Source: Streptomyces sp. Ru72 (lineage in GTDB: Bacteria > Actinomycetota > Actinomycetes > Streptomycetales > Streptomycetaceae). Taken from it: DNA of 64,000 bases. The stretch lies in contig NZ_PQSR01000033.1 in NCBI RefSeq assembly GCF_002920635.1, positions 1 to 64,000 on the forward strand, in the 5' to 3' direction. Positions 1 to 64,000 of the stretch are shown here, piece after piece (the first letter of the stretch is position 1; every line of letters starts with the position of its first letter). The position numbers were made by a program, and so were the translations under genes. The notes under the pieces were generated by a model. It worked only from the letters and a program-made list of their open reading frames with translations, searched no databases and was not told the DNA's origin.

Positions 1-11
1 GGACGCGGAGG

Positions 12-734
12 GTGCGGCGGCGGGTGGATGCGGTCCTGGCGGGTGCGGGTGCGGACGCGGCGCAGGTGCGGCCGCGCGGGCGGATGCCGGGTGGGGTGCT
101 GCGGCGGGCCGAGGTGCGGGACGCCGTGCGGCGGTGGCTGCCCGTCACCGGGGCGCTGTGTGCCGGCTGGGTGGTGATCGGGGGGTTCGCCGGGCTGGGG
201 GCCGGGCTGGTCACCGGGTTGGGCGTGGCGCGGTGGCGTGCCCGGCAGGAGCGCGACCGCCGCACCGAGGAGTACGACCCTGTCGTGGCCGTCCGTCAGC
301 TCCCGCTGGCCGCCGACCTGCTCGCGGCGTGCATCGCGGCGGGCGCGAGCCCGGTCTCGGCCGCCCAGGCGGTGGGCGAGGCCATGGCGGGGCCGGTCGG
401 GGAGCGGCTGGCGCGGGGCGCGGCCGAGGTGCGGCTCGGCGCCGAACCGACCGATGCGTGGCCGCGGCTCGCCACGCTCCCCGGCGCGGGAGCACTGGCG
501 CGGCTCCTTGAACGGGCGGGCCGTTCCGGGGCCCCGGCTGCCGCACCGGTCGGGCGCCTCGCGGCTCAGGCTCGGGCCGAGTGGGCCCGAGGGGCGACGG
601 CACGGGCGCGCCGTGCGGGCGTCCTGGTCACCGCCCCGGTGGGGCTGTGCTTCCTGCCCGCGTTCATCGCGGTCGGGGTGCTGCCCGTGGTCATCGGGCT
701 GGCGGGAGGGCTGCTGGGAGGGGGTGGGAGGTGA
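12..734 (+). CDS. Type II secretion F-family (TadC-like) membrane protein
   Basis: Integral membrane platform protein of a Tad/Flp-type pilus assembly system. An N-terminal hydrophobic stretch lies around residues 43-72. The soluble T2SSF-like segment follows (about 92-190, containing LPLAADLLAACIAAGASP and a helix pair around the ALARLLERAGRSG motif). A long C-terminal membrane hairpin occupies about residues 205-236. The frame is still open at the left edge, so the true start may lie outside the window and the GTG used here is only the first available start. It is the first visible gene of a run of pilus genes on the same strand. The family call rests on topology and context rather than a catalytic motif. 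Confidence 0.75.
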   Translation: MRRRVDAVLAGAGADAAQVRPRGRMPGGVLRRAEVRDAVRRWLPVTGALCAGWVVIGGFAGLGAGLVTGLGVARWRARQERDRRTEEYDPVVAVRQLPLAADLLAACIAAGASPVSAAQAVGEAMAGPVGERLARGAAEVRLGAEPTDAWPRLATLPGAGALARLLERAGRSGAPAAAPVGRLAAQARAEWARGATARARRAGVLVTAPVGLCFLPAFIAVGVLPVVIGLAGGLLGGGGR

Positions 735-831
735 GGGTGCACGGAGAGACCAAAGGGATCAGACGACGGCCACGGCCGGAAGAGACAACGACAACGCACG
801 ACAACGAACGACAACCTACGGGGGTAGAGAC

Positions 832-1050
832 ATGAGCAAGGCGGTACGAGTACGAGCCGGGGTGCGTGCGCTGGTGCGCCGGCTGCGGGCGGTGGTGCGC
901 AAGGACGCGGGCATGGTCACGTCGGAATACGCGGTGGGAATCATCGCCGCGGTGGCCTTCGCGGCGGTCCTCTACAAGGTGCTGACGAGCGGGCAGGTCA
1001 GCGCGGAACTGCAGGCGATCGTGAAACGGGCGCTCAGTGTCCGGATGTGA
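832..1050 (+). CDS. DUF4244 small pilin-like protein
   Basis: A 72-residue protein with a short basic N-terminus, then a Flp-pilin-like segment: an acidic residue (MVTSEYAVG) directly ahead of a single hydrophobic helix (IIAAVAFAAVLYKVL). This is the architecture of DUF4244, the likely major or minor pilin subunit of actinobacterial Tad systems. The processing site would fall near the G of EYAVG (inference). The ATG at 832 follows a purine-rich stretch ending in GGGGTAGAGAC. Its 3-prime end overlaps the start of the next gene by 14 nt, suggesting translational coupling. It sits where a pilin is normally found, between the platform protein and the TadE-like proteins. Confidence 0.8.
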   Translation: MSKAVRVRAGVRALVRRLRAVVRKDAGMVTSEYAVGIIAAVAFAAVLYKVLTSGQVSAELQAIVKRALSVRM

Positions 1051-1429
1051 GGGCGTGAGGGCGCGCCGGGGAGCGGGCCGTGGCCGGGACCAGGGCTTCG
1101 TGACTGCGGAGACCGCCGTGGTGCTGCCCGCCCTGGTGCTCTTCGCCATGGCCCTCGTGTGGGCCTTGCTGGCCGCGTCCGCGCAGATCCGCTGCGTGGA
1201 CGCGGCCCGCGCGGGAGCCCGGGCGGCGGCTCGGCAGGAGCCGCCGGGCGTGGTGCGGGACATGACCCGGCAGGCGGCTCCGGACGGCGCGAGGATCACG
1301 GTGAGCCGGCAGGGCGACCTGGTACGTGTCCTGGTGGTGGCGCATCCTCCGGGCCCGGACGTGTTCCCTCTCGAACTGCGCCACGAAGCGGTGGCGTTGG
1401 CGGAGGACACGGTGGGGGTGAAGCAGTGA
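1037..1429 (+). CDS. TadE-family pseudopilin
   Basis: A 130-residue (or 124-residue, if the GTG at 1055 is used) TadE-like protein. It shows the family pattern of an acidic residue next to a hydrophobic helix (DQGFVTAETAVVLPALVLF), then a small extracytoplasmic domain with the CVDAARAGARAAAR segment typical of actinobacterial TadE proteins. It probably acts as a minor pilin or assembly factor of the Tad pilus. It overlaps the DUF4244 gene upstream by 14 nt, and its stop overlaps the next start as GTGA, so the set reads as one operon. The exact start is uncertain. Confidence 0.8.
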   Translation: MSGCEGVRARRGAGRGRDQGFVTAETAVVLPALVLFAMALVWALLAASAQIRCVDAARAGARAAARQEPPGVVRDMTRQAAPDGARITVSRQGDLVRVLVVAHPPGPDVFPLELRHEAVALAEDTVGVKQ

Positions 1430-1899
1430 GGGCGTGTGACCCGGTCGCTCTCCGGAGCCGCTTGGAGGCCCTCAACGCCCGTCTGGCGGCGGCCCGTTCG
1501 GACCGCGGCTCCGCCACCGTCTGGGTTGTGTGCCTGCTCGGCGCGATGTGTGCCGTGTTCGGCGTCCTGCTGGCCCAGGGCGAGGTCGTGCTGTCCCGGC
1601 ACCGTGCGGCCGGTGCGGCCGACCTCGCCGCACTCGCGGCGGCGGACCACTGGATGGACGGAGGCGGCAAGGCGTGTGCCATGGCGGCCCGGGTGGCCAG
1701 GGCCCAGGGGAGCAAGCTCGTGCGGTGCGCGGCTGTGGGGGCCGTCTCCGACGTCACGGCGGCGGCGGCCGCGGGACCGTTCACCACCGAGGTCAGGGCG
1801 AGGGCGGGGCCGGCGGAGCCGGGGGAGCCGGAGCGGAGGGCGCCGGAGCCGCCGGACCGCTCGTCGCCTCCTCGGGCGCCGCGCGCAGCAGCACCGTGA
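1426..1899 (+). CDS. TadE-like protein of the Rv3654c type
   Basis: A 157-residue protein translationally coupled to the upstream TadE gene through a GTGA overlap. It has the segment DRGSATVWVVCLLGAM, a hydrophobic helix, then RAAGAADLAALAAAD, a signature of the mycobacterial Rv3654c group found at the end of tad operons. The C-terminal tail is Pro/Glu/Arg-rich and looks unconstrained. The last 107 nt overlap, on the opposite strand, the 3-prime end of the helicase gene; the poor tail composition may simply reflect that overlap. It is the last visible gene of the pilus operon. Confidence 0.75.
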   Translation: MRACDPVALRSRLEALNARLAAARSDRGSATVWVVCLLGAMCAVFGVLLAQGEVVLSRHRAAGAADLAALAAADHWMDGGGKACAMAARVARAQGSKLVRCAAVGAVSDVTAAAAAGPFTTEVRARAGPAEPGEPERRAPEPPDRSSPPRAPRAAAP

Positions 1900-4318
1900 G
1901 GAGGCGTACGGCACCCCTCTTGTGCAGCGGATCGTTGCCGTTGCCGCACTTGGGGGACTGGATGCAGGACGGGCAGCCCGCCTCGCACTCGCAGGACGCG
2001 ATGGCCTGACGGGTGGCGGACAGCCAGTCGCGGGCCGTGTGGAAGGCGCGCTCCGCGAAGCCCGCGCCGCCCGGGTGGCCGTCGTACACGAAGACGGTGG
2101 GCAGGAGGGTGTCCGGGTGCAGCGGCACGGAGACGCCTCCGATGTCCCAGCGGTCGCAGGTGGCGAAGAGCGGGAGCATGCCGATCGAGGCGTGTTCGGC
2201 CGCGTGCAGCGCGCCGCCGAGGATCTCCGGGCCGATCCGGGCCTGGTCCAGCTGGTCCTCGGTGACCGTCCACCACACGGCGCGGGTGCGCAGCGTGCGA
2301 GGAGGAAGATCGAGTTTCGTCTCGCCCAGCACCTCACCGGTGATCAGACGCCGACGCAGAAAGGAGACGACCTGGTTGGTGACCTCCACCGAGCCGTAGC
2401 ACAACCGGCCCTCGCCCCAGGGGATCCCCACGTCCGTCTCCAGGACGGAGATGGAGGTCGTGTCGCGGGCGACCGTCGTGTACGGCGGGTCGGCCTCCTC
2501 GACCAGGGCGACGGAGTCCTCCAGGTCGAGTGACCGCACCAGGTACGTACGGCCCTGGTGCAGATGGACCGCGCCCTCGTGGACGGTCGTGTGGGCGGCG
2601 CCCGCGTCGACCGTGCCGAGCAGCCGGCCGGTGCCGGCCTCGACCACCTGGACCGGGCGCCCGCCCGCCCCGCGGATGTCCGTGAGGTCGGCGGCCCGCT
2701 CCCGGCGCGTCCAGTGCCAGGCCTTCGTGCGGCGGCGCAGCAGCTTCGCGGCCTCCAGCTGCGGCAGCACGTCCGCGCACGCGGGACCGAACAGCTCCAG
2801 GTCGTCCTCCGCAAGCGGCAGCTCGGCCGCCGCCGCGCACAGGTGCGGCGCGAGGACGTAGGGGTTGTCCGGGTCGAGGACCGTGGACTCCACCGGCTGG
2901 TCGAAGAGGGCCTCGGGGTGGTGGACGAGGAACGTGTCCAGAGGGTCGTCACGGGCGACCAGCACCGCGAGCGCCCCCTGCCCGGCACGGCCCGCGCGCC
3001 CCGCCTGCTGCCACAGCGACGCGCGTGTCCCCGGGTACCCGGCGATCAGCACGGCGTCCAGCCCGGACACGTCCACGCCGAGCTCCAGGGCGGTCGTCGC
3101 GGCGAGGCCGAGGAGTTCCCCGGAGTGCAGGGCCCGCTCCAGCGCGCGGCGCTCCTCGGGAAGGTAGCCGCCGCGGTAGGCGGCCACGCGGCGGGCCAGG
3201 GAGCGGTCGACCTCCGCCAGGCGTTCCTGCGCGATCACCGAGATCAGCTCGGCGCCGCGGCGGGAGCGGACGAAGGCGACCGAGCGCACGCCCTGCACGG
3301 TGAGGTCGGTCAGCAGGTCGGCGGTCTCGGCGGTGGCCGTGCGCCGGACGGGCGCGCCGCGCTCTCCGTGCAGCTCGGTGAGCGGCGGCTCCCACAGGGC
3401 GAAGACCAGCTCACCGCGCGGTGAGGCGTCGTCGGCGACCTCGACGACCGGCAGCCCGGTGAGGCGGCGGGCGGCCACCGAGGGCTCGGCGGCGGTCGCG
3501 GAGGCCAGCAGGAAGACGGGTGAGGCGCCGTAGCGGGCGCACAGGCGGCGCAGTCGGCGCAGGACCTGGGCGACATGGGAGCCGAAGACGCCGCGGTAGG
3601 TGTGGCACTCGTCGATGACGACGTACTTCAGGGCGCGCAGGAAGGAGGACCAGCGCGGGTGGGAGGGCAATATGCCGCGATGGAGCATGTCGGGGTTGGT
3701 GAGGACGTAGTTGGCGTACTGGCGTACCCATTCCCGTTCCTCGGGCGGCGTGTCGCCGTCGTAGACCGCGGCACGGATCGCTGGGCCGAGAGGGTGTGAA
3801 AGTTCCTTCACCGATCGGCACTGATCCGCCGCGAGGGCCTTGGTGGGGGCGAGGTACAAGGCGGTCGCGCCCCGGCCGTTCGGAGCCTCGGAGCCGTCCA
3901 GCAGCCGCGACAGCACCGGGACCAGGTAGGCGAGCGACTTGCCCGACGCCGTGCCCGTGGCGACGACCACCGAGTCGCCGTCCAGGGCGTGCTCGGCGGC
4001 GAGCGCCTGGTGGGCCCAGGGGTGCTCGATGCCCGCGCGGCGCACGGCGGCGACGACCTCGGCACGGATCCGGTCCGGCCAGACGGCATGGCGGCCCGCT
4101 CGCGGGGGCAAGTGCTCCGTATGAGTGATGCGCGCAGCCCGGCTCGGACCCGAGGCGAGCCGGTCCAGCACCGTGCCCGGCGAGAGGCGGGACACGGGGC
4201 CCGTCGTGGGTCGATCGGATCGGTGATTCTTGGCCATCGGCACCGAGTGTGTCACTGGCGTGACGGACAATGGGTCCAAGGCGTCGTACACGCCTGCCGG
4301 TAAGTGATTGAATGCCAT
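1793..4318 (-). CDS. DEAD/DEAH-box helicase with C-terminal DUF1998-like zinc region
   Basis: A superfamily 2 helicase of about 814-841 residues. The Walker A motif is in VVATGTASGKSLAYL, motif II is DECH (VIDECHTYRG), motif III is SAT (LLASATAAEP), and motif VI is QQAGRAGRAGQ. The C-terminal part carries a cysteine cluster (CECEAGCPSC ... KCGNG) typical of the DUF1998/MrfA group of DNA repair helicases. The ATG at 4318 is the most upstream start; an ATG at 4237 (MAKNHRSD) is an alternative, and neither has a clear Shine-Dalgarno. It is divergent from bldG, and its 3-prime end overlaps the last pilus gene convergently. In mycobacteria a homologous helicase is also close to tad genes and topA (known synteny). 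Its precise substrate cannot be told from sequence. Confidence 0.88.
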   Translation of the reverse strand: MAFNHLPAGVYDALDPLSVTPVTHSVPMAKNHRSDRPTTGPVSRLSPGTVLDRLASGPSRAARITHTEHLPPRAGRHAVWPDRIRAEVVAAVRRAGIEHPWAHQALAAEHALDGDSVVVATGTASGKSLAYLVPVLSRLLDGSEAPNGRGATALYLAPTKALAADQCRSVKELSHPLGPAIRAAVYDGDTPPEEREWVRQYANYVLTNPDMLHRGILPSHPRWSSFLRALKYVVIDECHTYRGVFGSHVAQVLRRLRRLCARYGASPVFLLASATAAEPSVAARRLTGLPVVEVADDASPRGELVFALWEPPLTELHGERGAPVRRTATAETADLLTDLTVQGVRSVAFVRSRRGAELISVIAQERLAEVDRSLARRVAAYRGGYLPEERRALERALHSGELLGLAATTALELGVDVSGLDAVLIAGYPGTRASLWQQAGRAGRAGQGALAVLVARDDPLDTFLVHHPEALFDQPVESTVLDPDNPYVLAPHLCAAAAELPLAEDDLELFGPACADVLPQLEAAKLLRRRTKAWHWTRRERAADLTDIRGAGGRPVQVVEAGTGRLLGTVDAGAAHTTVHEGAVHLHQGRTYLVRSLDLEDSVALVEEADPPYTTVARDTTSISVLETDVGIPWGEGRLCYGSVEVTNQVVSFLRRRLITGEVLGETKLDLPPRTLRTRAVWWTVTEDQLDQARIGPEILGGALHAAEHASIGMLPLFATCDRWDIGGVSVPLHPDTLLPTVFVYDGHPGGAGFAERAFHTARDWLSATRQAIASCECEAGCPSCIQSPKCGNGNDPLHKRGAVRLLTVLLRAAPEEATSGPAAPAPSAPAPPAPPAPPSP

Positions 4319-4398
4319 CGCGGCTGGCGAACCGTCCCGGGGGCTGAAGCCGAGGTGCCCGAGGGGCGACCGCTCGATAGCAAGGTGCTGGAGGATCC

Positions 4399-4740
4399 GT
4401 GGACCTGTCCCTGTCGACCCGTACCGTCGGCGATCGTACGGTCGTCGAGGTCGGTGGCGAAATCGACGTATATACCGCGCCCAAGCTGCGCGAGCAGCTG
4501 GTCGAGCTGGTGAACGACGGGAATTTCCACCTCGTCGTCGACATGGAGGGCGTGGACTTCCTCGACTCCACCGGGCTCGGCGTGCTGGTGGGCGGCTTGA
4601 AGCGTGTTCGAGCCCATGAGGGCTCCCTGCGCCTGGTGTGCAACCAGGAGCGCATTCTCAAGATCTTCCGCATCACCGGCCTCACCAAGGTGTTCCCGAT
4701 CCACACCTCGGTCGAGGAAGCGGTGTCGGCCACCGACTGA
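4399..4740 (+). CDS. bldG: Anti-sigma factor antagonist BldG
   Basis: A 113-residue STAS-domain protein that matches, as remembered, S. coelicolor BldG in length and sequence: starts [18 protein letters not shown], ends VEEAVSATD. The phosphorylatable serine lies in [13 protein letters not shown] (about residue 57). In Streptomyces BldG is a phospho-switched anti-anti-sigma factor needed for aerial mycelium formation and antibiotic production. The GTG start at 4399 is preceded by GGAGGATCC. It is followed after 107 nt by the ATP-binding anti-sigma gene, the conserved partner. The divergent helicase start lies about 80 nt upstream, so the bldG promoters must sit in or beside that gene's 5-prime end. 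Confidence 0.95.
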
Positions 4741-4847
4741 CCCCGCTTCCGGGCCGTGGTGCCCGGACGGCAGAAGCAAGAGCGGGGGGTGCGGGCCAGT
4801 ACGGCCCGGGCCCCCCGACCGCACGCCCGAAGTTCTGAGGGGGATGC

Positions 4848-5291
4848 ATGGCCACCGTTGAACTCCGCTTCAGCGCGCTGCCCGAACACGTCAGGACCGC
4901 CCGACTCGTGGCGGCGGCGGTGGCGCGCCGGGCCGGAGTGGAGGAGGCCGCACTCGACGAGGTCAGGCTCGCCGTCGGGGAGGCCTGCTCCCGGGCCGTC
5001 GGACTGCACCAGAGCAACGGAATCTCGGCGCCGGTGCGAGTGCTGCTGACCGAGGAGGAGAAACAGTTCTCCATCGAGGTCGGCGACGAGGCGCCGCACA
5101 TCGTGCCCGGCGACGAGCCGGTGGGTGCCGACCCGGTCGAGGCGGAGGCCGAGGCCGAGGAGGACGAGATGGGTCTCGCGGTCATCAGTGGCCTCGTCGA
5201 CGACGTGGAGGTCACCACCGGGGAGAACGGCGGACTGATCAGAATGAGCTGGCCGACCACGCCGCCCGGCGCCGCCCCGTTCCCGGCCTGA
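4848..5291 (+). CDS. apgA: ATP-binding anti-sigma factor, BldG partner (ApgA type)
   Basis: A 147-residue GHKL-ATPase-fold protein of the RsbW/SpoIIAB family. The N box is visible in LDEVRLAVGEACSRAV, and a glycine box appears in EMGLAVISGLVDDVEV. An acidic low-complexity insert (EAEAEAEEDE) separates the two. Such proteins hold a sigma factor inactive and phosphorylate an STAS antagonist using ATP. Directly downstream of bldG in Streptomyces the gene is known as an anti-sigma partner (named apgA as remembered). The ATG has a GGGGG-type ribosome site 4 nt upstream. A strong terminator follows 38 nt after the stop, ending the bldG operon. The target sigma factor cannot be read from the sequence. 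Confidence 0.85.
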   Translation: MATVELRFSALPEHVRTARLVAAAVARRAGVEEAALDEVRLAVGEACSRAVGLHQSNGISAPVRVLLTEEEKQFSIEVGDEAPHIVPGDEPVGADPVEAEAEAEEDEMGLAVISGLVDDVEVTTGENGGLIRMSWPTTPPGAAPFPA

Positions 5292-5328
5292 CGGGGCGTT
5301 TCTCCCTCAAGCCCGAAGACTTCTCCGG

Positions 5329-5361
5329 AAGGGTCCTGCCTGTGCAGGGCCCTTCTTTTTG
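5329..5361 (+). terminator. Rho-independent terminator of the bldG operon
   Basis: An 11-bp stem (AAGGGTCCTGC pairing with GCAGGGCCCTT, one G-U wobble) with a 4-nt loop, followed by CTTTTTG. T-runs are rare in this GC-rich DNA, which makes this a convincing intrinsic terminator. Confidence 0.9.
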
Positions 5362-5379
5362 TAAAGTCGTATCGTAATT

Positions 5380-5409
5380 CGTGAACCCCTTCACGTGAAT
5401 AACTTCACG
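5380..5409. promoter_or_regulatory. Two overlapping Rex-like inverted repeats upstream of hppA
   Basis: Two 16-bp inverted repeats, CGTGAACCCCTTCACG (5380-5395) and CGTGAATAACTTCACG (5394-5409), share their central CG so that four half-sites form one symmetric array. The pattern GTGAA-N4-TTCAC matches the core of the Streptomyces Rex operator (TGTGAAC-N-TTCACA type, known) except for the outermost bases. They lie about 205 nt before the hppA start, just after the upstream terminator. The binding protein is inferred, not shown. Confidence 0.6.
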
Positions 5410-5546
5410 ATCAATAGCGCGATAATTTGATCAAGATTCCATCTCGTCAATGGTTTTGGGGCGTTACCACTTTCGGGTTCTATGGCTGATGTGCGATCTT
5501 TTCCTGAAGAGCAAGTGACGTCTCAATCGGTTTACCGCGCACTGTT

Positions 5547-5571
5547 TTGATCAGGTTCCGGTACCTACAAT
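5547..5571 (+). promoter_or_regulatory. Possible hppA promoter region
   Basis: A TACAAT hexamer at 5566-5571 resembles a -10 box and lies about 40 nt ahead of the hppA start. The nearest TTGATC (5547-5552) is only 13 nt upstream, too close for a standard -35, so the promoter class is uncertain. The words TTTGATCAAGATTCC (5426-5440) and TTTGATCAGGTTCCG (5546-5560) form an imperfect direct repeat in this AT-rich leader. Confidence 0.35.
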
Positions 5572-5613
5572 CCGTCCACATCTTGAGCTCAGCCCAAGCG
5601 TCAAGGAGGACGA

Positions 5614-8016
5614 ATGGCGGGGCTTTCTACCCCTCAACAGTTTGACCACCCCTCAGCCCTCGCGGCTGCGGTCCTGACCCACGACAACCGCATGATCGTG
5701 GTGGTCATCGCGGCCGTCGCGCTGGCGGCCCTCGTGGTGGCCGGGATTCTGGTGCGCGAGGTGCTCGCGGCCGGCGAGGGCACCGACAGCATGAAGAAGA
5801 TCGCCGCCGCGGTCCAGGAAGGCGCGAACGCCTATCTGGCCCGGCAGTTGCGCACGCTCGGCGTATTCGCCGTGGTCGTGTTCTTCCTGCTCATGCTGCT
5901 GCCCGCCGACGACTGGAATCAGCGCGTCGGACGGTCGGTGTTCTTCCTGATCGGTGCGGCGTTCTCGGCGGCCACCGGCTATATCGGTATGTGGCTCGCC
6001 GTGCGCAGCAATGTGCGCGTCGCCGCGGCGGCGCGCGAGGCGACCCCGGCGGAGGGCGAGCCGGAAAAGGACCTCACCGCCGTCTCGCACCGGGCGATGA
6101 AGATCGCTTTCCGCACAGGCGGTGTCGTCGGCATGTTCACGGTGGGGCTCGGTCTGCTGGGCGCCTCCTGTGTGGTGCTCGTCTACGCGGCGAACGCCCC
6201 GAAAGTCCTCGAGGGCTTCGGTCTGGGCGCCGCGCTGATCGCCATGTTCATGCGTGTCGGCGGCGGCATCTTCACGAAGGCCGCCGACGTCGGCGCCGAC
6301 CTGGTCGGCAAGGTCGAGCAGGGCATTCCGGAGGACGATCCGCGCAATGCCGCGACCATCGCCGACAACGTGGGCGACAACGTCGGCGACTGCGCGGGAA
6401 TGGCTGCCGACCTCTTCGAGTCGTACGCCGTCACGCTCGTCGCCGCGCTGATCCTGGGCAAGGCCGCGTTCGGCGACTCGGGGCTGGCGTTCCCGCTGAT
6501 CGTGCCTGCGATCGGGGTCGTGACCGCGATGATCGGCATCTTCGCGGTGGCCCCGCGCCGGGCCGACCGCAGCGGCATGTCCGCGATCAACCGGGGCTTC
6601 TTCATCTCCGCGGTGATCTCGCTCGGGCTCGTCGCGGCGGCCGTCTTCGCCTATCTGCCGTCGTCGTACGCCGCCCTCAAGGGCGTCACCGACGCGGCGA
6701 TCCGCGCCAAGAGCGGCGACCCTCGGATCCTCGCACTCGTCGCGGTCGCCATCGGCATCCTGCTCGCCGCCCTGATCCAGCAGCTGACCGGCTACTTCAC
6801 CGAGACCAGCCGACGTCCCGTGCGGGACATCGGCAAGACCTCGCTGACCGGTCCCGCCACCGTGGTTCTCGCCGGTATCTCCGTCGGTCTGGAATCGGCC
6901 GTCTACACGGCGCTGCTGATCGGTCTCGGCGTCTACGGGGCGTTCCTGCTCGGCGGTACATCGATCATGCTCGCGCTGTTCGCGGTGGCGCTGGCCGGCA
7001 CCGGCCTGCTCACCACGGTCGGTGTGATCGTCGCCATGGACACCTTCGGTCCGGTCTCGGACAACGCACAGGGCATCGCCGAGATGTCCGGCGACGTCCA
7101 GGGCTCGGGCGCGCAGGTGCTCACCGACCTGGACGCCGTGGGCAACACCACCAAGGCGATCACCAAGGGCATCGCCATCGCCACCGCCGTCCTCGCGGCC
7201 TCGGCGCTCTTCGGGTCGTACCGCGACGCGATCACCACGGCCGCCCAGGACGTGGGCGAGAAGGTCGGCGACGGCGGGCCGATGAGCCTGGTCATGGACA
7301 TCTCGCAGCCCAACAACCTGGTCGGCCTCATCGCCGGCGCGGCGGTCGTCTTCCTCTTCTCGGGGCTGGCGATCAACGCGGTGTCGCGGGCGGCCGGTGC
7401 GGTGGTCTTCGAGGTGCGGCGGCAGTTCCGCGACCGGCCCGGAATCATGAACTACACGGAGAAGCCGGAGTACGGCAAGGTCGTCGACATCTGCACCAAG
7501 GACGCCCTCAGGGAACTGGCAACGCCCGGTCTGCTCGCCGTCATGGCGCCCATCGCCCTCGGGTTCACGCTCGGCGTCGGAGCGCTCGGCGCGTACCTCG
7601 CGGGCGCGATCGGCACCGGCACGCTGATGGCGGTCTTCCTCGCCAACTCCGGAGGCGCGTGGGACAACGCCAAGAAGCTCGTCGAGGACGGCCACCACGG
7701 TGGCAAGGGGAGCGAGGCGCACGCCGCGACGGTGATCGGCGACACGGTCGGCGACCCGTTCAAGGACACCGCGGGCCCCGCGATCAACCCGCTGCTGAAG
7801 GTGATGAACCTGGTTTCGCTGCTGATCGCGCCCGCGGTCATCAAGTTCTCCTATGGCAGCGACAGGAACATCGGCGTGCGGATCGCCATCGCGGTACTCG
7901 CGCTCGTCGTGATCGTGCTCGCCGTGTACGTCTCCAAGCGGCGCGGGATCGCCGTGGGTGACGAAGACAACGCCGAGAAGGTGTCCAAGCCCGCAGATCC
8001 GGCGGTGGTGTCGTAG
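5614..8016 (+). CDS. hppA: Membrane-bound proton-translocating pyrophosphatase
   Basis: An 800-residue polytopic membrane pump with about 16 hydrophobic segments that couples pyrophosphate hydrolysis to proton export. Pyrophosphate-binding signatures are visible: AADVGADLVGK, EDDPRNAATIADNVGDNVGD, and the second acidic cluster NSGGAWDNAKK followed by GDTVGDPFKDT. The GNTTKA motif has Lys where K+-dependent enzymes have Ala, marking the K+-independent, proton-pumping subclass (known rule). The ATG follows AAGGAGGACGA, a strong ribosome site. It has its own 320-nt AT-rich leader with Rex-like repeats and is followed by a hairpin, so it is probably monocistronic. A soluble pyrophosphatase gene lies at 56052. 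Confidence 0.96.
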   Translation: MAGLSTPQQFDHPSALAAAVLTHDNRMIVVVIAAVALAALVVAGILVREVLAAGEGTDSMKKIAAAVQEGANAYLARQLRTLGVFAVVVFFLLMLLPADDWNQRVGRSVFFLIGAAFSAATGYIGMWLAVRSNVRVAAAAREATPAEGEPEKDLTAVSHRAMKIAFRTGGVVGMFTVGLGLLGASCVVLVYAANAPKVLEGFGLGAALIAMFMRVGGGIFTKAADVGADLVGKVEQGIPEDDPRNAATIADNVGDNVGDCAGMAADLFESYAVTLVAALILGKAAFGDSGLAFPLIVPAIGVVTAMIGIFAVAPRRADRSGMSAINRGFFISAVISLGLVAAAVFAYLPSSYAALKGVTDAAIRAKSGDPRILALVAVAIGILLAALIQQLTGYFTETSRRPVRDIGKTSLTGPATVVLAGISVGLESAVYTALLIGLGVYGAFLLGGTSIMLALFAVALAGTGLLTTVGVIVAMDTFGPVSDNAQGIAEMSGDVQGSGAQVLTDLDAVGNTTKAITKGIAIATAVLAASALFGSYRDAITTAAQDVGEKVGDGGPMSLVMDISQPNNLVGLIAGAAVVFLFSGLAINAVSRAAGAVVFEVRRQFRDRPGIMNYTEKPEYGKVVDICTKDALRELATPGLLAVMAPIALGFTLGVGALGAYLAGAIGTGTLMAVFLANSGGAWDNAKKLVEDGHHGGKGSEAHAATVIGDTVGDPFKDTAGPAINPLLKVMNLVSLLIAPAVIKFSYGSDRNIGVRIAIAVLALVVIVLAVYVSKRRGIAVGDEDNAEKVSKPADPAVVS

Positions 8017-8065
8017 CCCGGCTGCCCGGCACCCCGCTCTTACGCCTGGTCAGATACGGGCACAC

Positions 8066-8107
8066 GGGCGGGCGCACGGCGCTCCTCGAGAGGCCGCGCG
8101 CCCGCCC
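8066..8107 (+). terminator. Hairpin after hppA
   Basis: A perfect 10-bp inverted repeat (GGGCGGGCGC and GCGCCCGCCC) with a 22-nt loop, followed by TTGT. It is a GC-rich hairpin without a real T-run, a common Streptomyces terminator form. Confidence 0.6.
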
Positions 8108-8254
8108 TTGTCCGTGCGCGGGGCCTTCTCGTGAGCCTTCTCTCGCGTGGTGCAAAAGGCTGCAACAGCACCCATAGGTGACATTCGGCCTGCGGCCGTC
8201 GCCCGATTGGCGTGTATCTTCCGGGCCGAGAGAGCCATGGAAGGGACCAATCCG

Positions 8255-8851
8255 GTGAACAAGAAGCTCGCGACCACAGTGTCCGGCGGTGCGGTGCTGG
8301 TACTGGCGCTGTCGGCCTGCACCAGCGGTGGCAAGAGCCAGACCGACGACAAGCTGGCCTCCTGGGCCAAGCAGGTCTGCGACGCGGTGCCGGCGCAGAA
8401 CGCGAAGATCAAGGCCGCCAACGATGCGATCACGAAGGCGGCCTCGGACACCACGAACCCGCCTCAGACCATCCAGAAGACCGACTCCCAGGCCTTCCAG
8501 GACATGTCCGACGGCTACAAGGCGCTCGCGACCGCCCTCAACAACGCCGGAGCGCCCCCCGGCGTCGACGGCGGTGCGCAGCGGCAGCAGGACGCCGTCA
8601 AGACCCTGAACAACCTCTCCGCGTCCTACGCCGACCTGAAGAAGAAGGTGGACGCGCTCAACACGAAGGACCAGGGCAAGTTCGCGTCCGGGCTGCACGA
8701 CATCGCGGCGCAGATGACCGAGCTGGAGAAGCAGAACCAGAGCGGGACCACGGCGCTGAAGAACCTCGAGCAGGGCGACGTCAAGAAGGCGATCGCCGAG
8801 CAGGCGAGCTGCAAGAAGGCGGCCGCTACGGCCTCGGCGACCGCGGGCTGA
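8255..8851 (+). CDS. Small secreted lipoprotein, helical
   Basis: A 198-residue exported lipoprotein. The GTG at 8255 gives a compact signal peptide (basic MNKK, hydrophobic core, lipobox LSAC), with AGGGAC as ribosome site about 9 nt upstream. The ATG at 8237 would place extra residues ahead of the signal. The mature part is Ala/Lys/Asp/Gln-rich and predicted helical (repeated DLKKKVDAL-like and QMTELEKQ segments), with one late Cys (QASCKK) that may pair with the Cys in KQVCDAV. No catalytic motif is seen; function unknown. It lies between hppA and a methyltransferase on the same strand, a position conserved in Streptomyces. Confidence 0.8.
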   Translation: MNKKLATTVSGGAVLVLALSACTSGGKSQTDDKLASWAKQVCDAVPAQNAKIKAANDAITKAASDTTNPPQTIQKTDSQAFQDMSDGYKALATALNNAGAPPGVDGGAQRQQDAVKTLNNLSASYADLKKKVDALNTKDQGKFASGLHDIAAQMTELEKQNQSGTTALKNLEQGDVKKAIAEQASCKKAAATASATAG

Positions 8852-8877
8852 ATCCGCCCGCAGGCCACAATGGGGGC

Positions 8878-10395
8878 GTGAGTACCCCCAGTCGCACCCT
8901 GCCCTCCCTGGACCGCACCGATGTCGCCGCACGGCTGCGGGACGCCCTGCTCGGCGCCTCCTTCACCGCCGACGGGCTGCTCGACCTGCTCGGAGCGCCC
9001 GCGTACGCGGCGCTCGCACGGAGCGAGACCGTCCCCGCACTCCGGGCGACGCGCGGGGACACGCCGCTGGAGACACTCGTACGGCTGTTCCTGTTGCAAC
9101 AACCCGTGCTCCACGCGCGCGTGGCCGACGTCCTGCCCCTCGACGCCTGCCTGGAGGCCGGCTGGTTGGTGCGCGCCGGCGGGGACGAGGTCGCCGCGAC
9201 CGTGGACGTGCGGCCGTACGGCGGACCGGAGGGCGAGGACTGGTTCATCGTCTCCGACCTCGGGTGCGCCGTCGGCGGTGCGGGAGGCATCGGCAGCCGG
9301 GAAGAAGACGTCGTCCTCGGGGTCGGCGGCGCCTCCACCACCCTCGCCGGCATCACCGTACGGACCCCCGTCGGGTCAGCACTCGACCTCGGTACCGGCT
9401 CCGGGATCCAGGCGCTGCACGCCGCCCAGCACGCCACGCGCGTGACCGCGACCGACGTCAACGCGCGCGCCCTGCACATCGCCGCGCTCACCCTGGCGCT
9501 GTCCGGCGCCCCGGCCGCCGATCTGCGCCAGGGTTCGCTCTTCGAGCCGGTCCGGGACGACGAGACGTTCGACCTGATCGTCTCAAACCCGCCCTTCGTG
9601 ATCTCCCCCGGCGCCCGGCTCACCTACCGCGACGGCGGGATGGGCGGGGACGATCTGTGCCGCACGCTCGTTCAGGGGTCGGGGGAACGGCTGAACGTGG
9701 GCGGGTTCGCGCAGTTTCTCGCCAACTGGCAGCACGTGGAAGGGGAGGACTGGCAGGACAGGCTCAGGTCGTGGGTGCCGCGCGGCTGCGACGCGTGGAT
9801 CGTGCAGCGTGAGGTGCAGGACATCACGCAGTACTCCGAGCTGTGGTTGAGGGACGCCGGGGACCACCGCGGCGATGCGGCCGGGTACCAGGCGCGGTAC
9901 GACGCGTGGCTGGACGAGTTCGAGGCGCGCAAGGTGCGCGCGGTCGGATTCGGCTGGATCGCGCTGCGCAGGACCGACGCGGGTGAGCCCTCCATCACGA
10001 TCGAGGAGTGGCCGCATCCGGTCGAACAGCCGCTCGGAGACACGGTGCGTGCGCACTTCGACCGCGTCGACTACCTGCGGGCGCACGACGACGCCGCCCT
10101 GCTCGCCGGGCACTTCAAGCTCGCCGCCGAAGTCGTCCAGGAACAGGTCGGGCTGCCGGGCGCCGAGGACCCGGAGCATGTGGTGCTGCGCCAGAACCGG
10201 GGGATGCGCCGCGCCACCAGGGTGGACACGGTCGGCGCGGGCTTCGCGGGCGTCTGCGACGGCACGCTGAGCGCGGGACGGATCCTGGACGCCATCGCCC
10301 AGCTCGTCGGCGAGGACCCTGTGCTGCTGCGCGACCGCACACCCGCACAGATCCGGTTGCTGGTCGAACAAGGGTTCCTGGAGCCCGGGCGCTGA
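8878..10395 (+). CDS. Class I SAM-dependent methyltransferase (N5-glutamine/HemK-like core)
   Basis: A 505-residue protein. An N-terminal domain of about 150 residues precedes a Rossmann methyltransferase core with motif I ALDLGTGSGIQALH and motif IV SNPPFV; the NPPF tetrad is typical of enzymes that methylate planar nitrogens such as glutamine amides or bases. A roughly 200-residue C-terminal extension ends in a helical QIRLLVEQGFLEPG segment. The substrate is unknown. The GTG at 8878 has no Shine-Dalgarno, but CACAAT ends 6 nt upstream, so the mRNA may be leaderless. It is 26 nt downstream of the lipoprotein stop. Confidence 0.85.
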   Translation: MSTPSRTLPSLDRTDVAARLRDALLGASFTADGLLDLLGAPAYAALARSETVPALRATRGDTPLETLVRLFLLQQPVLHARVADVLPLDACLEAGWLVRAGGDEVAATVDVRPYGGPEGEDWFIVSDLGCAVGGAGGIGSREEDVVLGVGGASTTLAGITVRTPVGSALDLGTGSGIQALHAAQHATRVTATDVNARALHIAALTLALSGAPAADLRQGSLFEPVRDDETFDLIVSNPPFVISPGARLTYRDGGMGGDDLCRTLVQGSGERLNVGGFAQFLANWQHVEGEDWQDRLRSWVPRGCDAWIVQREVQDITQYSELWLRDAGDHRGDAAGYQARYDAWLDEFEARKVRAVGFGWIALRRTDAGEPSITIEEWPHPVEQPLGDTVRAHFDRVDYLRAHDDAALLAGHFKLAAEVVQEQVGLPGAEDPEHVVLRQNRGMRRATRVDTVGAGFAGVCDGTLSAGRILDAIAQLVGEDPVLLRDRTPAQIRLLVEQGFLEPGR

Positions 10396-10572
10396 CGGGG
10401 CGGCGGGGCCGCACGGGGGCGCGGGGGCCGGTGGCGACGGGGGGTGCGAATGGATTGTCCGCCGGCCGTTCACCTCAGGTTCGCGTGCGGGCTTTCCCGG
10501 TGTGCCAGCCTCCCGTCGCCGGGGCGGGTCGGGCGATGGGAAGCCGGGCCGGCCGGGCGGGAGGGAAACGAC

Positions 10573-10770
10573 ATGGAGAGCGGGCCGGCGATCATCACGG
10601 GGACGGCGTTCGTCCTGTTCGGCGGCGCTCTGCTGACCTGGACCGGGACCCGGCTGTACCGTGGGGAGCCGGTGGCGGACGGTGTGAGCCGTATCGCATC
10701 CGCCACACTTGCGAGCCTCGCCGCCGTGGCCGCGCTCGCGGCCGGTGCGTGGTGCCTCCTGCGCCTCTGA
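10573..10770 (+). CDS. Small two-helix membrane protein
   Basis: A 65-residue hypothetical protein. Two hydrophobic helices (IITGTAFVLFGGALLTW and LASLAAVAALAAGAWCLL) flank a short charged loop (RLYRGEPVADGVSR). The ATG follows GGGAGGGAAACGAC, a reasonable ribosome site. It sits alone between the methyltransferase and topA on the same strand. No family is recognised; the position is syntenic in Streptomyces as remembered. Confidence 0.6.
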   Translation: MESGPAIITGTAFVLFGGALLTWTGTRLYRGEPVADGVSRIASATLASLAAVAALAAGAWCLLRL

Positions 10771-10920
10771 CATCACTGTTCCCGGTCCCCGGGCAACCGG
10801 AGGCGGAGTAACCGGGGGATCACGCTCCGGACAGGCCCGACGGGGCTGCTGGACAGTCCGGGCGGCAGGAATGCCGGTAGTCGGGTTACCGTTCGAGTGG
10901 CCGTTGTGGGCTTTTCCCGT

Positions 10921-10950
10921 TTGACACGGGGGCGGGATGTACCGTCACAC
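10921..10950 (+). promoter_or_regulatory. Candidate topA promoter
   Basis: A perfect TTGACA at 10921-10926 lies about 115 nt before the topA start. The -10 is not clear: GTCACA or TCACAC at 17-18 nt spacing, or TACCGT at 13 nt. Streptomyces topA is known to be transcribed from supercoiling-sensitive promoters; nothing here proves that. Confidence 0.4.
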
Positions 10951-11040
10951 TCCGCAGCGTCACCAGCGAGCCAGAAAAGCGACCTCACCCCGGGACCAAG
11001 GCCTGGGGAGGCCCAGCGTCGACCGGAGAGAAGAGCGAAG

Positions 11041-13902
11041 TTGTCCCCGACCAGCGAGACCGCACAGGGCGGCCGCCGACTCGTCATCGTCGAGTCGCCT
11101 GCCAAGGCGAAGACGATCAAGGGCTATCTCGGCCCGGGCTACACCGTCGAGGCGAGCGTCGGGCACATCCGCGACCTTCCGAACGGCGCCGCGGAGGTAC
11201 CCGAGAAGTACACCGGCGAGGTCCGCCGCCTGGGCGTGGACGTCGAACACGACTTCCAGCCCATCTACGTCGTCAACGCCGACAAGAAGGCGCAGGTCAA
11301 GAAGCTCAAGGATCTGCTGCGCGAATCCGACGAACTCTTCCTCGCCACCGATGAGGACCGCGAGGGCGAGGCCATCGCCTGGCACCTCCAGGAGGTGCTC
11401 AAGCCGAAGGTCCCGGTCAAGCGGATGGTCTTCCACGAGATCACCAAGGACGCGATCCAGCAGGCCGTGCGCAACCCGCGCGAGCTGAACCAGAAGCTCG
11501 TCGACGCGCAGGAGACCCGCCGCATCCTCGACCGGCTCTACGGCTACGAGGTCTCGCCGGTCCTGTGGAAGAAGGTCATGCCGCGCCTGTCGGCCGGCCG
11601 TGTCCAGTCGGTCGCCACCCGTCTCGTGGTCGAGCGGGAGCGTGAGCGCATCGCGTTCCGTTCCGCCGAGTACTGGGACCTGACGGGCACCTTCGCGACC
11701 GGCCGCGCGGGCGACCCCTCGGACCCGTCGTCGCTGGCCGCCCGTCTGCAGAGCGTCGACGGCAGGAGGGTCGCGCAGGGGCGTGACTTCGACTCCCTGG
11801 GGCGGCTCAAGAGCGATCAGGTCCTGCACCTCGACGAGGCGAACGCCCGCGCCCTGGCCGCCGCCCTGGCGGACACCCGCTTCTCGGTGCGGTCCGTCGA
11901 GTCCAAGCCCTACCGCCGCTCGCCGTACGCCCCGTTCCGTACGACGACGCTGCAGCAGGAGGCGAGCCGCAAGCTCGGCTTCGGCGCGAAGGCCACCATG
12001 CAGATCGCGCAGAAGCTGTACGAGAACGGCTACATCACGTACATGCGTACGGACTCCACGACGCTGTCCGACACGGCGATCTCTGCCGCCCGTGCCCAGG
12101 TCACGCACCTGTACGGGGCCGAGTACCTGCCGGACGCCCCGCGCACCTACGCCGCCAAGGTCAAGAACGCGCAGGAGGCGCACGAGGCGATCAGGCCCTC
12201 GGGTGATCGTTTCCGCACCCCGGCGGAGACGGGGCTGACCGGCGACCAGTTCAAGCTCTACGAGCTGATCTGGAAGCGGACCGTCGCCTCCCAGATGAAG
12301 GACGCGACCGGTAACTCGGTCACCGTCAGGATCGGCGGCACCGCCGCCGACGGCCGGAACGCCGAGTTCAGCGCTTCCGGCAAGACGATCACCTTCCACG
12401 GCTTCCTGAAGGCGTACGTCGAGGGCGCCGACGACCCGAACGCCGAGCTCGACGACCGCGAGCGCCGGCTGCCGCAGGTCGCCGAGGGCGACGCGCTGAG
12501 CGCCGAGGAGATCACCGCCGACGGACACGCGACCAAGCCCCCGGCCCGCTACACCGAGGCCAGCCTGGTCAAGGAGCTGGAAGAGCGGGAGATCGGCCGT
12601 CCGTCGACGTACGCGTCGATCATCGGCACGATCCTGGACCGCGGCTATGTGTTCAAGAAGGGCACGGCCCTCGTGCCGTCCTTCCTGTCCTTCGCCGTGG
12701 TCAACCTCCTGGAGAAGCACTTCGGGCGGCTCGTCGACTACGACTTCACCGCCAAGATGGAGGACGACCTCGACCGCATCGCCCGCGGCGAGGCGCAGGC
12801 CGTGCCGTGGCTGAAGCGGTTCTACTTCGGCGAGACGGCATCCGACAGCGGCTTCCCCGCGGGCACCAACGGCACCGCGGCCGACGCCGGGAACGGCGAC
12901 GGTGATCACCTCGGCGGCCTCAAGGAGCTGGTGACCGACCTGGGCGCGATCGACGCGCGCGAGGTGTCGTCGTTCCCCGTCGGCAACGACATCGTGCTGC
13001 GGGTCGGCCGCTACGGCCCGTACATCGAGCGCGGCGAGAAGGACACCGAGCAGCACCAGCGGGCCGACATCCCGGCCGACCTCGCCCCCGACGAGCTCAC
13101 CGTCGAACTGGCGGAGGAGCTGCTGGCCAAGCCGAGCGGCGAGCGCCCGCTGGGCACGGACCCGGAGACGGGCCGCCCGATCGTCGCCAAGGACGGCCGC
13201 TACGGCCCGTACGTCACCGAGATCCTCCCCGAGGGCACCCCGAAGACCGGCAAGAACGCGATCAAGCCGCGCACGGCATCGCTGTTCAAGTCGATGTCCC
13301 TGGACACGGTGACTCTCGACGACGCGCTGAGGCTGATGTCGCTGCCGCGCGTCGTGGGCACCGACGCCGACGGGCAGGAGATCACCGCGCAGAACGGCCG
13401 CTACGGGCCGTACCTGAAGAAGGGCACGGACTCGCGCTCGCTGCAGTCCGAGGACCAGATCTTCACGATCACGCTGGAGGAGGCCCTGGCGATCTACGCC
13501 CAGCCCAAGCAGCGTGGCCGGGCGGCCGCCAAGCCGCCGCTGAAGGAGCTGGGCGAGGACCCGGTGAGCGGGAAGCCGGTCGTCGTCAAGGACGGCCGCT
13601 TCGGGCCGTACGTCACCGACGGCGAGACCAACGCGACCCTGCGCTCCGGCGACAGCGTGGAGGCGATCACTCCGGAGCGCGGCTTCGAGCTGCTCGCGGA
13701 GAAGCGCGCCAAGACGCCCGCGAAGAAGACGGCGAAGAAGACGGTCGCCAAGAAGGCACCGGCCAAGAAGACGACGTCGACAGCGGCGAAGAAGACGGCC
13801 GCCAAGAAGACCGCCGCGAAGACGACCGCGAAGAAGACGACGACGGCGAAGAAGACCGCTGCCGCCAAGACGGCGGCGTCGAAGGGCACCGCGGAGGACT
13901 GA
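11041..13902 (+). CDS. topA: DNA topoisomerase I
   Basis: Type IA topoisomerase that relaxes negative supercoils. The TTG at 11041 gives the usual N-terminus (MSPTSETAQGGRRLVIVES) and a 953-residue product; an upstream GTG at 10897 is in frame but adds unrelated residues. The TOPRIM domain carries ATDEDREGEAIAWHL, and the active-site Tyr lies in YITYMRTDSTTLSD. The zinc fingers of E. coli TopA are replaced by repeated GRYGPYV-type C-terminal domains (about residues 655-885). The protein ends in a histone-H1-like tail of KKTAAKK repeats (about 900-950), a known feature of Streptomyces TopA linked to processivity. It is essential in Streptomyces. Confidence 0.97.
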   Translation: MSPTSETAQGGRRLVIVESPAKAKTIKGYLGPGYTVEASVGHIRDLPNGAAEVPEKYTGEVRRLGVDVEHDFQPIYVVNADKKAQVKKLKDLLRESDELFLATDEDREGEAIAWHLQEVLKPKVPVKRMVFHEITKDAIQQAVRNPRELNQKLVDAQETRRILDRLYGYEVSPVLWKKVMPRLSAGRVQSVATRLVVERERERIAFRSAEYWDLTGTFATGRAGDPSDPSSLAARLQSVDGRRVAQGRDFDSLGRLKSDQVLHLDEANARALAAALADTRFSVRSVESKPYRRSPYAPFRTTTLQQEASRKLGFGAKATMQIAQKLYENGYITYMRTDSTTLSDTAISAARAQVTHLYGAEYLPDAPRTYAAKVKNAQEAHEAIRPSGDRFRTPAETGLTGDQFKLYELIWKRTVASQMKDATGNSVTVRIGGTAADGRNAEFSASGKTITFHGFLKAYVEGADDPNAELDDRERRLPQVAEGDALSAEEITADGHATKPPARYTEASLVKELEEREIGRPSTYASIIGTILDRGYVFKKGTALVPSFLSFAVVNLLEKHFGRLVDYDFTAKMEDDLDRIARGEAQAVPWLKRFYFGETASDSGFPAGTNGTAADAGNGDGDHLGGLKELVTDLGAIDAREVSSFPVGNDIVLRVGRYGPYIERGEKDTEQHQRADIPADLAPDELTVELAEELLAKPSGERPLGTDPETGRPIVAKDGRYGPYVTEILPEGTPKTGKNAIKPRTASLFKSMSLDTVTLDDALRLMSLPRVVGTDADGQEITAQNGRYGPYLKKGTDSRSLQSEDQIFTITLEEALAIYAQPKQRGRAAAKPPLKELGEDPVSGKPVVVKDGRFGPYVTDGETNATLRSGDSVEAITPERGFELLAEKRAKTPAKKTAKKTVAKKAPAKKTTSTAAKKTAAKKTAAKTTAKKTTTAKKTAAAKTAASKGTAED

Positions 13903-13956
13903 CGCGGAAGAGGACCGAGCCGAAGGGGCACGGTTCCTCACAACCCCTTGGCCAAA

Positions 13957-13993
13957 CACACGGTCCGGCATCGGTTCGGTGTCGGGCCGTGTG
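13957..13993 (+). terminator. Hairpin after topA
   Basis: An 11-bp inverted repeat (CACACGGTCCG and CGGGCCGTGTG, one G-U pair) with a 15-nt loop lies 55 nt after the topA stop. There is no T-run; it is a plausible Streptomyces-type terminator. Confidence 0.5.
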
Positions 13994-14046
13994 TACATGG
14001 CGAGTGGCCGCACCGGGCTGTCGGTGGCTCCCGATAGTCTGAATGC

Positions 14047-17000
14047 ATGACGCGAGCCGAGCAGCCAACGGCCCCCCAAGCGGCCCCCGACGACGCCCTG
14101 GTCGCAGATTCCCGCGAGCGCGCCGTCCGCGCCCTGCTGCGCCAGCCGCAGCTGAAGCGGCTGTGGAGCGCCCAGCTCGTGGGCGGCATCGGTGACGCGC
14201 TCGCCGTGCTCGTCCTGGTCCTGCTCGTTCTCCAGGCGGCCATCGCCGCGGGCTCCTTCGGCGGTGGCTACCGGGGTGTGGCGTTCGCGATCGCGACCGT
14301 CTTCGGCGTGCGGATTCTTTCCACCCTGCTCTTCGGGGCCGTGCTCCTCGGCCCGCTGAGCGCGCTGACGTCCAAGGAGGGGCCGCTCGACCGCCGCTGG
14401 ACCATGGTCGGCGCGGATGGCCTCAGGGCGGCCCTGCTGATCGTCGCCCCCCTGTGGATCGACTGGACTCCGGGCAACGCGCTCGCGCTCCTGCTGGTCA
14501 CCGCCTTCGTCACCGGCGTGGCCGAGCGCTTCTGGACGGTGTGCCAGGAGAGTGCGGCGCCCGCGCTGCTGCCCGCGCCGCCCCTCGAGGGCGCGACGGT
14601 GCGTCCGCTGCCGGACCACATGGACGCCCTGCGCCGTCTGTCGCTGCGGACGGGGTTCGTGGCGGTGCCGCTGGCCGCTGCCGGACTCGTCGTGGTGGCG
14701 CTGGTGAACAACCTGCTGGGCACGGGCATCGCCTGGTTCGGCCAGCACCAGGCGGCCCTCGCGTCGTACGTGGCGGCCGGGCTGTTCGCCGCCTCCCTGT
14801 CGGTGGCCACCTCACTGCAGCTGCCCGACACCCGCACTCCCCGCGCGCGCTCGCCTCTGGAGGGCCTGCGCCGCCCCCGGACGGAAGCGGGCGTCGCCAA
14901 GGGCCGCACGGGCGCGCTCCCGCTGCTGGTGCTCGCCTGCGCCGCCGTCGCCGGGGCGGTCGCGGCCGCCGTCGCCGTCTGCGTGCTGCAGGCCAAGGAC
15001 CTGGGCGGCGGCCCGGTGCTGTACGGCCTGCTGGTTCTCGCGCTGACCGGGGGCACGGTCGTCGGCATCCGTACGGCGCCCCGTGTGCTGCCCGCGCTGT
15101 CGAGGCGCCGGCTGCTCGCGCTGGCGATCGCCTTCACCGGGATAGCGCTGCTCGCCGCGGGTCTCGACCCGGACGTCACGAGCGTGCTGCTGATCGCGCT
15201 GCTCGCGGGCATCGGCGCGGGCGTGGCCGCGAACACCGGGCACACGCTGCTCGAGCAGGAGGCCGAGGAGCACCGCCGGGCGCGGACGACCGAGCATCTG
15301 CACGCGGTCGTGAGGGTGTGCGGAGCCCTCTGCGCACTCGTGGCGCCGCTGGTGGCCGGAGCCATCGGGCCGCACCGGATGGAGAACGGCAGGTTCGTGT
15401 TCGCGCACGGCGGCGCCGCCTTCACGCTGATGCTGGTCGGCGCGCTGCTGCTGCCCGTGGCCGCACTGGTGCTCGCCAAGGTCGACGACCGCTCCGGCGT
15501 GCCGCTGCGGCAGGACCTGCTCGACGCCCTGCGCGGCGGCGACGATCCGGAGAACGCCCCTGTGGCGAGCGGGTTCTTCATTGCCCTGGAGGGCGGCGAC
15601 GGCGCCGGGAAGTCCACCCAGGCCGAGGCGCTCGCCGAGTGGATCCGCGGCAAGGGCCACGAGGTGGTGCTGACCCGTGAGCCGGGCGCCACTCCGGTCG
15701 GCAAGCGGCTGCGGTCGATCCTGCTGGACGTCTCCAGCGCCGGCCTCTCGCACCGCGCGGAGGCGCTGCTGTATGCGGCGGACCGCGCGGAACACGTGGA
15801 CACGGTCGTGCGTCCGGCCCTGGAGCGGGGCGCCGTCGTGATCTCGGACCGCTACATCGACTCGTCCGTGGCCTACCAGGGCGCGGGCCGTGACCTGTCC
15901 CCGACCGAGATCGCCCGCATCAACCGCTGGGCGACGGACGGCCTCGTGCCGCACCTCACCGTGCTGCTGGACGTCGCCCCGGAGACCGCGCGGGAGCGGT
16001 TCACCGAGGCACCGGACCGGCTGGAGTCGGAGCCGGCCGAGTTCCACGCGCGCGTGCGGTCCGGTTTCCTCACGCTGGCTGCCGCCGACCCCGCGCGCTA
16101 CCTGGTCGTCGACGCCGGACAGGAGCCCGAGGCGGTCACGACCGTGATCCGGGCCCGGCTCGACCAGATGCTCCCGCTGTCCGAGGCGGAGCTGAAGGCG
16201 CAGGAGGAGGCACGCCGCAAGGCCGAGGAGGAGGCCCGGCGCAAGGCCGAGGAGGAGGCCGCGCGCAAGGCCGAGGAGGAGCGACTGGAGCGCGAGCGCC
16301 AGGAGCAGCTCGCCAAGCTGCGCGCCGAGGAGGAGGAGCGCGAGCGGCGCGAGCTGGAGGAGGCGCAGCGCCGCGAGGCCGAGCGGCAGGCGGAGGAGGC
16401 CCGGCGGCGTGCCGAGGAAGCCCGTCGGCGTGCCGAGGAGGAGAAGGCGCGGCTGCTGGCCGAGGAGAAGGCCCGGGCCGAGGAGGAGGCGCGGCGCAGG
16501 GCCGAGGAGGAGCGGCGGCGCAGGCAGGCGGAGGAGGAGGCCCGGCTGCGGGCGGAGGCCGAGGAGCGCCGGCTGGAGAAGCAGCGGAAGGCCGAGGAGG
16601 CGCTGCTGCGGGCCGAGGAGGCGCGCAGGGCGGCCGCGGAGGCGGCGGCGTCGGCCGCGGCGGCGGCATCGGCCCCGCCCGCGACGCCGGCCGCCGGATC
16701 CGGCGCGCCCGCACGGAGTGCGTCGCCGGACAACGAGACGACGGTCCCCACGCCACTGGTGACACCGACGAACGCGTCCGGCGGGCCGGTGGAGGAGACC
16801 GCGGTCCTGCCGCCGGTACGGGCGCGCGACACCGACGCCGAGACCACGGCGGAGCTCCCGGCGCCGCCCGAGCCGCAGGGAGCGGCCGACGAGACGGCGG
16901 TGCTGCCCCCCGTGGTGCCGGGATCCGCCGACGAGACGGCCGTCCTGCCGCCCGTACGGGACACGGGCGCCGGTGATCCGGCGGACAGGGTGCCGCCCGG

Positions 17001-17238
17001 CTTCTTCCGCGACGAGCGCCCGGCTCCGCGACCGGACGGCGCCGAGGACCGCACGCGCGAGCTGCCGCAGCTGGACGCCGACGGCCGCCCTCGCCGCCCG
17101 CGCCCGGACTGGGCCGAGGAGACGCCTCTGGACGACCTCCCGACCCTGGCGGACGAACTGCTCGGCCCCCGTCAGGACGAGGACTGGGGCGACGGCCGGG
17201 ACGGGCGGGACGGGCGGGGACGCGGCAGGCGCCGCTGA
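14047..17238 (+). CDS. tmk: Fusion of MFS-like membrane domain, thymidylate kinase and coiled coil
   Basis: A 1063-residue three-part protein. Residues about 30-490 form a 12-helix MFS-transporter-like domain. Residues about 508-700 are a full dTMP kinase with the P-loop in FFIALEGGDGAGKSTQ, VLTREPGATPVGKRLR, and the DR-Y motif ISDRYIDSSVAYQGAGR. Residues about 706-880 are a highly charged coiled coil of RRKAEEEA-type repeats, followed by a Pro/Glu/Thr tail with DETAVLPPV repeats. It makes dTDP from dTMP and tethers the enzyme to the membrane. The fusion is known from other streptomycetes. No Shine-Dalgarno is seen; TAGTCT ends 6 nt before the ATG, suggesting a leaderless mRNA. The next gene is holB. 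Confidence 0.92.
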   Translation: MTRAEQPTAPQAAPDDALVADSRERAVRALLRQPQLKRLWSAQLVGGIGDALAVLVLVLLVLQAAIAAGSFGGGYRGVAFAIATVFGVRILSTLLFGAVLLGPLSALTSKEGPLDRRWTMVGADGLRAALLIVAPLWIDWTPGNALALLLVTAFVTGVAERFWTVCQESAAPALLPAPPLEGATVRPLPDHMDALRRLSLRTGFVAVPLAAAGLVVVALVNNLLGTGIAWFGQHQAALASYVAAGLFAASLSVATSLQLPDTRTPRARSPLEGLRRPRTEAGVAKGRTGALPLLVLACAAVAGAVAAAVAVCVLQAKDLGGGPVLYGLLVLALTGGTVVGIRTAPRVLPALSRRRLLALAIAFTGIALLAAGLDPDVTSVLLIALLAGIGAGVAANTGHTLLEQEAEEHRRARTTEHLHAVVRVCGALCALVAPLVAGAIGPHRMENGRFVFAHGGAAFTLMLVGALLLPVAALVLAKVDDRSGVPLRQDLLDALRGGDDPENAPVASGFFIALEGGDGAGKSTQAEALAEWIRGKGHEVVLTREPGATPVGKRLRSILLDVSSAGLSHRAEALLYAADRAEHVDTVVRPALERGAVVISDRYIDSSVAYQGAGRDLSPTEIARINRWATDGLVPHLTVLLDVAPETARERFTEAPDRLESEPAEFHARVRSGFLTLAAADPARYLVVDAGQEPEAVTTVIRARLDQMLPLSEAELKAQEEARRKAEEEARRKAEEEAARKAEEERLERERQEQLAKLRAEEEERERRELEEAQRREAERQAEEARRRAEEARRRAEEEKARLLAEEKARAEEEARRRAEEERRRRQAEEEARLRAEAEERRLEKQRKAEEALLRAEEARRAAAEAAASAAAAASAPPATPAAGSGAPARSASPDNETTVPTPLVTPTNASGGPVEETAVLPPVRARDTDAETTAELPAPPEPQGAADETAVLPPVVPGSADETAVLPPVRDTGAGDPADRVPPGFFRDERPAPRPDGAEDRTRELPQLDADGRPRRPRPDWAEETPLDDLPTLADELLGPRQDEDWGDGRDGRDGRGRGRRR

Positions 17239-17355
17239 GCGGCGTCTGACCCGCCTGTCGGTGCCCGCGGCCGTGGTCAGTGGTGATCCGTTGTCAGTGG
17301 TGACCCGCACAATGGATCGCGGTAGGGCGCAGTACGACGGAAGGGCGGTGTCCCC

Positions 17356-18561
17356 GTGAGCGTGTGGGACGACCTGGTGGGCCAGGAGAAGGTGTGCGAG
17401 CAGCTCGACGCGGCTGCCCGGGACGCCGACGCCCTGGTCACCGCGGCCGCCGCCGACACCTCGCCGCCCGAGGCGTCCAAGATGACGCACGCCTGGCTGT
17501 TCACGGGTCCGCCCGGCGCGGGACGTACGCAGACGGCGCGGGCCTTCGCCGCCGCGCTGCAGTGCGTGAGCCCCGACCGCGCGCTCGGCGGCGCCCCCGG
17601 CTGCGGGTTCTGCGACGGCTGCCACACCGCCCTGATCGGCACCCACGCGGACGTCACCACGGTCGCCGCCGTCGGCACCCAGATCCTCGCCGACGACATG
17701 CGCGACACGGTCCGCAAGTCGTTCACGTCGCCGGCGAACGGACGCTGGCAGGTGATCCTCGTCGAGGACGCCGAGCGGCTGAACGAGAAGTCGGCCAACG
17801 CGGTCCTGAAGGCGGTGGAGGAGCCCGCCCCCCGCACCGTCTGGCTGCTGTGCGCGCCGTCCCTGGAGGACGTCCTGCCGACGATCCGCTCCCGCTGCCG
17901 CCACCTGAACCTGCGCACTCCCTCCGTGGAGGCGGTCGCGGACATGCTCGTGCGGCGCGACGGCATCGAGCCGGAGACCGCTGCCGCCGCCGCCCGCGCC
18001 ACCCAGGGTCACGTCGACCGTGCCCGCAGGCTGGCCACGGACGAGCGGGCCCGGGCCCGCCGGGCCGCCGTCCTGAAGCTCCCCCTGCGCCTCGACGACA
18101 TCGGCGGCTGCCTCAGAGCCGCCCAGGAGCTGGTCGACGCGGCCACCGACGACTCCAAGCAGCTCGCCGAGGAGATCGACGCCAAGGAGACCGAGGAGCT
18201 GAAGGCGGCGCTCGGCGCGGTGCAGGGCGGCCGGATGCCGCGCGGCACCGCGGGCGTGGTCAAGGAGCTGGAGGACAAGCAGAAGCGCCGCCGGACGCGC
18301 ACCCAGCGCGACAGCCTGGATCAGGCCCTCACCGACCTCACGGGCTTCTACCGCGACGTCCTCGCCCTCCAGCTCGGCTCCCGCGTCGCCCTCGCCAACA
18401 CGGACGCGGAGGACGCCCTGGAGCGGCTGGCCCGCGGCAGCACACCCGAGGCCACCCTCCGCCGTATCGAGGCGATCTCCGCGTGCCGGGACGCCCTGGA
18501 CCGCAATGTGGCCCCGCTGCTGGCGGTGGAGGCCATGACGATGGCGCTCAGAGCGGGATGA
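17356..18561 (+). CDS. holB: DNA polymerase III subunit delta prime
   Basis: A 401-residue clamp-loader AAA+ subunit. It shows a P-loop-like GPPGAGRTQTARAF, a cysteine cluster (GCGFCDGCH) of the family zinc module, and the sequence VEDAERLNEKSANAVLKAVEEP followed by the SRC segment TIRSRCRHLNL. The C-terminal collar region follows. It loads the sliding clamp during replication. The GTG start follows GGAAGGGCGG. It sits 117 nt after tmk, matching the tmk-holB pairing found in many bacteria. Confidence 0.93.
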   Translation: MSVWDDLVGQEKVCEQLDAAARDADALVTAAAADTSPPEASKMTHAWLFTGPPGAGRTQTARAFAAALQCVSPDRALGGAPGCGFCDGCHTALIGTHADVTTVAAVGTQILADDMRDTVRKSFTSPANGRWQVILVEDAERLNEKSANAVLKAVEEPAPRTVWLLCAPSLEDVLPTIRSRCRHLNLRTPSVEAVADMLVRRDGIEPETAAAAARATQGHVDRARRLATDERARARRAAVLKLPLRLDDIGGCLRAAQELVDAATDDSKQLAEEIDAKETEELKAALGAVQGGRMPRGTAGVVKELEDKQKRRRTRTQRDSLDQALTDLTGFYRDVLALQLGSRVALANTDAEDALERLARGSTPEATLRRIEAISACRDALDRNVAPLLAVEAMTMALRAG

Positions 18562-18723
18562 CGGGCGAACCGCGTACGAGGAGCGCGCCCTCGGGATGAG
18601 CGCCCCCGTGACCCCCTTCCCTCTTCCGTGGGTGGGCTCGACGGACGATTGACGATGTCACTCGTACGAGGCGCCTGAGTCACTGACAGACATCAACTCG
18701 TCGCCCACGGTTACGCTCACGAG

Positions 18724-20343
18724 ATGCACACCAGGCGCATTCCCGGACCGTCCCGCCTTCTGCACCCCCTCCGCCGTCCCCGAGGCTCCCGTCGTTCCCT
18801 CCCCGCGATGCGGACGGGCGGCACGCTGCTCGCCGCCGTCTCGCTGCTGCTCTCGGCCTGCTCCACCGGCGGCTCGACGACCGCACAGACGGCCCTGGCC
18901 GCGCTGCCCCAGTCGCCCCCGTCGGCGCTGGCCCGGTACTACACACAGAAGCTGACCTGGCGCACCTGCGGCGTCCCCGGCTTTCAGTGCGCCACCATGA
19001 AGGCCCCGCGCGACTACGCCAAGCCGGGCGCGGGCGACGTACGGCTCGCCGTGGCCCGCAAGAGGGCCACCGGCCAGGGAAGGCCGCTGGGGTCGCTGCT
19101 CGTGAACCCGGGCGGGCCGGGCGGCTCGGCGGTCGGTTACCTGGAGCAGTACGCGGGCGTCGGCTACCCGGCCGAGATCCGTGCCCGCTACGACATGGTC
19201 GGCGTCGACCCGCGCGGCGTGGCCAACAGCGAGCCGATCGAATGCCTCGACGGCCCCCGGATGGACGCGTACGCGCAGACCGACATCACCCCTGACGGCC
19301 CGGCGGAGACGCGCCGCCTGGTGGATGCCTTCAAGCGGTTCGCGGAGGGCTGCGGGCGGCACTCGGCGGCCCTGTTGCGCCATGTCTCCACGGTCGAGGC
19401 GGCCCGTGACATGGACATCCTGCGCGCGGTGCTCGGCGACCGGAGGCTGAACTACGTGGGCGCGTCGTACGGGACGTTCCTCGGGGCGACGTACGCGGGC
19501 CTGTTCCCGGAGCGGGTGGGCCGGATGGTGCTGGACGGCGCGATGGACCCGGCCCTGTCCGCACGCAGGCTCAACGAGGAGCAGACGGCGGGGTTCGAGA
19601 CGGCGTTCCAGTCCTTCGCCAAGGACTGCGTCCGGCGACCGGACTGCCCGCTGGGCGGCCCGGGCACGTCGCCGGCGAAGGTCGGCGACAAGCTGAAGGC
19701 GTTCTTCAAGAAGCTCGACGCGTCACCCGTCCCGACCGGCGACGCGGACGGCCGCAGGCTCGGCGAGGCCCTGGCGACGACGGGAGTGATCGCCGCGATG
19801 TACGACGAGGCGGCCTGGCCGCGGCTGCGCCAGGCGCTGACCTCGGCGATGAAGCACCGCGACGGCGCCGGTCTGCTCATGCTGTCGGACAGCTACTACG
19901 AGCGGGACGCGGGCGGCAAGTACGCGAACCTGATGTCCGCGAACGCGGCCGTGAACTGCCTCGACCTGCCGCCCGCGTTCTCCGGTCCGGAGGACGTGGA
20001 GAAGGCGCTCCCGGCGTTCGAGAAGGCCTCCCCGGTGTTCGGGCGGGGACTGGCCTGGGCGTCCCTGGGCTGCGCGTACTGGCCGGTGCGCGCGACCGGA
20101 CGGCCGCACCGCATCCAGGCGAAGGGAGCGGCGCCGATCGTGGTGGTGGGCACGACCCGCGACCCGGCCACCCCCTACCGCTGGGCGCGCTCGCTCGCCT
20201 CCCAGCTCACCTCCGGCAGGCTCCTCACCTACGACGGTGACGGCCACACCGCATACGGCCGCGGCAGCAGGTGCGTGGACTCGACGATCGACGCGTATCT
20301 GCTCCGCGGCACGCCACCGGCGCAGGGAAAGCGCTGCTCGTAG
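18724..20343 (+). CDS. Exported alpha/beta hydrolase, tripeptidyl aminopeptidase-like lipoprotein
   Basis: A 539-residue serine peptidase of the SlpD/Tap family. A late signal peptide ends in the lipobox LLSAC (around residue 46), so it is predicted to be membrane-anchored outside the cell. The oxyanion segment NPGGPGGSAV, nucleophile elbow GASYGTFLGATY, acid in TTRDPATPYRWA and histidine in DGDGHTAYGRGS give a full catalytic triad. These enzymes trim tripeptides from secreted proteins. The ATG at 18724 has TACGCT 6 nt upstream and no Shine-Dalgarno (leaderless candidate); an internal ATG at 18808 would give a more standard lipoprotein signal. A strong hairpin follows the stop. Confidence 0.9.
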   Translation: MHTRRIPGPSRLLHPLRRPRGSRRSLPAMRTGGTLLAAVSLLLSACSTGGSTTAQTALAALPQSPPSALARYYTQKLTWRTCGVPGFQCATMKAPRDYAKPGAGDVRLAVARKRATGQGRPLGSLLVNPGGPGGSAVGYLEQYAGVGYPAEIRARYDMVGVDPRGVANSEPIECLDGPRMDAYAQTDITPDGPAETRRLVDAFKRFAEGCGRHSAALLRHVSTVEAARDMDILRAVLGDRRLNYVGASYGTFLGATYAGLFPERVGRMVLDGAMDPALSARRLNEEQTAGFETAFQSFAKDCVRRPDCPLGGPGTSPAKVGDKLKAFFKKLDASPVPTGDADGRRLGEALATTGVIAAMYDEAAWPRLRQALTSAMKHRDGAGLLMLSDSYYERDAGGKYANLMSANAAVNCLDLPPAFSGPEDVEKALPAFEKASPVFGRGLAWASLGCAYWPVRATGRPHRIQAKGAAPIVVVGTTRDPATPYRWARSLASQLTSGRLLTYDGDGHTAYGRGSRCVDSTIDAYLLRGTPPAQGKRCS

Positions 20344-20352
20344 GCGCCGTGC

Positions 20353-20383
20353 CACCCCCTGGGGGCTCCACCTCCAGGGGGTG
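20353..20383 (+). terminator. Terminator after the peptidase gene
   Basis: A perfect 10-bp stem (CACCCCCTGG and CCAGGGGGTG) with an 11-nt loop, 10 nt after the stop codon. It has no T-run. Confidence 0.7.
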
Positions 20384-20384
20384 G

Positions 20385-20414
20385 TCGGAGCACCCCCGGA
20401 AACTGTGTAGACTT
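20385..20414 (+). promoter_or_regulatory. Candidate tRNA-Thr promoter
   Basis: TCGGAG at 20385-20390 and TAGACT at 20409-20414 with 18-nt spacing resemble vegetative stable-RNA promoters of Streptomyces. The predicted start would leave about 30 nt of leader before the tRNA. Confidence 0.45.
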
Positions 20415-20451
20415 ACCGATGTTGCTGATCGCACCATAGTGCGGGCAGCGC

Positions 20452-20528
20452 GCCGCCTTAGCTCAGATGGCCAGAGCAACGCACTCGTAATGCGTAGGTC
20501 TCGGGTTCGAATCCCGAAGGCGGCTCCA
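20452..20528 (+). tRNA. tRNA-Thr (anticodon CGT)
   Basis: A complete 77-nt tRNA including an encoded CCA. The acceptor stem GCCGCCT pairs with AGGCGGC. The D-arm is in GCTCAGATGGCCAGAGC. The anticodon stem ACGCA/TGCGT holds the loop CTCGTAA with anticodon CGT, which reads ACG. The T-arm is TCGGGTTCGAATCCCGA. The gene remains intact because the integrated element supplies or keeps the same 3-prime end. Its 3-prime half is duplicated, with changes, at 23585. Confidence 0.97.
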
Positions 20529-20580
20529 TCGGAACCCCAGCCCAGAGAGTATCTGAGCTGGGGTTTTTGCGTTCAGCGGA
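20484..20580 (+). repeat. Left copy of the tRNA-Thr attachment-site repeat
   Basis: The segment from the anticodon loop through the T-arm, CCA, terminator and the last codons of the integrase is present again, imperfectly, at 23585-23681 (offset 3101 bp). Both copies share GCGTAGGTCTCGG, TTCGAATCCCGAAGGCGGCT, the terminator arms and AGCGGATGCGGCG. This is the arrangement left by tyrosine-recombinase insertion into a tRNA 3-prime end. Confidence 0.8.
20533..20568 (+). terminator. tRNA-Thr terminator
   Basis: A two-tier stem: AACCCCAGC pairs with GCTGGGGTT, and inside it CAGA pairs with TCTG around GAGTA. It is followed by a T-run. A diverged copy with the same outer arms lies at 23634-23670. 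Confidence 0.85.
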
Positions 20581-21740
20581 TGCGGCGGCGGGCGCGGGCC
20601 TCCCTGGTGCTCGTGGTCTCAATTGTGGTCTCAATTGCGGGCTCAGACTGAGGCATGAAGGCGTCTCCCATGCGGCGCATGGCGTCCTTCGAGAGGTGAG
20701 ATCTCCCCTTCACGTGCCGCCGGGTCTGACTGATCTGGGTGTGCCGAAGGATCTCCATGATCGTAGGCATGTCCGCGCCCAGCTCGTTCAGGATCGTGCC
20801 TGCGGTGTGACGGCTTCCGTCGTACAGGCGCCGGTCGTCGATTCCGGCTTCCTCAAGCAGCTCCTTGAACTCCGCCCAGTCGGCTCGTGGGTCTAACGGC
20901 CGACCGTCCGGACGCGTGAACACCGCGCCGTGCTCCTCCCACGCGTCGCATGCGGCGGCTCGCATCTCCTCCTGGCGTGCCTTGTGCTCGTGCAGGTAGG
21001 GGATGAACGGCGGCGGGATCGGCACAGGGTTGGTGCTCTTCTTGGTCTTGGGGCGTGTGAAGACCAGTCCGCCTCCCTTGCGCTCCGGGCATGCGCTCGC
21101 GTGCTTCGTGCAGTTCTTTGTGCACGGCTTGGGGCATCCGCGCTTGTAGTTCTTGTGTGCCTTGCACTCCGGCGGGCACGGCTCGAAGCGGTGCAGCCGG
21201 GAGCCACAGGCGTGCGGGTCCTTGCAGCCGTGCCGCCACGTGAGCCGCTGAAGCTGCCATTGGGGGTGGAACAGCTCGTTTCCGAGGTCCACGTACTTCC
21301 AACGAAGCCCCAGGGTCTCTCCCTGCCGGAAGCCCATCCCGACGCCGACGCACCTCCACATGAAGGTGGGCCGCCTGACCGCCGCTTCGAGGAATGCCTT
21401 GGCCTCTTCGGTGGTGAACGGGGTCGCCTCGGTCTCGTCGACCGTCGGCGGGTCCACGAGTGTGGCCACGTTCTCGGCGATGATCCGGCGACGGTGGGCA
21501 ATCTTCAGGGCTCGCGACAGGAAGCGGTGAACCTTGAGCACGTGCGACGGCGCGTGTCCTTCGTCGAGCATCGCGCGGTACATCCGCTCAAGGTGTTCCG
21601 GCTGGAGCTTGTCGAGCCGGTGCTTGCCGATGTTGGGGATGATGTCGTCGCGGGTCTTGGACCAGTAGTCGGTCCAGGGAACGCGGCTTGAGCTTGAGGC
21701 TCGCGATGTCGGTGAGGTAGGTCCGGTACGGCAGGGTCAA
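20573..21740 (-). pseudogene. Degenerate tyrosine integrase next to tRNA-Thr
   Basis: C-terminal tyrosine recombinase domain of a tRNA-targeting actinomycete element. Box I Arg is in GMGFRQGETLGLRW and box II Arg in YDGSRHTAGTILNELG. A Cys/Lys-rich insert (CTKNCTKHASACPERK) sits between them. Where the family has Tyr (expected RRYVKGRSHLS), the codon at 20714-20716 is CAC, giving RRHVKGRSHLS, so the nucleophile appears lost. The frame from 21583 continues upstream as DYWSKTRDDIIPNIGKHRLD without a start, and then shifts: the segment RTYLTDIASLKLKPRSLD lies in another frame, joined by one extra base near 21672, and hits a TAA at 21747. N-terminal residues are missing. Excision by this copy is unlikely. 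Confidence 0.85.
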
Positions 21741-21775
21741 CGCCGATTACGCGTCCTGACGGCCCGTCCGCACGG

Positions 21776-23005
21776 TCACAGGTGCGCGCGCCGGGTGCGG
21801 CGCCGCGACGCGACGGTGATCAGGGCCGCGCCGGCCGCTGCGAGCAGGGCGGCGAGGCCGGCGAAGAGGCCGGTGTGGGACGACCCGGTGTGCGCCAGGC
21901 TCCCGGTAGCGGGGCTCTGCGAGGGTGTCCCGGAGTCCGCGGCCGGAGCGGCCGCCGAGGCCGGGGCCGACGAGGACGCCCCCGCGGTGCCGGGAACCGT
22001 GGACGGCGTCGCGCCGGGGGCGGACGTGTCCGCCGGCGCGCTCGGGGCGGACCCCGGCACCTCGTGCAGGACGGTCTTCGCGTTCGCGATCGGGGTCCCG
22101 AGGAAGGTCAGCGAGGTCAGCTTGATGTCCCGCGCGGAGCCGGGGTCGTGCGTGGTCGAGAACCGGAGGTCGTAGTCGTGCTTCTGGCCGTGGGCGAATC
22201 CCGCGGCCAGTTGCGGCAGCTTCCACTCCCCCGGCTGGACGACGACGGCCGGCACCCAGACGCCGTCGACGCGGACGTCGAGTCCGAGGCCGGGGCCCGT
22301 GGGGTAGACCTCGATCAGTGTGTCCAGCGGCTTGGTGAACGCGCCGCCGGCCTGGTTGTCCAGTACCAGCGTGGTCGTCCCGGGCCGGCCGGGCGCGACG
22401 GTCACGGCGTGCGTGAACGACTCGGTGAACCGGCCGTCGGGCAGGGCCGGCGAGAGATCGAAATGGACCTTCTGGGCCGTGCCGCCACCGCCGACGGCGG
22501 AGATGTCCAGACCGTCGTCGTTCCCGGGGTAGTCGGCGCCGAAGGCGACGGTCACCTGCCAGCTGTACGAGGCCCCTGCCGGAATCTGGAACGGGTGCCT
22601 GGCGTCGGTGCCCTGCGGGAAGAACTCGTCGATGAGCGCCGGGCTCTGCCCCATCGTGCTGCTGCCGGTGGCGGGCGCGGTGAGGGGCCGCACGCCGAAG
22701 GAGACCTGTCCGGGCTCCAGCGGGCTCGGCCCGCCGGTCGGCAGCGCGGCCAGCTCGCCGCTGTACGGCTGGGCCTTCGCGGAGCCGTTGGTGACGGTCA
22801 GCGTGAAGGTGTTCTCGCCGTGCCCGCGGGTCACCGTGTGGTGGGTGGCGTCGCTGATGGCCAGGGTCAGTGCGGCGGATGTGTCCGCGTGAGCGGCGGG
22901 CGCGAGCAGCGCGGCGCCCGCAGCGGCGGTGAGGGCGACGGCGGTGGCCGTCGGCAGCAGGGTGCGGCGGGAAGGCCGAGCGGGACCGAGACGACGAGCG
23001 GACAT
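21776..23005 (-). CDS. Sortase-anchored surface protein (LAHTG motif)
   Basis: A 409-residue secreted wall protein. A basic start and hydrophobic signal ending in AHADTSA is followed by Ig-like beta-rich regions (TFTLTVTNGSAKAQPY; TTTLVLDNQAGGAF). A Pro/Ser/Ala linker leads to LAHTGSS, a class-E sortase type LAxTG signal, then a hydrophobic helix and the tail RRRTRRAHL. The ATG at 23005 has GGGGGGAA as ribosome site; an upstream in-frame TTG is less likely. It is the only intact gene between the two attachment-site copies, so it is the apparent cargo of the remnant. The DUF cannot be named from reading alone. Confidence 0.85.
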   Translation of the reverse strand: MSARRLGPARPSRRTLLPTATAVALTAAAGAALLAPAAHADTSAALTLAISDATHHTVTRGHGENTFTLTVTNGSAKAQPYSGELAALPTGGPSPLEPGQVSFGVRPLTAPATGSSTMGQSPALIDEFFPQGTDARHPFQIPAGASYSWQVTVAFGADYPGNDDGLDISAVGGGGTAQKVHFDLSPALPDGRFTESFTHAVTVAPGRPGTTTLVLDNQAGGAFTKPLDTLIEVYPTGPGLGLDVRVDGVWVPAVVVQPGEWKLPQLAAGFAHGQKHDYDLRFSTTHDPGSARDIKLTSLTFLGTPIANAKTVLHEVPGSAPSAPADTSAPGATPSTVPGTAGASSSAPASAAAPAADSGTPSQSPATGSLAHTGSSHTGLFAGLAALLAAAGAALITVASRRRTRRAHL

Positions 23006-23213
23006 GGTGGTTCCCCCCAAGGAACGCGAAGCGGTGGTGCGCTGCCCCTCTGCGGCCCTGGTTCGACATCAGCGGCTGGCGATGCACGGATCTTCGCAGG
23101 CCATCGGTGACCGCGCGGTGTGGGGATTGTCACCGCCGCGCAACAATGACGCCCGCGCCCCGGGGGCCGCGGGCGTACGAGGCCGGCCTCCGGCTCTCAC
23201 CGGGCCATTTCCG

Positions 23214-23440
23214 TCACTCCAGGGCGTCCGCCGCCGCGTTGATAACCGCGACGAAGCCTGCGGGCTCTGGCACGGTCATGACGGCACGTGCGGTCAGCTC
23301 CTTCGGGACTCGGCGGTGCCCGCGCTGGCCACCAGCAGCCAGGGCAGACCCTGTTCGCGCAGCTCCGCGACCGCGTCGAAGGCCGCGATGTCGCCGAGGT
23401 CGTCGTACCCCGTGCGGCTGAGGAGTGTGCAGCGGCGATG
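23214..23440 (-). pseudogene. C-terminal fragment of a HAD-like hydrolase gene
   Basis: Two reading frames together encode a recognisable C-terminus: SRTGYDDLGDIAAFDAV ... LREQGLPWLLVASAGTAE in one frame, then VPKELTARAVMTVPEPAG ... INAAADALE in the next. A single missing G near 23303-23307 separates them. The layout (D-D-x-G-D followed by a short beta strand and a GPxG-type turn) resembles the end of HAD-type trehalose-phosphatases, but the match is weak. The N-terminal part is absent. It lies between the attachment-site copies. Confidence 0.5.
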
Positions 23441-23584
23441 GCGGTGGGTGGTACAAGAGATGCTGGCCGGCGCGAACGCTGCCGACGGAGCCGGCTTCGT
23501 TACCCAGATCGGCGATCAGTAGACCGGCAAGTGACAGAACAACGCCTCATGCTGCGTGGACGCCCCCGGACCAAGATCTGACAA

Positions 23585-23681
23585 CTGGTAAGGCGTAGGT
23601 CTCGGCTTCGAATCCCGAAGGCGGCTCCATTCGAACCCCAGCCCGGACAGTGTCTGAGCTGGGGTTTTTGTGTCTAGCGGA
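23585..23681 (+). repeat. Right copy of the tRNA-Thr attachment-site repeat
   Basis: A diverged second copy of the tRNA-Thr 3-prime half, CCA and terminator. It cannot form a tRNA: the 5-prime half is missing and the T-stem carries GGCTTCG instead of GGGTTCG. The terminator arms (AACCCCAGC, GCTGGGGTTTTT) are intact. With the left copy it bounds a 3.1-kb segment. Confidence 0.8.
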
Positions 23682-23739
23682 TGCGGCGACGGCGGCGGGC
23701 ACGTGCCGCGCGGTTGTCGCCGGTCTCAGTTCTGGTGCG
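23674..23739 (-). pseudogene. C-terminal stub of a second integrase
   Basis: Directly after the right attachment copy, the minus strand encodes TETGDNRAARARRRRRIR and a stop. This mirrors the end of the first integrase (TSTREARARRRIR and stop) at the same distance from its own attachment copy. It is best read as the tail of an integrase from an earlier insertion at the same tRNA, cut off about 22 codons from the end. Confidence 0.65.
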
Positions 23740-24236
23740 CCGCTCACCCGGGCGTCGCTGAGCGACAGGGCGGTGCTCACGCGGTTGAAGGGTGTGGGGG
23801 CGCCGCCCTCCACCACGGAGCGCCGCAGGGAGAAGTTGCCTTCGATGCGGGCCGAGTCGGCCTCGATGCCGGGTATCCGGCTGTCGGTGAATACAAGGGC
23901 CTGCGTCGACGCGCCGAGGAGATTCACCGCCTCCTCGAACCAGCATGCCTTCATCCAGAGGGCATGGGCGATCTGCGCGCCCGCCAGGTCCAGGGGCCCG
24001 GAGATCCGTGCCCCTGTGAGCCTCAGGCGCGCCACCGCACCCGGTTGCGCGGTGTTCGCGCCCAGCAACAACGCGGCGATCACCACCGCCCGCACCGTCC
24101 GCTCGGGTCCCCACCCTCCGCCGTCGGCGACCTGGTCCTCCTCCGGCGTACCCGTACGCAGGTCGACCCTCCGCCCCTCGGGGAACGCGTCCCACAGCTC
24201 ACGCTCAGGTGAAGTCAACTCATCGTAGGAAAGCAC
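23740..24236 (-). pseudogene. N-terminal fragment of a pentapeptide-like / membrane-associated protein gene
   Basis: From a GTG at 24236 the frame encodes VLSYDELTSPERELWDAFPE, then RAVVIAALLLGANTAQPG and the repetitive stretch LRLTGARISGPLDLAGAQI, LVFTDSRIPGIEADSARIE and LSLSDARVSG. These look like the beta-helix repeats of a protein family I have seen in Streptomyces, there much longer. The coding pattern stops at about 23740, where the integrase stub begins, so the gene was truncated by that insertion. The frame stays open in both directions, fusing it artificially to neighbouring fragments. Confidence 0.6.
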
Positions 24237-24365
24237 TCGTGCAGAGACGGGGGAAACCCATCGGCGCGCTGCTGGGAACGGCGGGCGAAGTGTTGGCCGT
24301 CTGGGGCGGACGGGTATCGCTGAGGGACCTACGCCACTCTTGCCGACGCGGCGATGGTTTCGGTG

Positions 24366-24629
24366 CTGTGAGACGGATGTCTGCGAACAGGGCGCCGTAG
24401 TGGTGGTGAGCAGGTCCGCACTGTGATCGGCGTGCGGATGGGAGATCCAGATCGCGTCGAGCTCTTCCAGCGGGACGTATCGCTGGAGCGGGCCGAGCGT
24501 CCCGGTTCCGGCGTCCACCCAGATGCGGGTCTCCCCGCTCGACACCAGGTAGCCGGAGCATGGGTTGTCCGCGCTCGGGTACGGCGTCGCGCTTCCCAGG
24601 ACGGTGAGACGGATGGGCTCGCTGCTCAT
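24366..24629 (-). pseudogene. N-terminal fragment of a metallo-beta-lactamase-fold hydrolase
   Basis: Starts MSSEPIRLTVLGSATPYPS and contains the metal-binding motif WISHPHADHSADLL. After LLTT the frame is broken: the expected continuation (YYALFADIRL-like) appears in a neighbouring frame near 24400, and the coding pattern then ends. The catalytic C-terminus is gone. The ATG overlaps the corrected stop of the LysR gene as ATGA, so the two once formed a coupled pair. Confidence 0.7.
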
Positions 24630-25575
24630 CGGGCGATCTTCGTGTCCGGACTGTCGGTGTCGGGGAGCCAGTCACGGTCGGGGTCGTAGTCGAGCCAGCG
24701 GCGGGTGCGGCCGATCGCGGTGAAGCCGCGGATCAGGGTGTCGAGGTGGGGGTGGCGGTGGGACGCGCGCCAGGCCAGGGACCATGCGTACAGCGGGGTG
24801 GGGCGACCAGAGGGATGGAGCGCAGGCCCGCGTGGTCGGGCAGGGGAGCGTCGGCGGGAAAGAGGGTGAAGCAGTCCGGGTCGGCGCGCAGGTGCGCGGC
24901 CAGGTGGTCGAGGCCCAGGTTGGGGCCGTCCTGGTGGCGCTGGACGGCGAAGGCGTCGGCGAAGCGGTGCAGAAAGTCCAGGCGGGACAGTTCCGCTGGG
25001 CAGAACAGGGTGCTTGTGCGCAGGGCGGATGGTCTGAGCTCGGCGGCGCTCGCGAGGGGGTGAGAGGTACTGAGCAGTACGTCGACGGGTTCGAGGCGGA
25101 CCAGGCGCTGGGTGAGGCCCGCTGTGCCGCCGGGCAGCGGGTGCACCCGGCCGAATCCCAAGTCGGTGTCGCCGCGCAGCAGCGCCTGGGCGACGGACGG
25201 CCAGTCGCGTCCGGGACCCGGCTCCAGCCGTACGCCGCCGAGCCCTTCGACTGCCTGGGCGACCGTGCGCATCGGCGCGAACAGGTGGCCCCACACGTCG
25301 AGCCGGATGGACGGTCCCACACCGCGAAGGACGGCGATTGCCTTGTCACCCGCCGACAGGGCCTCGCGAGCGGCCGGCAGGAATCGCTCACCCTCTTCGG
25401 TCAGCCGTACGCCGCCCTCGCGTTCGAACAGCCGGACCGACAGCAGGGTCTCCAGGCGGGCGACACGTTTGGACAACGCCTGCTGACTGGTGCCCAGTTG
25501 CCCGGCTGCGCGTCCGAAATGCAGGTGCTCGGCGGTGACGGTGAACGCCCGCACCAGCGCGAGGTCGAGATCCAT
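24626..25575 (-). pseudogene. LysR-family regulator with a C-terminal frameshift
   Basis: The N-terminal winged HTH is clear (MDLDLALVRAFTVTAEHLHF, GTSQQALSKRVARLE), and a substrate-binding domain follows. Near 24796-24806, in a C4-A-C4 run, one base is missing: the frame leaves LRSIPLVAP and the true end continues in another frame as PTPLYAWSLAWRASHRHP ... DTKIAR, stopping at 24626. Uncorrected, translation ends at 24733 with unrelated residues. The DNA-binding domain is intact and a good operator remains upstream, so a truncated regulator could still be made. It is divergent from the oxidoreductase/SnoaL pair, which it probably controlled. Confidence 0.8.
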
Positions 25576-25589
25576 GGCCCTGACCTTAA

Positions 25590-25612
25590 GGTGACAACAC
25601 ACCGTTGTTACC
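25590..25612. promoter_or_regulatory. Dyad operator between LysR and oxidoreductase
   Basis: GGTGACAAC-N5-GTTGTTACC, an inverted repeat with one mismatch per 9-nt arm, lies 15 nt upstream of the LysR start and 69 nt upstream of the oxidoreductase start. A further GTTGTTG half-site is at 25624-25630. Position and symmetry fit a LysR binding site in a divergent promoter. Confidence 0.65.
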
Positions 25613-25680
25613 ACCAGGCCTCCGTTGTTGGCGGGGCACACCCGATGGCCGATTAAGTGCCTCCACAAGGAGGTGCCGAC

Positions 25681-26601
25681 ATGAAAGCGCTCATACCGAC
25701 CGGAGATCCGGCCGAACCCGTTGTGCTCGCCGACGTCCCCGAGCCCACGCCAGGCCCGGACGAGGCCCTGGTGAAGGTCGAGGCGTTCTCGATCAACCGA
25801 GGCGAGACGTTCAGGCTCGAACGGCCCGCCGCCGGGGACCGTCCGGGGAAGGACATCGCGGGCCTGGTCGTACAGCCCGCCGCCGACGGGAGCGGCCCCG
25901 CCGGCGCCACCCGCGTCGTCGGCCACCCGATGGCCGGCGGCTGGGCCGAGTACGCCGCTGTCCCCACCTCGGCCCTCGCGCCGCTGCCCGACGCCATTGC
26001 GGCAGTCGAAGGCGCGGCGCTCCCGCTGGCCGGGCTCACCGCCCTGCGCCTGCTGGACAGCTCAGGGCCCCTGCACGGCCGCCAGGTCCTTCTGACCGGG
26101 GCGTCCGGGGGAGTCGGGCACTACGTCACCGAGCTCGCGTCGGCCGCCGGAGCCCGGATCACGGCCGTGACCCGGGACGCCGAACGCGGCGCCCGGCTCG
26201 CCGAACTCGGCGCCGAGGCGGTCGTCCACGAAGTCGCCGACGCCCGCGGCCCCTTCGACCTCGTCCTGGAGTCGACCGGGGGCCAGGCTCTGCCTCTTGC
26301 GCTGTCCCGGCTCGCTCGGCGCGGCACGCTGATCTGGTTCGGCCAGGCCAGCCGTACGCCGGCGACGCTCGATTTCTTCGACTTCTTCGCCGGTCCGGAA
26401 TCGGCGGTCATCCGCCACTTCCACTACCTCGACGCCGACACCAGCCTCGCCGCCGACCTGGCGACGCTCGTCCGGCTCACCGCGGGAGGCCGTCTGCACC
26501 CGGAGATCGGCCGCGTCGCCGACTGGGCCGAGACCGCGACCGCCCTCACCGACCTGCGGGACCGCCGCATTCGCGGCAAGGCCGTCCTCACCCTCAGCTG
26601 A
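25681..26601 (+). CDS. Zinc-independent alcohol dehydrogenase / quinone oxidoreductase family protein
   Basis: A 306-residue medium-chain dehydrogenase/reductase. A GroES-like N-terminal domain (DEALVKVEAFSINRGETF) is followed by a nucleotide-binding domain with LLTGASGGVGHYVTEL. Catalytic zinc ligands are not seen, which fits quinone-oxidoreductase-type NADPH enzymes. The ATG at 25681 follows AAGGAGGTG, a near-perfect ribosome site. It is 13 nt upstream of the SnoaL-like gene, and the pair is divergent from the damaged LysR gene. Confidence 0.88.
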   Translation: MKALIPTGDPAEPVVLADVPEPTPGPDEALVKVEAFSINRGETFRLERPAAGDRPGKDIAGLVVQPAADGSGPAGATRVVGHPMAGGWAEYAAVPTSALAPLPDAIAAVEGAALPLAGLTALRLLDSSGPLHGRQVLLTGASGGVGHYVTELASAAGARITAVTRDAERGARLAELGAEAVVHEVADARGPFDLVLESTGGQALPLALSRLARRGTLIWFGQASRTPATLDFFDFFAGPESAVIRHFHYLDADTSLAADLATLVRLTAGGRLHPEIGRVADWAETATALTDLRDRRIRGKAVLTLS

Positions 26602-26614
26602 CAAGGAGCCCGTC

Positions 26615-27019
26615 ATGACCGATCCCAGGACTGTCGTCGTCCGCTACATCGAGGCCGTCCGCGACGGCGACGCGCACACCATCGCCGCCAGCTTCGCCGA
26701 AGACGCCAGCTGGCACTACCCGGGCAGCCTGCCCATCTCCAAGATCTGGAACGGCCGCGACGCGATCGTCAACGAGTTCCTCGGCGGCATGGGCCCGATC
26801 CTCGTCCCCGGCACGCTGAAGATCGAACTCATCAGCACGATCGCCGAAGGCGACCGCGTCGTCGCCGAGTGGACCTCCCAGGCCGAGACCGTCCACGGCA
26901 CCACCTACGACAACCGCTGTATCGGCATCTACACCGTCCGCGACGGCCGGATCACTTCAGTGATCGAGTACGCCGACACCCAGCACGTGGCAGCTGCCCT
27001 GTTCCCCGGCACGGACTGA
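26615..27019 (+). CDS. SnoaL-like / NTF2-fold protein
   Basis: A 134-residue cone-fold protein. The typical opening helix (VVRYIEAVRDGDAHTIAASF), DASWHYPGSLPISKIWNGRD, and the end strand RDGRITSVIEYADTQHVAA are visible. Such proteins act as isomerases, hydrolases or ligand binders; here no specific chemistry can be assigned. AAGGAG lies 7 nt upstream of the ATG. It is co-transcribed with the oxidoreductase. Confidence 0.85.
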   Translation: MTDPRTVVVRYIEAVRDGDAHTIAASFAEDASWHYPGSLPISKIWNGRDAIVNEFLGGMGPILVPGTLKIELISTIAEGDRVVAEWTSQAETVHGTTYDNRCIGIYTVRDGRITSVIEYADTQHVAAALFPGTD

Positions 27020-27326
27020 ATGACCCAGCTCGAAACCGTCACCGACCGCGCGATCACCCGATGATCCCGGGCTGTGCGACCCCGTGACGGACTTCGCCAT
27101 ACGTCAGCCCTGTGAGCGTCTTGGCCTGCAGGGCAGGACGCCTTCAGCTGACGAAGGCGTCGAAGGTTCTCGGCAAGGAGCCGACGACACGCCTGCGCCC
27201 CGTTCTCCTTCCCCGGCCTGGCTCCCCATGAGGACCACCGTCTGCCATCCGGCGGGATCCGGAGGGCCGGCAGCTCTGGCACCTGAGTACGGAGACCCGC
27301 TGCCTCCGCCGCGCTCTGGGCTACTG
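27020..27326 (+). other. Intergenic, with a 14-codon remnant
   Basis: Immediately after the SnoaL stop an ATG opens MTQLETVTDRAITR and a stop (27020-27064), perhaps the beginning of a lost third gene of the operon. The rest, to the ICMT-like gene, shows no convincing coding pattern, hairpin or repeat. Confidence 0.35.
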
Positions 27327-27962
27327 CTACTGGCTGTCGGCATGGCGGGGGCCGACCCGGGCGGGGCGCACCCATGGGACGAGCGCCGGGACGCGAGCAC
27401 GGTAGGCGTCGTAAGAGGCCCCGAACTGACTGGCCATAAGGTCGTCCTCGATCCGGACCCGGCGCAGCAGCCACGGGACGGCGACCGGGAGGACGGCAGT
27501 CCAGACGCCGAAGCCGCAGGCCAGCATGCTGCCGACGATCAGTCCGAGCAGGCCGGTGTAGATGGGATGGCGGACCAGCCGGTAGGCCCCGTCCGTACGC
27601 AGCTCGTGGTGCTCCCGGACCATTGGAACGCTGGCCCACATCGTGCCCAGAACCCAGCGGGCCCACAGCAGCAAAGCGGTGGAGGCGACGGTAAGCAAGC
27701 CACCCAGGAGTGCGAGTGCAGGCTGCCAGTACTGAAGATGACGCCAGAAATCCTGAGAGTGCCTGACCAGCAAGGAAAATGCGTAGGCGCCGGCGATCAG
27801 CAGAACCCGGCGGGGCAACGTGCGACGCAGTCCACGCACCCAGTCGTGCAGACCGGCCTGGCTCTTCACGCCGAAGTAGACAGCACCCACAATCCAGGCC
27901 ACGACAAAGATCAGGACGCAGACGCCGGTGAGAGCAGCAAGTGCTGAGTGAAGTGAACCCAT
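27327..27962 (-). CDS. Isoprenylcysteine carboxyl methyltransferase-family membrane protein
   Basis: A 211-residue membrane protein with about five hydrophobic helices. The signature lies in the second half: RTDGAYRLVRHPIYTGLLG followed by EDDLMASQFGASYDAYRARV, matching the ICMT/PEMT-type SAM-binding end where RHP-x-Y and the late E and R residues are conserved. It probably methylates a lipid or a membrane-embedded substrate; the substrate is unknown. It stands alone, with no neighbouring partner. Confidence 0.8.
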   Translation of the reverse strand: MGSLHSALAALTGVCVLIFVVAWIVGAVYFGVKSQAGLHDWVRGLRRTLPRRVLLIAGAYAFSLLVRHSQDFWRHLQYWQPALALLGGLLTVASTALLLWARWVLGTMWASVPMVREHHELRTDGAYRLVRHPIYTGLLGLIVGSMLACGFGVWTAVLPVAVPWLLRRVRIEDDLMASQFGASYDAYRARVPALVPWVRPARVGPRHADSQ

Positions 27963-28263
27963 GCCTCAAGACTGCTCCGAGCGCGAAGCGGATCACCACC
28001 ACCCACAGGTTGATGGAGAGGTCTCCACCCACGGATGGAGACCCGACAGGGAGGCGCCGACGGCGTGCGCTCGTGCGGGGGCACACGGGTGGCTGCACGG
28101 GCCGGACGTGTGGCCGCGCAAGCCGAGACGGAGCTTCGTCAGGTCACTTCGTCGGTCTCGTCCTGAGAGTCCTCACCTGGACGAGAGCGCGGACCTGCGT
28201 TGGGCACGTGCCTTTACCAGACGTTCGCGGTGGCGGCGACGGTCGCGCCACCACTGAAGCCGA
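27963..28263. other. Intergenic, nothing recognised
   Basis: About 300 bp with lower coding character than the surroundings. Open frames are present on both strands, but none shows a plausible start, ribosome site and codon bias together. No repeat or hairpin of note was seen. Confidence 0.4.
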
Positions 28264-28566
28264 TCATGAGAATTCTGGAGAGGCTTGCAGGAGCAGAGCG
28301 AAGGCGCCAGGGAGGAAGAAGATCGCCAGTGCCCACCAGGGCGCTCCGGCAAAGCCGAGCGCGGTGGGCGGGACAGCGGTGATCGGCAGGGCACCAGCGA
28401 GTAGACGCCTCAGCGTCCGCAGACCCCTCGCATGGAGCTTGAGAAAGTCGGCGCGAGCAAGCGCCTCTTGAACTGCCTTCTCCACCGGAGCCAAAGGCCG
28501 GAAACGCCTGTAACCCCCCTTGAAACCCAAGTGGGTAGTGCGCCATGGATGGAGAGGCCAGGACAC
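28264..28566 (-). CDS. Hypothetical small membrane protein
   Basis: A possible 100-residue protein from a GTG at 28566. A basic, aromatic N-terminus (GFKGGYRRFRPLAP) and a helical region (LKLHARGLRTLRRLLAGALP) precede one or two C-terminal hydrophobic helices (LGFAGAPWWALAIFFLPGAF). Third-position GC is lower than in neighbouring genes, and no good ribosome site is visible. It follows the two-component response regulator by 52 nt on the same strand. No family is recognised; it may be foreign or not a gene. Confidence 0.4.
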   Translation of the reverse strand: MSWPLHPWRTTHLGFKGGYRRFRPLAPVEKAVQEALARADFLKLHARGLRTLRRLLAGALPITAVPPTALGFAGAPWWALAIFFLPGAFALLLQASPEFS

Positions 28567-28618
28567 CAACGGGCGGACCGCCGCACCTCGTTGACGTCCA
28601 CGCCGTCGGCCCCGGCTG

Positions 28619-29254
28619 TCAGGCCATCCCGAGGAAGCGCAGCACGGCGAGCACCCGGCGGTGGTCCGCGTCTGCCTTCGGCAGGTCGAGCTTGGCGAAG
28701 ATGCTGTTGATGTGTTTGGCCACCGCACTCTCGCTGACCACGAGCTGCTCGGCTATCCCGGCGTTGGACCGGCCGCCCGCCATCAGTTCCAGGACCTCGC
28801 GTTCGCGCGGGGTGAGGCGGTCCAGCGGATCACTGTGACGGCGCACCAGCAGCTGGGAGACCACCTGCGGGTCCAGTGCGGTGCCGCCCGCGGCCACCCG
28901 CCGCAGCGCGTCGGCGAACTCCTCGACGTCCGCGACCCGCTGTTTGAGCAGATAGCCGATTCCCGACGTGTTGGCGGCCAGCAGATCGGCTGCGTACCGC
29001 TCCTCCACGTACTGCGAGAGCAGCAGTACCGTCGTGTCCGGCCACTGCCGCCTGATGACCAGCGCGGCCCGCACGCCCTCGTCCGTGAAACCGGGAGGCA
29101 TGCGGACGTCCACCACCGCAATGTGCGGCCGGTGTTCCTCCACCGCCGCCAGCAGCGTTTCCGCGTCGCCGACCTCGGCGGCCACCTCGAACCCGGCCAT
29201 TTCCAGGACCTTGACCACGCCGATCCGAAGCAGGACGGAATCCTCGGCGATCAC
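28619..29254 (-). CDS. NarL/FixJ-family response regulator
   Basis: A 211-residue regulator. The receiver domain has the acidic pocket (IAEDSVLLR), the phospho-acceptor Asp in HIAVVDVRMPP, and the conserved Lys in GYLLKQRVAD. The C-terminal LuxR-type HTH is DRLTPREREVLELMAGGRSN ... VSESAVAKHINSIFAKLDL. The GTG start overlaps the kinase stop as GTGA, so the two are translationally coupled. The target genes are unknown; the adjacent genes (small membrane proteins, a methyltransferase) are candidates. Confidence 0.93.
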   Translation of the reverse strand: MIAEDSVLLRIGVVKVLEMAGFEVAAEVGDAETLLAAVEEHRPHIAVVDVRMPPGFTDEGVRAALVIRRQWPDTTVLLLSQYVEERYAADLLAANTSGIGYLLKQRVADVEEFADALRRVAAGGTALDPQVVSQLLVRRHSDPLDRLTPREREVLELMAGGRSNAGIAEQLVVSESAVAKHINSIFAKLDLPKADADHRRVLAVLRFLGMA

Positions 29255-30501
29255 GGCACGGACGGCAGCTCCACGGTCAAGACGGTCGGCCCCTCGACGG
29301 GGCTGTCGACCGACAGCGTGCCATCGACCGAGGCGACCCGCTTGGCCAGCCCCGCGAGGCCGGTGCCGCGGGTGGGGTCGGCGCCGCCCACACCGTCGTC
29401 GCTGACGACGACCAGCAGGGTCGGCCCGAAGCGTTCCAGTGTGACCTCGGCTCTCGACGCCTCCGCGTGCTTCACCACGTTCGTCAGCGCTTCCGAGACG
29501 ACGAAGTAGGCGACGGCCTCGATCGTGGGCGACGGCCGCGACGGCAGGTCCACCTTCACCCGTACCGGGACGGGCGCCCGGGCGGCGAGTCCAGAGAGCG
29601 CGGCGTCGAGGCCGCGGTCCTCCAGAACGGCCGGGTGCAGCCCGCGCACCAGACTGCTCAGCTCCTCTATCGCCTCCTTCGCCTCCCGGTGTGCCTCGTC
29701 GATCACCCGGCGGGCATCCTCGGGGAGGTCCCCGAGTGTGGCCTTCGCCAGCCCCAGGTTGACCGCCAGGGAGACCAGCCGCTGCTGGGCCCCGTCGTGC
29801 AGGTCCCGTTCGATGCGCCGCCGTTCGGCGTCGGCCGCGTCCACAAGGCCCGCCCGGCTCTCGGCCAGGGCCTCGACCCGGCGCGCCAGCTGCTCTTCGC
29901 GGCTCGGGCCGAGCAGCACGGTGGCGGCCCGGGTGTCGAGCCGGGCCAGGGCTCCGGAAAGCCAGGAAGCCGCGTAGAGGAGGGCGATTCCAGCAGCGGT
30001 GACGTACGCCGCCCAGGTGGTGTGGCCGGGGTGGTCGACGCGCCAGTCCAGCGACACCAGCCAAAGCCATACGTAGGCCGAGGCGGCGGCGATGGCCACG
30101 GCCCACAACAGAAGGACGAGAACCGAGGCGAGGGCCAGCAACGGCCCCCCCAGCAGGTGGTACATGAGCTGCCACCGACCCGGCGGGGACCGCAGCCAGT
30201 TGCGCAGCGGGGGCCGCGGTCCGCTGTAGGGGGAGGGGATGTCCACGCTGAGCCGGGTACGGAAGCGGCCGTGCTGTGCGGCGGTCAGCAGCGGACCGCC
30301 GAGCACGACGGCGGCGAGCGGGACGAGCACCGCGAGGAGGATGGCAGCCATCGACACCGGGACGAAGAGCATCCACGGCAGGGCCATGACCAGCAGTACG
30401 CCGAGCTGGATCAGGACCCCCGTGGCAATGAAGGCGACCGATCGTCCGGCTCCTTGGAACGGCCGCAGGACAACATCCCGCAGGCGGGCGGTGATGGGCA
30501 T
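29251..30501 (-). CDS. DesK/NarX-type sensor histidine kinase
   Basis: A 416-residue kinase from an ATG at 30501. Two blocks of hydrophobic segments (about residues 20-70 and 115-190) make an intramembrane sensor. HisKA_3 has the phospho-His in RRIERDLHDGAQQRLV. The ATPase domain has the N box ALTNVVKHAEASRAEV and the G box DDGVGGADPTRGTGLAGLAKR. A long upstream in-frame extension exists but is of low quality, so the later ATG is preferred. It is paired by GTGA overlap with the response regulator. Confidence 0.92.
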   Translation of the reverse strand: MPITARLRDVVLRPFQGAGRSVAFIATGVLIQLGVLLVMALPWMLFVPVSMAAILLAVLVPLAAVVLGGPLLTAAQHGRFRTRLSVDIPSPYSGPRPPLRNWLRSPPGRWQLMYHLLGGPLLALASVLVLLLWAVAIAAASAYVWLWLVSLDWRVDHPGHTTWAAYVTAAGIALLYAASWLSGALARLDTRAATVLLGPSREEQLARRVEALAESRAGLVDAADAERRRIERDLHDGAQQRLVSLAVNLGLAKATLGDLPEDARRVIDEAHREAKEAIEELSSLVRGLHPAVLEDRGLDAALSGLAARAPVPVRVKVDLPSRPSPTIEAVAYFVVSEALTNVVKHAEASRAEVTLERFGPTLLVVVSDDGVGGADPTRGTGLAGLAKRVASVDGTLSVDSPVEGPTVLTVELPSVP

Positions 30502-30670
30502 GGGCCAACGGCAGGTCGCGAGGTCAGGGGCGGGCCATGGCGTAAATGGCCGCCTTGGGGGTGCAACCAGTGCCACCCCGGAACGGATACCCGCGTTACT
30601 GACCGTGAGCGCCGCGCGCTGAAGGCTTGAGGACGTGAAGGGAAGCGGGAAACACGAAGGGACCGAGCCG

Positions 30671-31111
30671 ATGAGCGTGCTGATCACCGGTCAGGGGCAG
30701 GGCCGGCGGTCACGGTCCGCCGGGACGCGGGCTCGCCGCGGGTGCGGTGCGGAACACGTCCTCGTCGTCAGCGGGGTGGCTCTGCTCCCCTGGCTGGTCG
30801 TGCTGGCCGACGGCCTGCCCGGAACCACCACGGCCGCGCACTGGCGCGGTGCCTGGATCGGCCTGGACGCCTTGGAGGCCCTGGGCCTGATCGCCACGGG
30901 CGTGCTGGCCGTACGCGGCCACCACATGCACCGGCTCACGGCCGCCGCCACTGCGACGCTGCTGGTCGTCGACGCCTGGTTCGACACGATGACGGCGGCA
31001 CCGGGCGCGGACCGGTTCGCGGCGGTGGCGATGGCGGTCGGCGCGGAGCTGCCGCTGGCGGTGAGGTGCGCCGTGCTGGCGGTGACGGGGCGGGTCCCCC
31101 CGACGGCCTGA
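30671..31111 (+). CDS. Four-helix membrane protein
   Basis: A 146-residue hypothetical protein with four hydrophobic segments (VLVVSGVALLPWLVVLAD, GLDALEALGLIATGVLA, LTAAATATLLVVDAWFD, AVRCAVLAVTG) and a basic N-terminus. The ATG at 30671 follows GAAGGGACCGAGCC. It is divergent from the kinase gene across about 170 bp and upstream of the broken methyltransferase. Similar small proteins beside a methyltransferase occur in Streptomyces as remembered; no function known. Confidence 0.7.
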   Translation: MSVLITGQGQGRRSRSAGTRARRGCGAEHVLVVSGVALLPWLVVLADGLPGTTTAAHWRGAWIGLDALEALGLIATGVLAVRGHHMHRLTAAATATLLVVDAWFDTMTAAPGADRFAAVAMAVGAELPLAVRCAVLAVTGRVPPTA

Positions 31112-31174
31112 CCGCCTTCGGCCCTCGGCCTCCTTTCGCGCAGCCGCCCACCACCACCGCATCGGAGAAGACCC

Positions 31175-31810
31175 ATGCTTCACCCTGTCCTGACCAAGCC
31201 CGGCGTCCGCTGGGCACTCGCCGCGGGTGCCGTAGCCGCGGGAGCCTGGTGATTCGGCGACCAGGCCCCATACCCCTACAGCCAACGCAGGCTGCTCGAC
31301 CTGCAGTTGCCCTGCCTGACATCGAGCCACCTGGACTCCGTGCTCAGGCCCGGGCCGGGTGAGCGGATGCTGGAGGTCGGGCCCGGCACCGGCCTTCAGT
31401 CGCTGCACGTGGCGCCGCAACTCGGGCCGGAGGGGCGCTTGGACGTCTTGGACATCCAGCCGGAGATGCTCGATCACGTGATGCGCGGCGCGCAGCGGCG
31501 GGGTATCACCAACATCACGGCGACCCGAGCCGACGCCCGCGACATCCCCTTTGCCGACGGGACGTTCGATGCTCTGTACCTGGTGACCGCCCTGGGCGAG
31601 ATACCGGAGCCGGAGCGGGTGTTGGCCGAGGCGGTCCGGGTGCTGGCCCCCGGCGGCCGATTGGTGGTCGGCGAGTTCTTCGACCGCCACTGGATCCCGT
31701 TCGGCACATTGCACCGCCTCGCCGACGCGTCCGGCCTCCACCTGGCCGGCCGCCACGGGTTCACCCTTGCCTACCTGGCCCGCTTCCACCCCTGCTCAGC
31801 GGCGGCCTGA
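31175..31810 (+). pseudogene. SAM-dependent methyltransferase interrupted by a stop codon
   Basis: The frame from the ATG at 31175 reads MLHPVLTKPGVRWALAAG ... AGAW, then TGA at 31250-31252, and continues without shift as FGDQAPYPYSQRRLLDL into a complete class I methyltransferase: motif I RMLEVGPGTGLQSLHVAP, acidic loop VLDIQPEM, motif IV TFDALYLVTALGEI, and LAPGGRLVVGEFFDRHWIP. A single TGG to TGA change would explain it. Reinitiation at TTG 31307 or a later start could still give a shortened enzyme, but residues before motif I would be lost. The substrate is unknown. Confidence 0.8.
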
Positions 31811-31819
31811 CCCGGCCGG

Positions 31820-31844
31820 CCGGCCCGTCAGCGGGGCGGGCCGG
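31820..31844 (+). terminator. Hairpin after the methyltransferase
   Basis: A perfect 8-bp stem (CCGGCCCG and CGGGCCGG) with a 9-nt loop, 10 nt after the stop. It has no T-run. Confidence 0.5.
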
Positions 31845-31948
31845 TCCGGCGGGACGGACGTCCCGTCCTGAAGGCCCCCTTCCGGCGGGGCCGTCACACG
31901 GCCCTCGACGCACTCCGGTCGTGCGCCGCGACCGTAGCCCGGCAACGC

Positions 31949-31994
31949 GAACGGGCCCGCGTGCGCCCTGGTCAGGACGCACGCGGGCCCGTTC
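31949..31994 (-). terminator. Strong terminator of the protease gene
   Basis: A perfect 17-bp stem (GAACGGGCCCGCGTGCG and its complement) with a 12-nt loop, 45 nt after the protease stop on the minus strand. Being symmetric, it can also stop read-through from the left. Confidence 0.8.
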
Positions 31995-32038
31995 TCACCC
32001 GGTGTCCGGGTGCGGGATCGATCTCCCGCCGGTACCGG

Positions 32039-33883
32039 TCAGCTCAGCCGGTAGCCGCCGTAGCCGTATCCGATCTTGATGCGGGAGGCCAGCGGGTGCG
32101 AGACGTCGCCCGTGCCTTCGTACAGCCACAGGTTGCCGCTGCTGTCGCGGGCGATCAGGTCGGAGTGACCGTTGCCGGTCATGTCCCCGTTCATCACGTA
32201 CGCGTTGTAGTGGAAGCCCCAGCCGATCTTCACGCGGGACGCCAGCGGCGCCGACGGGTTGCCGGTGCCCTTGTACAGCCACAGGTTCCCGGACGAGTCC
32301 TGGGCGAGCAGGTCGAGCTTGCCGTCGCCGGTGAAGTCGCCCTTGCCGAAGACGTTGCTGCCGTACTGGCCCCAGCCGTAGCCGAGCTTGACGCGCGAGC
32401 CGAAGTTGCCGTGGCCGGTGCCCGGGTAGCGCCAGAAGTTGCCGCTGGAGTCGACGGTCAGCAGGTCCTGCAGGCCGTCACCGGTGACGTCGCCGGGTAC
32501 GAGCATGACCTTCATGCTGTTCCAGCCGGTCCCGAGCGTGGTGACGTCGGTGTTGCCGGTGGACACGTTGTAGTGCTGCCAGTACAGGGTGCCGTCGGTG
32601 GTGCGCACCAGCAGGTCGGCGTAGCCGTCGCGGTCGAGGTCGGCCTGGCGCACCAGGTTGACCCCGCTCCAGTCGCCGAGCGAGATCCGCGAGCCGAAGG
32701 ACTTGCCGCGCGAGTCGTACTCGTAGCCCTGGCCGTTGGAGGCGATCGCGAACATGTCCGCGCGACCGTCACCGCTCAGGTCCGTGTCGTCGATGCGCGG
32801 TTCGGTCGCCCCGATGTACGTGCTCAGCTTGGTGAAGACGCTGTACGAGCCCTGGGCCACGCAGTCCTGCACGCCCCACGACACGACACCGACGACGCGT
32901 CCGTTCACGACCAGCGGGCCGCCGGAGTCGCCGTTGCAGGTGGCGACGGTGCCGCTGTCGGAGCCGCTGGCCGGGGTGCCGACACAGGTCATGGCGCCCG
33001 CGACGAAGTCGCTGCCGTAGTAACTCGAGCAGGTCGAGTCGCCGTTCACCGGCACGGTGGCCTTGCGCAAGGTCTGCGAGATGTCCTGGCTGGTGGAGCT
33101 GGTGCGCCCCCAGCCGTAGATCTGCGCCTGGGTGCCCGCCTTGTACGACGCGGTGTCGTCGGAGGTGGTGATGGGCAGCGGCTTGGCGCTGATCGGGTCG
33201 GGCAGCGTCAGCACGGCGACGTCGTTGACGGCGGTGCCGGTCGAGGTGATCTTGAACGAGGAATCGTTCCACTGCCGCCAGACGCCCGACACCGTTCCGC
33301 CGTGGAAGTCGGTGGTGTTGGTCGACGGGTCGGTGGTCGGCAGCTGGTCGGTGCCGTAGACGATGGCGCCGTTGTTGTGCCAGTCGTAGCCCGAGACGCA
33401 GTGCGCGGCGGTGAGGATCTTCGTGGGCGACACGACGGTGCCGCCGCAGAAGAAGCCGACGTCGTCGCTGGTGTCGCTGGTGCCCTTGTCGTCGTAGTAC
33501 CACAGCTGCACCATCCACGGGGCCGTGGAGATGCTGGTGGTCGTGCCGCCGATGATCTGCGGGCTGGCGGTGCCGGAGGTCGACGGCTGCGGCTCCGGGC
33601 TGGTGCTGGTGGTGCCGGACGGCGCGCCCGCGCTCGCGGCGGGGCGCAGGCTGGCCGGAGTGTTGGCGGCCGGCGCGGCGAGCGCGCCGTGCACGCGGGC
33701 CTTGAGCTGCGACTTGCCGACGCTGTCGTGGCCCTGAACACCGATGTCCGTCGGCACGGGCGCCGCGTGGGCGGGCGCCATGAGGAACGCACCGGCGCCG
33801 CCGAGGAACAGCGTGGCAGCAGCGGTGCGTACGGCTATCCGGCCCCGGCGGCGGTGATTCCCGCCTTTGTGGGCAGAGGACAC
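32039..33883 (-). CDS. Secreted trypsin-like serine protease with FG-GAP/VCBS repeats
   Basis: A 614-residue exported protease. The signal peptide ends near APAHA. A propeptide of about 80 residues leads to the activation N-terminus IIGGTTTSISTAPW. The catalytic His is in ILTAAHCVSG, the Asp in NDVAVLTLPD, and the Ser in CNGDSGGPLVV. The last 250 residues are about five FG-GAP-like blocks, each with a DxDxDG-type calcium loop (DLSGDGRAD, DLDRDGYAD, DVTGDGLQD, DFTGDGKLD, DMTGNGHSD) and a LWLYKGTG-type strand, probably a beta-propeller that binds a surface or polymer. The GTG start has AGGAGACCTGA upstream. A strong terminator follows. Confidence 0.94.
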   Translation of the reverse strand: MSSAHKGGNHRRRGRIAVRTAAATLFLGGAGAFLMAPAHAAPVPTDIGVQGHDSVGKSQLKARVHGALAAPAANTPASLRPAASAGAPSGTTSTSPEPQPSTSGTASPQIIGGTTTSISTAPWMVQLWYYDDKGTSDTSDDVGFFCGGTVVSPTKILTAAHCVSGYDWHNNGAIVYGTDQLPTTDPSTNTTDFHGGTVSGVWRQWNDSSFKITSTGTAVNDVAVLTLPDPISAKPLPITTSDDTASYKAGTQAQIYGWGRTSSTSQDISQTLRKATVPVNGDSTCSSYYGSDFVAGAMTCVGTPASGSDSGTVATCNGDSGGPLVVNGRVVGVVSWGVQDCVAQGSYSVFTKLSTYIGATEPRIDDTDLSGDGRADMFAIASNGQGYEYDSRGKSFGSRISLGDWSGVNLVRQADLDRDGYADLLVRTTDGTLYWQHYNVSTGNTDVTTLGTGWNSMKVMLVPGDVTGDGLQDLLTVDSSGNFWRYPGTGHGNFGSRVKLGYGWGQYGSNVFGKGDFTGDGKLDLLAQDSSGNLWLYKGTGNPSAPLASRVKIGWGFHYNAYVMNGDMTGNGHSDLIARDSSGNLWLYEGTGDVSHPLASRIKIGYGYGGYRLS

Positions 33884-34185
33884 TCAGGTCTCCTGATGGG
33901 TGAAGATGCTGGAGAAGTGCTTGAAGGCAAGCGGCTGATGTTACTTCCAACTCGACGATCTTCACCAGTCTCACAGGCCACAGATGCATAAAGTTTTCGC
34001 CTGGGCCACCGGATGGCTCTCCTGTGAGGGAGCGGATCGCGAACGCTCCCGTGGCGGAGCCGAGTTGTCACTGGTGGCGCGTCCGCGTGCCCGGGAGCAA
34101 GCACAGGCGTGTGCCGCAGGCCGGCGACGACGCGCGGGGCATGGCTCGAATTCCCCGTCATCAAAATGGAGTTCGATGCCCCGCC
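33884..34185. other. Intergenic upstream of the protease, with a spaced inverted repeat
   Basis: GGTGAAGAT (33899-33907) and its exact complement ATCTTCACC (33958-33966) flank about 50 bp just upstream of the protease ribosome site. The stretch 33900-34010 is AT-richer than average and probably contains the protease promoter. The remainder, to the TrmH stop, holds no recognisable gene. Confidence 0.4.
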
Positions 34186-35022
34186 TCAGCGTCGGCCCGA
34201 CGCCATCCGCTGCCGTACGGCCTCGTAGGTGAACAGCGCCGCGGACACCCCGACATTGAGCGAGTCCACCTGGCCGAACATCGGGATCTTGGCCTTCGTG
34301 TGACTGCCCCCGAGCCACCGGTCCGACAGGCCGTACTTCTCGCTGCCCACGAGGATCGCCGTGGGCCCGGTCATGTCGACGTCCGCCATCAGGACGTCGG
34401 TGTCGGGGGTGGTGGCGACGACGTTCACCTGGTGGTCGGCCAGCCAGCGCATGACCTGTTCGGAGTCGGCCGAGGCGATCGGGACGGCGAACACCGTGCC
34501 CTTGCTGGCCCGGATCACGTTGGGGTTGCCCCAGTCGGTCACCGGGTTGGCGGAGATGACCGCGGTCACTCCGGCCGCGTCCGCGGTGCGCAGCATCGAA
34601 CCCAGGTTGCCGGGCTTCTCGACGCTCTCGCAGATCAGGAAGAGGGAGCGGTCGTCGACCTGGATGCGGGAGAGGTCCGTCTCGATGTCCGGCACGACGG
34701 CGAGCCAGCCGTCCGGGCCCTCGCGGTACGCCGCCTTGTCGAACGCCTGCCTGCTGAGGCTGTACAGGGCGGCGCCGCGTTCGGCCGCACGGGCCACCAC
34801 GTTCCGCGGGTCGGACCCGCCGGTCAGCGCGGGGCAGAAGTACAGCTCACGGGGGCGTACGCCGGCTCGCAGCGCGAGGTCCAGTTCCTCGTACCCCTCC
34901 ACGAGGGTCACTCCGGCGGCCTGCCTGCTGCGCCGGCGGCGGAGGGCGGCGAGTTCCTTGACGTGGGGGTTGCTCGGGCTGGAGATCTCCTTGGGCGACC
35001 CGGCCCGGGGGTTGGACGGCAT
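34186..35022 (-). CDS. TrmH/SpoU-family RNA 2-prime-O-methyltransferase
   Basis: A 278-residue SPOUT enzyme. An N-terminal RNA-binding domain (NPHVKELAALRRRRSRQ, LVEGYEEL) precedes the catalytic knot with motif 1 EKPGNLGSMLRTADAAG, motif 2 AILVGSEKYGLSD, and motif 3 IPMFGQVDSLNVGVSAALF. It should methylate a ribose in 23S rRNA or tRNA. It is related in fold to the thiostrepton-resistance enzyme, but the sequence is that of a general TrmH protein. No clear Shine-Dalgarno precedes the ATG. It stands alone. Confidence 0.9.
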   Translation of the reverse strand: MPSNPRAGSPKEISSPSNPHVKELAALRRRRSRQAAGVTLVEGYEELDLALRAGVRPRELYFCPALTGGSDPRNVVARAAERGAALYSLSRQAFDKAAYREGPDGWLAVVPDIETDLSRIQVDDRSLFLICESVEKPGNLGSMLRTADAAGVTAVISANPVTDWGNPNVIRASKGTVFAVPIASADSEQVMRWLADHQVNVVATTPDTDVLMADVDMTGPTAILVGSEKYGLSDRWLGGSHTKAKIPMFGQVDSLNVGVSAALFTYEAVRQRMASGRR

Positions 35023-35288
35023 GGGCGGTGGGAGTCACGGTCCGCGGCGGGCTCCGATCCTCCGTCCCCTTTCTCGTGTTCTCGCTGGTGCTGCTGTGGT
35101 GCGCTGCGCTGCCGCGCGGTTGCGGCCAGCGTACATGCGGGCCCGGGGGAGGGGGCGCTGCGCACCCGCGCGCCCCGTCCCGCCCCGTACGTCCCGGAAA
35201 GTCGTCCGGTGCCGGGACAACCGGAGGACCCCCGGGCGTCCTCTTGGTGAACGGCTAGCATCGCGAGGTCGGTCTTCGGTGGGATGGG

Positions 35289-36224
35289 GTGTCGCAGGCG
35301 CAGGCGCAGGCGCAGGCGCAGCCGCAGCAGGAGCAGGGGCCCAGGATCGCCGTCGCCGTCGTGACCATGGGCAACCGGCCCGCCGAGGTCGACGCGCTCC
35401 TCAGGTCCGTCGCCAAACAGGACCTCGCCCCCTCCCGCATCGTGATCATCGGCAACGGCTGCCCGCTGCCCGAGTTCGCCGAGCGCCTGGACCTCCCCGG
35501 TGAGGTCACCTGCATCGAGACCGACGAGAACCTCGGCTGCCCCGGCGGCCGCAACGTGGCCCTCGCCCGGCTGCGGGAGTTCGGGGACGTCGACGTCGTG
35601 GTGGAACTCGACGACGACGGGCTGCTCGTGGACGTCGACGTGCTGCGCCGCGTACGGGACCTGTACGCCGCCGACCCCCGGCTCGGCATCGTCGGTTTCC
35701 GCATCGCCGACGAGCACGGCGAGACCCAGCAGCGGCACGTGCCGCGGGTCGGGGCCGCCGACCCGATGCGTGGCGGGGAGGTGACCGGCTTCCTCGGCGG
35801 CGGGCACGCGCTGTCCATGGCCATGCTCGCCGAGACCGGCGACTGGCCCGCGGAGTTCTTCTTCGCGCACGAGGAGACGGACCTGGCCTGGCGGGCCGCC
35901 GACGCCGGATGGACCATCCTGTACGCGCCGGAGCTGCTGCTCCAGCACCCGAAGACCTCACCCGCCCGGCACGCCGTCTACTACCGCGTCACGGCTCGCA
36001 ACCGCGTCTGGCTCGTACGGCGGCGGCTGCCGCTTCCCCTCATCCCGGTCCACCTCGGGGTGTGGATCGCCGTAACCCTCCTGCGCACCCGGTCGGCCAG
36101 TGGGCTGAAAGCCTGGTTCGGTGGGTTCGTGGAGGGGCTGCGGACCTCCGGTGGCGCACGGCGGCCCATGCGCTGGCGCACGGTGTGGCGGCTGACCAGG
36201 CTCGGCCGGCCGCCCGTCATCTGA
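35289..36224 (+). CDS. Family 2 glycosyltransferase
   Basis: A 311-residue GT-A enzyme. After a Gln/Ala-rich leader made by tandem GCAGGC hexamers (residues 2-12), the domain starts RIAVAVVTMGNRPAEVDALL, with the DxD-like metal site in VVVELDDDGLLVD and the acceptor-side signature FFAHEETDLAWRAADAGW. A hydrophobic segment near the C-terminus (LPLPLIPVHLGVWIAVTLL) suggests membrane association. The donor and acceptor sugars are unknown. The GTG start follows GGGATGGGGT. An 18-bp tandem repeat begins 22 bp after the stop. Confidence 0.88.
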   Translation: MSQAQAQAQAQPQQEQGPRIAVAVVTMGNRPAEVDALLRSVAKQDLAPSRIVIIGNGCPLPEFAERLDLPGEVTCIETDENLGCPGGRNVALARLREFGDVDVVVELDDDGLLVDVDVLRRVRDLYAADPRLGIVGFRIADEHGETQQRHVPRVGAADPMRGGEVTGFLGGGHALSMAMLAETGDWPAEFFFAHEETDLAWRAADAGWTILYAPELLLQHPKTSPARHAVYYRVTARNRVWLVRRRLPLPLIPVHLGVWIAVTLLRTRSASGLKAWFGGFVEGLRTSGGARRPMRWRTVWRLTRLGRPPVI

Positions 36225-36245
36225 GGGGTCCGGGAGGATCCGGAA

Positions 36246-36345
36246 GCCCCGGACGGTCCGGAATTCCCGGACGGTCCTCTAGCCCCGGACGGTCCTCAAG
36301 CCCCTGACGGTCCTCAAGCCCCGGACGGTCCTCAAGCCCCGGATG
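36246..36345. repeat. 18-bp tandem repeat after the glycosyltransferase
   Basis: Five units starting with GACGGTCC occur at exactly 18-bp spacing (36252, 36270, 36288, 36306, 36324), plus a degenerate sixth at 36342. The consensus unit is GACGGTCCTCAAGCCCCG; the first unit contains the palindrome CCGGACGGTCCGG. On the minus strand the array reads as a GLEDRP hexapeptide repeat at the end of a 118-codon open frame. No function is known; copy number may vary between strains. Confidence 0.85.
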
Positions 36346-36819
36346 AGCCGGAACCCCGGTTGCGGGAGGCCCCGGTTGCGAGACGCCCCGGTTCCGGGAC
36401 GCCGGGGGAGTAGCCCGCGCGGTGGTGGGCAGGCACACCCCATGCAGGCGGCCCACGCGCTCGCGGAGACGACGAAGGACCCGGTCGTTCACCTCCACCG
36501 ACCGGGTCCTCGTGCGATCCCGGATCCGGCCACGGCGGCGACACTCCCCCGAGCTACGCGTGAACGCGCGCACCGTCGGGCCAGATCCGATGAAAGGATC
36601 ACATCAGGCCACGCCAACAGATCGCTAACATGGGGCCAACGGCTGGCGAGGAAGCCGTGAGCTGGCCCGTTCCACGAGGAGTTGTGGGCCGGTCCGACGG
36701 GAACGCGCCGTTCGTCGACGCGATCCGACGCCGGGACGCGGCGGTCGGGCCGCGCGACCAGGCGTTGCGCGGCGGTCGTGCCGCACGGTGAAGGCGAGGC
36801 ACGGCAAGCGTGCCATCGG

Positions 36820-36871
36820 GGTCCCCCCGCTCGGGCGAAGCCGAGAGCTCGGGGGAAGAAGGGCGACGGGG
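36820..36871 (+). repeat. Hairpin repeat of a type dispersed in Streptomyces intergenic DNA
   Basis: The sequence around GGGCGAAGCCGAGAGCTCGG folds as nested stems: CTCGG/CCGAG inside a C-rich/G-rich outer stem. The core GCGAAGCCGAGAGCT is found again at 58302-58320. I recall similar elements in many Streptomyces intergenic regions. The stretch 36346-36819 otherwise shows nothing I can name, apart from the presumed regulator promoter. Confidence 0.6.
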
Positions 36872-36876
36872 CGGCG

Positions 36877-39861
36877 ATGCGGGACGGGCTGCGGTTCGGA
36901 CTGCTGGGTCCGCCCGTCGTGTACGGCGCCGACGGCGAGGTGCGCACGATCGGCAGTGGCAAGGTGCGCGCCCTGCTGGCCGCGCTGCTGCTGGAGCCCG
37001 GCCGGGTGGTCTCGGTCGACGCCCTGAAGGACGCGCTCTGGGGCGGTGCGCCGCCGGCCTCCGCGCAGGCGTCCCTGCAGAACCACGTCACCCGGCTGCG
37101 CCGCCTGCTCGGCGACGACGGCCCCGAGCGCCTGCGCGCCGTGCCGCCCGGCTATCTGCTGCGCGTCGACGAGGGCGAGCTGGACGTGCGCGTCTTCGAG
37201 GAGCACCTCGTCGCTGCCCGCGCCGCGCACGCCGCTCGGGCCTGGGAGGACGCCCTGCGGGAGGCGTCCGCCGCGCTCGCGCTGTGGCGAGGTACCCCGC
37301 TCAGCGGGCTGCCTCACGAGACCGGAGCGCATGCGCTGGTGCAGCGGCTGCAGGAGGCGCGGCTGCTCGTCCTGGAGTGGCGGTACGACGCGGAACTGCG
37401 GCTCGGCGGGGCGCGGTTCGGGAGCCTCGTGCCGGAGCTGGCCGCGCTGGTCGCCGAGCATCCGCTGCGGGAGGGGTTCCACCGGCTGCTGATGCTGGCC
37501 CTGCACCGCACCGGCCGCCCGGCGGAGGCCCTGGCCGTCCACCGCGACCTGCGGGCCCGTCTCATCGAGGAGCTCGGCGTCGAGCCCGGCGCGGCAGTGC
37601 GGGAGGCGCATCTGGAGATCCTCCGGGAGGGGCGGGCCGCGACCGGCGACGGGACGGGAGCGGACGACAGGCGGGCGGACGACCCGTACGCCGAACGCCG
37701 CTTGGACACCGACCCCGCGAAAGCGCCCAGACCCGCCCAACTCCCGCCTGCGCCCGCGCACTTCACCGGCCGCGAAGCCGTCCGCGAGGACCTGCTGCGG
37801 TTTCTCGCCGCCGAACGCGACGCGCCCGGCATCGCCCTGGTCAGCGGTATGGCCGGGGTGGGCAAGAGCGCGCTCGCCCTGCATGTGGCGCATGGACTGC
37901 GGGAACGTTTCCCCGACGGTCAGCTCTACGTCAATCTGCACGGCGCCACCCCCGGCATGACCCCGCTCACCCCCGAGCAGGCGCTCGCCGCCCTGCTGCG
38001 CGACCTCGGCGCCGAGTCGCACCGCACCCCGGAACACCCCGACGCCGCCGCCTCGTTGCTCCGCTCGCTGCTCGCCCCGACCCGCACCCTGATGGTGCTG
38101 GACGACGCGGCGCACGCCGCCCAGGTGCGTCCGCTGCTGCCCGGCGGCCCGGGCTGTGCGGTGATCGTGACCAGCCGTTCCCCGCTCACCGCGCTCGACG
38201 GCGCGCACCGGGTCCCGCTCGCCCCGCTCAGCGACGAGGACAGCGCGGCCCTGCTGCGCGCGGTCTCCGGCCGGGACGGCCTGCACGCCGGGCACCCGCT
38301 CGTCGAACTCGCCGGGCGGCTCCCGCTCGCCCTGCGCATCGTGGCGGCGCGGCTCGCCGCCCGCCGCGCCCTCACCCCGGACATGCTGGCCGGTCAACTC
38401 GCCGCCACCGAGGGGCGGCTGCACCACCTTGAGTACGACGACCTGAGCGTGCGCCGGTCGCTCGCCGTCGCACACGACGCGCTGCGCGCCTCCGACCGCG
38501 AGGCCGACCGGGACGCGGCACGCGCCCTCGCCCGGATCGGCGCCCTCGACCTGCCCGGCTACGGCGCGCCGCTCCTCGCCCGGCTCCTCGGTGCCGATGA
38601 GCGCCGCGCCGAGGCCGCCCTGGACCGCCTGGTCGACGTAGCCCTGCTGGAGGAGACCGCCTACGGCCGGTACGCGCCGCACGACCTCGTCCGGGACTTC
38701 GCCCATGAGACCGTGGCGAGCGAACAGGGCGTCGAACCGGAGCGCTCCGGCGCCGAGGTCGCCCTGCGCTGGTACGCCGCGATGGCCACGCGCGCCCTCG
38801 AGGCGCTGGTCGAGCCGGGCACCGAGCGCACGGACCGGCTGCGGGCGACCCCCTCACAGCCCGGGACCCACACGGCGGACGTGGCGTCCGTGCCCGCCTT
38901 CGGCTCCGCTGAGGCCGCCGCCGACTGGATCGTCCTCGAACTCGAGAACATCGTCGCCCTGGTGGAGCGTCACGCGGACACCTCCGCGTATGTGCCGCTG
39001 CTCGTCCGCATGATCACCTCCCCCCTGCAGCGCCGTGGCCGCGTCGCCGAGTCGGAGGCGCTCGTACGCGCCGCCCTCCGCGGGGCGCGGGGCCTGGCGG
39101 ACGCACCGGCGGAGGCCTACGCGCTGCTGGACATGGCCGGGGTGCAGTTCCTGAAGGGCCGGGGCAACGACGCGCTCGTCCTGTTGGACGAGGCGCTGGA
39201 GATCTGGCGGCGGCTCGGCGATCTCTCCTGCCTGTGCCGTGGCCTGAACAACCGGGGGCTGCTGCTGGGGGTCCTCGGGCGGTACGAGGAGTCCGGTGAG
39301 GCGCTCAGGCGGTGCCTGGAGTACACGCGTGTGCTCGACGACCCGATGCAGGAGGCCATCACCTACAGCAACCTCGGCAACCTGTACGAGCACACGGACC
39401 CGCGGGGCGCCATCGGCCACCACCGCCGCAGCCTGGAGATCGGCGAGCGGATCGGCCATGTGATCATCCGTCACTCCGCGCACTGCAACATGGGCTTCGC
39501 CCATCTGGCGCTCGGCGAACCGGACGCCGCCGTACCCCACTTCGAGGAGAGCCTGCGCATCCTCGGCGGGCACGGCCACTGGCAGGGCGAGTCCCAGACC
39601 CGTCTTGGCCTGGTGCGGGCGCTGCGGGATCGGGGGGACGCCGGGCGCGCCGCGCGCGAGTGCGATGTGCTGCTGTGCCTCGCCGCCCGGCGCGGCGACC
39701 GCTACACCGAAGGGCTCGCCCGCCACCAGCGGGGCCTGCTGTGCCGGGCCGAGGGCGACGCCGAGCAGGCCCGCCGGCAGTGGGAGGCGGCCCTGTCGGC
39801 CCTGGAGCGCACGGACAGTCCGGTGGCGGGGGAGCTGAGGGAACTGCTGGCGGAGGGGTGA
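36877..39861 (+). CDS. AfsR/SARP-family regulator with NB-ARC and TPR domains
   Basis: A 994-residue transcription regulator. N-terminal OmpR-like DNA-binding domain: LRFGLLGPPVVYG, KVRALLAALLLEPGRVV, LQNHVTRLRRLLG. Then a bacterial transcriptional activation domain (about residues 100-250, ending AEALAVHRDLRARLIEELGV). The ATPase domain has the P-loop GMAGVGKSALALHVAHG and Walker B TLMVLDDAAHA. The C-terminal third is TPR-like (GLNNRGLLLGVLGRYEES, YSNLGNLYEH). The ATG at 36877 is the first start after the hairpin repeat. Such regulators often control antibiotic clusters, but no biosynthetic genes are adjacent, so this is probably a global or orphan type. Confidence 0.9.
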   Translation: MRDGLRFGLLGPPVVYGADGEVRTIGSGKVRALLAALLLEPGRVVSVDALKDALWGGAPPASAQASLQNHVTRLRRLLGDDGPERLRAVPPGYLLRVDEGELDVRVFEEHLVAARAAHAARAWEDALREASAALALWRGTPLSGLPHETGAHALVQRLQEARLLVLEWRYDAELRLGGARFGSLVPELAALVAEHPLREGFHRLLMLALHRTGRPAEALAVHRDLRARLIEELGVEPGAAVREAHLEILREGRAATGDGTGADDRRADDPYAERRLDTDPAKAPRPAQLPPAPAHFTGREAVREDLLRFLAAERDAPGIALVSGMAGVGKSALALHVAHGLRERFPDGQLYVNLHGATPGMTPLTPEQALAALLRDLGAESHRTPEHPDAAASLLRSLLAPTRTLMVLDDAAHAAQVRPLLPGGPGCAVIVTSRSPLTALDGAHRVPLAPLSDEDSAALLRAVSGRDGLHAGHPLVELAGRLPLALRIVAARLAARRALTPDMLAGQLAATEGRLHHLEYDDLSVRRSLAVAHDALRASDREADRDAARALARIGALDLPGYGAPLLARLLGADERRAEAALDRLVDVALLEETAYGRYAPHDLVRDFAHETVASEQGVEPERSGAEVALRWYAAMATRALEALVEPGTERTDRLRATPSQPGTHTADVASVPAFGSAEAAADWIVLELENIVALVERHADTSAYVPLLVRMITSPLQRRGRVAESEALVRAALRGARGLADAPAEAYALLDMAGVQFLKGRGNDALVLLDEALEIWRRLGDLSCLCRGLNNRGLLLGVLGRYEESGEALRRCLEYTRVLDDPMQEAITYSNLGNLYEHTDPRGAIGHHRRSLEIGERIGHVIIRHSAHCNMGFAHLALGEPDAAVPHFEESLRILGGHGHWQGESQTRLGLVRALRDRGDAGRAARECDVLLCLAARRGDRYTEGLARHQRGLLCRAEGDAEQARRQWEAALSALERTDSPVAGELRELLAEG

Positions 39862-39905
39862 GACCGGACGGGTGCCGCCACTCGGCTCCTCGGTTCGCGC
39901 CGCCC

Positions 39906-41603
39906 TCACTTGGCGTCCGCGTAGCACTCCACCACGGCCGTCGTGAACGGGATCCGTACCGGAGTCTCGCCGAACGTCAGCCGCATCGCCAGGTCCGACG
40001 CCTCCTGGATGGCCGCGGCCACCGTCTCCGCCTCCTTCGCCGGGCAGTGCACGATCACCTCGTCGTGCTGGAAGAAGACCAACTCGGCGGCGAGGCCCGC
40101 GCAGGCGCGGCGGAGCGCGGCGAGCATCAGCAGCGCCCAGTCGGCGGCGCTGCCCTGCACCACGAAGTTGCGTGCGAAGCGGCCACGGGCGCGGGAGTTG
40201 AGGGAGGCGTAGCCCGGCATCCACTGCTGGGGTTCGTCGGTCGGGGCCGGTGCCGTGTCCTCCTGCGGAATGCCCGCTTCCTCCGCAGCGTCGTCGGACG
40301 CCCCGGCCGCCGGCGGCGACGTACGCCCGAGCCAGGTGCGCACCAGCCGGCCCTCCTCGCCGGCGCGGGCCGCGTCGTCGACGTAGGCGACGGCCTGGGG
40401 GAAGCGGCGGCGCAGCGCGGCGAGGTTCTTCAGGCCGTCGCCGGACGTCTGGCCGTAGATCGCGCCGAGCACGGCGAGCTTGGCCTGGGCGCGGTCGCCG
40501 GAGAACGCCCGGTCGGACACCGACTGGTAGAGATCGGCGTCGCGGCCGGCGACCTCCATGAACGCCGGGTCCCGGGAGATGGCGGCCAGGACGCGCGGCT
40601 CCATCTGGGCGGCGTCGGCCACGACCAGCCGCCGGCCGGGGTCGGCGACCACGGCGCGCCGGATGACCTTGGGGATCTGCAGGGCTCCACCGCCGTTGGT
40701 GACCCAGCGGCCGGTGACCGTGCCGCCCGGCAGGTACTCGGGGCGGAAGCGGCCGTCGCGCACCCAGTCCTGGAGCCAGGACCAGCCGTGGGCGACCCAG
40801 ATGCGGTAGAGCTTCTTGTATTCGAGGAGCGGCTTCACCGCGGGGTGGTCGACGGACTGGAGCTCCCAGCGGCGGGTGGAGCGCACCTTGACCCCGGCCT
40901 GGGCGAACGCCTTGACGATGTCCGCGGGCAGGTCAGGGCGGACACGGCGCCCGAAGGCGGCGGACACCTCGTCGGCCAGTTCGGCGAGGCGCCGGGGCTC
41001 GCCCCCGCCCGCGTACCGCTCGCCGAGCAGCTCGTGCAGCACCTCGCGGTGGATGTCCGCGCGCCACGGCAGGCCGGCGTGGTGCATGTCGGCGGCCACC
41101 AGCATGCCGGCCGATTCGGCGGCGGTGAGCAGCCGCATGCGGTCCGGGTGCGTGGTGGTGTCGTGTCGCCGCTGCTGGTCGGCGTAGACCTCGACGAGGT
41201 CCTTCAGGGGGACGTGGACGGGGCTCGGCTCGAACAGGGAGGACTGTGAGCCGGGCTCGGCGGAGCGCGGCGGCGGATCGGGCGGTACGGGGCCGCCGCG
41301 CAGCCGGGCCAGCGCGGCGGCGGCCGACCGGGGCTCGCCGAGGCGTCCCTCGTGGCCGAGGAGGAGGGCCTCGGCGGCCTCGACGTCGTAGCACCGGTCG
41401 ACTCGCACCCCCGTGGCGAGCAGACGTGGCTGGACGTCGGCGGTGGACCGCCACACCCACCGGGTGACCTCCGGCCGTGTGCGCACGGCCTCTGCGAGGT
41501 CCTCCTCCTTGACCACCGGCCCGGCGAGCAACCCGTCCGGGCCGAGGGCGGCGACCTCCACGCCACCGTCCCCGGCCGGAGCGAGAGCCCAGCGCCCGGT
41601 CAT
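39906..41603 (-). CDS. Family A DNA polymerase, short form
   Basis: A 565-residue PolA-like protein with no 5-prime nuclease domain and a degenerate exonuclease-like N-terminus of about 170 residues. Polymerase motifs are present but divergent: motif A VVADAAQMEPRVLA (usual DYSQIELR; the catalytic Asp is kept), O-helix RAQAKLAVLGAIYGQTSG (Lys and Tyr kept), and motif C FFQHDEVIVHCP (HDE kept). An Ala/Glu/Pro insert of about 35 residues sits between motifs B and C. It is a second, non-replicative polymerase besides the expected full PolA; a role in repair is inferred. It is convergent with the AfsR-like gene, with a 44-bp gap. Confidence 0.88.
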   Translation of the reverse strand: MTGRWALAPAGDGGVEVAALGPDGLLAGPVVKEEDLAEAVRTRPEVTRWVWRSTADVQPRLLATGVRVDRCYDVEAAEALLLGHEGRLGEPRSAAAALARLRGGPVPPDPPPRSAEPGSQSSLFEPSPVHVPLKDLVEVYADQQRRHDTTTHPDRMRLLTAAESAGMLVAADMHHAGLPWRADIHREVLHELLGERYAGGGEPRRLAELADEVSAAFGRRVRPDLPADIVKAFAQAGVKVRSTRRWELQSVDHPAVKPLLEYKKLYRIWVAHGWSWLQDWVRDGRFRPEYLPGGTVTGRWVTNGGGALQIPKVIRRAVVADPGRRLVVADAAQMEPRVLAAISRDPAFMEVAGRDADLYQSVSDRAFSGDRAQAKLAVLGAIYGQTSGDGLKNLAALRRRFPQAVAYVDDAARAGEEGRLVRTWLGRTSPPAAGASDDAAEEAGIPQEDTAPAPTDEPQQWMPGYASLNSRARGRFARNFVVQGSAADWALLMLAALRRACAGLAAELVFFQHDEVIVHCPAKEAETVAAAIQEASDLAMRLTFGETPVRIPFTTAVVECYADAK

Positions 41604-41657
41604 GTCTTCGAGTGTGGCAGGGGGGTCTGACAGTGCGCGCCGACCTGCGGAAACGCC

Positions 41658-42404
41658 TTATCGGTCCTTCTTCTCGCGGGCCTTGAGGGCGTCGGTGATG
41701 TCGGTCAGCTCCTTGCTGACGTTCTCCTCGGCCGTCGCCTTGTCGATGCCGAGACCGCTGAGCGGTCCCTCGCCGTTCTCCAGCTCGAGGAGCGCGAGCA
41801 GGATGTGCTCGGTGCCGATGTAGTTGTGGCCCAGACGCAGAGCCTCGCGGAACGTCAGCTCCAGGGCCTTCTTGGCGGCGGGGGCGTAGGGGACGAGTTC
41901 CGGGACCTGCTCGGCGGGGGCCGGGAGCGCCGCCGAGGCCGCCTCGTGCACCGCCTCCAGGGAGACGCCCTGCGCGATGATCGCCTTGGCCGCGAGGCCC
42001 TCGGGCTCGGCGAGCAGACCCAGGACGATGTGTGCGGGGACGGTCTCCGCGTTGCCGGTCTCCTTGGCCGCGTTGTGCGCCGCCACGACCACGTTCCGCG
42101 CGCGGGGGGTGTAGCGGCTGAACCCCTGGCTGGGGTCGAGGTCCGCGGACTCCTTGGGCACGAAGCGCTTCTGGGCCGCCTGCCGGGTGACGCCCATGCT
42201 CTTGCCGATCTCGGTCCAGGAGGCGCCCGAACGCCGGGCCTGGTCCACGAAGTGGCCGATCAGGTGGTCGGCCACGTCGCCGAGGTGCTCCCCGGCGATC
42301 ACGGCGTCCTGGAGCTGCTCCAGGGCGTCGCTGTGGACCTTCTTGATGGCGTCGATGAGGTCGTCGAGACGCAGGTTCGCTGAGATGTAGGGATTCACCG
42401 TCAT
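41658..42404 (-). CDS. Clp-N-domain protein with HTH
   Basis: A 248-residue protein with no AAA ATPase. An N-terminal region contains an HTH (SWTEIGKSMGVTRQAAQKRF). Two Clp-N-like repeats follow: YTPRARNVVVAAHNAAKETG ... VPAHIVLGLLAE, then YAPAAKKALELTFREALRLG ... IGTEHILLALLE. The C-terminus is charged. It could be a DNA-binding adaptor linked to Clp proteolysis. The ATG at 42404 lies 6 nt after TACGGT, with TTGACA 17 nt further upstream and no Shine-Dalgarno, so the mRNA is probably leaderless. A double dyad (42407-42451) covers this promoter and suggests autoregulation. Confidence 0.88.
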   Translation of the reverse strand: MTVNPYISANLRLDDLIDAIKKVHSDALEQLQDAVIAGEHLGDVADHLIGHFVDQARRSGASWTEIGKSMGVTRQAAQKRFVPKESADLDPSQGFSRYTPRARNVVVAAHNAAKETGNAETVPAHIVLGLLAEPEGLAAKAIIAQGVSLEAVHEAASAALPAPAEQVPELVPYAPAAKKALELTFREALRLGHNYIGTEHILLALLELENGEGPLSGLGIDKATAEENVSKELTDITDALKAREKKDR

Positions 42405-42454
42405 GCGTCAACCGTAAGTTGACAGTCGAGGAGTGTCAACCCGAAGTTGACAAC
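42405..42454. promoter_or_regulatory. Divergent promoter with two identical-half-site dyads
   Basis: GTCAAC-CGTAA-GTTGAC (42407-42423) and GTCAAC-CCGAA-GTTGAC (42435-42451) are perfect 6-bp inverted repeats with 5-bp spacers, set 28 bp apart. On the minus strand TTGACA (42439-42434) and TACGGT (42416-42411) form a 17-bp-spaced promoter for the Clp-N gene, with the -10 inside one dyad and the -35 inside the other. Two TTGACA words also point towards the DUF2786 gene. Confidence 0.8.
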
Positions 42455-42478
42455 TGCCCCCGTGCCACGATCGACTCT

Positions 42479-43606
42479 GTGAGTACGACGACCACCGTGG
42501 ACCGCGCGTTGCGAGCAGCCCTCTACGACGACACCGACGCCGCCCTCGACGCCGGTGCCTCACTGCTCGCCGCCGACCCCGCGGCCGACGGGGAACTCAC
42601 CCGCCGTGGGCAGGAGTTCGTCGCGGCCGCCTGGCGGCGCGGCTGGCAGCCCGCCGACGTCGTGCGTCTCGTGCGCCGCCGGCTGGACGACACCCACGTG
42701 CACCTGGTGTCCGCGCTGATCCGCGCGGAGGCGGGGGAACGTCCGGCTCCGAGCCCGCGCTGGGCCGCCCAGCTCGAGGAGCTCGACCCGGAACCTCCGC
42801 GCCTCGCCGACCGTTTCTCCCACGCCACCGCAGTCCTGGAGCTGTACCGCCTGCTGCTGCGCCTGCCCGCCCTCGAACCTCTCGACCAGGCCCGGCCCTC
42901 CGCCGCCCCGCGGCAGCCGGAGTCGCGCATGCTCACCCGCATCCGCGCCCTGCTCGCCAAGGCGGAGGCGACCGGATACCCCGAGGAGGCCGAGGCGCTC
43001 AGCGCCAAGGCGCAGGAACTGATGGCCCGGCACAGCATCGACGAGGCGCTGCTCGCGGCCCGCACGCACACCGGGGACGTGCCCGGCGCCTGCCGCATAG
43101 GCGTCGATCCGCCGTACGAGACGGCCAAGGCGGTGCTCCTGGACGCCGTGGCCGCCGCGAACCGCTGCCGGGCCGTGTGGCACGACGCGCTCGGCTTCTC
43201 CACGGTCGTGGGCTTCGAACCCGACCTGGAGGCTGTCGAACTCCTCTACACCTCGCTGCTGGTGCAGGCCACCACCGCTCTGACGAAGGCGGAGGCGGCG
43301 CAGCGCAAGGGCGGCCGGAAGCGCACGAAGACGTTCCGGCAGTCGTTCCTGGCCGCGTACGCGCACCGCATCGGCGACCGGCTCCGTGCCGCCGCCGAGG
43401 GGGCCGAGGGAGAGGTGGTCGGCGGCGAGGGCGAGTTGCTGCCGGTGCTCGCCGCCCGGGACGTCGCCGTCGCGGACCGCATGGAAGAGATGTTCCCCGA
43501 CACGGTCACCACCCGGCTGCGCGGTGTCAGCGACGCGGCCGGATGGGAGCAGGGAGCCGCGGCCGCCGACCGTGCCCAGGTGACGGGGCGGCCCCGGCTC
43601 CCCTGA
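42479..43606 (+). CDS. DUF2786 domain protein
   Basis: A 375-residue protein from a GTG with no Shine-Dalgarno. The N-terminal half is helical and Arg/Ala/Leu-rich. The DUF2786 segment is MLTRIRALLAKAEATGYPEE ... ALSAKAQELMARHSIDEALL. A C-terminal domain (ANRCRAVWHDALGFSTVVGF; KTFRQSFLAAYAHRIGDRL) matches the usual companion region of such proteins. Function is unknown; DUF2786 proteins are common in actinobacteria and phages. It is divergent from the Clp-N gene and shares its operator region. Confidence 0.82.
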   Translation: MSTTTTVDRALRAALYDDTDAALDAGASLLAADPAADGELTRRGQEFVAAAWRRGWQPADVVRLVRRRLDDTHVHLVSALIRAEAGERPAPSPRWAAQLEELDPEPPRLADRFSHATAVLELYRLLLRLPALEPLDQARPSAAPRQPESRMLTRIRALLAKAEATGYPEEAEALSAKAQELMARHSIDEALLAARTHTGDVPGACRIGVDPPYETAKAVLLDAVAAANRCRAVWHDALGFSTVVGFEPDLEAVELLYTSLLVQATTALTKAEAAQRKGGRKRTKTFRQSFLAAYAHRIGDRLRAAAEGAEGEVVGGEGELLPVLAARDVAVADRMEEMFPDTVTTRLRGVSDAAGWEQGAAAADRAQVTGRPRLP

Positions 43607-43616
43607 AACGGTCGCG

Positions 43617-44153
43617 TCAGTCGCCCGCGACCTGGATCGGGCTCACCGAGGCGTCCGGGGTCTTCCCGCCCTTCAGCGTGACCTCGCCGTACGACCACGG
43701 GTAGCTGTGCGCGTCGCCGGCGCCCGGGACGGTGATCTTCACGTTCTTCGCCGCCGCGCTGTCGGTGCCGCCGGTCTTCCCGCGCACGTATGTGATCGTG
43801 AAGGTCGCGGTGTCGCCCTTCTGCAGCGTCACCTTGTCCGGGTTCGCGCCCTCCTGGTCGGGCACCTTCCAGCCGGTGTCCCCGCCGGTCAGCTCGATGG
43901 CCGGGAAGCCCTGGAAGGTGCACGGACGGCTGCCGTCGTTGGTGAGGGTGACCGGGACGTTGCCGGTGTCACCGGCGGTGGTGGCGGCGTTGGCGGGGCC
44001 GACCTTGATGCCGAGGGTGCACTCGGCGGTGTTCTTGCTCTTGCCGCTGTCGCCGCTCTTGTCGGCGCTGCCGCTCTTGCTGCTGTCACAGGCGGTCAGC
44101 GCCAGGGCCGCCACGAGGGCGGTGACGGCGAGACGGACGGGAAGGGCGCGCAT
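43617..44153 (-). CDS. DUF4232 lipoprotein
   Basis: A 178-residue exported lipoprotein: signal with lipobox LALTAC, a Ser/Gly/Lys linker, and a DUF4232 domain starting TAECTLGIKVGP, with beta-rich segments TLTNDGSRPCTFQGFPAIEL and TATFTITYVRGK. The two Cys (AECTL, PCTF) probably form a disulfide. The ATG at 44153 follows AGAGGAG, better than the in-frame ATG at 44183. Function unknown. It ends 10 nt from the convergent DUF2786 gene. Confidence 0.85.
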   Translation of the reverse strand: MRALPVRLAVTALVAALALTACDSSKSGSADKSGDSGKSKNTAECTLGIKVGPANAATTAGDTGNVPVTLTNDGSRPCTFQGFPAIELTGGDTGWKVPDQEGANPDKVTLQKGDTATFTITYVRGKTGGTDSAAAKNVKITVPGAGDAHSYPWSYGEVTLKGGKTPDASVSPIQVAGD

Positions 44154-44319
44154 CGGGCTCCTCTGGTTCGTGATGGTGCTCATGGATCATCACGCAGGCG
44201 TGCGGACTCCCTTTGCGCGCCCTCCCCTTACACGGGCGCCGTCGGCCACGGTTGTCGCGATTCGCCCCGTATGCCTCCCTCCGCCGGTCCGGATCCGTAC
44301 CGCGGTGAAAGGGGAGTCG

Positions 44320-44835
44320 TCACGACCCCAGGCTCGCCGTCGGGAACCCGCTCGGGAGCTTGCCGCCCTCCGCCTTGGTGTACGTCTCGGTGCCGGCGCC
44401 ACCCTCCCATGTCACCTTCATGCTGCTGGAGTTGACCGAGTCGACCATGCCGGTGCTGCGGCTCTTGCCGCCGCCGGTGCACTTGAGGTGGATCATCTGC
44501 ATGCCCGCCTCCTCGCCCGCCGTCCCGCTGCACACGGTCCCGCCCGTCGCGAAGAGGCCGGCCTGCCTGCCGTTGATCACCAGGGCCACGGCCTTCCCGC
44601 CGGACGTGGCCAGCCAGCTCCCCTCCAGCTTCCCGGCCTTCCCCGACGAGGAGGCGGAGCTCCCGCCGCTGTCCGCGGAGGGCGAGGAGGGGGACACGCT
44701 GGGCGTGGCCGACGCCTCACCGCCCGAGGTGCCGGAGCCGCCGCTGCAGCCGGTCAGCATGAGTGCCGCCGCACAACCCGCGGCCGCGAGCGCGACGCGG
44801 GGCTGCCGAGGCGTGACATGGGTCGCCGTGGTCAC
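44320..44835 (-). CDS. Secreted lipoprotein of unknown family
   Basis: A 171-residue lipoprotein. The GTG at 44835 (VTTATHVTPRQPRVALAAAG) has GGGAG upstream and leads to the lipobox LMLTGC. A Ser-rich linker precedes a compact domain with KLEGSWLATSGGKAVALVIN and VCSGTAGEEAGMQMIHLKC, again with two likely paired Cys. It lies 166 nt upstream of the DUF4232 gene on the same strand and starts 72 nt from the 20-bp inverted repeat of the VOC operon, so the two promoters are back to back. Confidence 0.8.
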   Translation of the reverse strand: MTTATHVTPRQPRVALAAAGCAAALMLTGCSGGSGTSGGEASATPSVSPSSPSADSGGSSASSSGKAGKLEGSWLATSGGKAVALVINGRQAGLFATGGTVCSGTAGEEAGMQMIHLKCTGGGKSRSTGMVDSVNSSSMKVTWEGGAGTETYTKAEGGKLPSGFPTASLGS

Positions 44836-44907
44836 TGAAGTCTCCCAGGGGTGCCGATGACGTCGTGGGACGGCCGCTGGCAAGCTACCAGGACATCGGC
44901 GACCCCC

Positions 44908-44959
44908 ATAGGTAGGGGATCTCCTACGTTTGACGGGTAGGAGATCCCCTACCTATTGT
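44908..44959 (+). promoter_or_regulatory. Perfect 20-bp inverted repeat over a leaderless promoter
   Basis: ATAGGTAGGGGATCTCCTAC (44908-44927) and its exact complement (44937-44956) flank GTTTGACGG. Each arm contains a near-palindrome GTAGG-GATC-CCTAC, so the site is a pair of dyads. TTGACG (44930-44935) and TATTGT (44954-44959), 18 nt apart, form a promoter inside it, and the ATG of the VOC gene starts 6 nt after TATTGT. The ArsR-type product of the same operon is the natural candidate to bind here. Confidence 0.85.
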
Positions 44960-44965
44960 GCGTCC

Positions 44966-45337
44966 ATGACCGTCACGCACGCTTCCTTCGTCACCCTCCC
45001 CGTCACCGATCAGGACCGCGCCCTGCGCTTCTACACCGACGTCCTCGGGTTCCGGGTCACCGCGGACCTGGACGTTCCGCAGGGGCGCTGGCTCCAGGTC
45101 GCCCCCGAGGGCGCGCAGACCGTCTTCACGCTGTCCGGGCCGGGGATGGGTGGTTTCGAGCCCGGCAGCGCCCGGGGGATCATGTTGGTCACGACCGATG
45201 TCGACGCCGACTGCGCCCGCCTGGCGGAGGCGGGGGTCTGCGTGCAGGGCCCGGACGACCTCCCCTGGGGCCGGATGGCGTCCTTCCGGGACCCGGACGG
45301 CAACGGTCTGATGCTGCTGACGGAGGCTCACGGATAG
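44966..45337 (+). CDS. VOC-family (glyoxalase/bleomycin resistance-like) protein
   Basis: A 123-residue protein with two beta-alpha-beta-beta-beta modules: ASFVTLPVTDQDRALRFYTDV and MLVTTDVDADCARLAEAGV, ending in SFRDPDGNGLMLLTE. The conserved late Glu and the aromatic FYTDVLGF fit metal-dependent VOC enzymes, though the substrate is unknown. The ATG is 6 nt after a -10 box, with no Shine-Dalgarno. First gene of an operon with ArsR and SRPBCC genes, a common actinobacterial trio possibly handling a toxic small molecule. Confidence 0.88.
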   Translation: MTVTHASFVTLPVTDQDRALRFYTDVLGFRVTADLDVPQGRWLQVAPEGAQTVFTLSGPGMGGFEPGSARGIMLVTTDVDADCARLAEAGVCVQGPDDLPWGRMASFRDPDGNGLMLLTEAHG

Positions 45338-45347
45338 GAAGACCGCC

Positions 45348-45707
45348 ATGACCACGACGGGGGCCGGGGCGGGCACCGCCGCCGAGGACCGCGTCTTCGC
45401 CGCGCTCGCCAACGCCACGCGCCGCGAGGTGCTGCGCCTGCTGCGAGAGAAGGGGCCGCAGCCCGTCCAGGCCCTGGCCGACCACTTCGCCATGCGCCGC
45501 CCGAGTCTGTCGGAGCATCTGAAGGTGTTGCGTGAGGCCGGTCTCGTCTCCGAGCAGCGCTCCGGACGGCAGCGCGTCTACCGCCTCGAGGCCGCGCCGC
45601 TCGCCGAGGTTCAGGACTGGCTCCATCCGTACGAGCGGTTCTGGCGCGAGGCGCTGAAGGGCCTCGGCGATCTGCTCGACCGTATGCCCGACGATGACCG
45701 GCCATGA
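45348..45707 (+). CDS. ArsR-family transcriptional regulator
   Basis: A 119-residue winged-helix repressor. The HTH region is RVFAALANATRREVLRLLRE followed by AMRRPSLSEHLKVLREAGLV and the wing SEQRSGRQRVYRLE. No Cys metal site is visible, so it senses something other than a thiol-bound metal. It starts 10 nt after the VOC stop and overlaps the SRPBCC gene as ATGA. It probably represses the operon through the inverted repeat at 44908. Confidence 0.92.
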   Translation: MTTTGAGAGTAAEDRVFAALANATRREVLRLLREKGPQPVQALADHFAMRRPSLSEHLKVLREAGLVSEQRSGRQRVYRLEAAPLAEVQDWLHPYERFWREALKGLGDLLDRMPDDDRP

Positions 45708-46165
45708 GCACCGCAGACGACGACGATCTCACCACCGTCCGTGTCGAGCAGTTCCTGCCGCATCCGCCCGCCAAGGTCTGGCGCGCGCTCACCGAGCCGG
45801 CACTGCTCGCCCGGTGGCAGATGCCCGGCAGCGAGAACTTCCGGCTCGAGGTCGGCCACCGCTACACGATGACCTCGGTGCCGCGGCCCAATGCGCGCTT
45901 CTCCGGCACCGTCGAGGTGCGGGTTCTCGCCTACGAGCCGGAACGGATGCTGCGCGTCCGCTGGGCCGACGCCGACCCCGGCAACCCCGCGGACTGGACG
46001 ATCACGTGGACATTGGAACAGGAAGGCCGTGGAACGCGTCTCTTCCTAGTGCACGAAGGGTTCGACCCGGACGACCCGGCACAGATGACGGCGCGGAAGA
46101 TCATGCACGGGGGCTGGAGCTCGCATGTGGTGCGAGCTCTGGGGCAGACGCTTGACCGACTGTAG
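45704..46165 (+). CDS. SRPBCC / AHSA1-like protein
   Basis: A 153-residue helix-grip protein: RVEQFLPHPPAKVWRALTEP, LARWQMPGSENFRLEVGHRY and the C-terminal helix GGWSSHVVRALGQTLDRL. It is translationally coupled to the ArsR gene by an ATGA overlap. AHSA1-like proteins bind hydrophobic ligands; with ArsR and VOC genes they form a recurrent but poorly understood set. Confidence 0.9.
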   Translation: MSTADDDDLTTVRVEQFLPHPPAKVWRALTEPALLARWQMPGSENFRLEVGHRYTMTSVPRPNARFSGTVEVRVLAYEPERMLRVRWADADPGNPADWTITWTLEQEGRGTRLFLVHEGFDPDDPAQMTARKIMHGGWSSHVVRALGQTLDRL

Positions 46166-46224
46166 CCAGACCACAGCCAGAGCGTAGTCAAGGAACTGTA
46201 AAAGCTGTAACCGCAGGACCACCC

Positions 46225-46254
46225 CGCGTGCACGTGCATCTGCTCCTGCATCTG
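46225..46254 (+). promoter_or_regulatory. 30-bp element shared with the ATP-binding gene promoter (copy A)
   Basis: CGCGTGCACGTGCATCTGC, then three variable bases, then TGCATCTG. It contains a GTGCAC/GCACGTGC palindrome and a direct repeat TGCATCTGC. It ends 84 nt before the DUF397 start and overlaps the -35 position of a promoter whose -10 would be TATGAT (46269-46274). Copy B (47364-47393, minus strand) matches 28 of 30 positions. Confidence 0.75.
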
Positions 46255-46338
46255 CACGTGAACGGGGTTATGATCCGGGGCAGTTGACCGCCACATCAAA
46301 TGGCCATACCAGCCACTGCACCACCCGGGGAGCGACCT

Positions 46339-46596
46339 GTGGACCACGACGTGTGCTACGTGGACGACGTGTACAACGGCATGGCTGCGACAGAGCTGGA
46401 GGGAGTGGCCTGGCAGAAGAGCCGGCACAGCAACTCCCAGGGGTCATGCGTGGAGTTCGCCCGGCTGCCCGGGGGAGAGGTGGCGGTGCGCAACTCGCGC
46501 TTCCCCGACGGGCCCGCGCTGGTCTACACCCGCGCGGAGATCCAGGCGATGCTGCTGGGCATCAAGGACGGGGAGTTCGACCACCTGATCGCGTGA
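46339..46596 (+). CDS. DUF397 protein
   Basis: An 85-residue protein (98 if the ATG at 46300 is used; the GTG at 46339 has GGGGAG upstream and is preferred). The DUF397 signature is AWQKSRHSNSQGSCVEFARL, then GGEVAVRNSRFPDGPALVYT and RAEIQAMLLGIKDGEFDHL. DUF397 proteins accompany XRE-DUF5753 regulators in streptomycetes (WhiJ/AbaA type) and are thought to modulate them. Here the ATP-binding and XRE genes lie within 1 kb. Confidence 0.88.
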   Translation: MDHDVCYVDDVYNGMAATELEGVAWQKSRHSNSQGSCVEFARLPGGEVAVRNSRFPDGPALVYTRAEIQAMLLGIKDGEFDHLIA

Positions 46597-46706
46597 CACG
46601 CCGCACCGGTCCCCACCCGGTGGATCGGGGGAGCGGCGGACGTCTCCCGTCGTGACAGGGCTGGTTCGGTGGCGCGTGGAGACGCGCAGGTACGCAACCA
46701 GCGCAA

Positions 46707-46734
46707 GCCTGCGGCGACTCGGGACGCCGCAGGC
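46707..46734. terminator. Bidirectional terminator between DUF397 and ATP-binding genes
   Basis: A perfect 10-bp stem (GCCTGCGGCG and CGCCGCAGGC) with an 8-nt loop between two convergent genes. A second small hairpin (CGGCAC/GTGCCG, 46755-46772) lies closer to the minus-strand gene. Confidence 0.65.
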
Positions 46735-46779
46735 GTGTAACACGCGTAGAACTTCGGCACCCGAAAGTGCCGTGGGGCA

Positions 46780-47289
46780 TCACTCAGGACACACCTGCGC
46801 CGGCGGCAGCCGGAACAGCGCCCAGACCACCTTGCCGCTCAGGGTGCCCGCCAGCGGGTGCCAGCCCCAGCTGTCCGCGAACGATTCGACGAGGAACAGC
46901 CCGCGGCCCGACTCGGCCGAGAAGTCCTCCGAGTCGCCCGCGACCGGACTGTCGTGGCTGGGGTCGCGCACCGCGCACACCAGACGCGTGGTCCAGCGCA
47001 TGAGGTGGAGTCGCACCGGCGGGTCCTGCTCGCCCGGGCGCACGGCGCAGGCCGGCAGGGCATGGCGCAGGGCGTTGGTCACGAGTTCGGAGACCACCAG
47101 GCAGACGTCGTCGAAACGCTCGCCCACATCCCACTGCCCGAGCGTGGCCCGGGTGAACCGCCGTGCCTCGCGCACCGCTTCGAGGCGGGCGGGCAGGGCA
47201 CAGGAGGCGGCGCTGGACACGGCCGCGGGATCGAGCGGCGGAAGTCCCTGCCGTAAGGGCTCGAGCATGGTCGATCCATTCGTCCCCAT
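46780..47289 (-). CDS. ATP-binding (anti-sigma-like) protein
   Basis: A 169-residue HATPase_c_2 protein from an ATG at 47289 with GGGAG upstream. The N box is FDDVCLVVSELVTNALRHA, the first G box region is AVRDPSHDSP, and the second is ESGRGLFLVESFADSWGW. Proteins of this type in Streptomyces XRE/DUF397 clusters resemble RsbW but usually have no adjacent sigma gene. The partner here is likely the XRE or DUF397 protein (inference). Its promoter region contains copy B of the shared 30-bp element. Confidence 0.88.
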   Translation of the reverse strand: MGTNGSTMLEPLRQGLPPLDPAAVSSAASCALPARLEAVREARRFTRATLGQWDVGERFDDVCLVVSELVTNALRHALPACAVRPGEQDPPVRLHLMRWTTRLVCAVRDPSHDSPVAGDSEDFSAESGRGLFLVESFADSWGWHPLAGTLSGKVVWALFRLPPAQVCPE

Positions 47290-47363
47290 GCGAGGCACTC
47301 CCGGGTGTTCGCGGTCGTGGCGATGCAGCGGTGGCGCGGAACCATGGTTTCGGATGAGCCAAC

Positions 47364-47393
47364 CAGATGCAAGGGCAGATGCACGTGCACGCG
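47364..47393 (-). promoter_or_regulatory. 30-bp element shared with the DUF397 promoter (copy B)
   Basis: On the minus strand it reads CGCGTGCACGTGCATCTGC, CCT, TGCATCTG: 28 of 30 positions identical to copy A at 46225. It ends 74 nt before the ATP-binding gene start, about the same distance as copy A from DUF397. It lies in the 294-bp intergenic region shared with the XRE gene. Confidence 0.75.
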
Positions 47394-47583
47394 CCGGAAT
47401 TGGCCGCTCCCGCACCGTTTCCCCTTATTTCTTCAGCCACTTTCTTCCCTCCCGCTTGCCCTCCCTCAACTCCCCCTGCGCCTCATCCTTGTCTCCTTTC
47501 TATTTCTGTAACCGCACGAGTACAGCTCGGAGTGTTTTAGTGGCAGACTGCGCGATCTGAAGGACGTTGGGGAGGCTGACGAA

Positions 47584-48447
47584 GTGAGCGCTGGGGACTC
47601 GAGCGGTTCGGTGGTGCGGCGCATTCTGCTGGGATCCCACCTCAGGCGCCTGCGGGAGACACGCGGCATCACCAGGGAGCAGGCCGGCTACTCGATCCGC
47701 GCCTCCGAGTCGAAGATCAGCCGCATGGAGTTGGGACGGGTGAGCTTCAAGACGCGGGATGTCGAGGACCTGTTGACGTTGTACGGGATCACCGACGAAG
47801 CCGAACGCACGTCCCTGCTCTCCCTCGCGAAGGAGGCCAACGTCGCGGGGTGGTGGCACAGTTACTCGGACGTCCTGCCCAACTGGTTCCCGACCTACGT
47901 CGGCCTGGAGGGTGCGGCGCACCTGATCCGGTCCTACGAGGTCCAGTTCGTGCACGGCCTGCTGCAGACCGAGGCGTACGCGCACGCGGTGGTCTCCCGG
48001 GGCATGAAGGGCGCGAGCGCCGAGGACATCGACCGCCGGGTGGCGCTGCGCCTCGAGCGGCAGAAGTACCTCGTCTCGGAGAACGCCCCGCAGTTCCACG
48101 TCGTCCTCGACGAGGCCGCACTGCGCCGCCCCTACGGCGACCGGCAGGTGATGCGCGGCCAGCTGCAGCATCTGATCGACCTCTCCGAACGCCCCAACGT
48201 ACGGCTGCAGGTCATGCCGTTCAGCTTCGGCGGGCACTCCGGCGAGAGCGGTTCCTTCACGATTCTCAGCTTCTCGGAGTCCGACCTGTCCGACGTGGTG
48301 TACATGGAACAGCTCTCCAGCGCGCTCTACCTGGACAAACGCGAGGACGTGACCCAGTACGAGGCCGCGATGAAGGAGCTGCAGCAGGACAGCCCCGGCC
48401 CGGACGAAAGCCGCGATCTGCTGCGGGGGCTGCTCCAGCTTTCCTGA
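47584..48447 (+). CDS. XRE-family regulator with DUF5753
   Basis: A 287-residue regulator. N-terminal HTH: LGSHLRRLRETRGITREQAG, SIRASESKISRMELGRVSFK. The rest is a DUF5753 domain with VGLEGAAHLIRSYEVQFVHG, LLQTEAYAHAVV, RVALRLERQKYLV, and the end segment MEQLSSALYLDKREDV. This is the WhiJ-type architecture that pairs with DUF397 proteins in Streptomyces development and antibiotic control. The GTG start follows GGGGAGGCTGACGAA. The promoter side carries a pyrimidine-rich tract and an 11-mer CTGTAACCGCA also found upstream of DUF397. Confidence 0.92.
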   Translation: MSAGDSSGSVVRRILLGSHLRRLRETRGITREQAGYSIRASESKISRMELGRVSFKTRDVEDLLTLYGITDEAERTSLLSLAKEANVAGWWHSYSDVLPNWFPTYVGLEGAAHLIRSYEVQFVHGLLQTEAYAHAVVSRGMKGASAEDIDRRVALRLERQKYLVSENAPQFHVVLDEAALRRPYGDRQVMRGQLQHLIDLSERPNVRLQVMPFSFGGHSGESGSFTILSFSESDLSDVVYMEQLSSALYLDKREDVTQYEAAMKELQQDSPGPDESRDLLRGLLQLS

Positions 48448-48583
48448 GGCCCTACCGGGAGTATCCCCAGGAGCCCTCCAACTCCCAGCTGACGCAAGTA
48501 CGATGACGCGCGATCAGGCCGTGACGTGAGCGCGGGTGCGGAAACGGGTGTCTGCTTCGGCTGCAAAGGGATTGAGGGATCAC

Positions 48584-50047
48584 ATGTCGTCGTCCTACTT
48601 CACCGATCTGGCTCGGCAGTACATCGGCGGTGAGTGGCGCCCCGGCACCGGCTCCTGGGACATCATCGACTTCAACCCGTACGACGGCGAGAAGCTGGCG
48701 TCGATCACGATAGCCACGGTCGACGAGGTCGACGAGGCCTACCGGGCCGCCGCGGCCGCGCAGAAGGAGTGGGCCGCCACCAACCCCTACGTCCGCCGGG
48801 CGGTGTTCGAGAAGGCGCTCGGGCTCCTGGAGGACCGCGAGGCCGAGATCGCCGAGGCGATCATCGCCGAGCTGGGCGGCACCCGGCTGAAGGCCGCCTT
48901 CGAGCTGCACCTCGCCAAGGAGTTCCTGCGCGAGTCGATCCAGCTGGTGCTGCGCCCCGAGGGCAAGATCCTCGCCTCGCCCGTCGACAGCAAGGAGAAC
49001 CGCCTCTACCGCGTGCCCGTGGGTGTCGTCGGTGTGATCAGCCCGTTCAACTTCCCGTTCCTGCTGGCGATCAAGTCGGTCGCCCCGGCGCTCGCGCTCG
49101 GCAACGGCGTCGTCCTCAAGCCGCACCAGGACACGCCGGTCGTCGGCGGCTCCCTGGTCGCCAGGATCTTCGAGGACGCGGGGCTCCCGGGCGGGCTGCT
49201 CAACGTGGTGATCACCGACATAGCGGAGATAGGCGACGCGTTCCTCGAGCACCCGATCCCGAAGGTGATCTCCTTCACCGGCTCCGACAAGGTCGGCCGC
49301 CATGTCGCGACCGTCTGCGCCGCCCACTTCAAGCGCTCGGTCCTGGAACTGGGCGGCAACAGCGCGCTGGTGGTCCTTGACGACGCGGACGTCGACTACG
49401 CGGTCGACGCGGCCGTCTTCAGCCGGTACGTGCACCAGGGCCAGGTCTGCATGGCCGCCAACCGCGTCCTGGTGGACCGCTCGCTGCTGGCGGAGTTCAC
49501 CGAGAAGTTCGTCGCCAAGGTGAAGTCGCTGAAGGCGGGCGACCCGCGCGACGCGGAGACCGTGATCGGCCCGGTCATCAACTCCTCGCAGGCGGACGCG
49601 ATCACCGGTGTGGTGCGGCAGGCGATCGCCGAGGGCGCCACGGCGCTGGTGCACGGCGCGACCACCGACAACCTGGTCGAGCCGACCGTCCTCACGGACG
49701 TCCCCGCCGGCTCCCCCATCCTGCGGCAGGAGATCTTCGGCCCGGTCGCGCTGCTCATCCCCTTCGACGGCGAGGAGGAGGCCGTCCGCCTCGTCAACGA
49801 CACCCCGTACGGCCTCAGCGGCGCCGTCCACACCTCCGACGTCGAGCGCGGTGTCGCCTTCGCCCAGCAGATCGACACGGGCATGTTCCACGTGAACGAC
49901 GGCACGGTCCACGACGAGCCACTGGTCCCGTTCGGCGGCGAGAAGAACTCGGGCATCGGCCGGCTGAACGGCGAGACGACGGTGGACGCGTTCACCACGC
50001 TGAAGTGGATCTCGATCCAGCACGGGCGGAGCGCGTTCCCCTTCTAG
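48584..50047 (+). CDS. NAD(P)-dependent aldehyde dehydrogenase
   Basis: A 487-residue enzyme. Visible are the cofactor motif GVVGVISPFNFPF, ISFTGSDKVGRHV, the general-base Glu in LELGGNSALVVLDDAD, the nucleophile Cys in QGQVCMAANR, and the end region EIFGPVALLIPF. The short N-terminus and VCMAANR context resemble benzaldehyde/vanillin-type dehydrogenases, but the substrate is not certain. The ATG at 48584 has GAGGGA upstream. A hairpin follows the gene. Confidence 0.93.
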   Translation: MSSSYFTDLARQYIGGEWRPGTGSWDIIDFNPYDGEKLASITIATVDEVDEAYRAAAAAQKEWAATNPYVRRAVFEKALGLLEDREAEIAEAIIAELGGTRLKAAFELHLAKEFLRESIQLVLRPEGKILASPVDSKENRLYRVPVGVVGVISPFNFPFLLAIKSVAPALALGNGVVLKPHQDTPVVGGSLVARIFEDAGLPGGLLNVVITDIAEIGDAFLEHPIPKVISFTGSDKVGRHVATVCAAHFKRSVLELGGNSALVVLDDADVDYAVDAAVFSRYVHQGQVCMAANRVLVDRSLLAEFTEKFVAKVKSLKAGDPRDAETVIGPVINSSQADAITGVVRQAIAEGATALVHGATTDNLVEPTVLTDVPAGSPILRQEIFGPVALLIPFDGEEEAVRLVNDTPYGLSGAVHTSDVERGVAFAQQIDTGMFHVNDGTVHDEPLVPFGGEKNSGIGRLNGETTVDAFTTLKWISIQHGRSAFPF

Positions 50048-50066
50048 TTCCCGCGCAAGTGGCGGA

Positions 50067-50095
50067 CCCTTGCGGACAGAAGCTGACCGCAAGGG
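50067..50095 (+). terminator. Terminator after the aldehyde dehydrogenase gene
   Basis: A perfect 9-bp stem (CCCTTGCGG and CCGCAAGGG) with an 11-nt loop, 19 nt after the stop codon. It has no T-run. Confidence 0.6.
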
Positions 50096-50147
50096 CCCGT
50101 AGCGTCGTACGTGTCAGGGAGAACCGGACCGACGAAGGGCGGCAGCC

Positions 50148-50687
50148 ATGGTCACGCACGTACGAGCCGAGGCACAGGGAGACGAGCGAGGGGCGCTGCT
50201 GTCGTTCCTGGAAGAGCAGCGCGGGGGGATCCGCCGGGCGGTGCTGGGACTGACGGAGGAGCAGGCCAGGACCCGCCCGAGCGCCAGTGAGCTGTCCCTG
50301 GGCGGCCTGCTGAAGCATGTCGCCGAGGTCGAACAGACCTGGGTCGCCCGGGCCAAGGGGGAGCCCCCCGCGGTCAAGCGGGACGAGTCGAACTGGCACG
50401 AGTGTTTCCAGCTCCTCGACGGCGAGACGGTCGCCTCGCAGCTCGCGTACTGGGAGGAGGTCGCGGCCGGGACCGAGGCGTTCATCCGCGCCGTGCCGAG
50501 CCTCGACGACACCTTCGCACTGCCGAACGACCCCTGGTTCCCGCCGGACGAGCGGGTCTCGATGCGCTGGCTGATGCTCCACCTGATCCGCGAGACGGCC
50601 CGGCACGCGGGGCACGCGGACATCCTCCGGGAGTCGCTCGACGGGAAAACGGCGTTCGAACTGGTGGCCCTGGCGCAGGCGGGGTGA
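50148..50687 (+). CDS. DinB / DUF664-family protein
   Basis: A 179-residue four-helix-bundle protein with the three metal-binding histidine positions of the DinB superfamily: GGLLKHVAEVEQTW, and later MLHLIRETARHAGHADILRE. In actinobacteria many such proteins are thiol-dependent S-transferases (mycothiol-linked); no specific reaction is assigned. GAAGGGCGGCAGCC precedes the ATG. Confidence 0.88.
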   Translation: MVTHVRAEAQGDERGALLSFLEEQRGGIRRAVLGLTEEQARTRPSASELSLGGLLKHVAEVEQTWVARAKGEPPAVKRDESNWHECFQLLDGETVASQLAYWEEVAAGTEAFIRAVPSLDDTFALPNDPWFPPDERVSMRWLMLHLIRETARHAGHADILRESLDGKTAFELVALAQAG

Positions 50688-50708
50688 GCCAGGCCGGCGA
50701 GCGGCGGC

Positions 50709-52121
50709 TCAGTGGTGGAAGCTCGTGGCCGCCTCCTTGTCACGGGTCAGCGGGTGCGGCTGGCGCCTGAGTTCGGGCAGCAGGCGGGTCAGGTCCTCGA
50801 GGAACAGGTCCGCCAGGTCCGTCGAGAAGCCGTTGCGGCACACGATGCGCAGGACGGACAGGTCCTGCCGGTTGGCGGGGAAGGTGTACGCGGGCACCAG
50901 CCAGCCGTACTCGCGAAGCCGCCGCGAGACGTCGAAGACGTCGTACGCCTCCACGTCCGGCGCCGTCGTGAAGGCGAACACCGGCAGCTCGTCGCCGCGG
51001 GTGAGGAGCCGGAAGTCGCCGAGCGACTCCACCCGCTCGGCGAGGCCCCGCGCGACGTTCCGTGTGGTCTGCTGGACCGCCCGGTACCCTTCCCGGCCGA
51101 GCCGCAGGAAGGTGTAGTACTGCGCGGCCACCTGGGCCCCGGGCCGGGAGAAGTTCAGCGCGAAGGTCGGCATGTCGCCGCCCAGGTAGTTGACGCGGAA
51201 GACGAGTTCCTCGGGCAGGGCCTCTTCGTCCCGCCACAGCGCCCAGCCCACGCCCGGGTAGACCAGCCCGTACTTGTGCCCGGAGGTGTTGATCGACGCG
51301 ACCCTCGGCAGCCGGAAGTCCCACACCAGGTCCTCGTCGAGGAACGGCGCGATCATGGCTCCGGAGGCGCCGTCCACGTGCACGGGGACGTCTAGACCGG
51401 TGCGCTCCTGGAGGGCGTCCAGGGCCGCGCACAGCTCCGCGATCGGCTCGTAGGAACCGTCGAAGGTGGAGCCGAGGATGCCGACGACGCCGATCGTGTT
51501 CTCGTCGCACAGGTCGGCGGCGGCCTGCGGATCGATGTGGAACCGGTCGCCCTCCATGGGCACCTGGCGCGCCTCGACCTCCCAGAAGTTGCAGAACTTC
51601 TCCCAGCAGACCTGCACGTTCACACCCATCACCAGGTTCGGACGGACGTTGCCGGACGGGTAGCGGTCCGCGTTGCGCCGCGCCCAGCGCCGCTTCAGCG
51701 CCATCCCGGCGAGCATGCACGCCTCGCTGGACCCGGTCGTCGAACAGCCGACGGCCGCCTCCGGGTGCGGCGCGTTCCACAGGTGGGCGAGCATCGCCAC
51801 ACAGCGGCGCTCCAGCTCGGCGGTGCGCGGGTACTCGTCCTTGTCGATCATGTTCTTGTCCCGGCACTCGTTCATCAGCACGCCGGCCTGGGGCTCCATC
51901 CAGGTGGTGACGAAGGTGGCGAGGTTCAGCCGCGAGTTGCCGTCCAGCATCAGTTCGTCGTGGACCAGTTGGTAGGCGGTCGTGGGCAGCATCGGGCCCG
52001 CGGGCAGCCGGTGCCTGGGCGGCGCCTCGGTCATCTCGACGACCGGATTGGCCTCCCCGTAGAAGGGGTTCATCGACCTCGGGCGCTCTTCGGGTGTCCC
52101 CGGGCCAGTGTGGAGCGGCAT
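50709..52121 (-). CDS. gadB: Glutamate decarboxylase
   Basis: A 470-residue PLP enzyme converting glutamate to GABA. The N-terminal part MNPFYGEANPVVEM and LVHDELMLDGNSRLNLATF is typical of GAD. GCSTTGSSEACML binds PLP phosphate, VPVHVDGASGAMIAPF carries the cofactor Asp, and SINTSGHKYGLVYPGVGW carries the Schiff-base Lys. The ATG at 52121 has GGGAGA upstream; an internal ATG at 52073 is possible. It is divergent from tipA; the same neighbourhood is remembered from S. coelicolor. Confidence 0.94.
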   Translation of the reverse strand: MPLHTGPGTPEERPRSMNPFYGEANPVVEMTEAPPRHRLPAGPMLPTTAYQLVHDELMLDGNSRLNLATFVTTWMEPQAGVLMNECRDKNMIDKDEYPRTAELERRCVAMLAHLWNAPHPEAAVGCSTTGSSEACMLAGMALKRRWARRNADRYPSGNVRPNLVMGVNVQVCWEKFCNFWEVEARQVPMEGDRFHIDPQAAADLCDENTIGVVGILGSTFDGSYEPIAELCAALDALQERTGLDVPVHVDGASGAMIAPFLDEDLVWDFRLPRVASINTSGHKYGLVYPGVGWALWRDEEALPEELVFRVNYLGGDMPTFALNFSRPGAQVAAQYYTFLRLGREGYRAVQQTTRNVARGLAERVESLGDFRLLTRGDELPVFAFTTAPDVEAYDVFDVSRRLREYGWLVPAYTFPANRQDLSVLRIVCRNGFSTDLADLFLEDLTRLLPELRRQPHPLTRDKEAATSFHH

Positions 52122-52230
52122 GGCGTTGCGTCTCCCATCGCGTAGGCGGAGCCGGTGATGCTTCGGTTTCCTGTCGCCGGTCTCGTCGGTTCAACGAATC
52201 ATGGTTCCGTCCGCGTGCGGGCTCCTCCCC

Positions 52231-52260
52231 TTGCACCTCACGCGACGTGAGGCCCGAGGC
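52231..52260 (+). promoter_or_regulatory. tipA promoter with MerR-type dyad
   Basis: TTGCAC (52231-52236) followed by the dyad CCTCACG-CGA-CGTGAGG (52236-52252) closely matches the remembered thiostrepton-inducible ptipA promoter, including the downstream AGAAGGGAGCGG before the start codon. The operator sits in an overlong spacer, as expected for MerR-type activation. Confidence 0.85.
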
Positions 52261-52288
52261 TGAGGCACGTACCCAGAAGGGAGCGGAA

Positions 52289-53050
52289 GTGAGCTACTCG
52301 GTGGGCCAGGTGGCCGGCTTCGCCGGTGTGACCGTGCGCACGCTGCACCACTACGACGAGATCGGCCTGCTCACACCCAGTGAGCGCACCTACGCCGGTC
52401 ATCGGCGCTACAGCGACGCCGACCTCGACCGGCTGCAGCAGATCCTGTTCTACCGAGAACTCGGCTTCCCGCTCGACGAGGTTGCCGCTCTGCTCGACGA
52501 CCCGGACGCGGACCCGCGGGAGCACCTGCGGCGCCAGCACGAACTGCTGACCGCCCGGATCGAGAAGCTGCAGAAGATGGCGGCGGCCGTGGAGCACGCC
52601 ATGGAGGCACGCAAGATGGGCATCAACCTCACGCCCGAGGAGAGGTTCGAGGTCTTCGGGGACAAGGACCCGGAGCAGTACGCGGAGGAGGCGCAGGCGC
52701 GCTGGGGCGACACCGAGGCGTGGGCCGAGTCGCAGCGCCGCGCCGCCCGCTACACCAAGGAGGACTGGCAGCGCATCAAGGCCGAGGTCGGCGCCTGGGA
52801 GGAGCGCTACGTCGCCCTGATGACCGCCGGCGAACCGCCGGCCGGCGAACGCGCCATGGACCTGGCCGAGGAGCATCGGCAGCACATCAGCAGGTGGTAC
52901 TTCGAGGTCCCGTACGAGATGCACCGGTGCTTCGCCGAGATGTACGTCTCCGACGAGCGCTTCAAGGCGTACTACGACTCCATGCGCCCGGGCCTCGCGG
53001 AGCACCTCAGGGACGCGATCGTGGCGAACGCGGCCCGCCACGAAGGATGA
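52289..53050 (+). CDS. tipA: Thiostrepton-responsive MerR regulator TipAL (with internal TipAS start)
   Basis: A 253-residue protein, the same length as remembered TipAL. MerR HTH: SYSVGQVAGFAGVTVRTLHH ... RRYSDADLDRLQQILFYREL. A coiled linker precedes the TipAS antibiotic-binding domain, with the Cys that traps thiopeptides retained in EMHRCFAEMYVSDERF. Met110 (MGINLTPEERFEVFGD, at 52616) is preceded by GGAGG 8 nt upstream, so the short TipAS form should be made from an internal start, as in S. lividans. The start GTG has AGAAGGGAGCGG. Residues around 190-215 differ from S. lividans TipA more than the DNA-binding part does. Confidence 0.93.
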   Translation: MSYSVGQVAGFAGVTVRTLHHYDEIGLLTPSERTYAGHRRYSDADLDRLQQILFYRELGFPLDEVAALLDDPDADPREHLRRQHELLTARIEKLQKMAAAVEHAMEARKMGINLTPEERFEVFGDKDPEQYAEEAQARWGDTEAWAESQRRAARYTKEDWQRIKAEVGAWEERYVALMTAGEPPAGERAMDLAEEHRQHISRWYFEVPYEMHRCFAEMYVSDERFKAYYDSMRPGLAEHLRDAIVANAARHEG

Positions 53051-53245
53051 CGGCCACGAGGGGTGAGGGCCACCGGGGGAGCGGCCGCACAGCCGTGGCC
53101 GAGTTCCCGCACAGTGCATCGCGGGGACACCGGGGGAACCTGCCGGGGACACCGTGCGTTGATAGCTTTGTCCGGCCAGTGCCTGCGTGACGGCCGCCCC
53201 AGGACGCCGTACGTACGTCCCCTCACCCCTCAGGAGCCCGGAACC

Positions 53246-54154
53246 GTGATGTCGCTTGCCCTCGGACCGAGCTGGCTGGATCCGAACTACCTGCTCGACA
53301 CCTTCGGCATCTGGGGTCTGGTCCTGGTGGTCTTCGCCGAGTCGGGCCTGCTCATCGGCTTCTTCCTGCCGGGTGACTCGCTGCTGTTCACCTGCGGCCT
53401 GCTGATCACCGCGGGGACGATGAAGTTCCCGCTGTGGGGGGCGATCGGCCTGATCTGCCTCGCCGCGATCCTGGGCGACCAGGCGGGCTACATGTTCGGC
53501 AAGAAGGTCGGACCGTCGCTCTTCAGGCGCCCGGACTCCCGCCTCTTCAAGCAGGAGAACGTCACCAAGGCGCACGAGTTCTTCGAGAAGCACGGCCCGA
53601 AGTCCCTGGTGCTGGCCCGCTTCGTGCCCATCGTGCGCACGTTCACGCCGATCATCGCCGGCGTCAGCGGCATGAAGTACCGCTCGTTCCTGGCCTTCAA
53701 CGTCATCGGCGGCGTCCTGTGGGGCGCGGGCGTCACGCTTCTGGGCTCCTGGCTGGGCAACGTGGCGTTCGTCCACAAGAACATCGAGCTGATCCTGATC
53801 CTGATCGTCTTCGTCTCGGTGATCCCGATCATCATCGAGTTCCTGCGGGCCCGTTCCCAGTCGAAGAAGACCGCGTCCCAGCCCCAGCCCCAGGCCCAGG
53901 CCCAGTCCCCGGTCATGGACGACGCGACGACCCAGCTGCGCCGTATCTCCCCGGACCGCCAGTACCCGCAGCAGTACGGCAACCAACACCAGAACCAGCA
54001 CCAGAACGAGCACCAGGGCTCGGGCTACGACTACCGGCAGTACCCGCAACAGCAGTACGCCCAGGAGCAGTACCCCCAGGAGCAGTACGGGCAGCAGGCG
54101 CCGCAGGAGTACGAGCAGCCCCAGCAGCAGTACCCGTACAACCGGGGTTACTAG
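53246..54154 (+). CDS. DedA-family membrane protein with Gln/Tyr-rich tail
   Basis: A 302-residue DedA protein: FAESGLLIGFFLPGDSLLF, the glycine motif GDQAGYMFGKKVGP, and RFVPIVRTFTPIIAGVSGM with the conserved Arg and Pro. Four to five hydrophobic helices. DedA proteins act in membrane lipid flipping and envelope homeostasis. After residue 205 the protein becomes a low-complexity cytoplasmic tail rich in Gln, Pro and Tyr (QYPQQYGNQHQNQHQ and EQYPQEQYGQQ). GTG 53246 and ATG 53249 are adjacent possible starts; AGGAG lies 9 nt before the GTG. Confidence 0.9.
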   Translation: MMSLALGPSWLDPNYLLDTFGIWGLVLVVFAESGLLIGFFLPGDSLLFTCGLLITAGTMKFPLWGAIGLICLAAILGDQAGYMFGKKVGPSLFRRPDSRLFKQENVTKAHEFFEKHGPKSLVLARFVPIVRTFTPIIAGVSGMKYRSFLAFNVIGGVLWGAGVTLLGSWLGNVAFVHKNIELILILIVFVSVIPIIIEFLRARSQSKKTASQPQPQAQAQSPVMDDATTQLRRISPDRQYPQQYGNQHQNQHQNEHQGSGYDYRQYPQQQYAQEQYPQEQYGQQAPQEYEQPQQQYPYNRGY

Positions 54155-54165
54155 GGCCGCGGGGG

Positions 54166-55923
54166 TCAGAACCCTCTGGTCCGCTTGGCTGCCCGGCGCC
54201 CCCCGGCGGACCCGAACCGCAGGAACAGCCGGGAGATCTCCGAGCCCAGGTTCACCCCGATCGCGATGGCCATCGCCAGGGACACCGCGTTGGCCAGCGA
54301 CACCAGGCCCTTGTCGACGTTGTTCTGGGCGATGGACAGCAGCCCGAAATACGTGGCGGAGCCGGGCAGCAGTGGCCCGATCGCCGCGGTCGTGTACGGC
54401 AGCGCGGACGCGAACCGGTAGCGCGACAGCAGTTGCCCGAACAGTCCCACCAGTCCGGCCGCGACAGCCGTGGAGGCGACCGGCGACAGCCCGCCCGGGT
54501 AGTGCAGCGCGCCGTACACACTCCAGGCGACGCCGCCGTTGAGGGTCACCCACAGCACGGTGGACCGTTCCTGCTGGAGCAGTACGGCGAACGTCAGCGA
54601 CAGGAGCATCGACGCCACGATCTGCACGACGGGCCGCTCGGCGAGGTGCAGGGCCGCGTTCGGATCGAGTTCGGCGCCCAGCTTCACCCCGAAGTAGAGG
54701 ACCACCAGGACGCCGGCGACGATGCCCACGAAGAAGTACATGACCTCCAGCAGGCGCGCCGCGGCGGTGATGTAGAAGCCGGTCAGCCCGTCCTGCACGC
54801 CCGCGACCAGGGCCCGCCCGGGCAGCAGCGCGAACAGTCCACCGGTGATCACCGCGGAGGCGGCCACGGGCACATGGGCCAGCGTGAGCGCGACACCGAT
54901 CGCGGCCGGCGGCATCGCGGCCACCAGGAACTGGTAGAACTCCGGCAGTCCGCGGCCCGCGCACAGCCACGCGAGCCGGTCGCCGAGCATGGCGCCCAGC
55001 GCGGCCGCGACGAAGACGATGAGATCGCCGCCGACGAGTATGGAGGCCGCACCGGCGAGCAGCCCGCTCGCTCCGGTCAGCGCCCAGCCCGGGTAGGGGT
55101 GCCGGTTGCGGCGGATCTCGGCGAGCCGCCGGTAGGCGTCCTCCAGGGAGATCGAGGTCTCCGGGTCGGTGAGGTCGTCCACGAGCCGGAACACGGCCTG
55201 CAGGCGGGTGTAGTCGGTGCCCCGGCGGCGGACCGTCCGCGAGGCCGACACGGGGTCCTCCACCAGGGACGGCTGGTAGGAGATCGACAGCAGGGTGAAG
55301 GTGACGTTCGGCTCGCAGCGGTCGAGGCCGTAGGACCGGCAGACCGCGAACATCGCCGCCTCCACGTCCTCGGCACCCTCGCCGCCCGCCAGCAGCAGTT
55401 CGCCGATGCGGAGGGTCAGGTCGAGCACGCGCGGCACGGCGGGACCCGACTCGCCGATCTTCTGCACGGGCTCCGGCGCCGGCCGCTCGGTCACCGGCAT
55501 GCGCAGCATCGCGCGCATCCGGTCCTGCCAGGGCGCCTCCTTGGTGAGCCGCACCGCCGGTATACCGGAGGGAGGGGTGAAGGCGGGCGGGGCGCTGCGG
55601 GCGCTGTACGTGCTCGGCGGGCTGAACGCGGATCCCTCGGCCTCGGCGGCGGTCGGCTGCGGAACCTGGAGGCCCTCGGGGAGGGCGAACTCCGACGTCG
55701 TCTCGGAATCGGCACCGGCCGCCGCCACCTCCAGGCCCTCGGGGAGGGCGAACTCCGACGTCGTGGACGACTCACCGCCGACCGCCGCCGGCGCGCCCAC
55801 GCTCGCGGGGACGGTGAAGGCCAGGGTCGTGGCGGACTCGCTCCCGCCTCGCCCGTCGGGCGCGAACACGCCCCTCGCCTGGTCCGACCGCGGCTTGCGG
55901 TCCACCCCGTCCGGCTCCGCCAC
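54166..55923 (-). CDS. Threonine/serine exporter (ThrE)-family protein
   Basis: About 585 residues from a GTG at 55923 with GGAAG upstream (a GTG at 55992 is in frame but lacks a ribosome site). A Pro/Ser-rich N-terminal region with a duplicated SEFALPEGL motif precedes a soluble domain (RVLDLTLRIGELLLAGGEGA), then about ten membrane helices in two blocks, as in ThrE/YjjP-YjjB fusions (GALTGASGLLAGAASILVGG; NNVDKGLVSLANAVSLAMAI). It probably exports small amino acids. It is convergent with the DedA gene, 11 bp apart. Confidence 0.87.
   Translation of the reverse strand: MAEPDGVDRKPRSDQARGVFAPDGRGGSESATTLAFTVPASVGAPAAVGGESSTTSEFALPEGLEVAAAGADSETTSEFALPEGLQVPQPTAAEAEGSAFSPPSTYSARSAPPAFTPPSGIPAVRLTKEAPWQDRMRAMLRMPVTERPAPEPVQKIGESGPAVPRVLDLTLRIGELLLAGGEGAEDVEAAMFAVCRSYGLDRCEPNVTFTLLSISYQPSLVEDPVSASRTVRRRGTDYTRLQAVFRLVDDLTDPETSISLEDAYRRLAEIRRNRHPYPGWALTGASGLLAGAASILVGGDLIVFVAAALGAMLGDRLAWLCAGRGLPEFYQFLVAAMPPAAIGVALTLAHVPVAASAVITGGLFALLPGRALVAGVQDGLTGFYITAAARLLEVMYFFVGIVAGVLVVLYFGVKLGAELDPNAALHLAERPVVQIVASMLLSLTFAVLLQQERSTVLWVTLNGGVAWSVYGALHYPGGLSPVASTAVAAGLVGLFGQLLSRYRFASALPYTTAAIGPLLPGSATYFGLLSIAQNNVDKGLVSLANAVSLAMAIAIGVNLGSEISRLFLRFGSAGGRRAAKRTRGF
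55671..55764 (-). repeat. Perfect 31-bp direct repeat inside the exporter gene
   Basis: The 31 bp at 55671-55701 are repeated exactly at 55734-55764, a 63-bp period that keeps the frame. They encode TTSEFALPEGL twice in the disordered N-terminal region. Exact identity at the third codon positions points to a recent duplication or gene conversion. Confidence 0.85.
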
Positions 55924-56051
55924 CTGCTTCTTCCTTGCCCTTCCGTGCGCGCGTGTCCCGTGGGTACCTCCCGTGCGCCCCAGTATGCGCACCTACGCCA
56001 GCGGGCCGCGTCACCCGGGAGGGTCACGCGGCCCGCTGGAGGTCGGAGCGG

Positions 56052-56543
56052 TCAGTGACCGCCGTGGTCCTTGAAGCGCTTGAAGGAGCGCTCGATCTCG
56101 GCCTCGGCGTCAGCGCGGCCCACCCAGTCGGCGCCCTCGACGGACTTGCCGGGCTCCAGGTCCTTGTAGACCTCGAAGAAGTGCTGGATCTCCAGCCGGT
56201 CGAACTCGGAGACGTGGTGGATGTCCCGCAGGTGCTCCACGCGCGGGTCGGACGCCGGCACGCACAGCAGCTTGTCGTCGCCGCCGGCCTCGTCGGTCAT
56301 CCGGAACATGCCGATGGCGCGGCACTTGATGAGGCAGCCGGGGAAGGTCGGCTCCTCCAGGATGACCAGAGCGTCCAGCGGGTCGCCGTCCTCACCCAGG
56401 GTGTTCTCCACGAAACCGTAGTCGGCCGGGTAGCTGGTCGAGGTGAAGAGTCGACGGTCGAGGCGGATACGACCGGTCTCGTGGTCCACCTCGTACTTGT
56501 TCCGCGAACCCTTCGGGATCTCGATCGTGACGTCGAACTCCAC
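56052..56543 (-). CDS. ppa: Soluble inorganic pyrophosphatase
   Basis: A 163-residue family I pyrophosphatase. Active-site segments: [36 protein letters not shown] with the catalytic Asp residues, and [20 protein letters not shown]. The GTG at 56543 follows GGAGGAGCCACCG, an ideal ribosome site, and gives the known [12 protein letters not shown] start; upstream ATG and GTG codons are in frame but overlap the ribosome site. It hydrolyses pyrophosphate from biosynthesis. It is divergent from dacB. Confidence 0.95.
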
Positions 56544-56622
56544 CGGTGGCTCCTCCATGATCAGCACATAGTTCTGGTGGTTAAGTGTCCCTCACGCAGG
56601 AGTGTGATCGCGAAAGGGGCTG

Positions 56623-58266
56623 GTGGTCGTGCCGGAGCTGGGGCCTTGGCGGGCCGCGGGACCGCGTCTCGTGCGGGTCGCGCAGGCCGCGAAACCGCAC
56701 CTCACGCGCATGACCCAGGCTGTGGGACCCCGCGCCCGGCGGATCGCCGAAACCGCGCGACCCGGTGTGACGCGAATCACGAGGGGGGCGAAGCCGCACG
56801 TCGCACGGGTCGCGCGCGCCGTACGCCCGCCCCACGGGAGGCTGACGACCCCGCAGCTGGCGGCCGTCGCCGCCACCGTGGGCCTCGCGCTCGCGGCCGG
56901 GGCCGTGACCGCCGCCGGTCCCTGGGACTCCTCCGGCCAGCGTACGGCCGAGCGCGACCTCGCCGTGGCGTGGGACCGCCGGGGTGGCGCAGATCACGGG
57001 GCCGGTACGGCGGCGGACGCGCCCGCTCCCGCCCCGAGCGCCGCCTCCGTGCTCGTCGCCCTCGGCGGCGCCACCACCAAGTCCGCCCCCGAGGACAAGC
57101 CCCTCGCCGCCGTACTCGGCCCGCTCCTGCGCGACCCCGCCCTCGGCACCCGGCGCAGCGCCGCGGTCGTCGACGTGACCACCGGGAAGCGCCTGTACGC
57201 CGTGGGCGGGGACGACGCGCTGACCCCCGCCTCGACCACGAAGATCGCCACCGCTGTCGCCGCGCTCTCCGCGGCGGGCGCCGACCACCGCTTCACCACG
57301 CGTGCGGTGCTGGAGCCCGGCAGCGACCACCTGGTCCTGGTCGGCGGCGGCGACCCGACGCTGACCGCCCGCAAGCAGGCCGAGGGCTGGGCGAGCCTGC
57401 GCACCCTGGCCGACGACACCGCCGCCGCCCTGAAGACGCGCCACCTGACCTCGGTGACCCTCTCGTACGACACCTCCCTGTTCACGGGCCCGGCCCTGCA
57501 CCCCATCGGCGTCAACGACAACCTGTCCCCGGTCACCGCGCTGATGGTGGACGAGGGCCGCACGGACGACACCTCCAGTGGGCCGGCCCCGCGCGGCACG
57601 GACCCGGCGGCCGACGCGGCCCGCGCGTTCGCCCGCCTGCTCCAGGGCCACGGCATCAAGACCTCGCAGCCCGGGGCGGCGAAGGCCACGGCGCGCGCCG
57701 AGGCGCTGGCCTCCGTGCAGTCGCCGCCCCTGTCCGCCGTCGTCGAGCGGATGCTCACCAACAGCGACAACGACATCGCCGAGGCCCTGGCCCGCCAGAC
57801 CGCCCTCGCCACCGGCGGCCGCCCGAGCTTCGAGGGGGGCGCGGCGGCGATCTCCGCCCGGTTGAAGCAGCTGGGCCTCCCGGTCGGCGGCTCCCAGTTC
57901 CACGACGGCAGCGGCCTCGACCGCGACGACAAGCTCACCGCGGACCTGCTGACGGCCCTGCTGGCGACCGCCGCCTCCTCGTCCCACCCCGACCTGCGCG
58001 CCGTCCTCACGGGTCTGCCGGTGGCGGGTTTCACGGGCACCCTGAGCGACCGCTACGCGGACGCCGCCGAACACTCCGGCGTGGGCCTCGTCCGCGCCAA
58101 GACGGGCTCCCTGACCGGTGTCAACACGCTGGCCGGAACGGTGGTCGACGCGGACGGCCACCTCCTGGCGTTCGCGTTCCTGACGGAAGGCTCGATGAAC
58201 CAGACGACGGCGAGAACGGCCCTGGACCACACGGCAGCGACCCTGGCGTCCTGCGGCTGCAGCTGA
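56623..58266 (+). CDS. dacB: D-alanyl-D-alanine carboxypeptidase (PBP4/DacB type) with N-terminal 11-residue repeats
   Basis: A 547-residue class C penicillin-binding protein. SxxK nucleophile in TPASTTKIATAVAAL, SxN in LTNSDNDIAEALARQ, KTG in VRAKTGSLTGVN. It trims peptidoglycan peptides outside the membrane, anchored by a helix at about residues 78-100 (AAVAATVGLALAAGAV). The first 73 residues, predicted cytoplasmic, are five 11-residue repeats (residues 18-72), each with Arg first and Pro at position 8 (RVAQAAKPHLT, RMTQAVGPRAR, RIAETARPGVT, RITRGAKPHVA, RVARAVRPPHG). The GTG start has AAAGGGG upstream. It is divergent from ppa. Confidence 0.93.
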   Translation: MVVPELGPWRAAGPRLVRVAQAAKPHLTRMTQAVGPRARRIAETARPGVTRITRGAKPHVARVARAVRPPHGRLTTPQLAAVAATVGLALAAGAVTAAGPWDSSGQRTAERDLAVAWDRRGGADHGAGTAADAPAPAPSAASVLVALGGATTKSAPEDKPLAAVLGPLLRDPALGTRRSAAVVDVTTGKRLYAVGGDDALTPASTTKIATAVAALSAAGADHRFTTRAVLEPGSDHLVLVGGGDPTLTARKQAEGWASLRTLADDTAAALKTRHLTSVTLSYDTSLFTGPALHPIGVNDNLSPVTALMVDEGRTDDTSSGPAPRGTDPAADAARAFARLLQGHGIKTSQPGAAKATARAEALASVQSPPLSAVVERMLTNSDNDIAEALARQTALATGGRPSFEGGAAAISARLKQLGLPVGGSQFHDGSGLDRDDKLTADLLTALLATAASSSHPDLRAVLTGLPVAGFTGTLSDRYADAAEHSGVGLVRAKTGSLTGVNTLAGTVVDADGHLLAFAFLTEGSMNQTTARTALDHTAATLASCGCS

Positions 58267-58301
58267 CGACCGCTCGAAGGGCGACGGGGGCGCGTGCCCG
58301 A

Positions 58302-58320
58302 GCGAAGCCGAGAGCTTGGG
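58302..58320 (+). repeat. Second copy of the dispersed hairpin repeat
   Basis: GCGAAGCCGAGAGCTTGGG in the gap after dacB matches the core of the element at 36820-36871. CCCGAGC just before and inside it can pair with GCTTGGG. Like the first copy it lies in a noncoding gap. Confidence 0.6.
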
Positions 58321-58439
58321 TGAGGGGTCGGGGAGGGTGGGCACGGCCCGCACCACCGGGCGCGGCCCGACCAGAGGCTCAGCCCGGCCGAGCCCTTTCG
58401 ACCCTGCCCCCGGCGGCAGCGCTCACGTACCGTTGACAC

Positions 58440-59573
58440 ATGACGAGCATCGGTGGTGCCGGATCTCCTGGGATGGTCGACTGGAATCTCGCGGTGGCGA
58501 CCGCGACCCGGCTCGTGCGGCCGGGCCCCGACGTGAGCCGCGACGAGGCCCGGGCCGTCGTCGCCGAGCTGCGCCGCCACGCGAAGGCCTCGGAGGAGCA
58601 TGTCCGGGGCTTTACCCGTATGGGTGAAGAGGGTGTACACGACACCCCGGTCCTCGTCGTCGACCGCCCCGGCTGGGTCAGGGCGAACGTCGCCGGTTTC
58701 CGGGAGATCCTCAAGCCCCTCCTCGACAAGATGTCGCAGCGCCGCGGCAGCACGCCCGGCGGAGCCGTCCTCGGCGTCGTCGGCGGCAAGGTCACCGGCG
58801 TGGAAGTGGGCATGCTGCTGTCGTTCCTGTCCAGCCGGGTGCTCGGCCAGTACGAGACCTTCGCCCCGCCCACCCGCGAGCTGCCCGCCGGCGAGAACGG
58901 CGGCGGCCGCCTGCTGCTGGTCGCGCCGAACATCGTCCACGTCGAGCGGGAGCTGGACGTGGACCCGCACGACTTCCGCCTGTGGGTCTGTCTGCACGAG
59001 GAGACACACCGCACGCAGTTCACCGCGGTGCCCTGGCTGCGCGACCACCTGGAGGGCGAGATCCAGTCGTTCCTCGAGGAGACCGACATCGATCCCATGA
59101 CCGTCCTGGAGCGCATCCGGGAGGCCGTCCAGTCGCTCGCAGGGGGCCGCCCGGAGGGCGAGGAGGGCGACGACGGCCACTCCCTCGTGGAACTCGTGCA
59201 GACCCCCGCCCAGCGGGAGATCCTCGGCCGGCTCACCGCGGTGATGTCGCTCCTGGAGGGCCACGCCGACTTCGTGATGGACGGCGTGGGACCCGCGGTC
59301 GTGCCGAGCGTCGCCGAGATCCGCGAGAAGTTCCAGCAGCGCCGCGCCAAGGGCGCCTCGCGCCTGGACCTGGCCCTGCGCAAGCTGCTGGGCCTGGACG
59401 CCAAGCTCAGGCAGTACCGTGACGGCGAGCGGTTCGTGCGGGCGGTCGTCGAGCAGGTCGGCATGGACGGCTTCAACCGTGTGTGGACCTCCCCGAACAC
59501 CCTCCCGACCAAGGCGGAGATCGCCAAACCGGCGGACTGGGTCGCACGGGTGCACCGCAGGGCGGAATCGTGA
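58440..59573 (+). CDS. DUF2342 zinc-metalloprotease-like protein
   Basis: A 377-residue protein with an HExxH motif in LWVCLHEETHRTQFTAVPWL and a downstream GHADFVMDG that could provide a further ligand. The C-terminal helical part has LRKLLGLDAKLRQYRDGERF. Families with this pattern are annotated as DUF2342, also as coenzyme-F420-associated or zinc-dependent metalloprotease; the substrate is unknown. No Shine-Dalgarno is present: TACCGT ends 6 nt before the ATG, so the mRNA may be leaderless. It precedes tilS, as in other streptomycetes. Confidence 0.88.
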   Translation: MTSIGGAGSPGMVDWNLAVATATRLVRPGPDVSRDEARAVVAELRRHAKASEEHVRGFTRMGEEGVHDTPVLVVDRPGWVRANVAGFREILKPLLDKMSQRRGSTPGGAVLGVVGGKVTGVEVGMLLSFLSSRVLGQYETFAPPTRELPAGENGGGRLLLVAPNIVHVERELDVDPHDFRLWVCLHEETHRTQFTAVPWLRDHLEGEIQSFLEETDIDPMTVLERIREAVQSLAGGRPEGEEGDDGHSLVELVQTPAQREILGRLTAVMSLLEGHADFVMDGVGPAVVPSVAEIREKFQQRRAKGASRLDLALRKLLGLDAKLRQYRDGERFVRAVVEQVGMDGFNRVWTSPNTLPTKAEIAKPADWVARVHRRAES

Positions 59574-59778
59574 ACCCCGGAGTGAGAGCCATGAATCCGG
59601 AGTGAAGTAATCCGGCCGTCGGCAGGTCAACGCTCCGCCAATCACCCTTCCGAGGGACCGTGGGCCTGGGACTGGCGTGCAATGCTCGGGGAACGGCCCG
59701 TTTCTGTCACCATCTACACACTCTGAGTGACCGGCTTCGGGCTCACCCCCCGACACAACTTCATGAAGGGAACCGGAC

Positions 59779-60825
59779 ATGGGTCCCCATCCCGCGGTCG
59801 CGGCGATACGCCTGGCGGTCCGCCGCGTCCTCCACGACATCCTGACCGAGCAGACCGCCGAGCGGCCGAGAGAGCACGTGACCGTCGGCTCTCCGCCCCA
59901 CGAGCGCCCGTCCGCGCCGCTCGTGCTCGTGGCGTGCTCGGGCGGCGCCGACTCGATGGCGCTCGCCTCCGCCCTCGCCTTCGAAGCACCCAAGCTCGGC
60001 ATCTCCGCCGGCGGCATCACCGTCGACCACGGCCTGCAGCCCGGCTCCGACCTGCGCGCCGCCGAGGTCGTCCTGCGCCTGCGCGAGCTGGGCCTGGACC
60101 CCGTCGAGTCCGTCGCCGTCACCGTCGGCCGTGACGGAGGGCCCGAAGCCGCCGCCCGCGACGCGCGCTACGCCGCCCTGGACGCCGCCGCAGACCGCCT
60201 CGGCGCCACCGCGATCCTCCTCGGGCACACCCGCGACGACCAGGCCGAGACCGTCCTGCTCGGCCTCGCCCGCGGCTCCGGCATCCGCTCCCTGTCGGGG
60301 ATGGCCGCGGTCTCGGGAGCCGGCGGCCGCTACCGCCGCCCCTTCCTCCACATCGACCGGCAGACCGCCCGCAAGGCCTGCATGACCCAGTCGCTGCCCG
60401 TCTGGGACGACCCGCACAACACCGACCCCGCCTACACCCGCTCCCGGCTCCGCCACGAGGGCCTGCCCGCCCTGGAGAAGGCGCTCGGCAAAGGCGTCGT
60501 CGAAGCCCTCGCCCGCACGGCGCAGCTCTCCCGCGACGACGCCGACGCCCTGGACGCCTGGGCCAGCCAGGCCGAGGCCTCCGTCCGCGACGCCTCCGGG
60601 CTCCTGGAGTGCGCCAAGCTCTACGCCCTGCCCCCCGCCGTCCGCCGACGCATCCTGCGCCGCGCCGCCATCGAGGCGGGCGCCCCGGCCGGGTCCCTCT
60701 TCGCCCGGCACATCGAGGAGGTCGACCGGCTGATCACCGGCTGGCGGGGCCAGGGGGCCATCAATCTCCCGGGCAAAGTCGTCGCCCAGCGGCAGGGTGG
60801 CAGACTGGTGATTCGGCAAGGCTGA
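59779..60825 (+). CDS. tilS: tRNA(Ile)-lysidine synthetase
   Basis: A 348-residue N-type ATP pyrophosphatase that converts C34 of the minor tRNA-Ile to lysidine. The PP-loop is [16 protein letters not shown]. Other family segments are [38 protein letters not shown], and [19 protein letters not shown]. The C-terminal RNA-binding domain is short, as in actinobacteria. The ATG follows AAGGGAACCGGAC. It is followed by hpt and ftsH, the tilS-hpt-ftsH order conserved across many bacteria. Confidence 0.95.
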
Positions 60826-61050
60826 GAACACGCCCCCTGCGGGAGGCGCCCGGCCACCCCTCGGGGGGTCGGTCAGCCACGCGAGCGGGCCAAGGGGCGC
60901 GCCGCTGTCGCGAGGAAGAGCGCGGGCACGCCGCGAGGGCTGTAGCCGCCATGCGGCTGCCGCCGCGCGGGTGAACCGGCCGCGGTCGGCCCTCGACGGT
61001 GGCACGGCCCCCGACGCGCGCGAGCAATCGAAGCGGCGGGACGACCGAAA

Positions 61051-61614
61051 GTGATGCGGGTGGACGCGAAAGACATGGGTGCCGACCTCAAGCAGGTGCT
61101 CATCACCAAGGAAGAGATCGACGCGAAGCTGGCCGAGCTGGCCGCGAAGATCGACGCGGAGTACGCGGGCAAGGACTTGCTGATCGTCGGCGTTCTCAAG
61201 GGCGCGGTGATGGTCATGGCGGACCTCGCCCGGGCGCTGTCCACCCCCGTCACGATGGACTGGATGGCCGTGTCCTCCTACGGCGCTGGAACGCAGTCCT
61301 CCGGCGTCGTGCGGATCCTCAAGGACCTGGACACCGACATCAAGGGCAAGCACGTCCTGATCGTCGAGGACATCATCGACTCCGGACTGACCCTGTCCTG
61401 GCTGATCTCCAACCTGGGCTCCCGCGAGCCCGAGTCGCTGAAGGTGTGCACGCTGCTGCGCAAGCCGGACGCCGCCAAGGTCGCCATCGACGTCGAATGG
61501 GTCGGATTCGACATCCCGAACGAATTCGTCGTGGGCTACGGCCTCGACTACGCGGAGAAGTACCGCAACCTTCCGTTCGTCGGTACTCTCGCGCCCCACG
61601 TCTACGGCGGCTGA
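61051..61614 (+). CDS. hpt: Hypoxanthine phosphoribosyltransferase
   Basis: A 187-residue purine salvage enzyme joining hypoxanthine or guanine to PRPP. The PRPP loop is [18 protein letters not shown], the flexible loop region is [17 protein letters not shown], and the C-terminal purine-binding part is [23 protein letters not shown] 61051 and ATG 61054 are adjacent starts, and ATG 61075 is also possible; the ribosome site is weak for all. Middle gene of tilS-hpt-ftsH. Confidence 0.95.
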
Positions 61615-61808
61615 ACTCTCCGTGGCCCGGCGCTCCCGGCCGCCCGCGCGGCGGCCGGATCCCGGATTCCGGTCTTTGTAAGACGTTCGGGAACCACAAC
61701 GGGTTTCGCGCCGTTGGAGATGCGTGGGCGGTATTGCCGGTAGTCCCCTGCGGCTGAGGGTGGCGATCCTGGGGTACCGTCGGAAGAACTGTTTTTATCA
61801 AACTCACT

Positions 61809-63872
61809 ATGGCAGGAGGGACGGGGCGGCACCGCTCCGTATGGATGGACGTGAAGCGATACTTCCGTGGGCCGGTCATGTGGATCGTGCTGGCCGTCCT
61901 TGCCGTGGTCGTGTTGATGCAGGTCGTCGGCTCTTCGGGCGGCTACAAAACGGTGGACACCGGCAAGGTCGTCCAGGCGATCAATGACAACAGGGTCGAC
62001 TCGGCCAAGCTGACCACCGGCGACGAGCAGGTCATCAAGGTCTCGCTCAAGGACGGCGTCAAGGTCGACGGCAGCTCCAAGATCCAGGCGAGCTACATCG
62101 GCGACCAGGGCGTGACCCTGGCGAACACCCTGCAGGACAAGTACCAGAACAAGCAGATCCCGAAGGGCTACACGGTCTCGCCGTCCAAGCAGAACCCCTT
62201 CGTCGGCATCCTGCTCTCCCTGTTGCCCTTCGTCCTGATCGTGGTCGTCTTCCTGTTCCTGATGAATCAGATGCAGGGCGGCGGCTCGAGGGTGATGAAC
62301 TTCGGCAAGTCGAAGGCGAAGCTCATCACCAAGGACACCCCCAAGACGACGTTCTCGGACGTCGCGGGTGCGGACGAGGCGGTCGAGGAACTCCAGGAGA
62401 TCAAGGAGTTCCTGCAGGAGCCGGCCAAGTTCCAGGCTGTCGGCGCGAAGATCCCCAAGGGCGTGCTGCTCTACGGCCCGCCCGGTACCGGTAAGACGCT
62501 GCTGGCGCGTGCCGTCGCCGGCGAGGCGGGTGTCCCGTTCTACTCGATCTCGGGTTCCGACTTCGTCGAGATGTTCGTCGGTGTCGGTGCCTCCCGGGTC
62601 CGTGACCTGTTCGAGCAGGCCAAGGCGAACGCCCCGGCGATCGTCTTCGTCGACGAGATCGACGCGGTCGGCCGCCACCGCGGCGCCGGCCTCGGCGGCG
62701 GTCACGACGAGCGCGAGCAGACCCTGAACCAGCTGCTCGTCGAGATGGACGGCTTCGACGTCAAGGGCGGCGTGATCCTCATCGCGGCCACGAACCGCCC
62801 CGACATCCTCGACCCGGCCCTCCTGCGTCCCGGCCGCTTCGACCGTCAGATCGCGGTCGACCGCCCGGACATGCAGGGCCGTCTGGAGATCCTCAAGGTC
62901 CACCAGAAGGGCAAGCCGGTCGCCCCGGACGTCGACCTGTCGGCCGTCGCCCGCCGCACCCCCGGCATGACCGGCGCCGACCTCGCCAACGTCCTGAACG
63001 AGGCCGCGCTGCTGACGGCCCGCAGCGACAGGAAGCTGATCGACAACCGGATGCTGGACGAGGCGATCGACCGCGTGGTCGCGGGCCCGCAGAAGCGGAC
63101 CCGGATCATGTCGGACAAGGAGAAGAAGATCACCGCGTACCACGAGGGCGGCCACGCCCTGGTCGCGGCGGCCTCGCCGAACTCCGACCCGGTCCACAAG
63201 ATCACCATCCTGTCCCGCGGCCGCGCCCTCGGCTACACGATGGTGCTCCCGGACGAGGACAAGTACTCCACGACCCGCAACGAGATGCTGGACCAGCTGG
63301 CTTACATGCTGGGCGGCCGCGCGGCCGAGGAGCTCGTCTTCCACGACCCGACCACCGGTGCCGCCAACGACATCGAGAAGGCCACCAACCTGGCCCGCGC
63401 GATGGTCACGCAGTACGGCATGACCGAGCGCCTCGGTGCGATCAAGTTCGGCAGTGACGGCAGCGAGCCGTTCCTCGGCCGTGAGATGTCCCACCAGCGC
63501 GACTACTCGGAAGAGGTCGCCGCGCTGGTGGACGAGGAAGTCAAGAAGCTCATCGAGACGGCGCACAACGAGGCCTGGGAGATCCTGGTCGAGAACCGCG
63601 ACGTCCTCGACAACCTGGTGCTCCAGCTGCTGGAGAAGGAGACGCTGGGCAAGGAGGAGATCGCCGAGATCTTCGCCCCGATCGTCAAGCGTCCGCCGCG
63701 GCCCGCCTGGACCGGCTCCTCGCGCCGCACGCCGTCCACCCGCCCGCCGGTGCTCTCCCCCAAGGAGCTCGCACTGACGAACGGGGCGAACGGCGCGACG
63801 CCGGCGATCGCGAACGCCGCGGAGTCCGTCTCCTCCACGGAGGCGTCTGCGGAGGACCGCCGCGAGAGCTGA
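61809..63872 (+). CDS. ftsH: ATP-dependent zinc metalloprotease FtsH
   Basis: A 687-residue membrane AAA+ protease. Two transmembrane helices flank a periplasm-side domain ([35 protein letters not shown]). The AAA module has Walker [18 protein letters not shown], Walker [17 protein letters not shown], and the second region of homology [19 protein letters not shown]. The zinc site is [12 protein letters not shown]. The C-terminal tail is disordered. The ATG at 61809 has no good ribosome site; an ATG at 61845 ([10 protein letters not shown]) is the other candidate. It degrades misfolded and regulatory membrane proteins. A strong hairpin follows. Confidence 0.96.
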
Positions 63873-63900
63873 ACACGGGTCCCACCGGCCCCGGAATTTC

Positions 63901-63944
63901 GGCCGCGCCCCCCAGGGTTCTAGCCTGGGGGGCGCGGCCGCTTT
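63901..63944 (+). terminator. Terminator after ftsH
   Basis: A perfect 16-bp stem (GGCCGCGCCCCCCAGG and complement) with a 7-nt loop, followed by GCTTTC, 28 nt after the ftsH stop. Confidence 0.85.
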
Positions 63945-64000
63945 CGCAGGGCCGCGGATGAGACGCGCGACCCGTGCGCGTCACAGGCGCAGGAACGAGG

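Follow-up and report, generated by a model that had tools for sequence, protein, structure and literature searches.

Two nearly identical 30-bp elements of Streptomyces sp. Ru72, located upstream of a DUF397 gene and of an ATP-binding (HATPase) gene, are probably operators of the neighbouring WhiJ-type XRE-DUF5753 protein, which would control both genes. We conclude that the XRE protein binds these elements and controls both partners because the related protein WhiJ9 offers a precedent and because the recognition helix of such proteins is associated with the motif.

The locus and its two elements

The window, that is, the whole 64-kb stretch of DNA that was analysed, contains the following features of the locus:

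46225-46254, + strand: DUF397-side 30-bp element (sequence match)
46230..46265, + strand: DUF397-side array of three 12-bp units, GCACGTGCATCT / GCTCCTGCATCT / GCACGTGAACGG (sequence; relatives)
46269..46274, + strand: -10-like hexamer TATGAT of the putative DUF397 promoter; unit 1 starts 39 bp before it
46339..46596, + strand: DUF397 (BldB-like) gene, SCO3424 orthologue (PF04149, 1.8e-18; alternative start ATG 46300)
46780..47289, - strand: HATPase_c_2 (AbaA / anti-sigma-like) gene (PF13581, 2.5e-14)
47344..47349, - strand: weak -10-like hexamer AACCAT of the putative HATPase promoter; unit 1 starts 39 bp before it
47353..47388, - strand: HATPase-side array, GCACGTGCATCT / GCCCTTGCATCT / degenerate GGTTGGCTCATC (sequence; relatives)
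47364-47393, - strand: HATPase-side 30-bp element (sequence match)
47584..48447, + strand: XRE (HTH_31) and DUF5753 gene, WhiJ paralogue, SCO3421 orthologue (PF13560, 2.6e-15; PF19054, 1.4e-60)

The genes are ordered DUF397(+), HATPase(-) and XRE(+), the HATPase gene being convergent with DUF397 and the XRE gene divergent from HATPase. The Pfam matches bear out the DUF397, ATP-binding and XRE-DUF5753 gene calls of a preliminary description of this DNA, and the locus shows the features of a WhiJ/BldB/AbaA triad, with an HTH-XRE N-terminus joined to a DUF5753 C-terminus and neighbouring DUF397 and HATPase anti-sigma-like genes.

The two elements lie on opposite strands and share 28 of 30 bases, both differences falling in the 3-bp spacer (TCC / CCT). 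Their pattern (N3 spacer, up to 3 mismatches) was matched twice in the whole window and never in 100 shuffles, in agreement with the pair as first described. As to the distance to the gene starts, about 84 bp separate the DUF397-side element from the likely start GTG 46339, which is preceded by GGGGAG (45 bp if the alternative start ATG 46300 is used), and about 74 bp separate the HATPase-side element from the likely start ATG 47289. A search of the genome with the 15-base core, allowing one mismatch, gave four sites. Only the two in the window were exact, the other two having one mismatch each (contigs C3 and C8); the exact core is thus not scattered genome-wide, a distribution that the preliminary description had named as evidence against its proposal.

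Repeat arrays and promoter register

According to the preliminary description, both copies carry a palindrome plus a direct repeat. Repeats are indeed present in both, but TGCATCTGC is perfect twice in copy 1 only (at 46235 and 46247), copy 2 having one TGCATCTGC and one TGCATCTGG, and the palindrome is confined to unit 1. As the named Streptomyces loci compared below show, the elements are better read as the start of 12-bp direct-repeat arrays with the core TGCAT. The DUF397 side reads, in order, GCACGTGCATCT GCTCCTGCATCT GCACGTGAACGG GGT TATGAT and the HATPase side GCACGTGCATCT GCCCTTGCATCT GGTTGGCTCATC CGA AACCAT, so that the start of unit 1 precedes the -10-like hexamer by 39 bp on both sides.

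We compared this arrangement among named Streptomyces loci, using the best 80 of 512 relatives chosen by XRE similarity, which are close relatives. Within these best 80, the HATPase-side distance was 39 bp in 73 loci and 40 bp in 7. The DUF397-side array of the same 80 had 3, 4 or 5 units, and its distance was 39 bp in 66 loci, 51 bp in 6, 63 bp in 3 and 40-41 bp in 5. The distance therefore corresponded to whole units (39, 51 or 63 bp) in 75 of the 80, and such changes of array length by whole units are as expected of a tandem operator. If transcription starts about 12 bp past the start of the -10 hexamer, the three units would lie at about -51 to -15. A full sigma-70 consensus was sought in the locus region and 0 were found, with 0.1 expected. 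A transcribed RNA element was also considered and is unlikely because the arrays lie upstream of the -10 hexamers.

A second sequence is shared within the locus: CTGTAACCGCA occurs at 46205-46215, upstream of the DUF397-side array, and at 47507-47517, upstream of the XRE gene, and its GTAAC part is well conserved at both places in the named relatives.

Conservation in Streptomyces and identity of the locus

Both arrays were present in all 80 named Streptomyces loci (best 80 of 512). In this set the HATPase-side 30 bp showed a mean identity of 0.97 to the nearest named relative (L102), vs 0.73 for the remaining intergenic sequence, and the best 23-mer of that side had no substitution and a one-base insertion in 7 loci. 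On the DUF397 side of the same set, mean identity to L102 was 0.90 in the 30 bp vs 0.50 in the 80 bp upstream. A second sample of 30 XRE-centred loci (L042-L071) had the HATPase-side element in 30/30 and the DUF397-side element in 28/30; L047 and L071 gave no match to the latter when up to 4 mismatches were allowed. In a sample independent of XRE similarity, a 24-base pattern (up to 2 mismatches) was matched in 392 of 392 Streptomyces genomes, mostly once per strand, and some dozens, as read by eye, show only one of the pair.

The HATPase gene carries the rare TTA (bldA) codon as its codon 12 (47254-47256, minus strand). TTA stands at the same codon in 78 of the 79 relatives with a recognised start (best 80 named loci of 512; L163 dropped), and no TTA codon was found in the 80 XRE genes of that set. 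A TTA codon has been reported for the AbaA-like gene in 12 of 14 genomes (PMC4255298). In addition, a sigmaE promoter has been published for SCO3424 (PMC6767563), and SCO3423 has been reported among the targets that sigmaE binds during ethanol stress (PMC10771440). The published SCO3424 promoter was matched in 5 of the 392 Streptomyces genomes with up to 2 mismatches, two of them exact, and in all five the DUF397-side array starts 84 bp further on. Together, the position of this promoter and the HATPase TTA codon identify the window genes as the SCO3421/3423/3424 orthologues, one of the known WhiJ/AbaA/BldB triads. The sigmaE promoter was found neither in L102 by match search nor in the window by reading. 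In L145, L146, L166, L170, L174, L177 and L181, a sigmaE-type promoter (GGAAC...CGTC) precedes the DUF397-side array by about 83-87 bp; it would be a further stress input that some clades acquired or others lost.

Distribution beyond the genus

A relaxed motif, TGCAYRTGCATYNNNNNTTGCAT, was searched with up to one mismatch and regardless of genes in 28 Streptomyces genomes and 268 further genomes of the class, 296 in all. It was present in 61 of them, corresponding to 27 of the 28 Streptomyces (G323 lacked it) and 34 of the 268 others, and a reversed control pattern gave, as counted by eye, four single matches across the same 296 genomes. Outside Streptomyces there were 58 sites, 57 of which, in 54 regions, were analysed; the remaining one (G079 contig 1; L185) is about 120 bp from an XRE gene. 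An XRE-DUF5753 gene lay within 1.5 kb of 38 of the 57 sites. Since three genomes outside Streptomyces hold 7 to 29 XRE-DUF5753 genes per 5.7-8.1 Mb, we estimate that chance would account for about one of the 57 or fewer. By hand count, a close XRE (E <= 1e-85) occurred in 30 of the 34 motif genomes outside Streptomyces vs 62 of the 268 overall.

Most of the 38 XRE-adjacent sites point at a partner gene on the same strand, a HATPase gene in 22 and a DUF397 gene in 8 (together 30/38). Of the remaining eight, three are directed at the XRE gene but lie on the other strand from it, and downstream of five the stretch contains no HATPase, DUF397 or XRE-DUF5753 gene. Outside Streptomyces, a hexamer with A2 and T6 was most often offset by 39 bp, yet this register was found at 13 of the 38 sites only. 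Among 13 divergent XRE loci from outside Streptomyces, fetched by XRE similarity, no convincing array was seen in L188, L189, L190 and L192.

At the other 19 of the 57 sites there was no XRE-DUF5753 gene within 1.5 kb. One of them, L289, is close to the end of its contig and adjoins a DUF397 gene, and a further seven (L271, L272, L288, L290, L294, L308 and L309; site near position 3000) have a HATPase gene 0.3-2 kb from the motif and no XRE-DUF5753 gene in the stretch. Five of these seven share the extension TGTAGATTC and perhaps carry a different, related element.

The recognition helix and the motif

The recognition helix of the window XRE is predicted at residues 42-49, inside IRASESKISRMELG. 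The AlphaFold model has a helix at these residues (mean pLDDT 70.8, with the HTH well modelled). The XRE proteins of the 36 motif-adjacent loci outside Streptomyces have recognition helices that resemble IRASESKISRMELG and fit the pattern IR[AGS]S-x-[SA]K-[IM]S, whereas those of the 15 other XREs of the own genome do not.

The association between helix and motif was analysed in XRE-DUF5753 genes of the own genome, G079, G500 and G443, with genes not selected by motif; G079 and G500 had been picked with motif sites already known, the genes inside them being unselected. From an alignment of 71 sequences, 7 with gaps in the helix and 2 duplicates were removed; the DUF5753 part was present in 61 of the remaining 62. 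A helix was taken as window-like when at least 9 of 14 residues were as in the window, and the motif as nearby when found with up to 3 mismatches at up to 1.5 kb. The motif was near 7 of the 12 XREs with a window-like helix vs 1 of the 49 others (Fisher p 1.3e-5; 61 genes, four genomes), where the cut at 9 was fixed after the list had been seen and cuts from 8 to 12 gave p from 5e-6 to 1e-3 over the variants tried. With the window locus excluded the counts were 6/11 vs 1/49 (p 5.9e-5), and with up to 2 mismatches they were 5/12 vs 0/49. The scan found no motif near five of the 12 window-like XREs. These include L338, which has an identical helix and where none was found, and L335, where the motif is present with one extra spacer base. 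These data describe an association of helix and motif, not a contact, and XREs with this helix may form one clade, in which both could have been co-inherited without touching each other.

Structure searches gave no credible relative of either protein. A sequence search of solved structures gave best E values of 0.36 for XRE and 0.13 for DUF397, and Foldseek against the PDB gave no match at E <= 0.001 for either model. The DUF397 model has a mean pLDDT of 86.3 and its Foldseek search gave nothing credible. The high-probability Foldseek matches of XRE covered the HTH alone, and near-full-length matches to Rgg, ComR and PlcR were rejected (TM about 0.2).

Proposed regulation

In the mechanism that we propose, head-to-tail 12-bp sites with the core TGCAT would overlie the -35 region and spacer, reading towards the promoter, with one array for the BldB-like DUF397 gene and one for the AbaA-like HATPase gene. 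On each array, several XRE molecules would sit side by side, presumably cooperatively; the DUF397 protein would probably feed back on XRE, and the HATPase would be gated further at translation through its TTA codon. That one regulator, probably XRE, serves both genes had been proposed in the preliminary description. The shared cis element stands, and conservation, co-location beyond the genus and the helix association make XRE its best candidate reader, although binding itself we infer. A different regulator encoded elsewhere, with the XRE gene merely adjoining the elements, is improbable. Such a regulator would account for the 19 of 57 sites outside Streptomyces without XRE-DUF5753 within 1.5 kb, in seven of which the stretch has a HATPase gene and neither of the other two gene types, but not readily for the association of recognition helix and motif (7/12 vs 1/49) or for the excess of close XREs in motif genomes (30/34 vs 62/268), bearing in mind that three gene families were searched at these loci. 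Far less probable still is that the elements are inverted repeats between which a recombinase turns around the 1.1 kb of DNA with the DUF397 and HATPase genes. The two genes do lie between inverted copies at this spacing; however, the downstream sequences are side-specific (TATGATCC vs AACCATGG) and keep the same order in the best 80 named loci of 512, only one of the two sides shows large changes in unit number in this same set, and single copies are found outside Streptomyces.

As to the sign of control by XRE, we lean slightly towards an activator at both promoters, because neither has a -35 consensus and because iosA is activated by the related protein WhiJ9. Repression has a lesser yet appreciable likelihood. 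Units at about -51 to -15 would then block RNA polymerase, and the DUF397 protein or a BldB relative would lift the block, as in the published whiJ model. The arrays cover the -35 region and the spacer at each promoter, given the start point assumed above, which would suit such a block; WhiJ9 appears to repress its own gene (PMC10294661), and the bald phenotype of the SCO4542 mutant at the whiJ locus needs whiJ (PMC4255298). On the other hand, both promoters have an activator-dependent look since neither shows a sigma-70 type consensus, and activation of iosA requires WhiJ9 (PMC10294661).

More tentatively, and with the odds rather against it, XRE control of these promoters could be one case of an ancient operator code of a single WhiJ clade, in which 12-bp iterons of varying number would be read by head-to-tail XRE multimers with the IR[AGS]S-x-[SA]K-[IM]S helix, in a fixed register over BldB-like and AbaA-like promoters of Streptomyces and of other families in its class. 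The two arrays, inverted and separated by 1.1 kb, may then come together in a loop, which would result in joint switching, the number of units tuning the response.

Relation to known systems

Most Streptomyces genomes contain many WhiJ/BldB/AbaA triads, which influence both sporulation and the production of antibiotics (PMC10294661, PMC10364602); overexpression of 14 other XRE/DUF397 pairs revealed no toxin-antitoxin behaviour (PMC10364602). The operator of this module had been called poorly defined in the preliminary description. A WhiJ9 operator at iosA-whiJ9-bldB9 of Streptomyces venezuelae was published in 2023 (PMC10294661); it is the sole defined triad operator that we found. According to that paper, the region between iosA and whiJ9 has three direct repeats (CGXXCTCAAC) to which WhiJ9 binds, more repeats bind better, and iosA induction in a bldB mutant, where all five abaA paralogues rise, needs WhiJ9; its authors speculate that other WhiJs control adjacent abaA genes (PMC10294661). 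In both systems a WhiJ-family regulator is encoded next to DUF397 and to a target or candidate target gene, with three intergenic direct repeats. They differ in repeat consensus (CGXXCTCAAC vs the TGCAT core), in position (113 bp upstream of the iosA start for WhiJ9, whereas the window arrays lie over the core promoter) and in target, which is IosA with one site described for WhiJ9 and the HATPase, together with DUF397, with two arrays in the window.

The orthologous SCO3421/SCO3423/SCO3424 locus of S. coelicolor is known for its widely conserved WhiJ-like, AbaA-like (with TTA) and BldB-like genes, and the accessible portions of the relevant papers describe no operator for it (PMC4255298, PMC6767563, PMC10771440); it differs from the window and L102 in the published sigmaE promoter of SCO3424. 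BldC forms head-to-tail multimers on direct repeats of varying extent, but it is a 68-residue MerR-like protein of another family and the likeness is by analogy only (PMC5859096).

The triads and one direct-repeat operator of the family (WhiJ9) are thus already known. In the literature searched (open-access PMC papers, bioRxiv excluded) we found no report of the present operator, of its use at two promoters, of its variation in unit number, of its reach beyond Streptomyces or of the helix rule. A very widely conserved triad gains a defined, testable candidate operator at both partner genes, and the helix-to-site rule predicts which paralogues share it. Short array fragments suit binding assays, and WhiJ control of neighbouring abaA genes becomes directly testable.

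Paralogous loci

The notion that the element is the operator of this module in general was not upheld, as it is missing from the other 15 XRE-DUF5753 loci in the own genome, which have other recognition helices. A scan of the 16 loci for shared or periodic elements detected no TGCAT array in these 15, in a crude search (350 bp upstream, 16/20 or 17/24 matches) that also left the window's own arrays unflagged, since the fragment representing the window locus (L008) stops short of the DUF397-side array and the HATPase-side array is below threshold. The WhiJ9-type triple CTCAAC pattern had matches of varied spacing in 12 of 121 genomes and was uninformative, as a control also matched. Two paralogous loci (L009 and L010, on contigs C15 and C22) have inverted repeats instead of TGCAT arrays, so that direct repeats are not shown to be general for the paralogues. 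In both loci the inverted repeats (ATATGCATAT; CACTCTG...CAGAGTG) stand in the region between an XRE gene and a divergently oriented HATPase gene and are candidate operators of these other paralogues.
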